Shown: piece after piece, positions 1-23,998 of the stretch
Layout: each line of letters starts with the position of its first letter
How positions within the stretch are numbered: position 1 is the first letter of the stretch
IMG/VR virus record: IMGVR_UViG_3300010396_000099
Location: 1-23,998 of that record
Length of the DNA stretch: 23,998 nucleotides
Source: a virus
Direction: 5' to 3' (one strand)
Made by a program: the position numbers and the translations under genes
The notes under the pieces: generated by a model
Databases searched by the model: none
Told to the model about the DNA's origin: nothing
What the model saw: the letters and a program-made list of their open reading frames with translations, nothing else

Positions 1-669
1 CCAGCCCAATTGACCCTTGATAAACAGAACGAAGCTGCGGCCGCACAAAACCAAGAATTGCCAAATCAGATTCCGCAAACAAAGCAAACCATTCTTGGAT
101 TGCAGAATGCTCTGACATTGATGAACAAGCTGTCGGCCACTGGGCCGGGAACTGTCAAAGCAAATGAATTGTGGTCTGCTCTTGGCAATTCAATTCCCGG
201 GTTGCAGCCTGGAGATGATAAAAATAACTACCAACTTGTGACGAAATACCTTAACAACGCACTGACAGCGGCAAGCCAAGCAACAGGGGCTAATACGTCA
301 AATGCGAAAATGGAGCAATTGGAGCACGGCCAACCAGACGCAGGCCTCCTAAACCTTGCGCCCCTAAAAGAGGCGACGCAATATGTGTTGTCGCAAAACG
401 ATGCGGCACTAGACCGCGCACAATTCGTCACTGCTGCGGCAAAAACTTTCGCACAAAGCGGCGCTCGCAATCCAGACGCACTTGCTCAGCAGGCGTGGTC
501 CAATTCATACAAAGATCGAGCCCCTCTCTATGAATTTAACCGCATCCCGGCACAGGAACAGGCTGCCGCTCTTCAAAATATGAGCGTGCCGCAATTGGAG
601 GCTTTGCAACAAGCCCGAGCAGCAGACAAAATTTATCAGAAAGCAAAACAACAAATCGGAATGCAATAA
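1..669 (+). CDS. Virion-associated protein, 3' part
   Basis: The open frame runs in from the left edge (codons from base 1), so the true start lies outside the window; about 222 residues are visible. The protein is rich in Ala, Gln and Asn, has no membrane segment or catalytic motif I recognise, and ends with helix-forming Gln/Ala stretches. Its stop TAA is directly followed by the ATG of the 912-residue gene, so the two are co-translated. Composition and position before the large protein suit an internal or ejected virion protein of a tailed phage. The function is inferred from context only. Confidence 0.7.
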   Translation, partial: PAQLTLDKQNEAAAAQNQELPNQIPQTKQTILGLQNALTLMNKLSATGPGTVKANELWSALGNSIPGLQPGDDKNNYQLVTKYLNNALTAASQATGANTSNAKMEQLEHGQPDAGLLNLAPLKEATQYVLSQNDAALDRAQFVTAAAKTFAQSGARNPDALAQQAWSNSYKDRAPLYEFNRIPAQEQAAALQNMSVPQLEALQQARAADKIYQKAKQQIGMQ

Positions 670-3408
670 ATGGACGCATTAAGCCAACTTGCCGGACAGA
701 CGCCGCCACCGCCAACACAGCAGGATGGCGGCGACGCGCTTGACGCAATGATAAACGGCGCACTTGCGCAAAAAATGCAGCAACAGAGTCCGCAGCCAGC
801 CGCAAGTTCGCTTGACGATATGATTTCGCAAGCAATTCAGGCGAAGTCAAAACCGCAGGGCGAATCGCAAATTTCAGAGGGTGCGCAGGCTAAGCAGCGG
901 ATTCTTGATAATGTCGCGCAATTGCAAAAGATGGGTTATGGCGGACGCCTTTTGGACGAAATCAAGGGCGCGCCAGAACTGGCGGCCAGCATACTTACCG
1001 GGCTTGGCTCAAATATCGCAAGCGGATTTGGTGGCGCATATACGCTTGCCAAAGAGGGCATCAACAACCAAGTCAGCAATGGCCTGCATTTCCCAACCAA
1101 AAATGAAATTGATGCAGGCTTTGATTCTGCCGCAAATTCCGCCCATAACATCCAAAGCAACTATACCTATCAGCCAACATCTCTCAATGCAAAAAATGCG
1201 CAAGAGGAAATCGGTGGCGTCATTGGTGGAGTTCATCAAGGCCTTGCAAGCACCGGTGGGGATGTGGGTAATGTTGCAGATAGCATAGTCGGAAATAAGC
1301 CGCAGGTTGGAAGCGGGCCTATCGGAACGTTCATGCAGAGTGCGGCGCCTGCTGCATTTGATATGGCCACAACAGTTTCTCCGCTTGCATCCGCCGAGGG
1401 GGCGGCGACTCGTGCCGCCAATATCGGCCGCAGCACAGAGCGCGTAGAGCCAATCCTTGGAACGCCTACCGCTCGTCAACCAATGGCCGTTCCAGATGTG
1501 GGCGATTTGCCCCCAGTTGCTGCACGCAATACGACATCAAATGTTTGGCGCCCAGGGCAAAGTCCGGATATTCCAGCATCTGGCGCCAGCAATGCGCAAC
1601 TTTCTGCGCTTGATCAATTGGCAAAAGATGTCGGGAAATCCAGATATGGCACTGTGCCGCCAGTCGATTCGCCTAGGTTGCCGCAAGTGGCCTCAACAGA
1701 ATCACTTTCTCCTTTGGAGCAATTAATCGCAAAAGGTCCGCAAAGCGACGTTAACACGATTCGATTGGGTAATACAGAATCACCACAAAATGCAGTTACA
1801 AATCGGTATGATGCAAGTGGCAATCGCATCGTTCCGCAGGAACCATTTTCGCTTCCTTATTCTGCCGGCCCAAGAGAGGCGGCGGCGCCGCAAGATGCGC
1901 TTTCCTCCTTTCTGCAAAGTGGTAAGTCAGATTTGGAAAGCCATGCCCCCAACCCTACCGAACATCAAGCGCCAATCCCATCAAAATCCACTTTGCCCGC
2001 AGCGGTTGAATCAAGCGATATTCAAGGCGCGCTCAATCCAAAGCCCGAGCCATTGGCGTCCGGAAGGTTGGCCGAGGCTTCGTCTTTGCCGGTTCCCATC
2101 AAGCTCACAAAAGGGCAGGCAACGGGCGACGTTAACCAAATTTCATTCGAGCAGAATAATCGTGCTCGAATCCCGGAATTGGCCAATCGATTCAACGAGC
2201 AGCACTCTGGAATATTGGAAAACTTGGATGCCTTGCGCGATCAAGTTTCGCCCAACATTTCTGTTCAACCGGGCCTAGCAACAGACCAGGCTCTTGTTGA
2301 CACAATCAAAAAAGTTGACGAGCCAATCAAGGCAGACATTCGCGCAAAATACCAAGCATTGAAAGGCGCCAATGGAGGAGAATTTCCCCTAAAAGGCCAA
2401 GATTTTGTTAGTGCAGCAGATCGAGCCCTAAAGGCGGAAAATCTTACGCGTTTTGTGCCACCAGAGGTAAGGGGCCTGCTTGATGACCTGCGCGAAACAG
2501 GCCACATGAACTACAACGATTTTGAGAATTACCGAACCATTCTTGGGCAGCAAGCACGCAAATATGCCCGGGCTGGTGACGGATCGGCAGAGACGGCAGT
2601 TAACATCACAAGAAGCGCCCTAGAGTCGCTTCCCATGTCCAAGGAAACGGCCGCAATCAAGCCCCTCGCAGATGCGGCAAGGGCTGCGGCAAAAAAACGG
2701 TTTGATATGCTCGCCAGCGACCCCGCATACAAAGCCGCCGTAAATGATGAAACTCCGATTGGGGAGCATTCGCCAGTTGCGGATGGCTTCATAAATAAGT
2801 ATGTAATTGGCGGGAAAGATGCAAACGTTCGAAAATTGCAAGAGCATTTGGCGCCAGAGCCAACCGCAAAACAGATCATTGCATCTGGCGTTGTTGACCA
2901 CCTGAAGCAACGCGCAGGCATTGATTTGAGAAACAACGCCGGCAATATTAGTCAAGCCGCATTGAACAAGGCAATTACTGCGCTTGATGAAAAGAGGGCT
3001 GTTGTATTGCCGCCTGATGCGGCGAAGATTGCGGAAAAAATCGGGAACGTTGCACGCTATACGCAGGAGCAGCCAAAGGGGTCGTACGTAAACAATTCCA
3101 ACACCCTTGTTGCAGGTCTTGCTCATACCGCAGAGCATGCGGCTAACTTTTACACTCATGGAATCCCCTTTGCTACGATGGCAAAGGAAAAAGTCCAGTC
3201 GCTTATTCAAAAAGGGAAGGTCGATAAGGCCCTAAATCCCACGTCAGAATCTGTCACGGAGCAGACAAAAGACGCTATTGCAAATAGGTTGGCGAATCGG
3301 TCACATGGGATCATTAGCGGTGCTAAGAATCTTGTTCTTGAGGCGCCGTCAAAGGAGGCAAAAGCCGTAACGCGTGCAGGAATTATCGCATCGCAGCGCA
3401 GACAGTAA
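670..3408 (+). CDS. Large virion (probable internal/ejection) protein
   Basis: This 912-residue protein starts at ATG directly after the preceding TAA. The first 90 residues are Gln/Ala-rich and repeat a short motif (LDDMI..AI, DALDAMI..AL). A Gly-rich weakly hydrophobic region follows (about residues 105-235), then a low-complexity Pro/Ser/Ala region (about 235-465). A helical C-terminal half follows, with a segment near AAKKRFDMLASDPAYKAAV and then FINKYVIGGKDANVRKL that I recall from large proteins of podovirus-like phages. Such large, partly disordered, Ala/Gln-rich proteins late in the virion block are commonly ejected with the DNA. I see no peptidase or lytic transglycosylase motif. Family assignment is inference. 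Confidence 0.75.
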   Translation: MDALSQLAGQTPPPPTQQDGGDALDAMINGALAQKMQQQSPQPAASSLDDMISQAIQAKSKPQGESQISEGAQAKQRILDNVAQLQKMGYGGRLLDEIKGAPELAASILTGLGSNIASGFGGAYTLAKEGINNQVSNGLHFPTKNEIDAGFDSAANSAHNIQSNYTYQPTSLNAKNAQEEIGGVIGGVHQGLASTGGDVGNVADSIVGNKPQVGSGPIGTFMQSAAPAAFDMATTVSPLASAEGAATRAANIGRSTERVEPILGTPTARQPMAVPDVGDLPPVAARNTTSNVWRPGQSPDIPASGASNAQLSALDQLAKDVGKSRYGTVPPVDSPRLPQVASTESLSPLEQLIAKGPQSDVNTIRLGNTESPQNAVTNRYDASGNRIVPQEPFSLPYSAGPREAAAPQDALSSFLQSGKSDLESHAPNPTEHQAPIPSKSTLPAAVESSDIQGALNPKPEPLASGRLAEASSLPVPIKLTKGQATGDVNQISFEQNNRARIPELANRFNEQHSGILENLDALRDQVSPNISVQPGLATDQALVDTIKKVDEPIKADIRAKYQALKGANGGEFPLKGQDFVSAADRALKAENLTRFVPPEVRGLLDDLRETGHMNYNDFENYRTILGQQARKYARAGDGSAETAVNITRSALESLPMSKETAAIKPLADAARAAAKKRFDMLASDPAYKAAVNDETPIGEHSPVADGFINKYVIGGKDANVRKLQEHLAPEPTAKQIIASGVVDHLKQRAGIDLRNNAGNISQAALNKAITALDEKRAVVLPPDAAKIAEKIGNVARYTQEQPKGSYVNNSNTLVAGLAHTAEHAANFYTHGIPFATMAKEKVQSLIQKGKVDKALNPTSESVTEQTKDAIANRLANRSHGIISGAKNLVLEAPSKEAKAVTRAGIIASQRRQ

Positions 3409-3597
3409 CTACTTCTCTTTAATCGCCCATATAACCAACGTAGCAATTGCAAGTAAGCCGCCAGTAACCACGGGCGGCAATATGTAAAGCATCGCACCAA
3501 GAAATACCAAAACAGGAACGGCAATTGCGGCGCAAATCAGAATTCTGATAAACGCTGGAATGCTGTGCCAAAAACCTTTTTTCTGTTGTTCGTACAT
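3409..3597 (-). CDS. Small two-helix membrane protein, reversed in the late region
   Basis: This 62-residue protein starts at ATG 3597 with a strong GGGAGG ribosome site four bases upstream; the in-frame TTG at 3609 would overlap that site and is less likely. It has a short polar N-terminus (MYEQQKKGFWHS), two hydrophobic helices (about residues 14-32 and 36-56) and a basic end. It lies against the direction of all neighbouring late genes and its stop abuts the end of the 912-residue gene. A separately expressed inner-membrane protein in the virion block suggests a moron-type gene, perhaps an exclusion or lysis-related factor. Function unknown. Confidence 0.65.
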   Translation of the reverse strand: MYEQQKKGFWHSIPAFIRILICAAIAVPVLVFLGAMLYILPPVVTGGLLAIATLVIWAIKEK

Positions 3598-3622
3598 AAA
3601 CCCTCCCAAGCACCAATTATAT

Positions 3623-3648
3623 ACCCGCTCAGTGCGGGTTTATTTTTT
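3623..3648 (+). terminator. Rho-independent terminator after the virion block
   Basis: A six-base-pair stem, ACCCGC with GCGGGT (3623-3628 and 3634-3639), a five-base loop, then TTATTTTTT. It would end rightward late transcripts before the 97-residue gene. It faces away from the reversed small gene and does not serve it. Confidence 0.75.
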
Positions 3649-3684
3649 CAACCGCCGCAAGGCAAATTACTACAAGGAAATACA

Positions 3685-3978
3685 ATGTCATACCAAGCAT
3701 ATGTAAGCGATGCAATCATCGTCAACGCATCTTCGCAGGGCGTTACTGGCTGGGCCGCGATCATCACTGATCTTGGCTCGGCTGGTTCAACAGCTATCAA
3801 CGATTTGACTCCAACTACCATTGGGTTCGCAACTGCTTTTTCTCCTGATTACAATTCGACGGTCAAGGTGGGTAGCATTGGCCTATTCCTCACTCAAGCC
3901 GGCGCTGCGGCATACCTGACTCTACATCCTGGCTCGCTGACCACGTATGGTTACTACAAGCCTGCTGATCGCAACTAA
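3685..3978 (+). CDS. 97-residue phage protein, isolated between terminators
   Basis: ATG 3685 is preceded by AAGGAA six bases upstream; the longer upstream frame would begin inside the terminator and the reversed gene, so I reject it. The protein is soluble and rich in Thr, Ser, Ala and Gly, with alternating hydrophobic residues typical of beta structure and no signal peptide. Terminators lie on both sides (3623-3648 and 3984-4008), so it is transcribed on its own or by read-through, as expected for a product needed at a different level from its neighbours. A capsid decoration or tail accessory protein is possible. I do not recognise the family. Confidence 0.7.
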   Translation: MSYQAYVSDAIIVNASSQGVTGWAAIITDLGSAGSTAINDLTPTTIGFATAFSPDYNSTVKVGSIGLFLTQAGAAAYLTLHPGSLTTYGYYKPADRN

Positions 3979-3983
3979 TCGAT

Positions 3984-4008
3984 AGCCCCTTCGGGGGCTT
4001 TTCTTTTT
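3984..4008 (+). terminator. Rho-independent terminator
   Basis: Stem AGCCCC/GGGGCT closed by the stable tetraloop TTCG (3984-3999), followed by TTTTCTTTTT. It ends the 97-residue gene and separates it from the lysis genes. Confidence 0.9.
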
Positions 4009-4027
4009 CCTCTTTCATCTAATAACC

Positions 4028-4330
4028 ATGACAGAAATCAGCGCCCAAGAATGGGCATCCTTACGCGAAGACATCGGCGAATTGAAGGATGCCATGAAGG
4101 AAATGGCGAAAGCCATGGAGCGACTTGCTCGTCTTGAGGAGCGCGACATCGAGCGCAGGTCTTCGATTGACCGTGCATTTTCTGAAATCACCAAATTGGA
4201 GGCGCGAGTTGTCGCTCTTGAGCAGCAGGCGCCGGCCAGCAACCGAACAAACGCATGGATTGATAAATTCCTTTGGGCCGTCCTCGGCGTATGCGGGATG
4301 TTCATCGCTAAAAAGTTAGGAATGGTTTGA
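4028..4330 (+). CDS. Coiled-coil protein with C-terminal membrane helix (lysis region)
   Basis: This 100-residue protein has a long heptad-like helix over about residues 8-66 (many Glu, Lys, Arg and Leu) and one hydrophobic helix near residues 80-96 (LWAVLGVCGMFIAKKLG). The layout resembles XhlA-type haemolysin/holin-accessory proteins and other tail-anchored proteins of phage lysis cassettes. No clear ribosome site precedes ATG 4028; the leader is CTTTCATCTAATAACC, directly after the terminator T-run. The 3' end overlaps the next gene. It could help anchor or time the lysis proteins; it does not have the N-terminal anchor of an Rz spanin. Role inferred. Confidence 0.75.
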   Translation: MTEISAQEWASLREDIGELKDAMKEMAKAMERLARLEERDIERRSSIDRAFSEITKLEARVVALEQQAPASNRTNAWIDKFLWAVLGVCGMFIAKKLGMV

Positions 4331-4602
4331 ACATCCCAACGGATTTGATTGAATCCTGCTTTCTGGTGGGCGCGCTATATGTTTCGTTTCGCAGTGCCTG
4401 GAGAATTTACGCAAGTCAATCGTTGGATGGCGTCTATTGGCCTGCTTGGGCATTTTATGCAGTTTATGAGATTTGGAAACTTATCTACTACTCGCATTTT
4501 GACCAAGCATTTAGTTTCTTCGTAAATATCGCCATGGTGTCAACGAATTTTTTAGCTTTTATAGGCATCGCAAAAGTGTATCGCAATAAATCAAGGAAAT
4601 AA
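4327..4602 (+). CDS. Three-helix membrane protein, candidate holin or lysis factor
   Basis: This 91-residue protein begins at TTG 4327, which overlaps the TGA of the preceding gene; AGGA at 4318-4321 gives a suitable ribosome site and no better ATG exists. Hydrophobic segments lie near residues 8-22, 36-54 and 62-84, with aromatic-rich text (WPAWAFYAVYEIWKLIYY) between charged edges and a basic C-terminus (YRNKSRK). The endolysin gene follows after two bases. I recall similar small membrane proteins beside phage endolysins, often without a proven role. It is a reasonable holin or antiholin candidate, but this is unproven. Confidence 0.7.
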   Translation: MNIPTDLIESCFLVGALYVSFRSAWRIYASQSLDGVYWPAWAFYAVYEIWKLIYYSHFDQAFSFFVNIAMVSTNFLAFIGIAKVYRNKSRK

Positions 4603-4604
4603 AA

Positions 4605-5054
4605 ATGACCCCCACAGACTTCATCGCAGCAATGCTTCCCGGCGCGCAGGCGTGCCAGCAAGCCACAGGCGTTCCGGTTGGCGTAACGATTGCTCAAGCC
4701 GCATGCGAATCGGCATGGGGCTCCAAGGCGCCAGGAAATAACCTGTTCGGCATCAAGGCTGATTCGTCATGGGCTGGCCCAACGGTCAGCTTCTTGACGC
4801 ACGAAGACCTGAATGGCCGATGGGTCGAAATCACCGCAGCATTCCGCGCCTATCCTGACTTCGCGGCGTCACTGGTCGATCACGGCGAGTTCTTGAAAAA
4901 TAACCCGCGCTATGCCGATTGCTTTGCGCACACCGATAGTCTCAGCTTCGCGCATGCCGTGGCAATGGCCGGCTATGCGACCGCGCCTAACTACGCCGAC
5001 ACACTGTGCGCAATCATCAGCGCCCACGACCTTGAGCAATATGACCAAGATTGA
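4605..5054 (+). CDS. Endolysin: N-acetylglucosaminidase (GH73/FlgJ-type)
   Basis: This 149-residue protein is a single glucosaminidase domain that would cut the glycan strands of peptidoglycan. The signature region is intact: AQAACESAWGSKAPGNNLFGIK, written here in parts as AQAACESAWGS (residues 30-40, catalytic Glu35) and NNLFGIK (45-51). A conserved FRAYPDFAASLVDH segment follows at about 80-93 and GYATAPNYADTL near the end. There is no signal peptide or wall-binding domain, so export probably depends on a holin. ATG 4605 has AAGGAA inside the end of the preceding gene. Its stop overlaps the next gene by 14 bases, as in a lysis operon. Confidence 0.92.
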   Translation: MTPTDFIAAMLPGAQACQQATGVPVGVTIAQAACESAWGSKAPGNNLFGIKADSSWAGPTVSFLTHEDLNGRWVEITAAFRAYPDFAASLVDHGEFLKNNPRYADCFAHTDSLSFAHAVAMAGYATAPNYADTLCAIISAHDLEQYDQD

Positions 5055-5241
5055 ACAACTCCTAGCCTACATCGCCGATCGCCTCTCCGAGCGCAGCACA
5101 TGGGAAGGCATCATGTTCTTGGCGACCGTCTGCGGCTACCACACACAAAATCTTGACTGGGGCCAGTGTGCGGTCCTTGGCGCTACCGTGTCGGGCGCGA
5201 TCAAGATTATTTTCCCCGACGCGAAACCGCCGAAGGAATGA
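5041..5241 (+). CDS. Small membrane protein, holin-like
   Basis: This 66-residue protein starts at ATG 5041, inside the end of the endolysin gene. A longer frame upstream is only the endolysin read out of frame. The N-terminus is polar (TKIEQLLAYIADRLSERSTW); two weakly hydrophobic helices follow (about 21-36 and 40-57) and the end is charged (FPDAKPPKE). Small proteins with a RLSERSTWEGI-like amphipathic start and two helices are common in betaproteobacterial phage lysis cassettes and are usually called holins. It competes with the 91-residue protein for that role. Confidence 0.7.
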   Translation: MTKIEQLLAYIADRLSERSTWEGIMFLATVCGYHTQNLDWGQCAVLGATVSGAIKIIFPDAKPPKE

Positions 5242-5242
5242 C

Positions 5243-5698
5243 ATGAAGCATCTCGCCCTAATCCTCGCATTCTGCGCCTTTGCATGCCATGCAAATCCAA
5301 CTGAGCAGGAATTGAAGCGGTTCGACGCGCAGGAGCAGGCAGACATTGATTCCGCCGAAGACTCAGGCCCGGAGATTTTGGCAAATGCCTTCTTCTTCGC
5401 GCTCGAACACAACAACTACGAAGGCGCATTCGCCCAATATTCCCCGGAAATGCGAGATTACTTCGGAACTGCCGCGGAATGGGAAAGGGCAATGAAGTCC
5501 AATGTCCCATTCATGGGCTTGCACGCTGGGCGGGAGATTGCCGACGTAGCGATCTACAAGGATGGGGCACTCGTCCAAGTCCGGATTGAATCGCTATCGG
5601 GAGAGCTTTTTAACGTTGCCATGCGCATGAGGATTATCGACGGCGAGTGGCAAATTGTCGCGGGTCAAATTACCCGTATTATCGTCAATGACGCATAG
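5243..5698 (+). CDS. Secreted protein, DUF4864/NTF2-like
   Basis: This 151-residue protein starts at ATG 5243, two bases after the preceding stop, with AAGGAA seven bases upstream. A signal peptide (MKHLALILAFCAFACHA, cleavage near residue 17) directs it to the periplasm. The mature part has an acidic helix, then NAFFFALEHNNYEGAFAQYSPEMRDYFG and a beta-rich C-terminus, a pattern resembling small NTF2-like/DUF4864 proteins. Such folds have no single function and I see no catalytic set. Its place between the holin-like gene and a lipoprotein suggests an envelope role during lysis or lysogeny. The fold call is tentative. Confidence 0.75.
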   Translation: MKHLALILAFCAFACHANPTEQELKRFDAQEQADIDSAEDSGPEILANAFFFALEHNNYEGAFAQYSPEMRDYFGTAAEWERAMKSNVPFMGLHAGREIADVAIYKDGALVQVRIESLSGELFNVAMRMRIIDGEWQIVAGQITRIIVNDA

Positions 5699-5708
5699 GA
5701 GATTTACC

Positions 5709-6167
5709 ATGAAATACACCATTGCAGCCGCGCTAGTCGCGGCTTTTTCTTTGGGCGCTTGCAGCACTGCGCCCACCACGCCAACTCAACCAGTCGCCGC
5801 ACTGACCCCGCAGCAAATCGGCACGCAAATCTGCCCCGCGCTTGAGGTGACTATACCGGCCATTCAGGCAATTGTTGGCCTGCCCCAAGGCGCATATGAT
5901 GACCTTGAAAAAGCGCAAGTTGTGGTCTCCGGCAAAGTCGCAACCGCCACACAGCCCGCAGTCCCGGGCCTTTGTACCGTCATCAATACGCTGACCGCCT
6001 CAGATGCGCAACAGCTTGAGCAAATCGCCTTCCAGACCGTTTTGCCAATTGTCGAAGCCAGTAATCCGAAGCTGGCCGCAGAATTGGAAGTCGCGCAAAT
6101 CGTTGTCGGCTTTGCCAATGCGGTGCAAGCTGGCGCACAAGCTGGCGCTGTCACGCCTGCAAAGTGA
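5709..6167 (+). CDS. Phage lipoprotein
   Basis: This 152-residue protein starts at ATG 5709 with AGGAG about eight bases upstream (5697-5701). It has a lipoprotein signal, KYTIAAALVAAFSLGAC, with a lipobox LGAC (Cys18), then a Thr/Pro-rich linker and an Ala/Gln-rich helical domain. The residue after Cys is Ser, so outer-membrane sorting is expected under the +2 rule. The C-terminal segment (EVAQIVVGFANAVQAG) is only moderately hydrophobic; a single-chain spanin (lipobox plus C-terminal membrane helix, as in phage T1) is conceivable but weakly supported. The lipase gene follows with a GTGA stop/start overlap. Confidence 0.75.
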   Translation: MKYTIAAALVAAFSLGACSTAPTTPTQPVAALTPQQIGTQICPALEVTIPAIQAIVGLPQGAYDDLEKAQVVVSGKVATATQPAVPGLCTVINTLTASDAQQLEQIAFQTVLPIVEASNPKLAAELEVAQIVVGFANAVQAGAQAGAVTPAK

Positions 6168-6814
6168 TTTCCCCGCTTTATGCTGCATGGCTGGCCTGCA
6201 TAGCCATTTACAGCGAGCTTGGCGCGTTTGACGAGGTGTTGACGGTTGAACCCGACACAATCGGGCTGAAATCGATCGCTGACACCTTGACCATAACGGC
6301 GCAGGGAACGCGGGATGTTGAAATGTGGGAAAGCAATTTCAGAATCAGGGAATTTGCAGACCCGGTATTTGGGCAAGTGCATTCCGGTTTTCGAGATGCT
6401 GCGCTGGCGATATACCCGCAGATCAAGCAAAAAGCGGCTCAGGCGATCGCAGAAGGCAAGCGGGTATCACTCAAGGGTCACAGTCGCGGCGCTGCTCTGG
6501 CGCAGTATCTGGCGGCCCTATCCGCTCAAGACGGCATCCCCGTTACCTTGTTCCTGTTCGAATCCCCAAATGTTGGCTATCAACAATTTGCCGACATCTG
6601 CGCGACCTATGCAAAAGCCGGACTGATCGATTGCCAAATATCCACCGTCAACGGACTGGACCCCGTTCCATATGTGCCGATTGAGCCCTACGTCAAGACG
6701 TATCCGACGATTGATCTTGACGAAGCGCCTGGCGGCTTGGAGGACGCTGATATTTTCGATTGGCACATTGGGCGAACGATCTACGCCGGCATGCAGAAAA
6801 AATTCCCGAATTAA
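6164..6814 (+). CDS. Class 3 lipase-like serine hydrolase
   Basis: This 216-residue protein starts at GTG 6164, overlapping the lipoprotein stop (GTGA). The alpha/beta-hydrolase class 3 lipase pattern is clear. TAQGTRDVEMWESNF (45-59) occupies the oxyanion/lid position, VHSGFRDA is at 72-79 and the nucleophile elbow KGHSRGAALA places Ser107. GLDPVPYVP gives Asp166 and FDWHIGR gives His201, so the triad looks complete. The first 20 residues are hydrophobic and could act as a weak signal or anchor. It would hydrolyse acyl esters, plausibly membrane phospholipid. Directly downstream of an outer-membrane lipoprotein in a lysis cassette without an evident Rz/Rz1, it may attack the outer membrane; that role is inference. 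Confidence 0.88.
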   Translation: MISPLYAAWLACIAIYSELGAFDEVLTVEPDTIGLKSIADTLTITAQGTRDVEMWESNFRIREFADPVFGQVHSGFRDAALAIYPQIKQKAAQAIAEGKRVSLKGHSRGAALAQYLAALSAQDGIPVTLFLFESPNVGYQQFADICATYAKAGLIDCQISTVNGLDPVPYVPIEPYVKTYPTIDLDEAPGGLEDADIFDWHIGRTIYAGMQKKFPN

Positions 6815-6828
6815 TCAACGGAGGTCGA

Positions 6829-7254
6829 ATGACCACAATCGTTGCAAACCGCACTTGTATGGCGGCGGATGCCCGTGTTTCCGGGATGCCTATGTTTGTT
6901 ACTGACAAGATATTTCGCGTCAATGGCTCGCTTATAGGCGGCGCTGGACGTATGGAGCATATTCTCCGTTTCGTGGAGTGGCGAAGAAACCCAGATAGCA
7001 AGCCAACTTTCAGCGATTCGGCCGAGTTTGAAATTCTTGAACTTACGAGTGATGGCAAGATTATTTGGTGGGGAGTCGAAATGGTTGCCATCCCCATTAA
7101 AGGGGACTGCTATGCAATCGGCTCCGGTGCAAATTTCGCCCTTGGCGCAATGTCCATGGGCGCGTCGCCCCAACAGGCAATCCAGATCGCATCAAAGTGG
7201 GATTCGGCTACTGGCAATGAGGTTCGCGTGCTTCAGTTGAAAGCGGGCAAATGA
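6829..7254 (+). CDS. HslV/proteasome-beta-like Ntn-hydrolase
   Basis: This 141-residue protein starts at ATG 6829 with the ribosome site ACGGAGG. The sequence MTTIVANRTCMAADAR matches the start of HslV, where Met removal exposes the nucleophilic Thr. An Asp at mature position 13 and Lys26 (TDKIFRV) match the active-site Asp and Lys of the family. GGAGRMEHI matches the internal Gly motif, and YAIGSGANFALGAM followed by ASPQQAIQIASKWDSATG matches the C-terminal HslV motif. It is shorter than bacterial HslV (about 175). No HslU-type ATPase is present here. It may be a self-compartmentalised peptidase or a degenerate homologue. The neighbouring phosphoesterase gene overlaps its stop. Confidence 0.85.
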   Translation: MTTIVANRTCMAADARVSGMPMFVTDKIFRVNGSLIGGAGRMEHILRFVEWRRNPDSKPTFSDSAEFEILELTSDGKIIWWGVEMVAIPIKGDCYAIGSGANFALGAMSMGASPQQAIQIASKWDSATGNEVRVLQLKAGK

Positions 7255-8153
7255 CTGCCATCGACCCCAAACTAATCGAATTCGCCACAGACAGGCAGCG
7301 CGAATATTTGGCGGCTATTGAGAAGCATGGGAGTGGTAGGCAGGCCGCGATTGCCCTTGGCGTCAATGAAAACCGAGTCAATACCGCCATGCGAAGCTTG
7401 CGGCGCAGAGTGGAGCGCGAAACAAAAAAGCTTCCGCCAAAGCCTAGGGAGGTCACCGCCGGCCAGGTTGTGATGCACGTCCCAGACCTGCACTGCCCAT
7501 TCATGCACGAAGATGCGCCGGCATTTATTCGGGCGTGCAAGGAGAAATACCAGCCCACCATTATCGTTCTGGCGGGCGACGAGCTGGATCAACACGCCAT
7601 CAGCGCGCATGATGCCGACCCCAACGGCTACAGCGCCGGCCACGAACTGACCGCGGGCCTGAAGCAGCTAGAGCAGATTTACGCCATTTTCAAAGAGGCA
7701 CTTGTCTGCGAGTCGAACCACGGGCAAAGGCCATTCAAACGGGCTTACAAGGCCGGATTGCCCAGCCAATACATGAAAACCTACGCGGAGTTCATGGACG
7801 CGCCGCAAGGCTGGGTGTGGGATGATGAATTCGAGATTGATGGCGTTGTCTATACCCATGGCGAAGCGGCCACAGGAGCCAACGGCGCACTTCAACTGGC
7901 AATCAGGATGGGCAAGTCCCAGGCTGTCGGGCACTGGCACGGCAACGCGGGGGCAAGCTATTTTTACAACAATTCCAAGCTGCTTTTCGGGCTTTATTCC
8001 GGATGCCTGATCGACCAAAAAGCCTATGCATTCCGGTACAACAAGCACTTCAAACTGAAGCCAGTTCTTGGGCTGTCAATCATTGACCGAGGCGTGCCAT
8101 TGTTCGTTCCGATGCATACTGACGCTGAGGGGCGATGGAATGGGGTTGTATAA
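7251..8153 (+). CDS. HTH plus calcineurin-like metallophosphoesterase
   Basis: This 300-residue protein starts at ATG 7251, overlapping the preceding stop (ATGA). Residues about 13-54 form a helix-turn-helix-like region (DRQREYLAAIEKHGSGRQAA...NENRVNTAMRSLRRR). Metallophosphoesterase motifs follow in order: VPDLHCPF (Asp79, His81), AGDELDQHAIS (Gly109-Asp110), ESNHGQR (Asn156-His157), YTHGEA (His203) and GHWHGN (His228, His230). These are the ligands of a two-metal centre, so phosphodiesterase or phosphatase activity is expected. The substrate is unknown; the DNA-binding-like N-terminus points to nucleic acid. It is the last rightward late gene before the attachment region. Confidence 0.88.
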   Translation: MTAIDPKLIEFATDRQREYLAAIEKHGSGRQAAIALGVNENRVNTAMRSLRRRVERETKKLPPKPREVTAGQVVMHVPDLHCPFMHEDAPAFIRACKEKYQPTIIVLAGDELDQHAISAHDADPNGYSAGHELTAGLKQLEQIYAIFKEALVCESNHGQRPFKRAYKAGLPSQYMKTYAEFMDAPQGWVWDDEFEIDGVVYTHGEAATGANGALQLAIRMGKSQAVGHWHGNAGASYFYNNSKLLFGLYSGCLIDQKAYAFRYNKHFKLKPVLGLSIIDRGVPLFVPMHTDAEGRWNGVV

Positions 8154-8261
8154 GCCCATCGTCCAAAATACAGTTGTAAGTGTTTGATTTTATTAGGGGC
8201 ATACAGTGGTTTTATGTGGGCCTATTTTTACCAAAAAAATCAGCCTAACTCATTGATTTAA

Positions 8262-8327
8262 ATGAAGAAAACTCGAATATTGTTTGTCTGCATGGGAAAT
8301 ATGAGCAGTGCCAAAGCGAGCCAATAG
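8262..8327 (+). pseudogene. 5' fragment of a low-molecular-weight protein tyrosine phosphatase gene in attP
   Basis: The frame encodes MKKTRILFVCMGNMSSAKASQ and then stops. The part up to MGN matches the N-terminus of LMW tyrosine phosphatases (LFVCMGNICRSP), and the match ends just before the catalytic Arg. A natural reading is that phage DNA up to about 8302 copies the 5' end of the host gene. Integration there would then restore an intact host reading frame with a phage-supplied start. There is no ribosome site before ATG 8262, so it is not expected to be expressed as a phage protein. Confidence 0.6.
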
Positions 8328-8347
8328 CAGCAAGGGTCGTCGCAAAA

Positions 8348-8369
8348 TCGTACAAAATTCGTACAAAAT
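8348..8369. repeat. Tandem 11-base direct repeats, likely Int arm-type sites
   Basis: TCGTACAAAAT occurs twice back to back (8348-8358 and 8359-8369), immediately beyond the end of int. Short direct repeats beside the core are typical of arm-type binding sites for the N-terminal domain of lambda-family integrases. Assignment is by position. Confidence 0.6.
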
Positions 8370-8373
8370 TATT

Positions 8374-9468
8374 TTACCGCGCAATCACCTCTAACCACTC
8401 CGAGCCGCGAGTATCGTGATACACGGCGGTCATCTTTGGCGACTTGTGACCAAGCAGGCGCTGCGTAAATTCGCTGCCGTATTCCTCAGCATAAAGACGC
8501 TCTGACAGCGATCGGATTTCGTGAAAGGTCGGCGGTGTTCTTCCTTCTTGCCATTCAATCTTGGCGGCATCACGCGCTCGAGCAAAAGCCTTGCTTATCG
8601 TATCCACAAATACCTGTGATCCGGCTTTGATGCGACGCCCAGGTGCGGAATGGTGAATCAGGTACTGGCTTACCACATCGTCGCGGCATTGCCTTACCGC
8701 CTCCTCCAAAGACAAGTCCAAGACGCTAAGGCGCAGCGACAGCGGTATGCGCAGCTTTGTGCCCGTCTTTCTCTGCTGACAGTACCAAAAACCATCTGAA
8801 ATCGCCTTAAATTCGGCCTGTGAAACGTCCTCTCGACGTTGCGCTGTCAGTAATGCCAGATTCATGGCGTTGACCTCCCAGCCCGTCGCCTGCGCCCGTA
8901 TAGCCAAGAATTGATCCAGCGAGAGGCGATCCCGCATAACCGTTGCCGTGGGGTTGCGCGTGACGGCAACACGATTCTTTTCCACAAGTCCGCTTACCTC
9001 GGCCTCGCGGAACATATCCAACATGGTCGAGCGAATCACAATTGCCATGCGCGCTCCACGGGTTGACGCCGACTCTTCGATAAACATCGCAATTTCCCGG
9101 GCCGTGATTTCGTTAATGCGCTTGCCGGCAAAGCTTGCAGCTAGAATGGCGCGCACCGCAGATTTCAGCGACGCAATCGTGGTCTTGGCTGCGCCGCGCT
9201 TCTCGATATACGTTTCCTGATACTCCATCGCCCATTTTCGCAGCGTTTTGCCATCCTTGCCCAATACCCAATCAGCCAACTTCAGGCCGGCATCACTCTC
9301 AAGCGCGGCGTTTGCGTTTCGGGCTTCCCTGAAGGCTAAGGTCTTATCTCGGCCAAGGCCCTTCGTCCTTTTGTCTTTCGGATTGCGATACCAGAAATAT
9401 CCATCGGGTTTCATGTACAGGTTAGGCGGGAATCCCTTTCGGCTTGCTTCTCTGCGGCGTGCGGCCAT
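8374..9468 (-). CDS. int: Lambda-family tyrosine integrase
   Basis: This 364-residue protein (lambda Int is 356) starts at ATG 9468, sharing its A with the TGA of xis; 17 in-frame codons upstream lie within xis and are discarded. The N-terminal arm-binding domain is lambda-like (ARRREASRKGFPPNLYMKPDGYFWYRNP). The catalytic set is complete: Arg211 (LLTAQRRED), Lys234 (QQRKTGTK), His316 and Arg319 (FHEIRSLS), His341 (LLGHKS) and nucleophile Tyr350 (AVYHDTRG). It would recombine attP with the host site, with Xis directing excision. It is the last gene of the leftward operon and ends beside attP. Confidence 0.97.
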   Translation of the reverse strand: MAARRREASRKGFPPNLYMKPDGYFWYRNPKDKRTKGLGRDKTLAFREARNANAALESDAGLKLADWVLGKDGKTLRKWAMEYQETYIEKRGAAKTTIASLKSAVRAILAASFAGKRINEITAREIAMFIEESASTRGARMAIVIRSTMLDMFREAEVSGLVEKNRVAVTRNPTATVMRDRLSLDQFLAIRAQATGWEVNAMNLALLTAQRREDVSQAEFKAISDGFWYCQQRKTGTKLRIPLSLRLSVLDLSLEEAVRQCRDDVVSQYLIHHSAPGRRIKAGSQVFVDTISKAFARARDAAKIEWQEGRTPPTFHEIRSLSERLYAEEYGSEFTQRLLGHKSPKMTAVYHDTRGSEWLEVIAR

Positions 9469-9653
9469 CAATCCCCCAAATATTCGGCTTCTGGTGGGAC
9501 GAACCATCCCCGGCCACACTTTTGTGGCGGCGGTTGAATGCGCCCTTCATGAGCCCAGCGATGCAGCGTGTTGACATGTGGCGCATCATCACCGAACACC
9601 ATCTTTGCCCACTTCGCAATAGGAACCAGGCGCGGTTGTGTTGATTCGTTCAT
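9468..9653 (-). CDS. xis: Excisionase (lambda Xis-like)
   Basis: This 61-residue protein starts at ATG 9653 with GGAGGGA five bases upstream; the longer frame lies in the neighbouring gene. The winged-helix excisionase pattern is visible: VPIAKWAKM, then NTLHRWAHEGRIQPPPQKCGRGWFV, matching the lambda Xis segment with the RW..EGRI.PPP signature. It bends attP and favours excision by Int. The start overlaps the stop of the upstream gene (ATGA) and the stop overlaps int, so int and xis are translationally linked. Confidence 0.93.
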   Translation of the reverse strand: MNESTQPRLVPIAKWAKMVFGDDAPHVNTLHRWAHEGRIQPPPQKCGRGWFVPPEAEYLGD

Positions 9654-9937
9654 GCTCCCTCCGAAGTTTCGACCATTTGGCTTTTGAGATATTCCGGCCA
9701 ATATTCGACAAGCTCAGCCCAAGTCATCACGCCATCGCGTCCATCAAGAATAAATCCAGTCAAGCCGCCCTTACGCGTATCGTACTGGAAGCCAAAAGGC
9801 ATCTGCCTCTTCTGCGGGTCAAATATCTTGTAAGTCGCCGCGCCGCCCTTGGGTCCAAAGTTCATGTGCATACCAAGTTGTCTGGTAAATCCATCTTGCT
9901 TAACGGGCAATGTTTCAGGAATGTAGATTTCACTCAT
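9650..9937 (-). CDS. Hypothetical early protein upstream of xis
   Basis: This 95-residue protein starts at ATG 9937 with GAGGAA upstream. It is soluble and mixed in character, with a GMHMNFGPKGGAATYKIFDP segment, an aromatic DGVMTWAELVEYWPEYL stretch and an acidic end. I recognise no domain. It sits in the ATGA-coupled chain between a 76-residue protein and xis. Confidence 0.75.
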   Translation of the reverse strand: MSEIYIPETLPVKQDGFTRQLGMHMNFGPKGGAATYKIFDPQKRQMPFGFQYDTRKGGLTGFILDGRDGVMTWAELVEYWPEYLKSQMVETSEGA

Positions 9938-9944
9938 AGCTTCC

Positions 9945-10175
9945 TCACGCATAATGTGCGTCGATACCAATCAACGCAGGGAATTTTCCGTCTTCGGCGA
10001 TGTGCTCATCAAGAAGGGCCTTAATATCAGGTGTCTGGATGCGCTCTTCGCACTCCCAGTCATCCGGGTCTTCCGGGCGCTCAAATTCCTCTGCCATGTA
10101 TGCCTCGGCGTCTTCTTTCGAATTAGCGGCAACGTAGGCCCAATCGTCAACTTGATAAATCTTGATTTCGCTCAT
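9945..10175 (-). CDS. Small acidic early protein
   Basis: This 76-residue, strongly acidic protein (many Glu and Asp) starts at ATG 10175, overlapping the stop of the upstream gene. Its N-terminus (MSEIKIYQVDDWAYVAANSKEDAEAYM) looks like a small beta-alpha domain of the kind seen in unassigned phage early proteins; the repeated EDPDDWECEE stretch is acidic. No known function. DNA mimicry is an untested possibility suggested only by charge. Confidence 0.75.
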   Translation of the reverse strand: MSEIKIYQVDDWAYVAANSKEDAEAYMAEEFERPEDPDDWECEERIQTPDIKALLDEHIAEDGKFPALIGIDAHYA

Positions 10176-10525
10176 TTCACTATCTCCGCAAGTTCTTCAG
10201 GTGTCATGGCAGCAAGCAATTTTCGCCCTCCAGCAACAGCGTCAGCAACAGTCTGATGTTTTGACCACTCGACAAACTGCTCTTCCGTCATTTCATCGGG
10301 GCAGTATTCCAGCATTAGCGCGTCGATCTTGGCCTGCTTGGCTGCGAGTTCTGATTGAAGCTTTGCCACTTGGAACTCATCGTATAACTTGACGAATTCA
10401 TCCCCGCCCAATTCGGCAAATTGGATTTCTTCATGGGTGCGCGGGCGCTCATATATTCCTCGCACAAAGTGTGGCCGCGATTTAACGCGCTGCAACCACG
10501 CCGCCGGCTTCAGTTCATCGCTCAT
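10172..10525 (-). CDS. Hypothetical early protein with coiled coil
   Basis: This 117-residue protein starts at ATG 10525 and overlaps both neighbours by four bases. A helix at about residues 42-75 (EFVKLYDEFQVAKLQSELAAKQAKIDALM) has coiled-coil character, followed by an acidic EEQFVEW segment and a terminal helix AMTPEELAEIVK. No recognised domain; typical of lambdoid accessory genes between int and the recombination genes. Confidence 0.75.
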   Translation of the reverse strand: MSDELKPAAWLQRVKSRPHFVRGIYERPRTHEEIQFAELGGDEFVKLYDEFQVAKLQSELAAKQAKIDALMLEYCPDEMTEEQFVEWSKHQTVADAVAGGRKLLAAMTPEELAEIVK

Positions 10526-11193
10526 TTCGCTTTCCCTTCCGCTAGTTTCGCCTCAACCTCTGCCGCACGCACAGCGCGCAACGCATCAACAATAGCCATG
10601 TCCCAAATGTGCGCTTCCTGACTGTTCTTGTGCGGATTGCGCATGAGTTGCAGAGCTCTGTAGGCCCGACCGGAGTCGTTTTTTGGCGCGGCCCCTTCTT
10701 CCATGTCAAGTGATAACTTAAGCATTGCGCTTGCATCAAACCTAGTCCATCCGGAAAACTGCCACTCATCCTCTGAATACAGCAGTCCACAGACAGAGCC
10801 GACCCAACAAGGGTCATAATCATCCAGATGAAGCCAGCGAGCATGCAAAACCTTTCCATCACCCATCAGCAAAATAACGGCCTTGCCATCCTTTGGTGCG
10901 GTTGCTATCGGCTCCCAAGTCGCGTTTCCTTGAGGCGAGATGGATGGATTGGTGAAAAGAGGGCGATTTACAAATGCTTTCGCGTAGTCATAAGGCATCA
11001 TAAGGTCCGTCCATAGAGCCCCACTTGCAGATTGTCGAAGCACCGCAACTGGCCCCTGCTCCGCTGCTGCTTTGAGGGCGGTGTCATACCCGGCTTGAAA
11101 TACAATCGGCATCGGGTGGTCGGCATCGTTCATGTTGCGCAACGGATTTGATTCTTCGTTGAGCCATTGGTGAAATAATTCAATCGCATCCAT
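10522..11193 (-). CDS. Phage accessory protein with WxPIATAPKDG-type domain
   Basis: This 223-residue protein starts at ATG 11193, placed eight bases after AGGAG; GTG 11202 would sit too close to that site. The N-terminal part (ELFHQWLNEE, FQAGYDTALKAAAEQGP) resembles the common start of Ea-type accessory proteins. The middle holds WEPIATAPKDGKAVILLMGDG...ARWL and W(Q)FSGWTRFD, a small beta module widespread in phage early regions (DUF551-like). The C-terminal helices are Ala/Glu-rich. The biochemical role is unknown. Confidence 0.8.
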   Translation of the reverse strand: MDAIELFHQWLNEESNPLRNMNDADHPMPIVFQAGYDTALKAAAEQGPVAVLRQSASGALWTDLMMPYDYAKAFVNRPLFTNPSISPQGNATWEPIATAPKDGKAVILLMGDGKVLHARWLHLDDYDPCWVGSVCGLLYSEDEWQFSGWTRFDASAMLKLSLDMEEGAAPKNDSGRAYRALQLMRNPHKNSQEAHIWDMAIVDALRAVRAAEVEAKLAEGKAK

Positions 11194-11194
11194 C

Positions 11195-11473
11195 CTATTC
11201 ACTCCTTAGTGCTGCGCGGGCTTGCTTCCATGCAGCCAATTGCATGCGTTCGTAGACTTGATCTTTGCCGTAACGGTCTTTGTAATCCTTGGCTTGGACA
11301 AGTGCTTTTAAAGCCGCCCGCCCATCCACCTTCTCTTGCCCCTGCGCGCTCGGTGCTGTGGCGGCGAGGGCTGCTTCGACTTTCGGGACGTTGTAGCATT
11401 GATCGCCGTTTCTTAACGTGAAGCACGTAATTAATGCTTCTCGCAGCATCGCTATCTGTTCTTTGTCGGTCAT
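11195..11473 (-). CDS. Hypothetical Ea-type early protein
   Basis: This 92-residue helical protein starts at ATG 11473, with AGGAAC in a leader (GGAACCCATCATG) that also occurs in front of the 69-residue membrane gene at 17541. The N-terminus DKEQIAMLREALITC and the linker TAPSAQGQEKVDG resemble other members of this phage's accessory set. No catalytic motif is seen. Confidence 0.75.
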   Translation of the reverse strand: MTDKEQIAMLREALITCFTLRNGDQCYNVPKVEAALAATAPSAQGQEKVDGRAALKALVQAKDYKDRYGKDQVYERMQLAAWKQARAALRSE

Positions 11474-11482
11474 GATGGGTTC

Positions 11483-11728
11483 CTATTCAACTGATGCTCT
11501 GATGGCTTTTGCAAAAGTGTGCGGTTCCATTGGATCCAGTGGCTTGCTGCCGAATGGCAGATGATGAACGTTCCACCAAATCTCAAGTGGTGACAGTCCG
11601 CCGCGCTCCGCAAGGCGCTCAAGAGATTGTCCATGCAGCTTAAGCGCCCATTCATTGCTTAATCTGCCCCACTGAACAGCTTTTGGATCGCCATCGCGGC
11701 CCCCAAGCACAGGAAAAAGTGCGCTCAT
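11483..11728 (-). CDS. Hypothetical early protein
   Basis: This 81-residue protein starts at ATG 11728, overlapping the stop of the 351-residue gene. It has a mixed, Trp-rich sequence (AVQWGRLSNEWALKLHGQSL, LSPLEIWWNVHHLPFG) and no membrane helix. The family is not recognised. Tight overlap supports it as a genuine operon member. Confidence 0.75.
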   Translation of the reverse strand: MSALFPVLGGRDGDPKAVQWGRLSNEWALKLHGQSLERLAERGGLSPLEIWWNVHHLPFGSKPLDPMEPHTFAKAIRASVE

Positions 11729-12780
11729 GACCCATCCCCGCTATCTGGTGCGGCGTTGATTGGAACAAGTATCTGTTCGCCGCGCTCGCAAAAAATTTCT
11801 TCGTTTGATCTGATGGCTTCCCTTAGTTCTTTGGCAGTAACAATCATGCCTTCCGGCATATACTCGGGGCTTTCTCTGTCGGGAAGTTCGCAGATGCGTA
11901 GAATTACGGCTTCGATGAAAGCATCTGAAATCTCTGCCGGCACGGCGGCTTGTGCTGGCTGTTGGGCGCCCATAGTGGCGACGATCCACGTTTCCATCGC
12001 TTCTCCAATCATGCGATCAGCTTCTTTGTCAACTTCGGAAAGTTCGGAATACGGGACAAGCCAAGACGGCTTTTGAATCGGTTGCGATTTTGCCCAACGA
12101 ATCCAAGCATCGCGCACCAGTCGGCCGAGCAAGTCACGGTCTTGCTTCACATACTCTTGCGCTGGCTGTTGGGCGTACAGGATACGAAACTCGAACGCGC
12201 CAAACGCTGGACTATTCTTGAATGTTTCACGCGGGTCACGTTCAGTTTCGATCCAATCTTTGCAGTCTTTTTGCCGGTAGAAGTAGACTGGCTCTTGCGC
12301 TGGCTGTGCGAGCGATTGCTTGAGGGCTTCAAGCTTGACCAGTTCTTTTGTAATGCCATCCCTTACACTTTGATCCCACTCAGTCCATTCATTCTTGAGC
12401 GCCCATTCTTGCTTTACAACATCCAATATTTGAGCGCACGAACAAAGCACGTTTCCCACCCCCTCAGTGACAAAGCGGGGTTTCTTCGACTTTGGGCAGT
12501 CTGCGCACCATGCTGACTCATTGTTGCCGCATTCAACATCACGAACGGGGCAGACCTGCACGCCGTTGAAGGGAACTGCTTGCGGCAAGCTGGCGTAGTA
12601 TTCAATTTGCTGCCCCGCCTGCCCACGCCCTGCCGCAAGACCGGCTTCGTAGCACAGGGTGCCGTAATCCTTCATTTCATCTTCGGTGAATGTATAACTC
12701 CAACCGGGGCAGATTTCTCCATTTGAGCGATACTCACCTTTCGGCAACTCAGGCAATTTCACTTCGTTAGTGGCGGTCAT
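11725..12780 (-). CDS. Modular accessory protein, paralogue of the 218-residue protein
   Basis: This 351-residue protein starts at ATG 12780 with AAGGAG eight bases upstream. It shares four blocks with the product of 17838-18494: YGTLCYEAGLAAGRG near the start, QSLAQPAQEP, AQQPAQAAVP and the C-terminal AAPDSG. Unique material lies between the blocks, including a Cys-rich stretch (VCPVRDVECGN...WCADCP, LCSCAQ) that could bind metal. The shared blocks are nearly identical at DNA level, so the gene appears to be built by recombination at its linkers. Function unknown. Confidence 0.8.
   Translation of the reverse strand: MTATNEVKLPELPKGEYRSNGEICPGWSYTFTEDEMKDYGTLCYEAGLAAGRGQAGQQIEYYASLPQAVPFNGVQVCPVRDVECGNNESAWCADCPKSKKPRFVTEGVGNVLCSCAQILDVVKQEWALKNEWTEWDQSVRDGITKELVKLEALKQSLAQPAQEPVYFYRQKDCKDWIETERDPRETFKNSPAFGAFEFRILYAQQPAQEYVKQDRDLLGRLVRDAWIRWAKSQPIQKPSWLVPYSELSEVDKEADRMIGEAMETWIVATMGAQQPAQAAVPAEISDAFIEAVILRICELPDRESPEYMPEGMIVTAKELREAIRSNEEIFCERGEQILVPINAAPDSGDGS
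11736..11755. repeat. 20-base exact repeat, 3' ends of the paralogous pair
   Basis: CCCCGCTATCTGGTGCGGCG recurs exactly at 17846-17865. It encodes the shared C-terminal AAPDSG block on the minus strand and marks one edge of the exchangeable region. Confidence 0.85.
11939..11968. repeat. Linker repeat, copies at 17986-18015 and 12156-12175
   Basis: A 30-base block encoding AQQPAQAAVP is repeated at 17986-18015 with one mismatch. Its 20-base core (CTTGCGCTGGCTGTTGGGCG) occurs again inside the same gene at 12156-12175. Such a linker repeat offers homology for shuffling between unlike domains. Confidence 0.85.
12290..12319. repeat. 30-base exact linker repeat, copy at 18178-18207
   Basis: The block encoding the SLAQPAQEP linker is identical over 30 bases in the two paralogous genes (12290-12319 and 18178-18207), while sequence on both sides differs. 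Confidence 0.88.
12610..12666. repeat. 57-base repeat, copy at 18336-18392
   Basis: Two mismatches in 57 bases separate this block from 18336-18392. It encodes the shared N-terminal YGTLCYEAGLAAGRGxAGQ segment. The match is better than needed for protein conservation alone and indicates recent exchange between the two genes. Confidence 0.88.
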
Positions 12781-13166
12781 TTGGTTTGCTCCTTGGTCCA
12801 GTATCCGGTTATTTCTAGAGCGGCCTCGGCTTGTTTATGCGGCTCAAGAACGTCGCCCACCGCAATCAGTTCCAGTGTTATACGCATGACATCAGTCTTT
12901 TCCTCCGCCTCCCTCACGCGGCGAATCAGGGTGAGGATGGTTTCGGGATTGGCATCTGCAATGAAGTCAGCAATCTGACGGTCTGCGGCTTGCTTGCGCT
13001 GATACTGTTCTTTGCCGCCACGATTAGACGGATTCCAGCACATGGCTATCTTTCTGCCAGTAGTTGAGCGAACGTCGCAATTTGCCCCGCTTCTGGTGTC
13101 GCGACGCCACGATTTATCCGTAATAACCTGCGCCTTCCGCTTTAATTCGTCAATGTCGATGGTCAT
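12777..13166 (-). CDS. Ea22-like early protein
   Basis: This 129-residue protein starts at ATG 13166, overlapping the preceding stop; GGAGTG lies upstream and the longer frame is discarded. It follows the lambdoid Ead/Ea22 pattern: IDELKRKAQ..TDKSWRRD at the start, then a short beta region, ADRQIADFIADANPETILTLIRRVREAEE, and a helical tail. Ea22-type proteins are encoded in the leftward early operon of lambdoid phages and are dispensable accessory factors. Function unknown. Confidence 0.82.
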   Translation of the reverse strand: MTIDIDELKRKAQVITDKSWRRDTRSGANCDVRSTTGRKIAMCWNPSNRGGKEQYQRKQAADRQIADFIADANPETILTLIRRVREAEEKTDVMRITLELIAVGDVLEPHKQAEAALEITGYWTKEQTK

Positions 13167-13354
13167 TTTGTATTCACTCCATGTCGCCGGTACATTTCCT
13201 CGACATCGCTTGACCATTGAATAACTGCATGCACGTCGTCATTCATGGCAAAATGCAAATCACATCGATGGCAACCTAATTTCCTGCTGTGCGGTGTAAG
13301 CTTCTTTATCAAAAAGAAGTCATGGCCAAACAGAAGGCATAATATTTTCTTCAT
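13163..13354 (-). CDS. Small zinc-ribbon-like protein (DUF1660-like)
   Basis: About 63 residues. Two adjacent ATGs (13357 and 13354) are possible; the second has better spacing from GAGG. The sequence KKILCLLFGHDFF...RKLGCHRCDLHF carries the C..LFGH and CxxC pattern of short prophage proteins called DUF1660, perhaps a half zinc-binding unit. The tail is acidic then basic. Coupled by overlap to both neighbours. Confidence 0.75.
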   Translation of the reverse strand: MKKILCLLFGHDFFLIKKLTPHSRKLGCHRCDLHFAMNDDVHAVIQWSSDVEEMYRRHGVNTK

Positions 13355-13719
13355 CATTGCCTCGCTTTCATGGCTAGCTGAGCGTCAATCGCGTCAATGG
13401 CGGTAAGGCTATCTAGCCACGGTGTATCCGCGTAGCCCCACCGCCTATCCGACTCCAAGGGGGCCTTCTTAAATTCTGGAAGACCTTTTGACAAAACAAA
13501 GTCAAATCGCGCTTTGTCCTTCTCAAGCTCCCGCACCCTATCAATCAGGCCAGGCAGGGCGTTGACGGCGGCTTGCCGATAGCTCTCCAGCGTGGCAATT
13601 ATCTGGGCGCGAACTATGGTGAATGGAACTTTCGGATCGCCATCCGCAAACTTGCAAAAGTCGTCATCGAGAATTTTAAGTTCCTCGAAAAGCCGCTCAA
13701 GTTCGTTCAGGTCGGTCAT
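13354..13719 (-). CDS. Hypothetical Ea-type early protein
   Basis: This 121-residue helical protein starts at ATG 13719. It has an acidic N-terminal helix, a central helix VNALPGLIDRVRELEKDKARFDFVL and a C-terminal LTAIDAIDAQLAMKARQ. The central LxxRxxELExDKARFDFVL and terminal AIDA text are typical of lambdoid Ea-type accessory proteins. No enzyme motif. Confidence 0.78.
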   Translation of the reverse strand: MTDLNELERLFEELKILDDDFCKFADGDPKVPFTIVRAQIIATLESYRQAAVNALPGLIDRVRELEKDKARFDFVLSKGLPEFKKAPLESDRRWGYADTPWLDSLTAIDAIDAQLAMKARQ

Positions 13720-13922
13720 GGCTTTGCCCTTTCTTTTAATTGAGAGAATTCCTTCGCATCAACGCAAACATAGTAGCCATTGGCCTTTACCATGACGCCG
13801 CCTTTGCTCTTGCATTTATCAATAACCGGCCTGGAAAATATCAGGTAGATGATTAGCAGAACAATAGCGACGCCAACGCCGCCCCATAGCGCACTATCAA
13901 AAACGTCGTCTTCGTCAATCAT
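13716..13922 (-). CDS. Small single-pass membrane protein
   Basis: This 68-residue protein starts at ATG 13922 and overlaps both neighbours. An acidic N-terminus is followed by one strong hydrophobic helix (about residues 12-30, LWGGVGVAIVLLIIYLIF), then a basic, Cys-containing domain (DKCKSKGGVMVKANGYYVCVDAKEF). The two Cys could form a small folded knuckle or disulfide. Function unknown. Confidence 0.78.
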   Translation of the reverse strand: MIDEDDVFDSALWGGVGVAIVLLIIYLIFSRPVIDKCKSKGGVMVKANGYYVCVDAKEFSQLKERAKP

Positions 13923-14218
13923 GACCTACCCTCCAATATTTTTCGAATCTTGAACAGCGCATTGGCCTGCAAGTGATGCTCTTCTTGAAGTTCCAGTTGG
14001 CCGAACGGCTGGTTATCCAAATCGACAAAGACGGCGTGCAGTTTCGCATCCCTCGCATCAATGACGGTTTGCTGGTGTTGCCATTGCAAAAACTGAAGTG
14101 CGCGGTATGAATAACTGTACGTGCCGCCCTCCCGCCACCAGTCCATGCTTTCCAGCGACCATTCTGGATCATATATTTTGCAGAACGCCTCGAACTCTTC
14201 CCGCGTCTTGTCGCTCAT
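13919..14218 (-). CDS. Hypothetical early protein
   Basis: This 99-residue protein starts at ATG 14218, overlapping the upstream stop; the longer frame is discarded. Text such as TREEFEAFCKIYDPEWSLE and YRALQFLQWQHQQTVIDARD is typical of phage Ea-type proteins whose shared element is an F..W..A/Q-rich helix. No catalytic motif. Confidence 0.77.
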   Translation of the reverse strand: MSDKTREEFEAFCKIYDPEWSLESMDWWREGGTYSYSYRALQFLQWQHQQTVIDARDAKLHAVFVDLDNQPFGQLELQEEHHLQANALFKIRKILEGRS

Positions 14219-14463
14219 GATTTTCCCGCTATGATGTCGCAGATTGTAGTAACAGTCCATTGACTATTGATTTTGTCAGACTCCCATTCTCGCAAAATCT
14301 CATTGATACGCGCATCCCGCTCTGCCTGTTGCTTGGCTGCGTAGGCTAGGGCGTCTTTTACGGCTCCCAGTGCGATCAGATAACCGACGGTTCCCTTTTT
14401 CAGTACCTTAAGGCCGTCAGCGTGATGCAAAATATTTTCCGCTTCATTGCTATCTTTGCTCAT
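14215..14463 (-). CDS. Hypothetical early protein
   Basis: This 82-residue, mostly helical protein starts at ATG 14463. The helix LIALGAVKDALAYAAKQQAERDARINEILREWE has coiled-coil character. Overlap by four bases with both neighbours supports expression. No recognised family. Confidence 0.75.
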   Translation of the reverse strand: MSKDSNEAENILHHADGLKVLKKGTVGYLIALGAVKDALAYAAKQQAERDARINEILREWESDKINSQWTVTTICDIIAGKS

Positions 14464-14756
14464 GATTTGCGCGCCTCTAGCATCCCGTCAGCGAACGCAT
14501 AGCAGGCCGCAGCGACTTCCTGCGGCGATGTGTAGTCGAGTTCAGCGTAGTTGCAAACATGCGCCATCGACTTTGCCGCGAAGTAGTCGCGCAGCGTCAT
14601 GCCCTGCTCGGTACTTGCCAATTCAGGGTAAATAGTGGGGAATGCGTTCCCACCCATATCTTTCTCGCTCACTTCTTCCTCCAATCCATCCGCAATTTCA
14701 GTCAGACTAGCAAGCTCGTCTAGTGCGCGGCGCTTGCTAGGGGTGAGGGTGCTCAT
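14460..14756 (-). CDS. Ea-type accessory protein
   Basis: This 98-residue protein starts at ATG 14756, one base after the SSB stop; the 49 in-frame codons upstream lie within ssb and are discarded. No good ribosome site is seen, so translation probably depends on coupling to ssb. The C-terminal half, MTLRDYFAAKSMAHV...SPQEVAAACYAFADGMLEAR, is a short module found in many phage early proteins. Biochemical role unknown. Confidence 0.78.
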   Translation of the reverse strand: MSTLTPSKRRALDELASLTEIADGLEEEVSEKDMGGNAFPTIYPELASTEQGMTLRDYFAAKSMAHVCNYAELDYTSPQEVAAACYAFADGMLEARKS

Positions 14757-14757
14757 G

Positions 14758-15171
14758 TCAGAACGGAGGCTCTCCCATGTCGTCAAAATCAGTGGCGACA
14801 TTGCTTGGCTTCCTAGCTTGTGGTGCGGATTGGCGCGGAGCCGAGTTTGCTTCACCTTGCTGTGGCTTCCCGCCTTGGAGTGTGATGTCATCGACGCGCA
14901 CATCGGGCGAAATACGCTTCACGCCGTCCTTTTCCCACTCACGCAATTCGAGCATGCCGTAGACCGTTACTTGCTGGCCCTTGGAAAGGTGCTGCGATAG
15001 CTTTTCGCCGCGCTCGCCCCAGATTTGGCAGCGGAACCAGTTGGTAGTCTTCTTGTCGCCAAAACCAACGTCGGATGCGACATTGAATGAGCAAATAGCT
15101 TTGCCTTGCGGTGTAAATTTCACTTCAGCATTGCCGCCAATGCGCCCATCAAAAGAAATACGATTCATCAT
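14758..15171 (-). CDS. ssb: Single-stranded DNA-binding protein
   Basis: This protein of 137 (or 136) residues can start at either of two adjacent ATGs (15171 and 15168). It has a typical OB fold: NRISFDGRIGGNAEVKFTPQGKAICSFNVAS, then NWFRCQIWGERGEKLSQHLSKGQQVTVYG. A Gln/Pro-rich linker and an acidic tail (DFDDMGEPPF) follow, the tail like the protein-interaction tip of bacterial SSB. It would coat single strands during phage recombination and replication. Encoded directly after the exonuclease, with overlap, in a single-strand-annealing module. Confidence 0.94.
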   Translation of the reverse strand: MMNRISFDGRIGGNAEVKFTPQGKAICSFNVASDVGFGDKKTTNWFRCQIWGERGEKLSQHLSKGQQVTVYGMLELREWEKDGVKRISPDVRVDDITLQGGKPQQGEANSAPRQSAPQARKPSNVATDFDDMGEPPF

Positions 15172-15815
15172 GCAGCCTTTCTAAAAGTTTCAACCATTTT
15201 TTCAATGCGCTTATCAAACGCAACCAGCTTTTCCACCATGTCATCAATAAAGGCATCGTCGCGCTCAATGCGCTTGACGAACAAATCCTTTCCGACTGGC
15301 GCAAGATCGGGCACGTACATGATGAAGTCGCACCACTTGCGGCCCGTAATCCACATGCCGCCCTGCATCTGGTGGATGTATTCGGAAACGTCCTGCGTGT
15401 TCCACATCGTCACGATCTTTTGGCTGTCGATGGGCGCCTTGATTTCGATCAGGCCGTCTTCTGGCATGCCATCAGTCGAATATCCGAAGCGCCTATCGTC
15501 GGTCATCACGAAGCCCGATTCCTCCGCCAGATAGCCCGTTTTGACTTCATAGGCCATGCGCGCCAGCGTTTCCATTTCATGGCCGCGCTCAAGAACCCAT
15601 GCTTTGACTGGCGCACCCATGGGCTTTCCGCTGATTCGCTCAATAGCTAGGTCAGATGCGTAGCGGTCAGATGCTAGGCTTGGATCGCCTGCCTTGCGCT
15701 TTCCCGACCCCTTGGATAGCACTTCAATCGCTTCGCGGAAGCATGAGGCCGTGACCACGCCAGACCGTGCGGCGTGCCATTTTTCTGTACCTTGCTGACA
15801 TTGGACAAAAATCAT
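15168..15815 (-). CDS. YqaJ/lambda-exo family exonuclease
   Basis: This 215-residue protein has the YqaJ viral recombinase pattern: WHAARSGVVTASCF at 13-25, ERGHEMETLAR at 77-86, and the metal centre Asp115 (YSTDGM) and Glu124-x-Lys126 (GLIEIKAP). A Gln motif follows (YIHQMQGGMWITG). It would resect double-stranded ends 5' to 3', leaving 3' tails for the RecT annealase encoded just upstream. The stop overlaps ssb; recT ends three bases before its start. Length is normal. Confidence 0.93.
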   Translation of the reverse strand: MIFVQCQQGTEKWHAARSGVVTASCFREAIEVLSKGSGKRKAGDPSLASDRYASDLAIERISGKPMGAPVKAWVLERGHEMETLARMAYEVKTGYLAEESGFVMTDDRRFGYSTDGMPEDGLIEIKAPIDSQKIVTMWNTQDVSEYIHQMQGGMWITGRKWCDFIMYVPDLAPVGKDLFVKRIERDDAFIDDMVEKLVAFDKRIEKMVETFRKAA

Positions 15816-15818
15816 GGC

Positions 15819-16781
15819 TTACTTCGGCACATATTCCGATTCTTCGGCGGCAACCTCTTTCGCCGGTACGTCAATAGTTCGCCCGTCATCGGCGCGCTGT
15901 TTCATTGCTGCGCGATGGTTGATGATGGCGTTTTTCAGCTTTTCGTAGTCCGCCTTTTGCTTCAGAAGTTGAGCGTTGTTCGCCTTCCAGAATGCCAGGG
16001 CATCGGCATCCGTTGTCGTCTTCAGCGCCTCGACAATCAGCGGAGCAACATCCACCCAATCCGGTCCGCGCTCTTCTGCCTTGAAATCGACGCCTTCCGC
16101 GCCTTCTGTGTTCAGGTGGTGGATGGCTTGGTCAAGGCGGTCAGTCTTCGGCCACAGCTTATATGCGCGCTTAATGACCGTCTTCTTGATCATTTCGCCG
16201 GGGTCGGTTTCCCACGGCCCCTTACTCTTTCCCGCCTTTGCGTTCTTCCACGCATCGGAGCGGTCGCGGATGGCGTAGCATTCATCAATTGTCATCGTAG
16301 TGGTCAGGTATTCGCCGTCTGCGGTCTTTACTACAACATAGGCACCGACGACATTGCCTCGCTCCTTGGAAAACGGGTTAAACGTGTGCGTGGGCGCTTT
16401 GTCGAAGCCGTTCGACTGGAAGACATCATGCTCGCGCACAAGGTCTGCTTGACCCCATTTGATCGAGCCGGAAGCGATTGCAAGATCGAGCAGGCCTAGG
16501 TAGCTGATGTCCAAGCAAATTTTTCCTTTGCGAGGAACCAAATAGCTTTGCCGCTTTGCCGGGTTTAAGCTCAACCCAATAGCGGCAATATTTGTTACGG
16601 CATCAATAACGGATGCTCTGTTACCAGATGCAACAGACAGGGCGTAGTCATTGTTTTGCAAGCATTGAATTGCGAATCCAGCTTCCCGCTCGAAATTTAA
16701 AGACCTGTCCGAAAGAACGGTTAAGAATGCATCTTTTGATGCATATATATCATTCGTGATTAATGCTAATGCGTTTGACAT
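15819..16781 (-). CDS. recT: RecT single-strand annealing protein
   Basis: This 320-residue protein starts at ATG 16781, five bases after AAGGA, which itself overlaps the stop of the HNH gene; eight codons further upstream are excluded. RecT features are clear: AIQCLQNNDYALSVA, SVIDAVTNIAAIGLSLNPAKRQSYLVP, ISYLGLLDLAIASGSI and EMIKKTVIKRAYKLWPKT. It anneals complementary strands and works with the downstream exonuclease and SSB. The acidic C-terminus (EEESEYVPK-like) is usual for such proteins. Confidence 0.93.
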   Translation of the reverse strand: MSNALALITNDIYASKDAFLTVLSDRSLNFEREAGFAIQCLQNNDYALSVASGNRASVIDAVTNIAAIGLSLNPAKRQSYLVPRKGKICLDISYLGLLDLAIASGSIKWGQADLVREHDVFQSNGFDKAPTHTFNPFSKERGNVVGAYVVVKTADGEYLTTTMTIDECYAIRDRSDAWKNAKAGKSKGPWETDPGEMIKKTVIKRAYKLWPKTDRLDQAIHHLNTEGAEGVDFKAEERGPDWVDVAPLIVEALKTTTDADALAFWKANNAQLLKQKADYEKLKNAIINHRAAMKQRADDGRTIDVPAKEVAAEESEYVPK

Positions 16782-16789
16782 AGTTTTCC

Positions 16790-17332
16790 TTAAATGTGTT
16801 TCCATGTTCTGCGATGCTGAATATCTCGGATTGTTGCATCTGATATTTTGTAAATGCGAGAAATTTCAAGAAAAGGGGTTTTTTCTTCTATCTTTGCTCG
16901 AATGCCAAAAACCTGATTGGCGGTAAGTTTTGCTGCTCTTGCTTTTTCGCCATTTAGTATGGTTCCATGTTTGAGCTTATCTGCATGGTTATTTGCCTTG
17001 GTATCCCAGCGCAGGTTTTCTAGGCGGTTGTTTCTTTTGTCGCCGTCGTTATGGCAAGCATCCATACAAGCTGGGCGCGGACCAACAAAGGCGAGCAATA
17101 CCATTTGATGCAAATATCCCTTTTTGCACTTTCCATCTTTCCACAGATTTACGCCCCAATAGCCCTTGCCCACCACTCCCGGAGAGATAGCGCGTCCGTG
17201 GACAGTTTGACGTTTCAGGCCAAAAGAAACACGATCTAGAGAGCGTATGTTTCCCCAATTGCTGATTTCATAGATTCCCTCGTAACCAACAATCGGCAAC
17301 CATTTTTCATTGCTTACATTTTCGTTATTCAT
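16790..17332 (-). CDS. NUMOD4-HNH homing endonuclease
   Basis: This 180-residue protein starts at ATG 17332, overlapping the stop of the 69-residue gene, with GAGGT upstream. Residues about 10-35 are NUMOD4 (EKWLPIVGYEGIYEISNWG, then IRSLDR). The HNH core follows at about 73-108 (LHQMVLLAFVGP, DACHNDGDKRNNRLENLRWDTK). The C-terminus is a HTH-like DNA-binding region (KLTANQVFGIRAKI...DATIRDIQHRRTW). It would cut a phage allele lacking it and spread by repair. It sits immediately upstream of recT without an intron and its stop overlaps the recT ribosome site. Confidence 0.92.
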   Translation of the reverse strand: MNNENVSNEKWLPIVGYEGIYEISNWGNIRSLDRVSFGLKRQTVHGRAISPGVVGKGYWGVNLWKDGKCKKGYLHQMVLLAFVGPRPACMDACHNDGDKRNNRLENLRWDTKANNHADKLKHGTILNGEKARAAKLTANQVFGIRAKIEEKTPFLEISRIYKISDATIRDIQHRRTWKHI

Positions 17333-17541
17333 CACCGCACCTCACAAGACCCAATAGGCTCGCCGCAATACCTCTGCGCAACAGGAATAACAACCATCAG
17401 CAGAACCACCAGGACAGCCCACAGGATGTAAACTGGCTTGGGGCTAGGCTCTGTCGGTATGCGCTGCCAGTGCAGAATAGGCTTCGACTTGGAGCGGTCA
17501 GCGCGGCGCATGGCGGACTTTATTGTTTGTTTGGCGTTCAT
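17332..17541 (-). CDS. Small single-pass membrane protein
   Basis: This 69-residue protein has a basic N-terminus (NAKQTIKSAMRRADRSKSK), one strong hydrophobic helix (about residues 38-55, YILWAVLVVLLMVVIPVA) and a short Cys-containing end. ATG 17541 follows the same GGAACCCATCATG leader as the gene starting at 11473. Function unknown. Confidence 0.75.
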   Translation of the reverse strand: MNAKQTIKSAMRRADRSKSKPILHWQRIPTEPSPKPVYILWAVLVVLLMVVIPVAQRYCGEPIGSCEVR

Positions 17542-17558
17542 GATGGGTTCCTTTTAAA

Positions 17559-17834
17559 TTATGAAATTCCGCCATCTGCAAACAGTTTTGCATCTGCATT
17601 AGGACGTGCCTTTACCTTCAATGATTCGCTTTTGCCACCACAAATCCCGTTATGGATGAACCCAGCAGAAACTATCTTCGCTCCAAGATAAGGACGGTGC
17701 CAGCTTCTGTCTTGGGGAAAGCCGCTGCGAATAGCGCAAATGTGCTCAAACATCATTGCGTGCACAATGCAGTCAGGAAAGACAAAAATAAGCTCTTTGC
17801 CGCCAGCTTCAATCACGATGTATTTCATCTGCAT
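17559..17834 (-). CDS. Conserved phage early protein
   Basis: This 91-residue protein starts at ATG 17834, six bases after GAGGGG. Beta-rich sequence (MKYIVIEAGGKELIFVFPD...VHAMMFEH, then AKIVSAGFI and SLKVKARPN) matches a small family I recall from proteobacterial phages, with a conserved VSAGF and a Gly/Ser-rich turn before LxVKxRP. No enzymatic motif; role unknown. Confidence 0.8.
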   Translation of the reverse strand: MQMKYIVIEAGGKELIFVFPDCIVHAMMFEHICAIRSGFPQDRSWHRPYLGAKIVSAGFIHNGICGGKSESLKVKARPNADAKLFADGGIS

Positions 17835-17837
17835 GGC

Positions 17838-18494
17838 TTACCCCTCCCCGCTATCTGGTGCGGCGAAGCACTGCCGAATTTGACCAAGAAAAATCAATGT
17901 GGATGCGACGGTGTAATTACCGCCTTTTCGAATGCTGTCGATCAAAGAATCTAGTAAGTCGATTCCTTCGGAGAGGCCGCCTTCTGGCACGGCGGCTTGC
18001 GCTGGCTGTTGGGCGGCATCCTTCGCTTCAGCAGTGCGCTTCCATGCCATCATGCCGCCGTAGTAGCGCTCAATTTCCTCTGCGGCTGCGCGCATCGTGT
18101 CGGCGTAGTCATTGTGGCTGTAGCCAGGATTTGAAGCGTATTCCAACAAGCGTGTGGATATGTCAGTCGGGTTACGCGGCTCTTGCGCTGGCTGTGCGAG
18201 CGATTGCCTGAGAGAATCACGCAACCGGATAATTTCATCCGAAGCTGCGCACATCAACAAATCGGCTTCTTCATACAGGCGAGGATCATCATGTTCACGC
18301 AGCAGCGTTGCAATGTCGCCCTTTTCAAGCTGATGCTGCCCCGCCTTCCCACGCCCTGCCGCAAGACCGGCTTCGTAGCAGAGGGTGCCGTATTGCTTGA
18401 GAGCGTCTTCAGTGTAACGAATCCAACCAGACGGCATGCAAATCGGGTCGGGGTTTGGTAATTCAGGAAAACGAAGTTCTGGCTTGGTGGTCAT
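17838..18494 (-). CDS. Modular accessory protein, paralogue of the 351-residue protein
   Basis: This 218-residue protein starts at ATG 18494 with GAGG upstream. It shares YGTLCYEAGLAAGRG, QSLAQPAQEP, AQQPAQAAVP and the C-terminal AAPDSG block with the product of 11725-12780. Its unique parts are helical (IATLLREHDDPRLYEEADLLM, MRAAAEEIERYYGGMMAWKRTAEA and a C-terminal LLDSLIDSIRKGG). The last of these resembles other Ea-type proteins. The near-identical linker DNA suggests module exchange with the larger paralogue. Function unknown. Confidence 0.8.
   Translation of the reverse strand: MTTKPELRFPELPNPDPICMPSGWIRYTEDALKQYGTLCYEAGLAAGRGKAGQHQLEKGDIATLLREHDDPRLYEEADLLMCAASDEIIRLRDSLRQSLAQPAQEPRNPTDISTRLLEYASNPGYSHNDYADTMRAAAEEIERYYGGMMAWKRTAEAKDAAQQPAQAAVPEGGLSEGIDLLDSLIDSIRKGGNYTVASTLIFLGQIRQCFAAPDSGEG
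18336..18392. repeat. 57-base repeat, second copy of 12610-12666
   Basis: Two mismatches from 12610-12666, in the same place in the paralogous gene (N-terminal block). Same orientation in the window, about 5.7 kb apart, so recombination between them would delete the intervening exo-recT-ssb module. Confidence 0.88.
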
Positions 18495-18679
18495 TTGGTG
18501 GCCTCTTGAACTTTAGTTGCAGGATAAAATCTAGAGGGTGACCAGTCGCAGCGTTTGTCTGACTCAACATGCCCAAAAATTGCTTTGCATCTTGGGATAT
18601 GTGCGCAATCGCCACACGTTAGGCCCTGCGGCAAATTCATCTTGTCTTCGTCTGCTGGGTCGTAGTTGAGCGCGGTCAT
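18491..18679 (-). CDS. Small Cys-rich phage protein
   Basis: This 62-residue protein starts at ATG 18679. NLPQGLTCGDCAHIPRCKAIFGHVESDKRCDWSP matches a short phage family whose four Cys (CxxC...C...C) probably bind zinc. The start region GGAGCAAACCAAATGACCGC is identical over 20 bases to the start of the gene at 12780, an exchanged initiation cassette. The stop overlaps the next gene. Confidence 0.82.
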   Translation of the reverse strand: MTALNYDPADEDKMNLPQGLTCGDCAHIPRCKAIFGHVESDKRCDWSPSRFYPATKVQEATK

Positions 18680-18710
18680 TTGGTTTGCTCCAATCCGTAA
18701 TTTTCATTTA

Positions 18711-18992
18711 TCACAATCCTTCACTTTCTGCCGCTTCGGCTGCGAATAGTAGGGCCATGAAACGCTCAACCTGCCCCTTTTCGCCCCTTGAAAACCATAC
18801 GGGCGCCTTATTTTCTGGACAAAGCATACTTCCAAAATAATCCCTCGCTTTGCCATGCATCGCGCCCTCAGCTTTATCGCACGCCCAGCACGCAAAAGGT
18901 TTCTTTTTGTCGCCACTTGGTAGTACACAAGGGTCGTGCTTAGCCGATAAATGCTCCATCGCCGCCTTGCGCAAAATTTCGGAGATTTTCAT
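18711..18992 (-). CDS. Conserved phage early protein
   Basis: This 93-residue protein is placed at ATG 18992 because MKISEILRKAAMEHLSA is a complete, familiar phage N-terminus. An in-frame ATG at 19046 exists and is coupled to a tiny upstream frame (TAATG), so the longer form is not excluded. The middle has CWACDKAEG and SMLCPENK, possible metal ligands; the C-terminus (VERFMALLFAAEAAE) is helical. Function unknown. Confidence 0.75.
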   Translation of the reverse strand: MKISEILRKAAMEHLSAKHDPCVLPSGDKKKPFACWACDKAEGAMHGKARDYFGSMLCPENKAPVWFSRGEKGQVERFMALLFAAEAAESEGL

Positions 18993-19045
18993 CCCATCAC
19001 CCCACAAAAACAAACACAAGCCAAGATCAGCGCCACGCATAGCCA

Positions 19046-19096
19046 TTAGTGACGGTCGAAGAAGTCGCCGTGTTGGCCGAAGAGTAGTTTAGACAC
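19046..19096 (-). CDS. Possible 16-residue peptide (MSKLLFGQHGDFFDRH)
   Basis: GTG 19096 lies seven bases after GGAGGG, within the end of the 46-residue gene, and the stop overlaps an ATG (TAATG). Very short frames like this occur by chance. It is listed because ribosome site, start overlap and stop overlap all fit. It may act only as a coupling leader. Confidence 0.3.
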   Translation of the reverse strand: MSKLLFGQHGDFFDRH

Positions 19097-19229
19097 GCGG
19101 CATCCCTCCAAAAACAGCCTCAAGCACCAGCACGCCGAGAATCACAGCAACGACGATGACAGACCATATTGCTTCCGCTCTCATTCTGCGGTGCCGGCTC
19201 TCCATCCAGGCCTCGTTGTCGCGGTTCAT
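19089..19229 (-). CDS. 46-residue membrane protein
   Basis: ATG 19229 overlaps the TGA of the gene above (ATGA). The product has a charged N-terminal third (NRDNEAWMESRHRRMRAEA) and one hydrophobic helix (WSVIVVAVILGVLVLEAVFGG). The layout of a basic start then a single membrane span resembles many short phage membrane proteins. Coupling and composition support it as genuine. Confidence 0.65.
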   Translation of the reverse strand: MNRDNEAWMESRHRRMRAEAIWSVIVVAVILGVLVLEAVFGGMPRV

Positions 19230-19525
19230 GATTTCACGCACTCAAGGAGCCAATCAACCGATTCCCGATCCATGCCGGGCATTACCGGCAATACGGTATC
19301 TTCTGGGACGGCATCAATCCACTCAAGCGCAGCACAAAGAGCTTCTACGAGCGCCTCATGGTTGTTGACGGCCTTGACGATGAGGGCGGCGTTAGCCTTT
19401 GCGGTTTCGTGCCCAGCAATGCCAACTCCATTAACCTGAACGGTTTCCAGACAATCGCCGCCACGCGCCCCATGCGCAACCATGTCTCCGTACTTATCGA
19501 AACTCCACGGCAATTTCGTATGCAT
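19226..19525 (-). CDS. HTKLPW-family phage protein
   Basis: This 99-residue protein starts at ATG 19525, three bases after a strong TAGGAGGG ribosome site. It opens with HTKLPWSFDKYG and has KANAALIVKAVNNHEALVEALCAALEW, the signature of a very common phage early family (HTPxPW at the start; AxANAxxIVxAxNxHExLxxAL later). A second member is at 21304-21603. Function unknown. It is the first gene after the 1.4-kb structured region and its ribosome site lies at the end of that RNA. Confidence 0.85.
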   Translation of the reverse strand: MHTKLPWSFDKYGDMVAHGARGGDCLETVQVNGVGIAGHETAKANAALIVKAVNNHEALVEALCAALEWIDAVPEDTVLPVMPGMDRESVDWLLECVKS

Positions 19526-20078
19526 ATTCCCTCCTAGTTGAATTCATGCCGGTTACCTTCGTCCGGCGATCCCCCTCGCAAGAGGGAACGGGTGGGCTTC
19601 GTCGATTACCATCTCGCCCAGCGGTCAAATTCGGACTAAACAGCGCGCCGGGTCGCCGTTGATATAGCCCTGCGGTCTGGTGGCCGCATCGCCTTGAGCA
19701 AACTTCGGTCTTGGCGCGTAGTTTTTATGCCGGGCACGTCTCCGGCGCGGGCTTCCGCCGCCGTGATGCCATCCATAGTCCGGTTACACACATTTGACGA
19801 GCAACTACCGGCAAGAGTCTCGTGTTGGTGGCTGGCGCTGAACTCCGGCATATTCCAGTTCTAGATACGTCAGCTCGAACAAGCGCCCGGGATAACTATC
19901 GCTCTTGCATCAGCCTGCACATTCACCAACAAAGCAAACGTCTGGACGCGACTTCCAGATATCTACCGGGGCGATATCGACTCCCGGCGTCTTGGCCCGC
20001 GCATACGCGCTATTCTTGTTCGGGTTGCAGCCTGCGCTTACAGGCTTCATTTGCTTTCTTGGTGCTGCTTTCCAACAA

Positions 20079-20158
20079 AGTAGGGTGCTGGACTCGAACC
20101 AGCATCTCTCAGAGGGGGATAATCCGGCTAAGGCTCTATCCAATTGGGCTACCCCTAC
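20079..20158 (-). tRNA. tRNA-like sequence, degenerate or tRNA-derived
   Basis: Minus-strand features: acceptor GTAGGGG/ACCCTAC with one mismatch; TA at positions 8-9; a D-arm AATTGGATAGAGC with one mismatch in its stem; a perfect T-arm GCTGG-TTCGAGT-CCAGC. The 29 bases between the D- and T-arms contain a possible CTC/GAG variable-arm hairpin but no good anticodon stem, so I assign no amino acid. No CCA is encoded, and the acceptor helix continues outward as a 14-bp perfect helix (20072-20085/20153-20166). It is probably a tRNA-derived domain of the larger RNA; a real tRNA cannot be excluded. Confidence 0.5.
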
Positions 20159-20167
20159 TTTGTTGGC

Positions 20168-20188
20168 CCTCGCACTAACGCGGCGAGG
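20168..20188 (-). repeat. RNA module 1: hairpin plus GAGGGCCAACA
   Basis: Six-base-pair hairpin CCTCGC/GCGAGG with a nine-base loop containing GTTAG, running into GAGGGCCAACA and the tRNA-capped helix on the minus strand. The 12-base string TGTTGGCCCTCG on the plus strand is at 20161-20172. Confidence 0.7.
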
Positions 20189-20368
20189 TTTAACGTGTTG
20201 TGGCGGCTCGATTAACTGCCGCGCTCTATATTTCGCTACACTGACGCACCCACTTCCTCGCAGCACTCACGTCTTCGAGACGATGTTTCACCAACATTAA
20301 ATTGTTTTCAGCGTCGGGACTACAACCACCCGATATTTAGCTCGCGCCGAAAACAATTCAATGTTGGC

Positions 20369-20388
20369 CCTCGTCTATCGTGCGAAGG
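20369..20388 (-). repeat. RNA module 2: hairpin plus GAGGGCCAACA
   Basis: Hairpin CCT(T)CG/CGAGG with a bulged T and a nine-base loop containing GATAG, followed on the minus strand by GAGGGCCAACA and a 19-bp helix (one G-U) closed by 20291-20309. Plus-strand string TGTTGGCCCTCG at 20362-20373. Confidence 0.7.
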
Positions 20389-20647
20389 CCACTTCTAACG
20401 TGCTGCCTCTTTCTTCGGCTAGTTTCGGCGGCAAGCGTGGCCTACGCTCCCGGAACGGCATGGCCTTAGATCATCAACAAGGAAACGGGCTACTATCAGG
20501 GAGCCTTCGAATCAGGCCTATGCACAACCGCTATCCCCCATTGGCACCTGAAATACAACTGAATCAGATGACATTCCCGGACAGAAGGCATTACGTGGGT
20601 CCCTGAAAACAAACTCAGCTATGACGGGAGTAACCCGCTTCCTTGTT

Positions 20648-20678
20648 GGCCCTCGCGCCTATCATTTGCGCAAGGGCC
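20648..20678 (-). repeat. RNA module 3: 11-bp hairpin plus GAGGGCCAACA
   Basis: GGCCCTTGCGC pairs with GCGCGAGGGCC (one U-G on the minus strand) around a nine-base loop containing GATAG. The 3' arm overlaps GAGGGCCAACA and then the helix closed by 20474-20489. Plus-strand string TGTTGGCCCTCG at 20644-20655. Confidence 0.7.
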
Positions 20679-20923
20679 GGTTTGCAAGTTTTTTTGAATT
20701 CTTAATCCTCAAGTATTTCGGCTTAGCCGTCGCGCCTACTACCCGTGCCAGACAGTAGGCGCACCATCTGCTTAGATCGCTTGTTCTGCCGGCAGGCGAT
20801 GGCCGCAAAGTCACCCCTGCGCGTATTGTCTGGATTAGCGCCTCCTTGACCCTTGGCACAGGGAATTGGTCCTATCCAATAGAGGCAATGCCAGACTGAG
20901 AAAAGAATCATGTGTTGCAGTCC

Positions 20924-21067
20924 TTAGTTACAATATTTCTTCGTCCGCAAATCCCATCCAAGCTGCCGGCGCATCTCTTCGATTGACTGTGGCGGCTTAT
21001 GCTCTGCCACGCGCTGGCCGAGGTATTGGCGTACTTGCTCTTTGGTTGGCTTCGCTGTGGCTTGCAT
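20924..21067 (-). CDS. Small phage early protein
   Basis: This 47-residue protein starts at ATG 21067, six bases after AGGAG; the longer frame is rejected. QATAKPTKEQVRQYLGQRVAEHKPPQSIEEMRRQLGW is a short basic helical protein of a type I recall from other phages, with a conserved PP.S.EE.RR.LGW end. It may be DNA-binding by charge; no proven role. Last gene before the structured RNA region. Confidence 0.78.
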   Translation of the reverse strand: MQATAKPTKEQVRQYLGQRVAEHKPPQSIEEMRRQLGWDLRTKKYCN

Positions 21068-21099
21068 GGCTGGCTCCTGATTGGTTTGGCTTGGTGGGG

Positions 21100-21273
21100 T
21101 TAGTCGTCTTGGCAGAAATCGCCATCCATCCGCATGCCGCAGACCGTGCACTCGGCATAGAAAATCTGCTCCGTGCCGAACTCATGGTCAAACGAGTAAT
21201 CCTTGTATTCAAAGTTATGGTCAAACTCGTTTGGCCCGACTTGGCAAGGATGCGGATTGGTTGGATCGAGCAT
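21100..21273 (-). CDS. 57-residue Cys/acidic phage protein
   Basis: ATG 21273 gives LDPTNPHPCQVGPNEFDHNFEYKDYSFDHEFGTEQIFYAECTVCGMRMDGDFCQDD, quoted in part: HPCQVG, FYAECTVCGMRM and DFCQDD. CxxC plus two further Cys suggest a small zinc-binding knuckle, and DHEFGTEQ resembles other phage proteins with the same end. The ribosome site is weak (GGGA). It fills the space between two clear genes without overlap. Confidence 0.75.
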   Translation of the reverse strand: MLDPTNPHPCQVGPNEFDHNFEYKDYSFDHEFGTEQIFYAECTVCGMRMDGDFCQDD

Positions 21274-21303
21274 TTCTGTTCCCGTCTGTTTGGTGGTTAG
21301 GTG

Positions 21304-21603
21304 TTAGGCGCAAGCCTTGGCCAAAGCAGCTTTGCATTCTTCGTATTCCGCCAGATGGCTAGCCTCCCATTTGCCAGCGGCGCAGACGTGTTCGTAAATA
21401 CGAATGGCCTTTTCTAGCGCGGCAGTCAAATCCTCATGGCAATTTGCCGCTAGGACGATGAACTTGGCATTGGCCTTTCTCTCGGCGTGACTGCCAAATG
21501 TCATTTCGCAGATAGGCGCGCAACCCCGCTTTTCTCCGTCGCTGTCGCAGATTTGCAATTGGTCAAATTGATTAATCTGCCAAGGCAATTTTGTGTGGCT
21601 CAT
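21304..21603 (-). CDS. HTKLPW-family phage protein, second copy
   Basis: This 99-residue protein starts at ATG 21603, six bases after GGAG. SHTKLPWQINQFDQLQ begins it and ERKANAKFIVLAANCHEDLTAALEKAI carries the family signature shared with 19226-19525. The C-terminal third (YEHVCAAGKWEASHLAEYEECKAALAKA) is unique to this copy. Cys in CDSDGEKRGCAPIC could be structural. Function unknown. Confidence 0.83.
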   Translation of the reverse strand: MSHTKLPWQINQFDQLQICDSDGEKRGCAPICEMTFGSHAERKANAKFIVLAANCHEDLTAALEKAIRIYEHVCAAGKWEASHLAEYEECKAALAKACA

Positions 21604-21625
21604 CTCGCTCTCCAAACTCAATAAA

Positions 21626-21937
21626 TCAAACCCGTTCCCGAGCAACCTTCAGCATCAGCAGGCGAACGTACTTGCCCACGTCTGCATCGCTGAATTCGGG
21701 TGCCATTGCGCGAAACATCAACACGTTGTCATCGGCGGCATCGAATTGCGCTTCGACAAACGCGGTGCTGATGTCCTGCGAGGCGCGCTTGTCAGATTCG
21801 ATCTGGTCATGCAGGGCGGACATCAAGTCGAAGAATCCTTGCGTCTTCGGCTCTGCAAACTCGGCCGGTGCCATGCGGTCATACTGGCGCTGCGCTCTGG
21901 CAAATGTGTCGGCGATGGCTTGGTTTGCGATGTCCAT
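21626..21937 (-). CDS. First gene of the PL operon, hypothetical
   Basis: This 103-residue helical protein starts at ATG 21937, six bases after GGGAG, about 30 bases downstream of the expected PL start. MDIANQAIADTFARAQRQYDRM, then SALHDQIESDKRASQDIS and VGKYVRLLMLKVARERV. It holds the place of lambda N, but it lacks an arginine-rich N-terminus, so it is not an N-type antiterminator by sequence. Family not recognised. Confidence 0.78.
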   Translation of the reverse strand: MDIANQAIADTFARAQRQYDRMAPAEFAEPKTQGFFDLMSALHDQIESDKRASQDISTAFVEAQFDAADDNVLMFRAMAPEFSDADVGKYVRLLMLKVARERV

Positions 21938-21974
21938 TTGTTGCTCCCGTTGGTTTGTGCTGCTGATGTGAACC

Positions 21975-22003
21975 ATTATCACAGACGTGGTTGTTGATGT
22001 CAA
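21975..22003 (-). promoter_or_regulatory. PL: leftward early promoter
   Basis: On the minus strand, TTGACA (22003-21998), exactly 17 bases, then GATAAT (21980-21975). Both boxes overlap repressor-like sites. The same TTGACA-17-GATAAT layout occurs in PR. It would drive the 13-kb operon down to int. The expected transcript start is near 21968. Confidence 0.9.
21977..21992. promoter_or_regulatory. Operator at PL, over the -10 box
   Basis: TATCACAGACGTGGTT fits the dyad WATCACRNNSGTG. Its centre is 24 bases from the centre of the second PL site. Binding would cover the -10 of PL. Confidence 0.8.
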
Positions 22004-22016
22004 CACGAATGTGATT
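22001..22016. promoter_or_regulatory. Operator at PL, over the -35 box
   Basis: Minus strand AATCACATTCGTGTTG, same consensus, opposite orientation, covering the upstream half of the -35 box of PL. Confidence 0.8.
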
Positions 22017-22042
22017 AAAATGATGAAAATTTTTAGCTGGAC

Positions 22043-22065
22043 AAAAAAATAGCCCCGAGTGGGGC
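22043..22065 (-). terminator. Rho-independent terminator of the lipoprotein operon
   Basis: Minus strand GCCCC-ACTC-GGGGC followed by TATTTTTTT. It ends transcripts from the lipoprotein genes just before PL and keeps them out of the early operon. Confidence 0.88.
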
Positions 22066-22108
22066 ATTGGAGAATTTTTAGGGCCGACCAGGGCCGCAGA
22101 ATCGCCCA

Positions 22109-22372
22109 CTAGTAAATTTGCATTGGACAGGCTTGATACGAGTTGACTGTCATGACGGCGTTATTTGAATAGTTGCAATATTTCAGACCATTGACTGTCT
22201 GCTCGCCGGTATAAAAGCCGCTCGCAAATCTTTGCGGTTGTTGTTGCTGTTGCTGGGGACTGCCATTCATAGCGTCTCCGACCCCTTGCGCTGCGCCAGC
22301 GGCCATAAAGCCGCCCACCCCACTACAGCCATGGAGGAGAAGCGCTAATACCGTGATTGCAGGCTTTTTCAT
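22109..22372 (-). CDS. Small lipoprotein with poly-Gln stretch
   Basis: This 87-residue protein starts at ATG 22372, four bases after GGAGG. Signal KKPAITVLALLLHGC with lipobox LHGC, a Gly/Ala-rich segment, eight residues of nearly pure Gln, then a compact C-terminal part (SGFYTGEQTVNGLKYCNYS, SYQACPMQIY) with two Cys that may form a disulfide. It lies between the repressor and PL and is probably expressed in the lysogen. Surface exclusion is a plausible role by position only. Confidence 0.78.
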   Translation of the reverse strand: MKKPAITVLALLLHGCSGVGGFMAAGAAQGVGDAMNGSPQQQQQQPQRFASGFYTGEQTVNGLKYCNYSNNAVMTVNSYQACPMQIY

Positions 22373-22382
22373 ATGACCTCCT

Positions 22383-22757
22383 CTAATCATGCGCGCATCT
22401 TACGTACAAATAGGATGTATCGGCATAGGCTTGGGCGGTTCCGGATACATCATTCAGATTCACTGCATAGTGGTAAGTTGGCTGCGCCACGGTCGATGAC
22501 CAGGCTTCGCCGCCACCCTTTCCGTCTGCCGTATCATTGCCAGTTTGGGCGTAGGCCGTCAGCTCTGGCTGTGTCGGCAGGCGCCATCCAGTTTCGCCAC
22601 TGAAGGCATTGGTTGTGCAATATGTATTCGCATCAGACCAATTTAGTTGCGCCGGCGTCCTTGCAATGCTTACCGAGTGAGTGCCGCTAGTTCCGCCGCT
22701 ACTACCGCCACCACATGCCGATAAAGCGACAGACAAAAGCAAAATAAATGTTTTCAT
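22383..22757 (-). CDS. Lipoprotein with DUF1566-type domain
   Basis: This 124-residue protein starts at ATG 22757 after GGAGG. Lipoprotein signal KTFILLLSVALSAC (lipobox LSAC, Cys15), Gly/Ser linker, then a domain with NWSDANTYCTTN, GWRLPTQPEL, EAWSSTV and YLYVRCAHD, the Lcl/DUF1566 pattern of surface or periplasmic proteins. Ten bases separate it from the second lipoprotein. Position between CI and PL matches lambda rex genes, so a lysogen-expressed envelope function is likely but unproven. Confidence 0.83.
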   Translation of the reverse strand: MKTFILLLSVALSACGGGSSGGTSGTHSVSIARTPAQLNWSDANTYCTTNAFSGETGWRLPTQPELTAYAQTGNDTADGKGGGEAWSSTVAQPTYHYAVNLNDVSGTAQAYADTSYLYVRCAHD

Positions 22758-23068
22758 AAACCTCCTCTTAGTTGCGCGTAAATAACAAAATTCCCCCAAT
22801 TATTGAGCCACTGTAACGATATGACACACAATCATCTTTTAACCATCGATATGATGGTCGATTGCTTACTATTATTATGATACCTCCCATATTTATGGGA
22901 TACACAGCGTGGTATATATGTGTGACCTTAAGTAGCGCCGTTTATACAACTACTACCCGAGACAAAAAATATGTGGCAAAATACTGTACGTAAACGCATG
23001 TCTTTCGTACCCCAAGGATCGTTTGATCGGCACCACAAAGACAGGATTTCATTCAATGTGGAGGGGTC
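22758..23068. other. AT-rich intergenic region with two palindromes
   Basis: No gene is seen over about 310 bases. It holds a perfect palindrome with a two-base centre, TCCCATATTTATGGGA (22885-22900), and ACCATC-5-GATGGT (22842-22858). These could be sites for a regulator or part of divergent promoters for the lipoprotein operon (leftward) and the 54-residue frame (rightward). I could not place -35 and -10 boxes with confidence. Confidence 0.5.
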
Positions 23069-23233
23069 ATGAACAAAAATGAACGCGAATTGCTGGATGC
23101 TTTTAGGGGTTGCGATCCCGCATATCAAAATATTGTAATGCTGCTCACAAAGCAGTGTGCAGATCGCACTAAGTCAGGGCATGACCCGCTTAAACATCTG
23201 TCTTCGGAACTCCCAAGCAGACCATTTCAATAG
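23069..23233 (+). CDS. 54-residue protein, convergent with the repressor gene
   Basis: ATG 23069 follows a strong GGAGG ribosome site. MNKNERELLDAFRGCDPAYQNIV, then LLTKQCADRTK and a polar end. The ERELLDAFR start resembles the segment after the HTH in small phage repressors (compare SPKEVFIVQSYR in the CI here). It overlaps the end of the repressor gene by 44 bases on the opposite strand. Short but well supported by its ribosome site; role unknown. Confidence 0.55.
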   Translation: MNKNERELLDAFRGCDPAYQNIVMLLTKQCADRTKSGHDPLKHLSSELPSRPFQ

Positions 23234-23516
23234 TTTCCCTGCCCTTTTGCGTAGTGCTTCTATAGCTCTGCACGATGAATACCTCTTTGGGAGAGAGCGC
23301 AAGAAGCGGCTCTTGGGGTGGCGTGCCGTATTGCAACCAATCCGGGTTGACTCCCAGTGCACGGGCAATCGCCACAATTTTTTGCGATTCCAGACGCGTG
23401 CCGGACTCCAGGTTACCGATTGTTCCCTGCGAACAAGGAACGAGCTTAGCAAGAGCCTCTTGAGTTAGCTCCCGCTTTTCCCGGATTTCCTTAAGCCGTT
23501 CGGCCAATGTCTTCAT
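23190..23516 (-). CDS. Short CI-type repressor (HTH only)
   Basis: This 108-residue protein is placed at ATG 23516 (KTLAERLKEIREKRELTQEALAKL). Upstream in-frame codons would run through the operators. The HTH_3 domain is complete (TQEALAKLVPCSQGTIGNLESG); residues 70-108 form a short tail. There is no LexA/S24 self-cleavage domain, so RecA-driven cleavage as in lambda is not expected. No clear ribosome site is seen. It lies leftward of three operators and shares VPCxQxTI with the Cro-like protein, which supports common operator recognition. Confidence 0.87.
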   Translation of the reverse strand: MKTLAERLKEIREKRELTQEALAKLVPCSQGTIGNLESGTRLESQKIVAIARALGVNPDWLQYGTPPQEPLLALSPKEVFIVQSYRSTTQKGRETIEMVCLGVPKTDV

Positions 23517-23536
23517 AAATTTGTCAAAAATATCTT

Positions 23537-23552
23537 CATCACGAATGTAATA
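23537..23552. promoter_or_regulatory. Operator OR-type site nearest the repressor gene
   Basis: CATCACGAATGTAATA matches the left half (ATCACG) and is weaker on the right. Its centre is exactly 24 bases from the middle site. By position it resembles lambda OR3, overlapping the presumed repressor promoter. Confidence 0.65.
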
Positions 23553-23560
23553 CATATCTT

Positions 23561-23576
23561 TATCACGTTGGTGTTG
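23561..23576. promoter_or_regulatory. Operator, middle site
   Basis: TATCACGTTGGTGTTG fits the consensus and overlaps the -35 box of PR. Centre-to-centre spacing is 24 bases to both neighbours. Confidence 0.8.
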
Positions 23577-23602
23577 ACAACGCCTAACACGTGCGTGATA
23601 AT
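23574..23602 (+). promoter_or_regulatory. PR: rightward promoter of the Cro-like gene
   Basis: TTGACA (23574-23579), 17 bases, GATAAT (23597-23602). Expected transcript start is 23608-23610, at or within two bases of ATG 23610, so the message is probably leaderless. Both boxes overlap operators. Confidence 0.9.
23585..23600. promoter_or_regulatory. Operator over the -10 of PR
   Basis: Minus strand TATCACGCACGTGTTA, the most symmetric of the five sites (12 of 16 positions palindromic). Covers the -10 box of PR, like lambda OR1. Confidence 0.85.
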
Positions 23603-23609
23603 GGGTGGT

Positions 23610-23879
23610 ATGGATAACCCAAAAACACCCGCTGACTTCCAGAAACTGGTCTCCGACCTTTTGAATTCCGGACTCACGCAGACAGAGCTTGCAAAAAAAG
23701 TTCCCTGCGCCCAGGCCACGATTGCCGCCTATAAAAGCGGCGCTCGGGGGAAGATGCCGTCCATGGAAATTGGAAATGGCCTTATGGCGTTGCATAAGGC
23801 GCGCTGCAAGCCCAACCGCCCCAAAAAATCCCAAGAACAACCAAGCGGTCGCCACGAAGCAAAGGAAGAAGAGACATGA
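23610..23879 (+). CDS. Cro-like HTH regulator
   Basis: This 89-residue protein is placed at ATG 23610, which coincides with the expected PR transcript start; the ATG at 23601 would lie inside the -10 box. The HTH is TQTELAKKVPCAQATIAAYKSG, with a Lys/Arg- and Glu-rich tail (RPKKSQEQPSGRHEAKEEE). It shares the VPCxQxTI motif with the divergent repressor, so both should read the same operators. As the first rightward gene it would act as the early switch protein. The stop overlaps the next ATG. Confidence 0.85.
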   Translation: MDNPKTPADFQKLVSDLLNSGLTQTELAKKVPCAQATIAAYKSGARGKMPSMEIGNGLMALHKARCKPNRPKKSQEQPSGRHEAKEEET

Positions 23880-23998
23880 CAACAGATGTTACTGACGTGA
23901 TTGCGAAAGCCATATCAACGGCCCACCTCGATGGCGATGATATTAAGAGCCGCGCCATCGAGGCGGCAGAGGCTTTCGCCGCTGCCAATGCCGCATAC
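23876..23998 (+). CDS. Second rightward early gene, 5' part
   Basis: ATG 23876 overlaps the Cro-like stop (ATGA), with AAGGAAGAAG upstream; 41 codons are visible before the window ends. TTDVTDVIAKAISTAHLDGDD, then KSRAIEAAEAFAAANAA, helical and Ala-rich. It occupies the place of lambda cII, but the visible part does not resemble CII. Function not assigned. Confidence 0.75.
   Translation, partial: MTTDVTDVIAKAISTAHLDGDDIKSRAIEAAEAFAAANAAY

Follow-up and report, generated by a model that had tools for sequence, protein, structure and literature searches.

How does a virus open the outer membrane of its host when its lysis cassette ends in a lipase gene and no Rz/Rz1 spanin genes are seen? The question is raised by IMG/VR record IMGVR_UViG_3300010396_000099, a sequence of 23,998 bases, possibly a fragment, which was analysed over its whole length and is called the window below. 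The initial annotation had described a class 3 lipase encoded beside a lipoprotein, and had proposed that the enzyme, secreted or membrane-bound, could act in place of spanins. On the late strand, a 912-aa ORF that is taken as a structural protein stands at the beginning, followed by the genes of Table 1 in the order given there. The position of the lipoprotein-lipase pair downstream of endolysin and holin-like genes was upheld: the endolysin is recognised by its glucosaminidase domain, and the ORF at 5041-5241 is called holin-like because of its size and place, with no Pfam match at E 1 and a single PHROG match, at 0.02, to a family of unknown function. The DUF4864 gene sits between this ORF and the lipoprotein gene; in many relatives this place is taken by a second small lipoprotein bearing a CC motif. 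Past the lipase, positions 6829-8153 of the same strand encode an HslV-like protease (phrog_1040, 4.7e-32) and a metallophosphoesterase (phrog_221, 1.3e-52), and an ORF on the opposite strand (8374-9519) reads like a tyrosine integrase. Two more lipoprotein-like ORFs lie on the minus strand at 22109-22799, in the apparent early arm.

Table 1. Genes of the lysis region in the window
Feature	Position	Strand	Evidence
Protein with C-terminal membrane segment and coiled coil	4028..4330	+	phrog_937 hemolysin 9.4e-5; transmembrane peak at residue 82
Small membrane protein, 91 aa, TTG start, putatively holin-like	4327..4602	+	
Endolysin, glucosaminidase domain, 149 aa	4605..5054	+	Pfam 1.3e-29
Small holin-like protein, 66 aa	5041..5241	+	position and size
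Exported-looking DUF4864 protein, 151 aa	5243..5698	+	Pfam 1.5e-6
Lipoprotein, 152 aa, lipobox LGAC at residues 15-18	5709..6167	+	
Class 3 lipase, 216 aa, GTG start	6164..6814	+	Pfam Lipase_3, triad Ser107-Asp166-His201

The claim of a complete class 3 lipase was borne out. The protein matches Lipase_3 (PF01764) at E 1.8e-13, with 51 bits against a curated cut-off of 22, and the esterase/lipase family phrog_21992 at 1.6e-16. Its nucleophile lies in a GxSxG-type motif, GHSRG, and the triad is invariant, together with G105, H106 and G109, in 34/34 aligned sequences; the alignment consists of the window virus, contigs L002, L127 and L129, and 30 of the 34 loci collected with the lipase of Burkholderia phage BgManors32, the other four being duplicates or unreadable. 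The predicted fold (pLDDT 81.7, pTM 0.85; residues 163-173 and 188-192 below 50) superimposes on Thermomyces lanuginosus lipase (6xok) with a Z of 21.6 and an rmsd of 2.9 over 198 residues. A chance ORF was rejected on the Pfam match and the invariant columns. In searches with the window lipase, no match was found at 1e-2 by tblastn against 50,697 phage records and no relative among genome contigs, NCBIfam gave no match at 0.01 for either it or the lipoprotein, and the BgManors32 lipase had no match among plasmids.

The same alignment spoke against a secreted or membrane-bound enzyme. By a simple hydropathy rule, used here rather than a signal-peptide predictor, a strongly hydrophobic N-terminal stretch was found in 0/34 lipases, and residues 4-17, which form the first helix of the model, are part of the domain. 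Since no signal peptide can be recognised, the lipase is unlikely to be secreted or anchored, and an exported form was rejected as a candidate. It would probably stay in the cytoplasm until the holin acts, as many endolysins do, and without an export signal it would therefore need the holin to reach the periplasm. The coupling of the two genes was confirmed in the letters at 6164-6167, where the lipase GTG start overlaps the TGA stop of the lipoprotein gene by 4 bases.

In order to look for Rz/Rz1, four spanin profiles were run on 52 records, namely 50 lipase-bearing records taken as paired, together with lambda and BcepC6B. PF03245 had no match in the window and matched 1/52 records, lambda, missing even the Rz of BcepC6B. 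No match in the window was found with phrog_312 (4/52 records, strong in BcepC6B only, 1.4e-42) or phrog_214 (4/52 records, the best in lambda, 1.2e-7); weak matches in records with the pair were seen in G036 and G012 for phrog_312 and in G031, G032 and G008 for phrog_214. The fourth profile, phrog_456, matched short leader stretches in 17/52 records, with its best match in the window. A topology scan was also run, in which an i-spanin was defined by an N-terminal membrane segment, a coiled coil and a lipoprotein gene that overlaps or adjoins its own. It found 0 Rz/Rz1 pairs on both strands of the window, and 0 pairs on both strands of the complete genomes of BgManors32 (59,762 bases) and Shewanella phage vB_Sb_QDWS (47,902 bases), which were scanned as overlapping stretches with the circular joints excluded. 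In the controls, the lambda lysis region and BcepC6B, exactly the annotated pair was recovered. The remark that no Rz with a nested Rz1 is present thus holds for the window by PF03245, phrog_312, phrog_214 and topology; the record being possibly a fragment, this result speaks for the sequenced stretch alone.

We then asked how often the pair recurs. A scan with the BgManors32 lipase gave 34 loci, and a lipoprotein profile was run near each lipase. A match lay within 450 bases of the lipase in 31/34 loci, and the end of the lipoprotein gene lay no more than 12 bases from the start of the lipase in 29/34. The profiles had been seeded with 39 class 3 lipases (all 34 of these loci included), 14 lipoproteins and 6 of 10 patatins, and since they were built from loci that were later searched, matches in seed loci arise by construction; with the 7 seed loci removed, lipoprotein and lipase adjoin in 22/27. 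In L115 and L116 the lipoprotein lies 352 bases away with another ORF between, in L106 it was recognised by motif only, and beside the lipases of L107 and L110 no lipoprotein was found. In a wider lipase scan, the lipoprotein family was present in 13 of 80 kept loci and absent from 67, so that most of the phage class 3 lipases in that scan do not belong to such a module.

Individual relatives repeat the layout. Contig L127 repeats the window cassette, with an endolysin (glucosaminidase, 4.5e-33) 49% identical to that of the window; its lipoprotein apparently belongs to a different family. In IMG/VR contig L002 a lipase with 42% identity follows a weakly similar lipoprotein (25%, E 6e-4, from a single comparison). 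BgManors32 carries an endolysin (GH19, 1.2e-6), an HNH gene, a holin-like gene, the lipoprotein gp43 and the lipase gp42, the last two sharing the GTGA overlap of the window pair; gp42 is annotated as glycerol dehydrogenase or esterase/lipase, with no lysis role noted. In vB_Sb_QDWS the pair adjoins the integrase, on whose side a retron-type reverse transcriptase is annotated (L007, 12807-13838). The records OK094664 (vB_Sb_QDWS) and OP650936 (Hujiaoplasma phage zrk29-1) both have 47,902 bases and equal lipase matches, and may represent a single phage under a doubtful host label. Among genome contigs, a search with alignment A5 gave 44 loci, mostly from Clostridia, some from Treponema and others. 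Weak lipase matches in cyanophages and in jumbo Stenotrophomonas and Xanthomonas phages did not directly adjoin holin and endolysin genes, an annotated endolysin or chitinase being about 3 to 4 kb away in RAS14 and XacN1, and Pseudomonas phage PAE2, matched via the 912-aa structural protein, is arranged differently ahead of its integrase. By tblastn against the 50,697 phage records, no match was found for the L105 holin at 1e-2 or for the L127 lipoprotein at 1e-3.

The place of the pair is that of Rz/Rz1: in BcepC6B, Rz/Rz1 come after the holins and endolysin and before the integrase. To compare occupants of this slot, 98 endolysin-centred loci were assembled, 18 of them holding relatives of the L105 phage lysozyme (PF00959, 3.1e-36) and 80 being the best of the 94 in which the BgManors32 GH19 endolysin has relatives, several contigs being shared with the lipase-centred set. 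A class 3 lipase was present in 17 loci (one of them distant, L129), a patatin in 10, and an Rz/Rz1-like pair in 27, of which 26 were found by a detector of our own making and L140, missed by it, was added by eye; all these pairs lie within 4 kb of the endolysin, the range of the search. Checked against PHROGs, 6 of 8 i-/o-spanin candidates match Rz-like spanin families at 0.01 or better; the Rz1 of L141 does so at no better than 0.0038, L239 hits a family of unknown function, and L215 has none. Lipase or patatin occurred together with Rz/Rz1 in 0/98 loci. Under independence, the chance of zero overlap is 2.9e-5 for the unclustered loci and 4.0e-4 for 63 clusters at 95% endolysin identity; at 80% identity, 37 clusters (8 with an enzyme, 10 with Rz, no overlap) give a P of 0.058, and this rise means that much of the split tracks lineages. 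Neither enzyme nor Rz/Rz1 was found in 44/98 loci, some from contig ends, and lack of a detectable Rz/Rz1 near the endolysin is thus not special to carriers of the module.

The enzyme in the slot is exchanged among relatives. A patatin phospholipase of about 270 aa follows the same lipoprotein family in 7 of the 98 loci by eye and in 10 by profile, that is, in 10/10 of the patatin loci. The three patatins tested match PF01734 at 7.8e-30, 1.7e-32 and 3.1e-28. In L195 the patatin gene overlaps the lipoprotein stop by 4 bases, and this patatin had no match at 1e-10 by tblastn against the 50,697 phage records. The L129 slot holds the distant class 3 lipase (9.6e-6), and in L193 a DUF1353 protein (7590-8428, 1.2e-26) follows the lipoprotein family instead of a lipase; the L193 context hints at an envelope role for DUF1353. 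Class 3 lipases and patatins have unrelated folds and share the hydrolysis of lipids. Because two unrelated lipid hydrolases occupy one slot after the same lipoprotein family, membrane-lipid hydrolysis would seem to be the point of the arrangement, and this swap is the strongest argument for such a purpose.

The pair might instead be cargo, a moron at the end of the late operon that encodes, for example, a phospholipase for antibacterial action or superinfection exclusion, together with a protective lipoprotein, or a lipase that alters the host. Type VI phospholipase effectors do have periplasmic immunity proteins, and cargo is commonly found beside the integrase, where the late operon ends. 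Two further genes with no evident lysis role lie between the lipase and the integrase-like ORF, and the 67 wider-scan loci in which the lipase stands without the lipoprotein family also fit this explanation. Cargo, however, should add to Rz/Rz1 and not replace it, yet none of the 27 enzyme-bearing loci has both, and the two complete pair-bearing genomes gave no Rz/Rz1 pair. In 29/34 loci the enzyme gene and the lipoprotein gene overlap or directly adjoin, the enzyme has no export signal by hydropathy, and its match to the type VI phospholipase effector Tle1 (PF09994; E 0.21, 11.3 bits) falls below the cut-off of 27. On balance we regard cargo as unlikely.

The lipoprotein leads to a second alternative. 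In 39 aligned lipoproteins, Cys18 (the lipobox cysteine), Cys42 and Cys89 are the sole invariant columns, and Asp at +2 was found in 0/39. By the Lol sorting rule, a lipoprotein without Asp at +2 is sorted to the outer membrane, and the family fits this destination. Its domain is predicted, in a weak model (pLDDT 67.9, pTM 0.50), to be mostly helical rather than a short proline-rich tail; a Foldseek search with this model had no hits at E 0.001 and, among solved chains, none below 0.1, and tblastn of the lipoprotein against the 50,697 phage records gave no match at 1. A unimolecular spanin of the T1 gp11 type was rejected, the protein having no C-terminal membrane segment and hydropathy peaks over 1.3 at residues 3 and 41 of 152 only.

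In an unconventional two-component spanin, the lipoprotein would be the outer half, the coiled-coil protein of 4028-4330 the inner half, and the lipase an accessory. Similar-looking upstream proteins occur in the window, L127, L109 and BgManors32 (gp47), and the Rz1-type profile phrog_456 matches the lipoprotein leader at 3.8e-5 with 17.9 bits, the score of its best lambda match. According to the available text of Kongari et al. (PMC6139136), such topologies fall outside the criteria used there, and a lipoprotein lacking a linked i-spanin is present in 31 genomes without spanins. Yet the phrog_456 match is confined to the leader (profile positions 4-44 of 102), and the protein resembles an o-spanin in part: it is a lipoprotein, but a longer one, with a conserved Cys pair and a predicted helical domain. 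In L140-L143 a membrane-segment and coiled-coil protein (with the opposite order) is likewise present and is no stand-in for a spanin there, because these loci also have a full Rz/Rz1. Such a spanin would also leave unexplained the enzyme gene that comes after the lipoprotein gene in nearly every case, and its exchange for that of another lipid hydrolase, and we consider this reading quite improbable. Ordinary two-component spanins outside the sequenced stretch, with the lipase aiding a different step, for instance the breakdown of the inner membrane or of debris, would fit a fragmentary record and profiles that can miss spanins, as PF03245 does the Rz of BcepC6B, but are very improbable given the two complete genomes without a pair outside their circular joints, the recovered controls, and the 27 comparison pairs found within the 4 kb searched around the endolysin.

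From the gene arrangement and its comparison across relatives, we therefore prefer, as the probable reading, that lipoprotein and lipase form an enzymatic module that opens the outer membrane and stands in for spanins. The lipoprotein would be exported and delivered to the outer membrane's inner face, and the lipase would build up in the cytoplasm alongside the endolysin. Opening of the inner membrane by the holin would let both enzymes into the periplasm, where the endolysin would strip the cell wall and the lipase, with the lipoprotein as its dock or activator, would hydrolyse outer-membrane phospholipids until the membrane fails. The original suggestion of a lipase in place of spanins is thus strengthened by the recurrence of the pair, its Rz/Rz1 slot and the phospholipase swap, and loses its secreted or membrane-bound enzyme. 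We would give about even odds to the idea that Gram-negative phages possess a further, enzymatic way through the outer membrane, in which a lipoprotein already placed there takes up and activates a holin-released phospholipase of exchangeable type (class 3 lipase, patatin, perhaps DUF1353) in place of membrane-fusing spanins.

In the available text of Kongari et al. (PMC6139136), 91 of 677 phages are without spanins and other routes are discussed, and the word 'lipase' occurs 0 times. No paper describing a lipoprotein-lipase lysis module was found in the literature searched, which covered few subscription journals, and the available portions of PMC5411513, PMC8951688, PMC5968864, PMC10847048, PMC13236601, PMC10057898 and PMC9902359 do not describe it. 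If true, a module in the spanin slot would offer a testable answer for the spanin-less phages of that survey, might account for part of the genomes in which a lipoprotein occurs but an i-spanin does not, and would enlarge the phage toolbox by enzymes active on the outer membrane. The arrangement is kept in relatives, some with an unrelated lipid-cutting enzyme, and maybe marks a different exit route for new viruses.

Like Rz/Rz1 of lambda and BcepC6B, the module stands at the end of the cassette after the endolysin and consists of two coupled or overlapping genes, one for an exported lipoprotein; unlike Rz/Rz1, no inner-membrane coiled-coil partner was found adjoining the lipoprotein, and the second gene encodes a lipid hydrolase. 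The enzyme shares fold and sequence profile with class 3 lipases such as Thermomyces lanuginosus lipase and plant phospholipase A1, but is shorter, has no evident signal peptide and lies within a phage lysis cassette. In BgManors32 the order is the same, lipoprotein and then GTG-start lipase with a 4-base overlap after the endolysin, although gp42 is 33% identical and an HNH gene lies inside the cassette. According to the available text of PMC5707550, LysB of phage Ms6 is a lipolytic enzyme for the third lysis step of mycobacteria, a role that its authors equate with that of spanins. The likeness is a lipolytic enzyme, here by family, in a cassette with endolysin and a putative holin. As far as the available text goes, LysB cuts the mycolyl-arabinogalactan link in mycobacteria, whereas here a class 3 lipase is combined with a lipoprotein; the annotated pair-bearing phages infect Burkholderia and Shewanella. 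For phage WO, a patatin-based lytic cassette without endolysin or spanins has been proposed (PMC9203015, in the part available), following an earlier suggestion of its phospholipase as a lysis enzyme (PMC3173496, likewise in part). Both cases share a phospholipase as the candidate lysis enzyme, patatin filling the slot in 10 of our loci, but an endolysin and a lipoprotein are present here, and the available part of the WO account (PMC9203015) names no lipoprotein partner. Ms6 LysB, where the role has been shown, and the patatin cassette of phage WO, where it has been proposed, are the nearest precedents that we found.

Follow-up and report, generated by a model that had tools for sequence, protein, structure and literature searches.

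In this temperate phage, small early-operon genes flank a long stretch; what occupies it? The window analyzed here is the whole of IMG/VR record IMGVR_UViG_3300010396_000099 (23,998 nt), the minus strand of which encodes an integrase, a YqaJ exonuclease, RecT, an HNH protein and SSB, with a repressor-like HTH protein further upstream. The stretch is bordered on either side by PHROG 1273 proteins (19226-19525 and 21304-21645), and a preliminary description had taken all of 19526-20923 to be a frame-free structured RNA. A structured RNA is found there on the minus strand, which is also the strand of the early operon, and no ORF within ~20678-19556 has a PHROG match at E<=0.01. The span was nonetheless drawn too long, because 20723-20911, directly before the RNA, could be a real gene of 62 aa with AAGGA ahead of its ATG. 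The RNA is therefore taken as ~20678-19556, or ~1.1 kb. To judge from its sequence, this stretch is a folded RNA in which a chain of arms surrounds a conserved core, and it codes for no protein.

The arms are closed by one recurring pair of words, CCAACA/TGTTGG (W and W′), and are separated by linkers, the last of which is the core. The elements, in window coordinates, are the following:

20648..20678, minus strand: 5′ leader hairpin GGCCCUUGCGC/GCGCGAGGGCC, an 11-bp helix of the predicted fold, just ahead of W1.
20475..20648, minus strand: arm 1, stem 20648-20629/20494-20475, a 20-nt inverted repeat (90%) forming a 19-bp helix with 2 G-U; words W1 CCAACA 20649-20644 and W′1 UUGUUG 20480-20475.
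20290..20368, minus strand: arm 2, 24-bp stem 20368-20345/20313-20290, identified from a 23-nt inverted repeat (20291-20313/20345-20367, 91%), the fold and compensatory changes relative to the related locus L374; words W2 20367-20362 and W′2 20296-20291.
20072..20166, minus strand: arm 3, a perfect 14-bp stem CCAACAAAGUAGGG/CCCUACUUUGUUGG (inverted repeat 20072-20085/20153-20166, 100%) prolonging the acceptor stem of the tRNA-like domain; deleted in L374.
20079..20158, minus strand: degenerate tRNA-like domain with an intact T-arm GCUGGUUCGAGUCCAGC, a 15-nt loop replacing the anticodon loop and no encoded CCA (RF00005, 31.6 bits).
19924..20064, minus strand: arm 4 (H1-type, preceding the core), CACCAAGAAAGCAAA 20064-20050 / UUUGCUUUGUUGGUG 19938-19924, a 15-nt inverted repeat (93%).
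19820..19936, minus strand: conserved core of 117 nt, with closing stem GUUGGUG/CACCAAC, GGUGAAU, hairpin 1, a variable region and hairpin 2 (model R1, 71.1 bits; covariation).
19905..19920, minus strand: hairpin 1, loop AGGCUGAU, a candidate kissing partner (covariation helix 2; loop pairing, helix 3).
19831..19849, minus strand: hairpin 2, GCCGG-AGUUCAGCG-CCAGC, the loop UCAGC of which complements GCUGA of hairpin 1 (helices 3 and 4).
19776..19828, minus strand: 3′ element CCAACACGAGACUCUUGCCGGUAG..., immediately past the last word, W5; 96% identity over 54 nt in L374.
19728..19769, minus strand: motif C, GCAUCACGGCGGCGGAAGCCCGCGCCGGAGACGUGCCCGGCA, 37/42 identical to a copy in P1 just ahead of tRNA-Asn; the pattern is present in 93 viral contigs.

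Read 5′ to 3′ along the minus strand, the words follow the order W CCAACA 20649, W′ UUGUUG 20480, W 20367, W′ UGUUGG 20296, W 20166, W′ 20077, W CACCAA 20064, W′ 19931 and W 19830. The W..W′ pairs close the arms, and the last W′..W pair closes the core. Recurring words yielded 19 extra complements against 3.4 for swapped-word controls (17 of 98 loci), and are clear only in a subset of loci. A possible distant interaction (I3) between the tRNA-like loop and the 3′ end was also considered and lay within chance.

Four of the long-range inverted repeats reported earlier were borne out, at 14-23 nt and 90-100% complementarity. Against dinucleotide shuffles, 20720-19560 folds with z -3.9 on the minus strand and z -1.4 on the plus strand, which by itself is weak evidence because five same-strand coding stretches used as controls range from z +2.3 to -2.9. 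The same description had argued that departures from pairing are G-U on the minus strand; this is mostly so in the arms, where arms 1 to 4 contain two, three, none and one G-U, respectively.

A natural experiment is provided by L374, the RecT of which is 75% identical to that of the window and in which three blocks of the window RNA are kept at 88-96% identity. Arm 2 stays paired in L374, where a C-G pair has become U-A and a G-U pair has become G-C, the latter change backing the G-U argument for this arm. L374 is without the stretch from the tRNA-like arm into arm 4, and after this deletion CCAACAAAGCA now pairs with UGCUUUGUUGG. Within its last linker, the interior is replaced while the closing words are retained. 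The comparison shows that the words behave as interchangeable joints.

Short blocks common to the window, P1 and Aeromonas phages were found by BLAST in unannotated stretches, and the search pattern GGTGAATGNNCAGGCTGATG occurs in >120 viral contigs. Over 81 aligned loci, 96.3% of cells in the closing stem and hairpins 1 and 2 are paired and 103 cells are changed on both sides, although the count for hairpin 2 itself is inflated, this hairpin having been located partly via its pairing. The covariation score is 0.211, compared with 0.089 for shuffled alignments (0/500 reaching it) and at most 0.115 when slid, so that the covariation check proposed at the outset gave a positive answer. Unaided, RNAalifold recovers the same three helices from these loci. 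The cleanest covariation evidence is the closing word: in 90 of 102 loci, the three bases ahead of GGUG are fully paired with their partners, compared with 42 loci (maximum 54) in shuffles. The core is thus an RNA family with a covarying closing stem and two hairpins, and it belongs to a conserved, modular RNA. The loops of the two hairpins are complementary over six bases (GCUGAU/AUCAGC) and nearly invariant, changing only from GC to GU; this is consistent with a kissing pair, supported by conservation rather than by covariation. A covariance model of the core, R1, scores the window at 71.1 bits (E 7e-18), the window being one of its 81 training rows. Compared with Rfam 15, the core family reached the gathering score of no model, and weak matches in the window to flavivirus xrRNA, HIV SL4 and the like are attributed to chance.

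A 41-mer from the core of enterobacterial phages is present in 438 of 50,697 phage records, mostly with no annotation beneath the match, and in 1,343 of 5,426 E. coli genomes. A strongly conserved RNA is nearly unannotated in some of the best-studied phages (P1, and as a remnant lambda), as it is in roughly one in four complete E. coli genomes. With R1, two cores are detected in P1 and one or more each in IME11 (N4-like), ST4, CF23a, 62AhydR11PP, 2_D05 and the lambdoid HK629 and CUS-3; E. coli K-12 has two relics in Qin. In MG1655, one Qin relic lies between dicF and dicB, while the other, which has a terminator-like hairpin and a T-run after it, lies between cspB and essQ (L251 19451-19584 and 11060-11176). 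In lambda, the remnant of an arm is kept between Q and S; no core was found in lambda or in P22. The core is present in 10 of 51 RecT-related loci. In a scan of species genomes, matches with both hairpins fell mostly in Gamma- and Betaproteobacteria; a wider bacterial range (Bacteroidota and others) was rejected, as those matches contain neither hairpin 1 nor hairpin 2 and appear fortuitous. The P1 ORFs plp and upl (L003 4169-4738) are antisense to the RNA, with plp overlapping the first core, and may not be genes.

Some copies of this RNA contain tRNA-like pieces. In the window, the Rfam tRNA model RF00005 matches 20158-20079 with 31.6 bits (gathering 29), while ARAGORN reports no tRNA in the window, and the loop in the anticodon position is 15 nt long rather than the 7 nt of a cloverleaf. 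The initial proposal of a minus-strand structured non-coding RNA, set in a phage operon with tRNA-like elements, is supported. Around the core, canonical T-arms are strand-specific, with 44 in sense and 1 in antisense, and occur in only 27 of 107 loci.

Sister RNAs carry a tmRNA-type tag. In P1, IME11, Skatevirus, Kuttervirus and Felixounavirus, a linker contains ...UAAAU GCA AAC GA., ten codons in all, and a stop. The frame ends in -AA or -AVA (ANDDLMMVAA in P1, ANDDVVLMAA in IME11), the stop switches among TAA, TAG and TGA, and the pseudoknot that follows covaries. The module is held by 762 phage records and is mostly unannotated in the following four:

L003 3551-3830: tag module of P1.
L128 2229-2508: tag module of IME11.
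L253 2472-2751: tag module of Kuttervirus SenASZ3.
L368 1730-1910: tag module of Felixounavirus Alf5.

The tmRNA models (RF00023, RF04321, RF01850) align to the module in frame, below threshold. The likeness to tmRNA thus lies in the ten-codon AND...AA-type tag and covarying pseudoknot of the sister linker, but no tmRNA-type tRNA-like domain was identified, and the window has neither an AND-type tag nor a resume codon. The one candidate there, GCA AAC CGG CCC UUG CGC AAA UGA (~20685), has the wrong ending. A complete phage tmRNA was considered for Alf5, where a G3-U70 acceptor and CCA follow the tag, and was rejected; the element reads as a degenerate tRNA because an ordinary tRNA-Arg(UCU) occupies this site in the relative 3HA14. 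Kuttervirus SenASZ3 also has 2.4 kb without annotated genes (L253 1849-4222), containing long stems, T-arms and the tag module and no R1 core. Many viral contigs (L255-L366, e.g. L255 5737-5755) carry ordinary-looking tmRNA tags ending in ALAA, probably from permuted phage tmRNAs.

GOLLD and ROOL, to which the window RNA had been likened as a possible divergent member, are likewise large ornate phage RNAs near tRNAs; GOLLD sometimes has a tRNA in its linker, and kissing loops are a further shared feature (PMC12286853). However, the window RNA matches neither in sequence or structure. GOLLD (RF02032) gave no match in the window at E<=10 or in nine other members at E<=5, and ROOL (RF03087) gave none in the window or the other members examined, a result that rests on cmscan, since a separate search for rings returned none even in control genomes. 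The suggested membership of either family is thus abandoned. For GOLLD and ROOL themselves, a trans-acting scaffold role touching the tRNA or ribosome machinery has been suggested. By analogy, and from the tRNA, T-arm and tmRNA-tag modules, a similar role is the favored reading of the present RNA, at a little short of even confidence: a large modular RNA of the early operon, built of arms, core and tRNA-like arm, may act in trans as a scaffold in contact with that machinery. It would be transcribed with the early operon and released from the operon transcript. Its 3′ words can pair either with the preceding word, closing an arm, or with the following word, closing a linker, so that the molecule could swap its pairing or join its own copies.

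More tentatively, the RNAs of P1, N4-like, Kutter-, Felix-type and lambdoid phages may constitute an unrecognized superfamily of large phage RNAs, in which interchangeable arms and linkers with co-evolving closing words capture tRNA, tmRNA-tag and sRNA modules and form a self-associating scaffold through strand-swapped junctions. The findings bring the flanks of DicF, STnc100/PasD, degenerate phage tRNAs and the tmRNA-type tag into one testable architecture, and laboratory phages are now available for asking what large phage RNAs near tRNAs are for.

The nearest catalogued relative is STnc100 (RF02076), to which the core is homologous through bridging members. Although RF02076 gives no match in the window at E<=10 and stays below its cutoff of 47 in Qin and P1, it and R1 match the same elements in register, at 34.4 and 30.8 bits in Qin and at 33.4 and 36.6 bits in the second core of P1. 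These share the order word, GGUGAAU, hairpin 1, variable part, CCGG-type hairpin 2, CACC and word. The two differ in loop sequences, and RF02076 models only ~200 nt, without arms, tRNA-like domains or recurring words. The idea of a new class therefore holds for the composite, which is in no Rfam family and is undescribed in the sources searched, few subscription papers among them, but not for every part of it, since one of its modules falls within an sRNA family already known. A 1994 study reportedly treated dicF-related prophage sequences and may overlap with the present findings. In Qin and the P1 'dicF-like region', the R1 core directly follows DicF, but DicF itself is a 53-nt piece outside the core. 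The end of the 72-nt DicF form in Qin is made by RNase III (PMC5069750) and maps by coordinate arithmetic to ~1649453, inside the closing stem of the core; the 190-nt form also has an RNase III end (PMC10448788), which by the same arithmetic lies within an arm, provided that the two forms have a common 3′ end. A relative of the window RNA is thus expressed, and cleaved within its stems, in vivo.

These relationships supply the main rival, by which the phage transcript ends or is cleaved at the core, freeing DicF-, STnc100- or PasD-type pieces that act with Hfq on host mRNAs. PasD, a structural homologue of STnc100, is described as a prophage sRNA that binds Hfq and is validated by northern blot, and Hfq binding is likewise described for relatives catalogued as STnc100/PasD (PMC13192938); a terminator lies <=200 nt downstream in 23% of loci compared with 2.8% of control windows. 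Yet none was found for the window RNA in 21000-19000, and the most conserved parts are paired or engaged loops instead of an exposed seed. As a source of base-pairing sRNAs would also leave the arms, tRNA domains and tag modules unexplained, it is considered somewhat unlikely.

Genome context raises a second alternative, that of a cis-acting leader, a structured RNA close to the beginning of operons governed by Q, N or a repressor, which would set antitermination, processing or stability of the downstream transcript. The median gap between flanking ORFs (>=100 aa) is 895 nt. On the upstream side, Q antiterminators (12 of 89 for one PHROG) are frequent neighbors, as are repressors (11 of 89), those downstream are often holins, endolysins and small terminases, and in lambdoid phages the RNA sits between Q and the holin. 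Its site nevertheless varies, from the early left-type operon in the window to the ban operon in P1, the RecT region in relatives and the middle of the genome in IME11. A terminator stands after many copies, and cis leaders seldom need tRNA-like arms, which makes this reading rather improbable.

Degenerate tRNAs with altered anticodon loops and otherwise conserved stems, as well as the strand-specific enrichment of T-arms, would suit a decoy that diverts tRNA-attacking enzymes of the host or of rivals, for instance the anticodon nucleases of anti-phage systems; with most loci lacking a canonical T-arm and the tRNA-like arm gone in L374, such a role is very unlikely. A functionless, decaying tRNA array could account for broken tRNAs and for deletions between relatives, but is scarcely credible, since both the core and the arms show compensatory changes and the RNA has been kept in hundreds of phages. 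Among related viral contigs, one carries an abiF RNA (55.2 bits, L108 1269-1305) and another an int-alpA RNA (44.9 bits, L104 5427-5494).

Follow-up and report, generated by a model that had tools for sequence, protein, structure and literature searches.

A Conserved, Mosaic Family of Structured Phage RNAs with a Two-Hairpin Domain Found in P1 and HK620

Introduction

A 12-base string that recurs in a viral genome, each time beside a hairpin and a long helix, raises the question of whether the DNA around the copies specifies a structured RNA, and of what such an RNA would do. We addressed this question for the window, by which we mean the whole analysed stretch of 23,998 nucleotides (positions 1 to 23,998 of IMG/VR record IMGVR_UViG_3300010396_000099). 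The record encodes an integrase, RecT and an HNH endonuclease, and its genes are mainly on the minus strand. A NUMOD4/HNH homing-type endonuclease gene (16790-17335, minus strand) is located directly upstream of recT. The genes that flank the RNA on both sides (19226-19525 and 21304-21645, minus strand) match phrog_1273, a family of unknown function.

Results

The string TGTTGGCCCTCG is present at 20161-20172, 20362-20373 and 20644-20655, in exactly three copies, and is absent from the rest of the 23,998-base record, in which about 0.003 copies of any one 12-mer would be expected by chance. On the minus strand, to which all features of the RNA region described below belong, a GWTAG hairpin with a nine-base loop ends in each of the three 12-mers, and a long helix comes next, as a sequence-only reading of the window had claimed; its length is 14 bp in module 1, 24 bp in module 2 and 19 bp in module 3. 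The fourth helix, which that reading had considered possible, was found at its predicted place (16 bp, 20064-20048/19940-19924). The same reading had the 12-mer itself opening the long helix. In modules 2 and 3, however, the bases GAGGGCC form the 3' strand of the hairpin, and the opening of the long helix is thus at (CC)AACA.

The three hairpins differ in length: hairpin 3 (20648-20678) has 11 bp and the loop AAATGATAG, hairpin 2 (about 20390-20366) has 8 bp (CACGATAGA), and hairpin 1 (20188-20168) has 6 bp (CGCGTTAGT). The arms that follow them differ as well. Arm 3 (20476-20647) consists of a 19-bp helix (20647-20629/20494-20476) with inner branches, and arm 2 (20290-20368) of a 24-bp helix (20368-20345/20313-20290), while arm 1 (20072-20166) has a 14-bp helix (20166-20153/20085-20072) and a degenerate tRNA within it. 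Arm 4 (19924-20064) is built on the 16-bp helix CACCAAGAAAGCAAATG / CGTTTGCTTTGTTGGTG, whose 3' strand is common to the related records L078 and L020. In a closer scan of the region, the sequence at 20158-20079 in arm 1 matched the tRNA model RF00005 at 31.6 bits (gathering score 29, E 2.7e-4); ARAGORN did not call a tRNA there, and thus we judged this tRNA to be degenerate. Neither this tRNA-like sequence inside helix 1 nor the domain downstream of helix 4 that we describe below had been recognized in the sequence-only reading.

The RNA region as a whole (19729-20690) is roughly 1 kilobase long, with its 5' end at about 20690 and conserved pieces extending to about 19729. Its minus strand folded at -448.7, as compared with -412.7 in 30 dinucleotide shuffles (z = -3.4), and with -428.8 for the plus strand. 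None of eight ORFs in or around the region (two of them flanking) had a credible Pfam match, the one match obtained being spurious (E 0.02), and a whole-window Rfam scan gave no family at its gathering score. A weak match to flavivirus xrRNA in the region scan was taken as chance. At the 3' side, the module CGAGACTCTTGCCGGTAGTTGCTCGTCAAATGTGTGTAACCGG (19778-19823), which is 96% identical to L078 over 54 nt, is a possible H-type pseudoknot, as read off the sequence alone. It is followed by the module GCGGAAGCCCGCGCCGGAGACGTGCCCGGC (19729-19758), which, when compared by eye, has a near-identical counterpart of about 30 bases in P1, immediately before the tRNA-Asn gene (window 19758-19729 and about 1736-1765 in L366, the P1 record).

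Its relatives support the reading of the region as a structured RNA in which the junctions are conserved and the helices can change. A first IMG/VR pattern matched 73 stretches, mostly by chance or in coding DNA, and when only those with a paired hairpin were kept, the hairpin and junction were found in L078/L024, L054, L062/L013 and L020. The same hairpin and junction were found in L129/L130 by another pattern. In L078, L054, L062, L129 and L020 the helices are different, and the loops and junction are thus kept in phages other than that of the window. The hairpin 1 module (20154-20200, CGTTAAACCTCGCCGCGTTAGTGCGAGGGCCAACA) is 93.6% identical to L078 over 47 nt and occurs also in L054, L062 and L129. 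The linker D around hairpin 2 (20362-20480, GCACGTTAGAAGTGGCC..GATAG..GAGGGCCAACA) is 86.7% identical to L020 across 120 nt, after which L020 has another arm. Conversely, the arm AGGAAAGAGGGGG lies between different junctions in L020, L054 and Aeromonas phage ST4, and an arm resembling arm 4 is present in L020 and L078. Among the relatives, a given junction is thus met with different arms, and a given arm between different junctions, and a word scan of the module order in each genome revealed a mosaic. Among related phages reached via RecT neighbours, the RNA was found in L078 only. The matches of L209 to E. coli and Stx phages represent the promoter and immunity region of L209, and not the RNA. 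In L132 (at about 2550), L167 and L192, a hairpin GACAGC..GGARAGAC..GC replaces the GWTAG hairpin before an arm.

Helix 4 leads into a further domain, domain C (19931-19823), in which two hairpins with complementary loops surround a variable insert within a closing stem (TGTTGGTG, 19931-19924, and CACCAACA, 19830-19823). Hairpin a (19920-19905) has the loop GGCTGA, and hairpin b (19849-19831) has the loop AGTTCAGCG and, in the window copy, one A-C mismatch. The use of the sequence after helix 4, TTGGTGAATGTGCAGGCTGATGC, as a query retrieved 99 IMG/VR stretches with a common frame: outer stem, hairpin a with GGCUGA, insert, hairpin b with UCAGC, and outer stem. At least 120 stretches were matched by a second pattern, in which the stem of hairpin a was left open. 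Domain C has no matching Rfam family.

To compare pairing in domain C with that in column shuffles, which leave sequence relatedness in, we used 83 non-redundant sequences. Hairpin a, which was not selected for pairing, was paired in 99% of cells (93.9% in shuffled columns), hairpin b, which was picked by pairing, in 100% (91.8%), and the outer stem, picked partly so, in 92.8% (79.2%). No shuffle reached the observed pairing of any of the three. Double-sided changes were seen in 18, 26 and 88 cells of hairpin a, hairpin b and the outer stem, respectively, and the stems contain G-U pairs, as those of an RNA should. Compensatory base changes far beyond those in column shuffles are clearly indicated by this alignment. 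The complementarity of loops a and b is compatible with a kissing contact between them. As it is near invariant among the 83 sequences, the kissing pairs hardly vary, and covariation speaks neither for nor against such a contact.

The inserts vary within this fixed frame: clustering of 138 inserts gave 108 clusters, of which 87 held a single insert, and the inserts folded only slightly better than their shuffles (mean z -0.47). The surroundings of domain C are strongly enriched in T-arm remnants of tRNAs. T-arm hairpins outside called tRNAs were found near 30 of 173 domains, whereas shuffles gave 1.4 and the control windows 4 of 206, and tRNA genes were found near 16 of the 173 copies, versus none of the 206 control windows. 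Moreover, TGTTGGTG of the window can pair in two ways, with the upstream CACCAAG (helix 4) or with the downstream CACCAACA. An upstream stem of at least 14 bp that uses the TGTTGGTG strand is present in 24 of 176 loci (1.6 expected), and one of at least 16 bp in 17 of 176 (0.2 expected). For the majority of loci, the length of the upstream stem does not exceed that expected by chance, and therefore upstream pairing is a property of a subset, in which the alternative pairing suggests a strand switch at TGTTGGTG.

With a 32-base query, domain C was detected in no fewer than 171 phage records, among them records of Klebsiella, Pseudomonas, Escherichia and other phages and those of P1, HK620, PY54 and IME11. 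P1 has two copies, adjoining the tRNA-Asn and tRNA-Thr genes. The HK620 copy is located in the pR' late leader, where qut lies on one side of it and tQ, the annotated late terminator, on the other, that of YA3 between Q and the holin gene, that of PY54 directly before the holin gene, and that of IME11 inside a 2.1-kb gap without annotation. Domain C was also read in its context in ep3 and Magnus; in ep3 it is followed by a terminator and a convergent gene. In Proteus phage Brookers it follows a LexA-like repressor gene. Single-domain versions of the RNA, of about 200 nt, exist as well. A 330-base P1 query (domain C with flanks) had partial matches in 1331 of 5426 complete E. coli genomes, with the matched part varying between genomes, and the exact domain C motif was found in eleven bacterial-genome stretches. 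Domain C is absent from the E. coli K-12 prophage CPS-53 upstream of yfdP, and none was seen in the P22 gene 23-13 gap, for which an RNA-seq paper reported the leader RNA P22E.

Two side observations were made in records that carry domain C. In L148, a hairpin just downstream of it (1269-1305), followed by a T-run, matches abiF RNA (RF03085, 55 bits). A module similar to the mRNA-like segment of tmRNA is present in P1 (L366 1313-1400), HK620 (L365 1736), IME11 (L249 2258) and Magnus (L250 2213); in IME11 it reads GCA AAC GAT GAT GTT GTT CTG ATG GCG GCG TAA (ANDDVVLMAA), and the tmRNA matches of P1 and HK620 are weak.

Discussion

There is good support for the existence of a phage RNA family that is conserved, structured and mosaic: comparison between genomes demonstrates, at the level of sequence, its modules, their varying orders and the compensatory changes in domain C. 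As to its function, we tentatively favour, at somewhat below even chances, a phage non-coding RNA of interchangeable modules that serves as a trans-acting scaffold displaying variable, often tRNA-derived arms. The RNA would be transcribed on the phage minus strand, and its conserved junction domains would be joined by long helical arms, the contents of which, often tRNA-derived, would be exchanged between phages. The loops GCUGA and UCAGC would make a kissing contact. TGTTGGTG would pair upstream first (CACCAA.., the arm helix), and then be captured by the downstream CACCAACA, closing domain C. The finished RNA would act in trans as a stable scaffold, and the displayed arms would base-pair with host RNAs, including tRNAs, or imitate them in the infected cell. 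Against such a scaffold speak the inserts, which fold only slightly better than shuffles, and the failure to find a sigma-70 consensus promoter near the window RNA; moreover, the copies of domain C at operon starts (HK620, YA3, the Proteus phage) would fit a role in cis as well. A more specific function, which we regard as improbable, is that of a platform that takes up fragments of tRNAs and other sequences as exchangeable arms, to act as decoys for tRNA-cutting or tRNA-modifying anti-phage defence enzymes, with the strand switch setting the platform during transcription.

The trans-acting scaffold has two serious rivals, namely RNA-only assembly and a leader that acts in cis. The conserved loops might drive the formation of homo-oligomers or of a cage with the variable inserts inside, as in GOLLD and ROOL, to our knowledge the two self-assembling phage RNA families known. 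With GOLLD and ROOL (PMC12286853) the RNA shares its large size, its phage origin, its proximity to tRNA genes and a conserved frame that encloses a variable stretch, and complementary loops are present in it. However, no similarity to these families in sequence or covariance model was found, both loops could satisfy each other within a single molecule, and the single-domain versions are of about 200 nt, which makes such an assembly unlikely in our judgement. We give a similarly small chance to domain C as an antitermination, stability or translation element of its own transcript, like the put RNAs of HK022. That would explain its position between qut and tQ in HK620, directly before the holin gene in YA3 and PY54, and after the repressor gene in Brookers, but it fits poorly with ep3, where a terminator and a convergent gene come next, and with the copies located among tRNA genes. 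Nor would one expect a compact cis element to come with hypervariable inserts and with unannotated sequence that extends to as much as 2 kb.

We consider it very improbable that the modules are cassettes swapped at the DNA level by a recombinase acting at CCAACA/TGTTGG ends, as at integron attC sites. The breaks in the mosaic do lie near such ends, but GGCCAAC and GTTGGYR do not fit, by eye, the attC consensus ends RYYYAAC/GTTRRRY, for which reason we rejected an attC identity; moreover, G-U pairs are common in the stems, and mosaics arise by ordinary recombination too. Hardly any credence can be given to functionless, decaying tRNA genes shuffled by recombination. They would account for the T-arm remnants and tRNA genes enriched nearby, but conserved stems with compensatory changes across widely different phages, and an identical module order in unrelated phages, need selection.

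We found no description of the RNA family in Rfam 15 or in open papers, subscription journals being outside the search; the paper on svsR treats another RNA. Phages as intensively studied as P1 and HK620 carry a structured RNA domain that has neither an Rfam family nor an annotation of its own in these or the other phage records examined. A conserved frame that combines near-unique inserts with arms derived from tRNAs suggests a device of general use to phages, which can be tested at once, as laboratory phages carry domain C.

Comparison with Known RNA Families

When the window and nine relatives were searched with the GOLLD covariance model (RF02032), nothing matched at E 10, and Rfam scans at the gathering score gave no GOLLD match either. 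The ROOL model (RF03087) gave no match at E 10 in the ten records, a negative result that is weaker since the control genomes likewise gave none. The window RNA is like GOLLD in being a giant phage RNA close to tRNA genes, with a conserved frame around a variable region, and like ROOL in being a large phage RNA with a variable linker. It differs from GOLLD, which has one architecture, in being a mosaic of short modules. Like tRNA (RF00005), arm 1 matches the cloverleaf model above the gathering score, but its acceptor helix continues into the module helix.

The closest parallel is with STnc100 and PasD (RF02076), reported to be related prophage sRNAs (PMC13192938); according to the same paper, the Pas sRNAs ranked with the most abundant sRNAs recovered by Hfq RIL-seq. 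Apart from a prophage origin, the likeness is one of plan only: TGGTGAAT, a hairpin, a variable stretch, a second hairpin and a CACCA closing stem. STnc100 has the loops AGGCA in place of TCAGC, and its first hairpin is also different. A search of the window with its model yielded nothing at E 10, but matches were obtained inside or close to the same RNA in P1, ST4 and Magnus, with a weaker one in IME11. The match was above the cut-off in one relative, Klebsiella phage Magnus, and sub-threshold in P1 (33.9 bits; L366 2695-2815, OP279344 66326-66446). As the STnc100 consensus combines this plan with different loops, we read it, judging from the layout, as a probable sister of domain C that is present in the same RNAs of P1, ST4, Magnus and perhaps IME11, and as the nearest known RNA. 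The known STnc100 and PasD sRNAs may then join a larger family.
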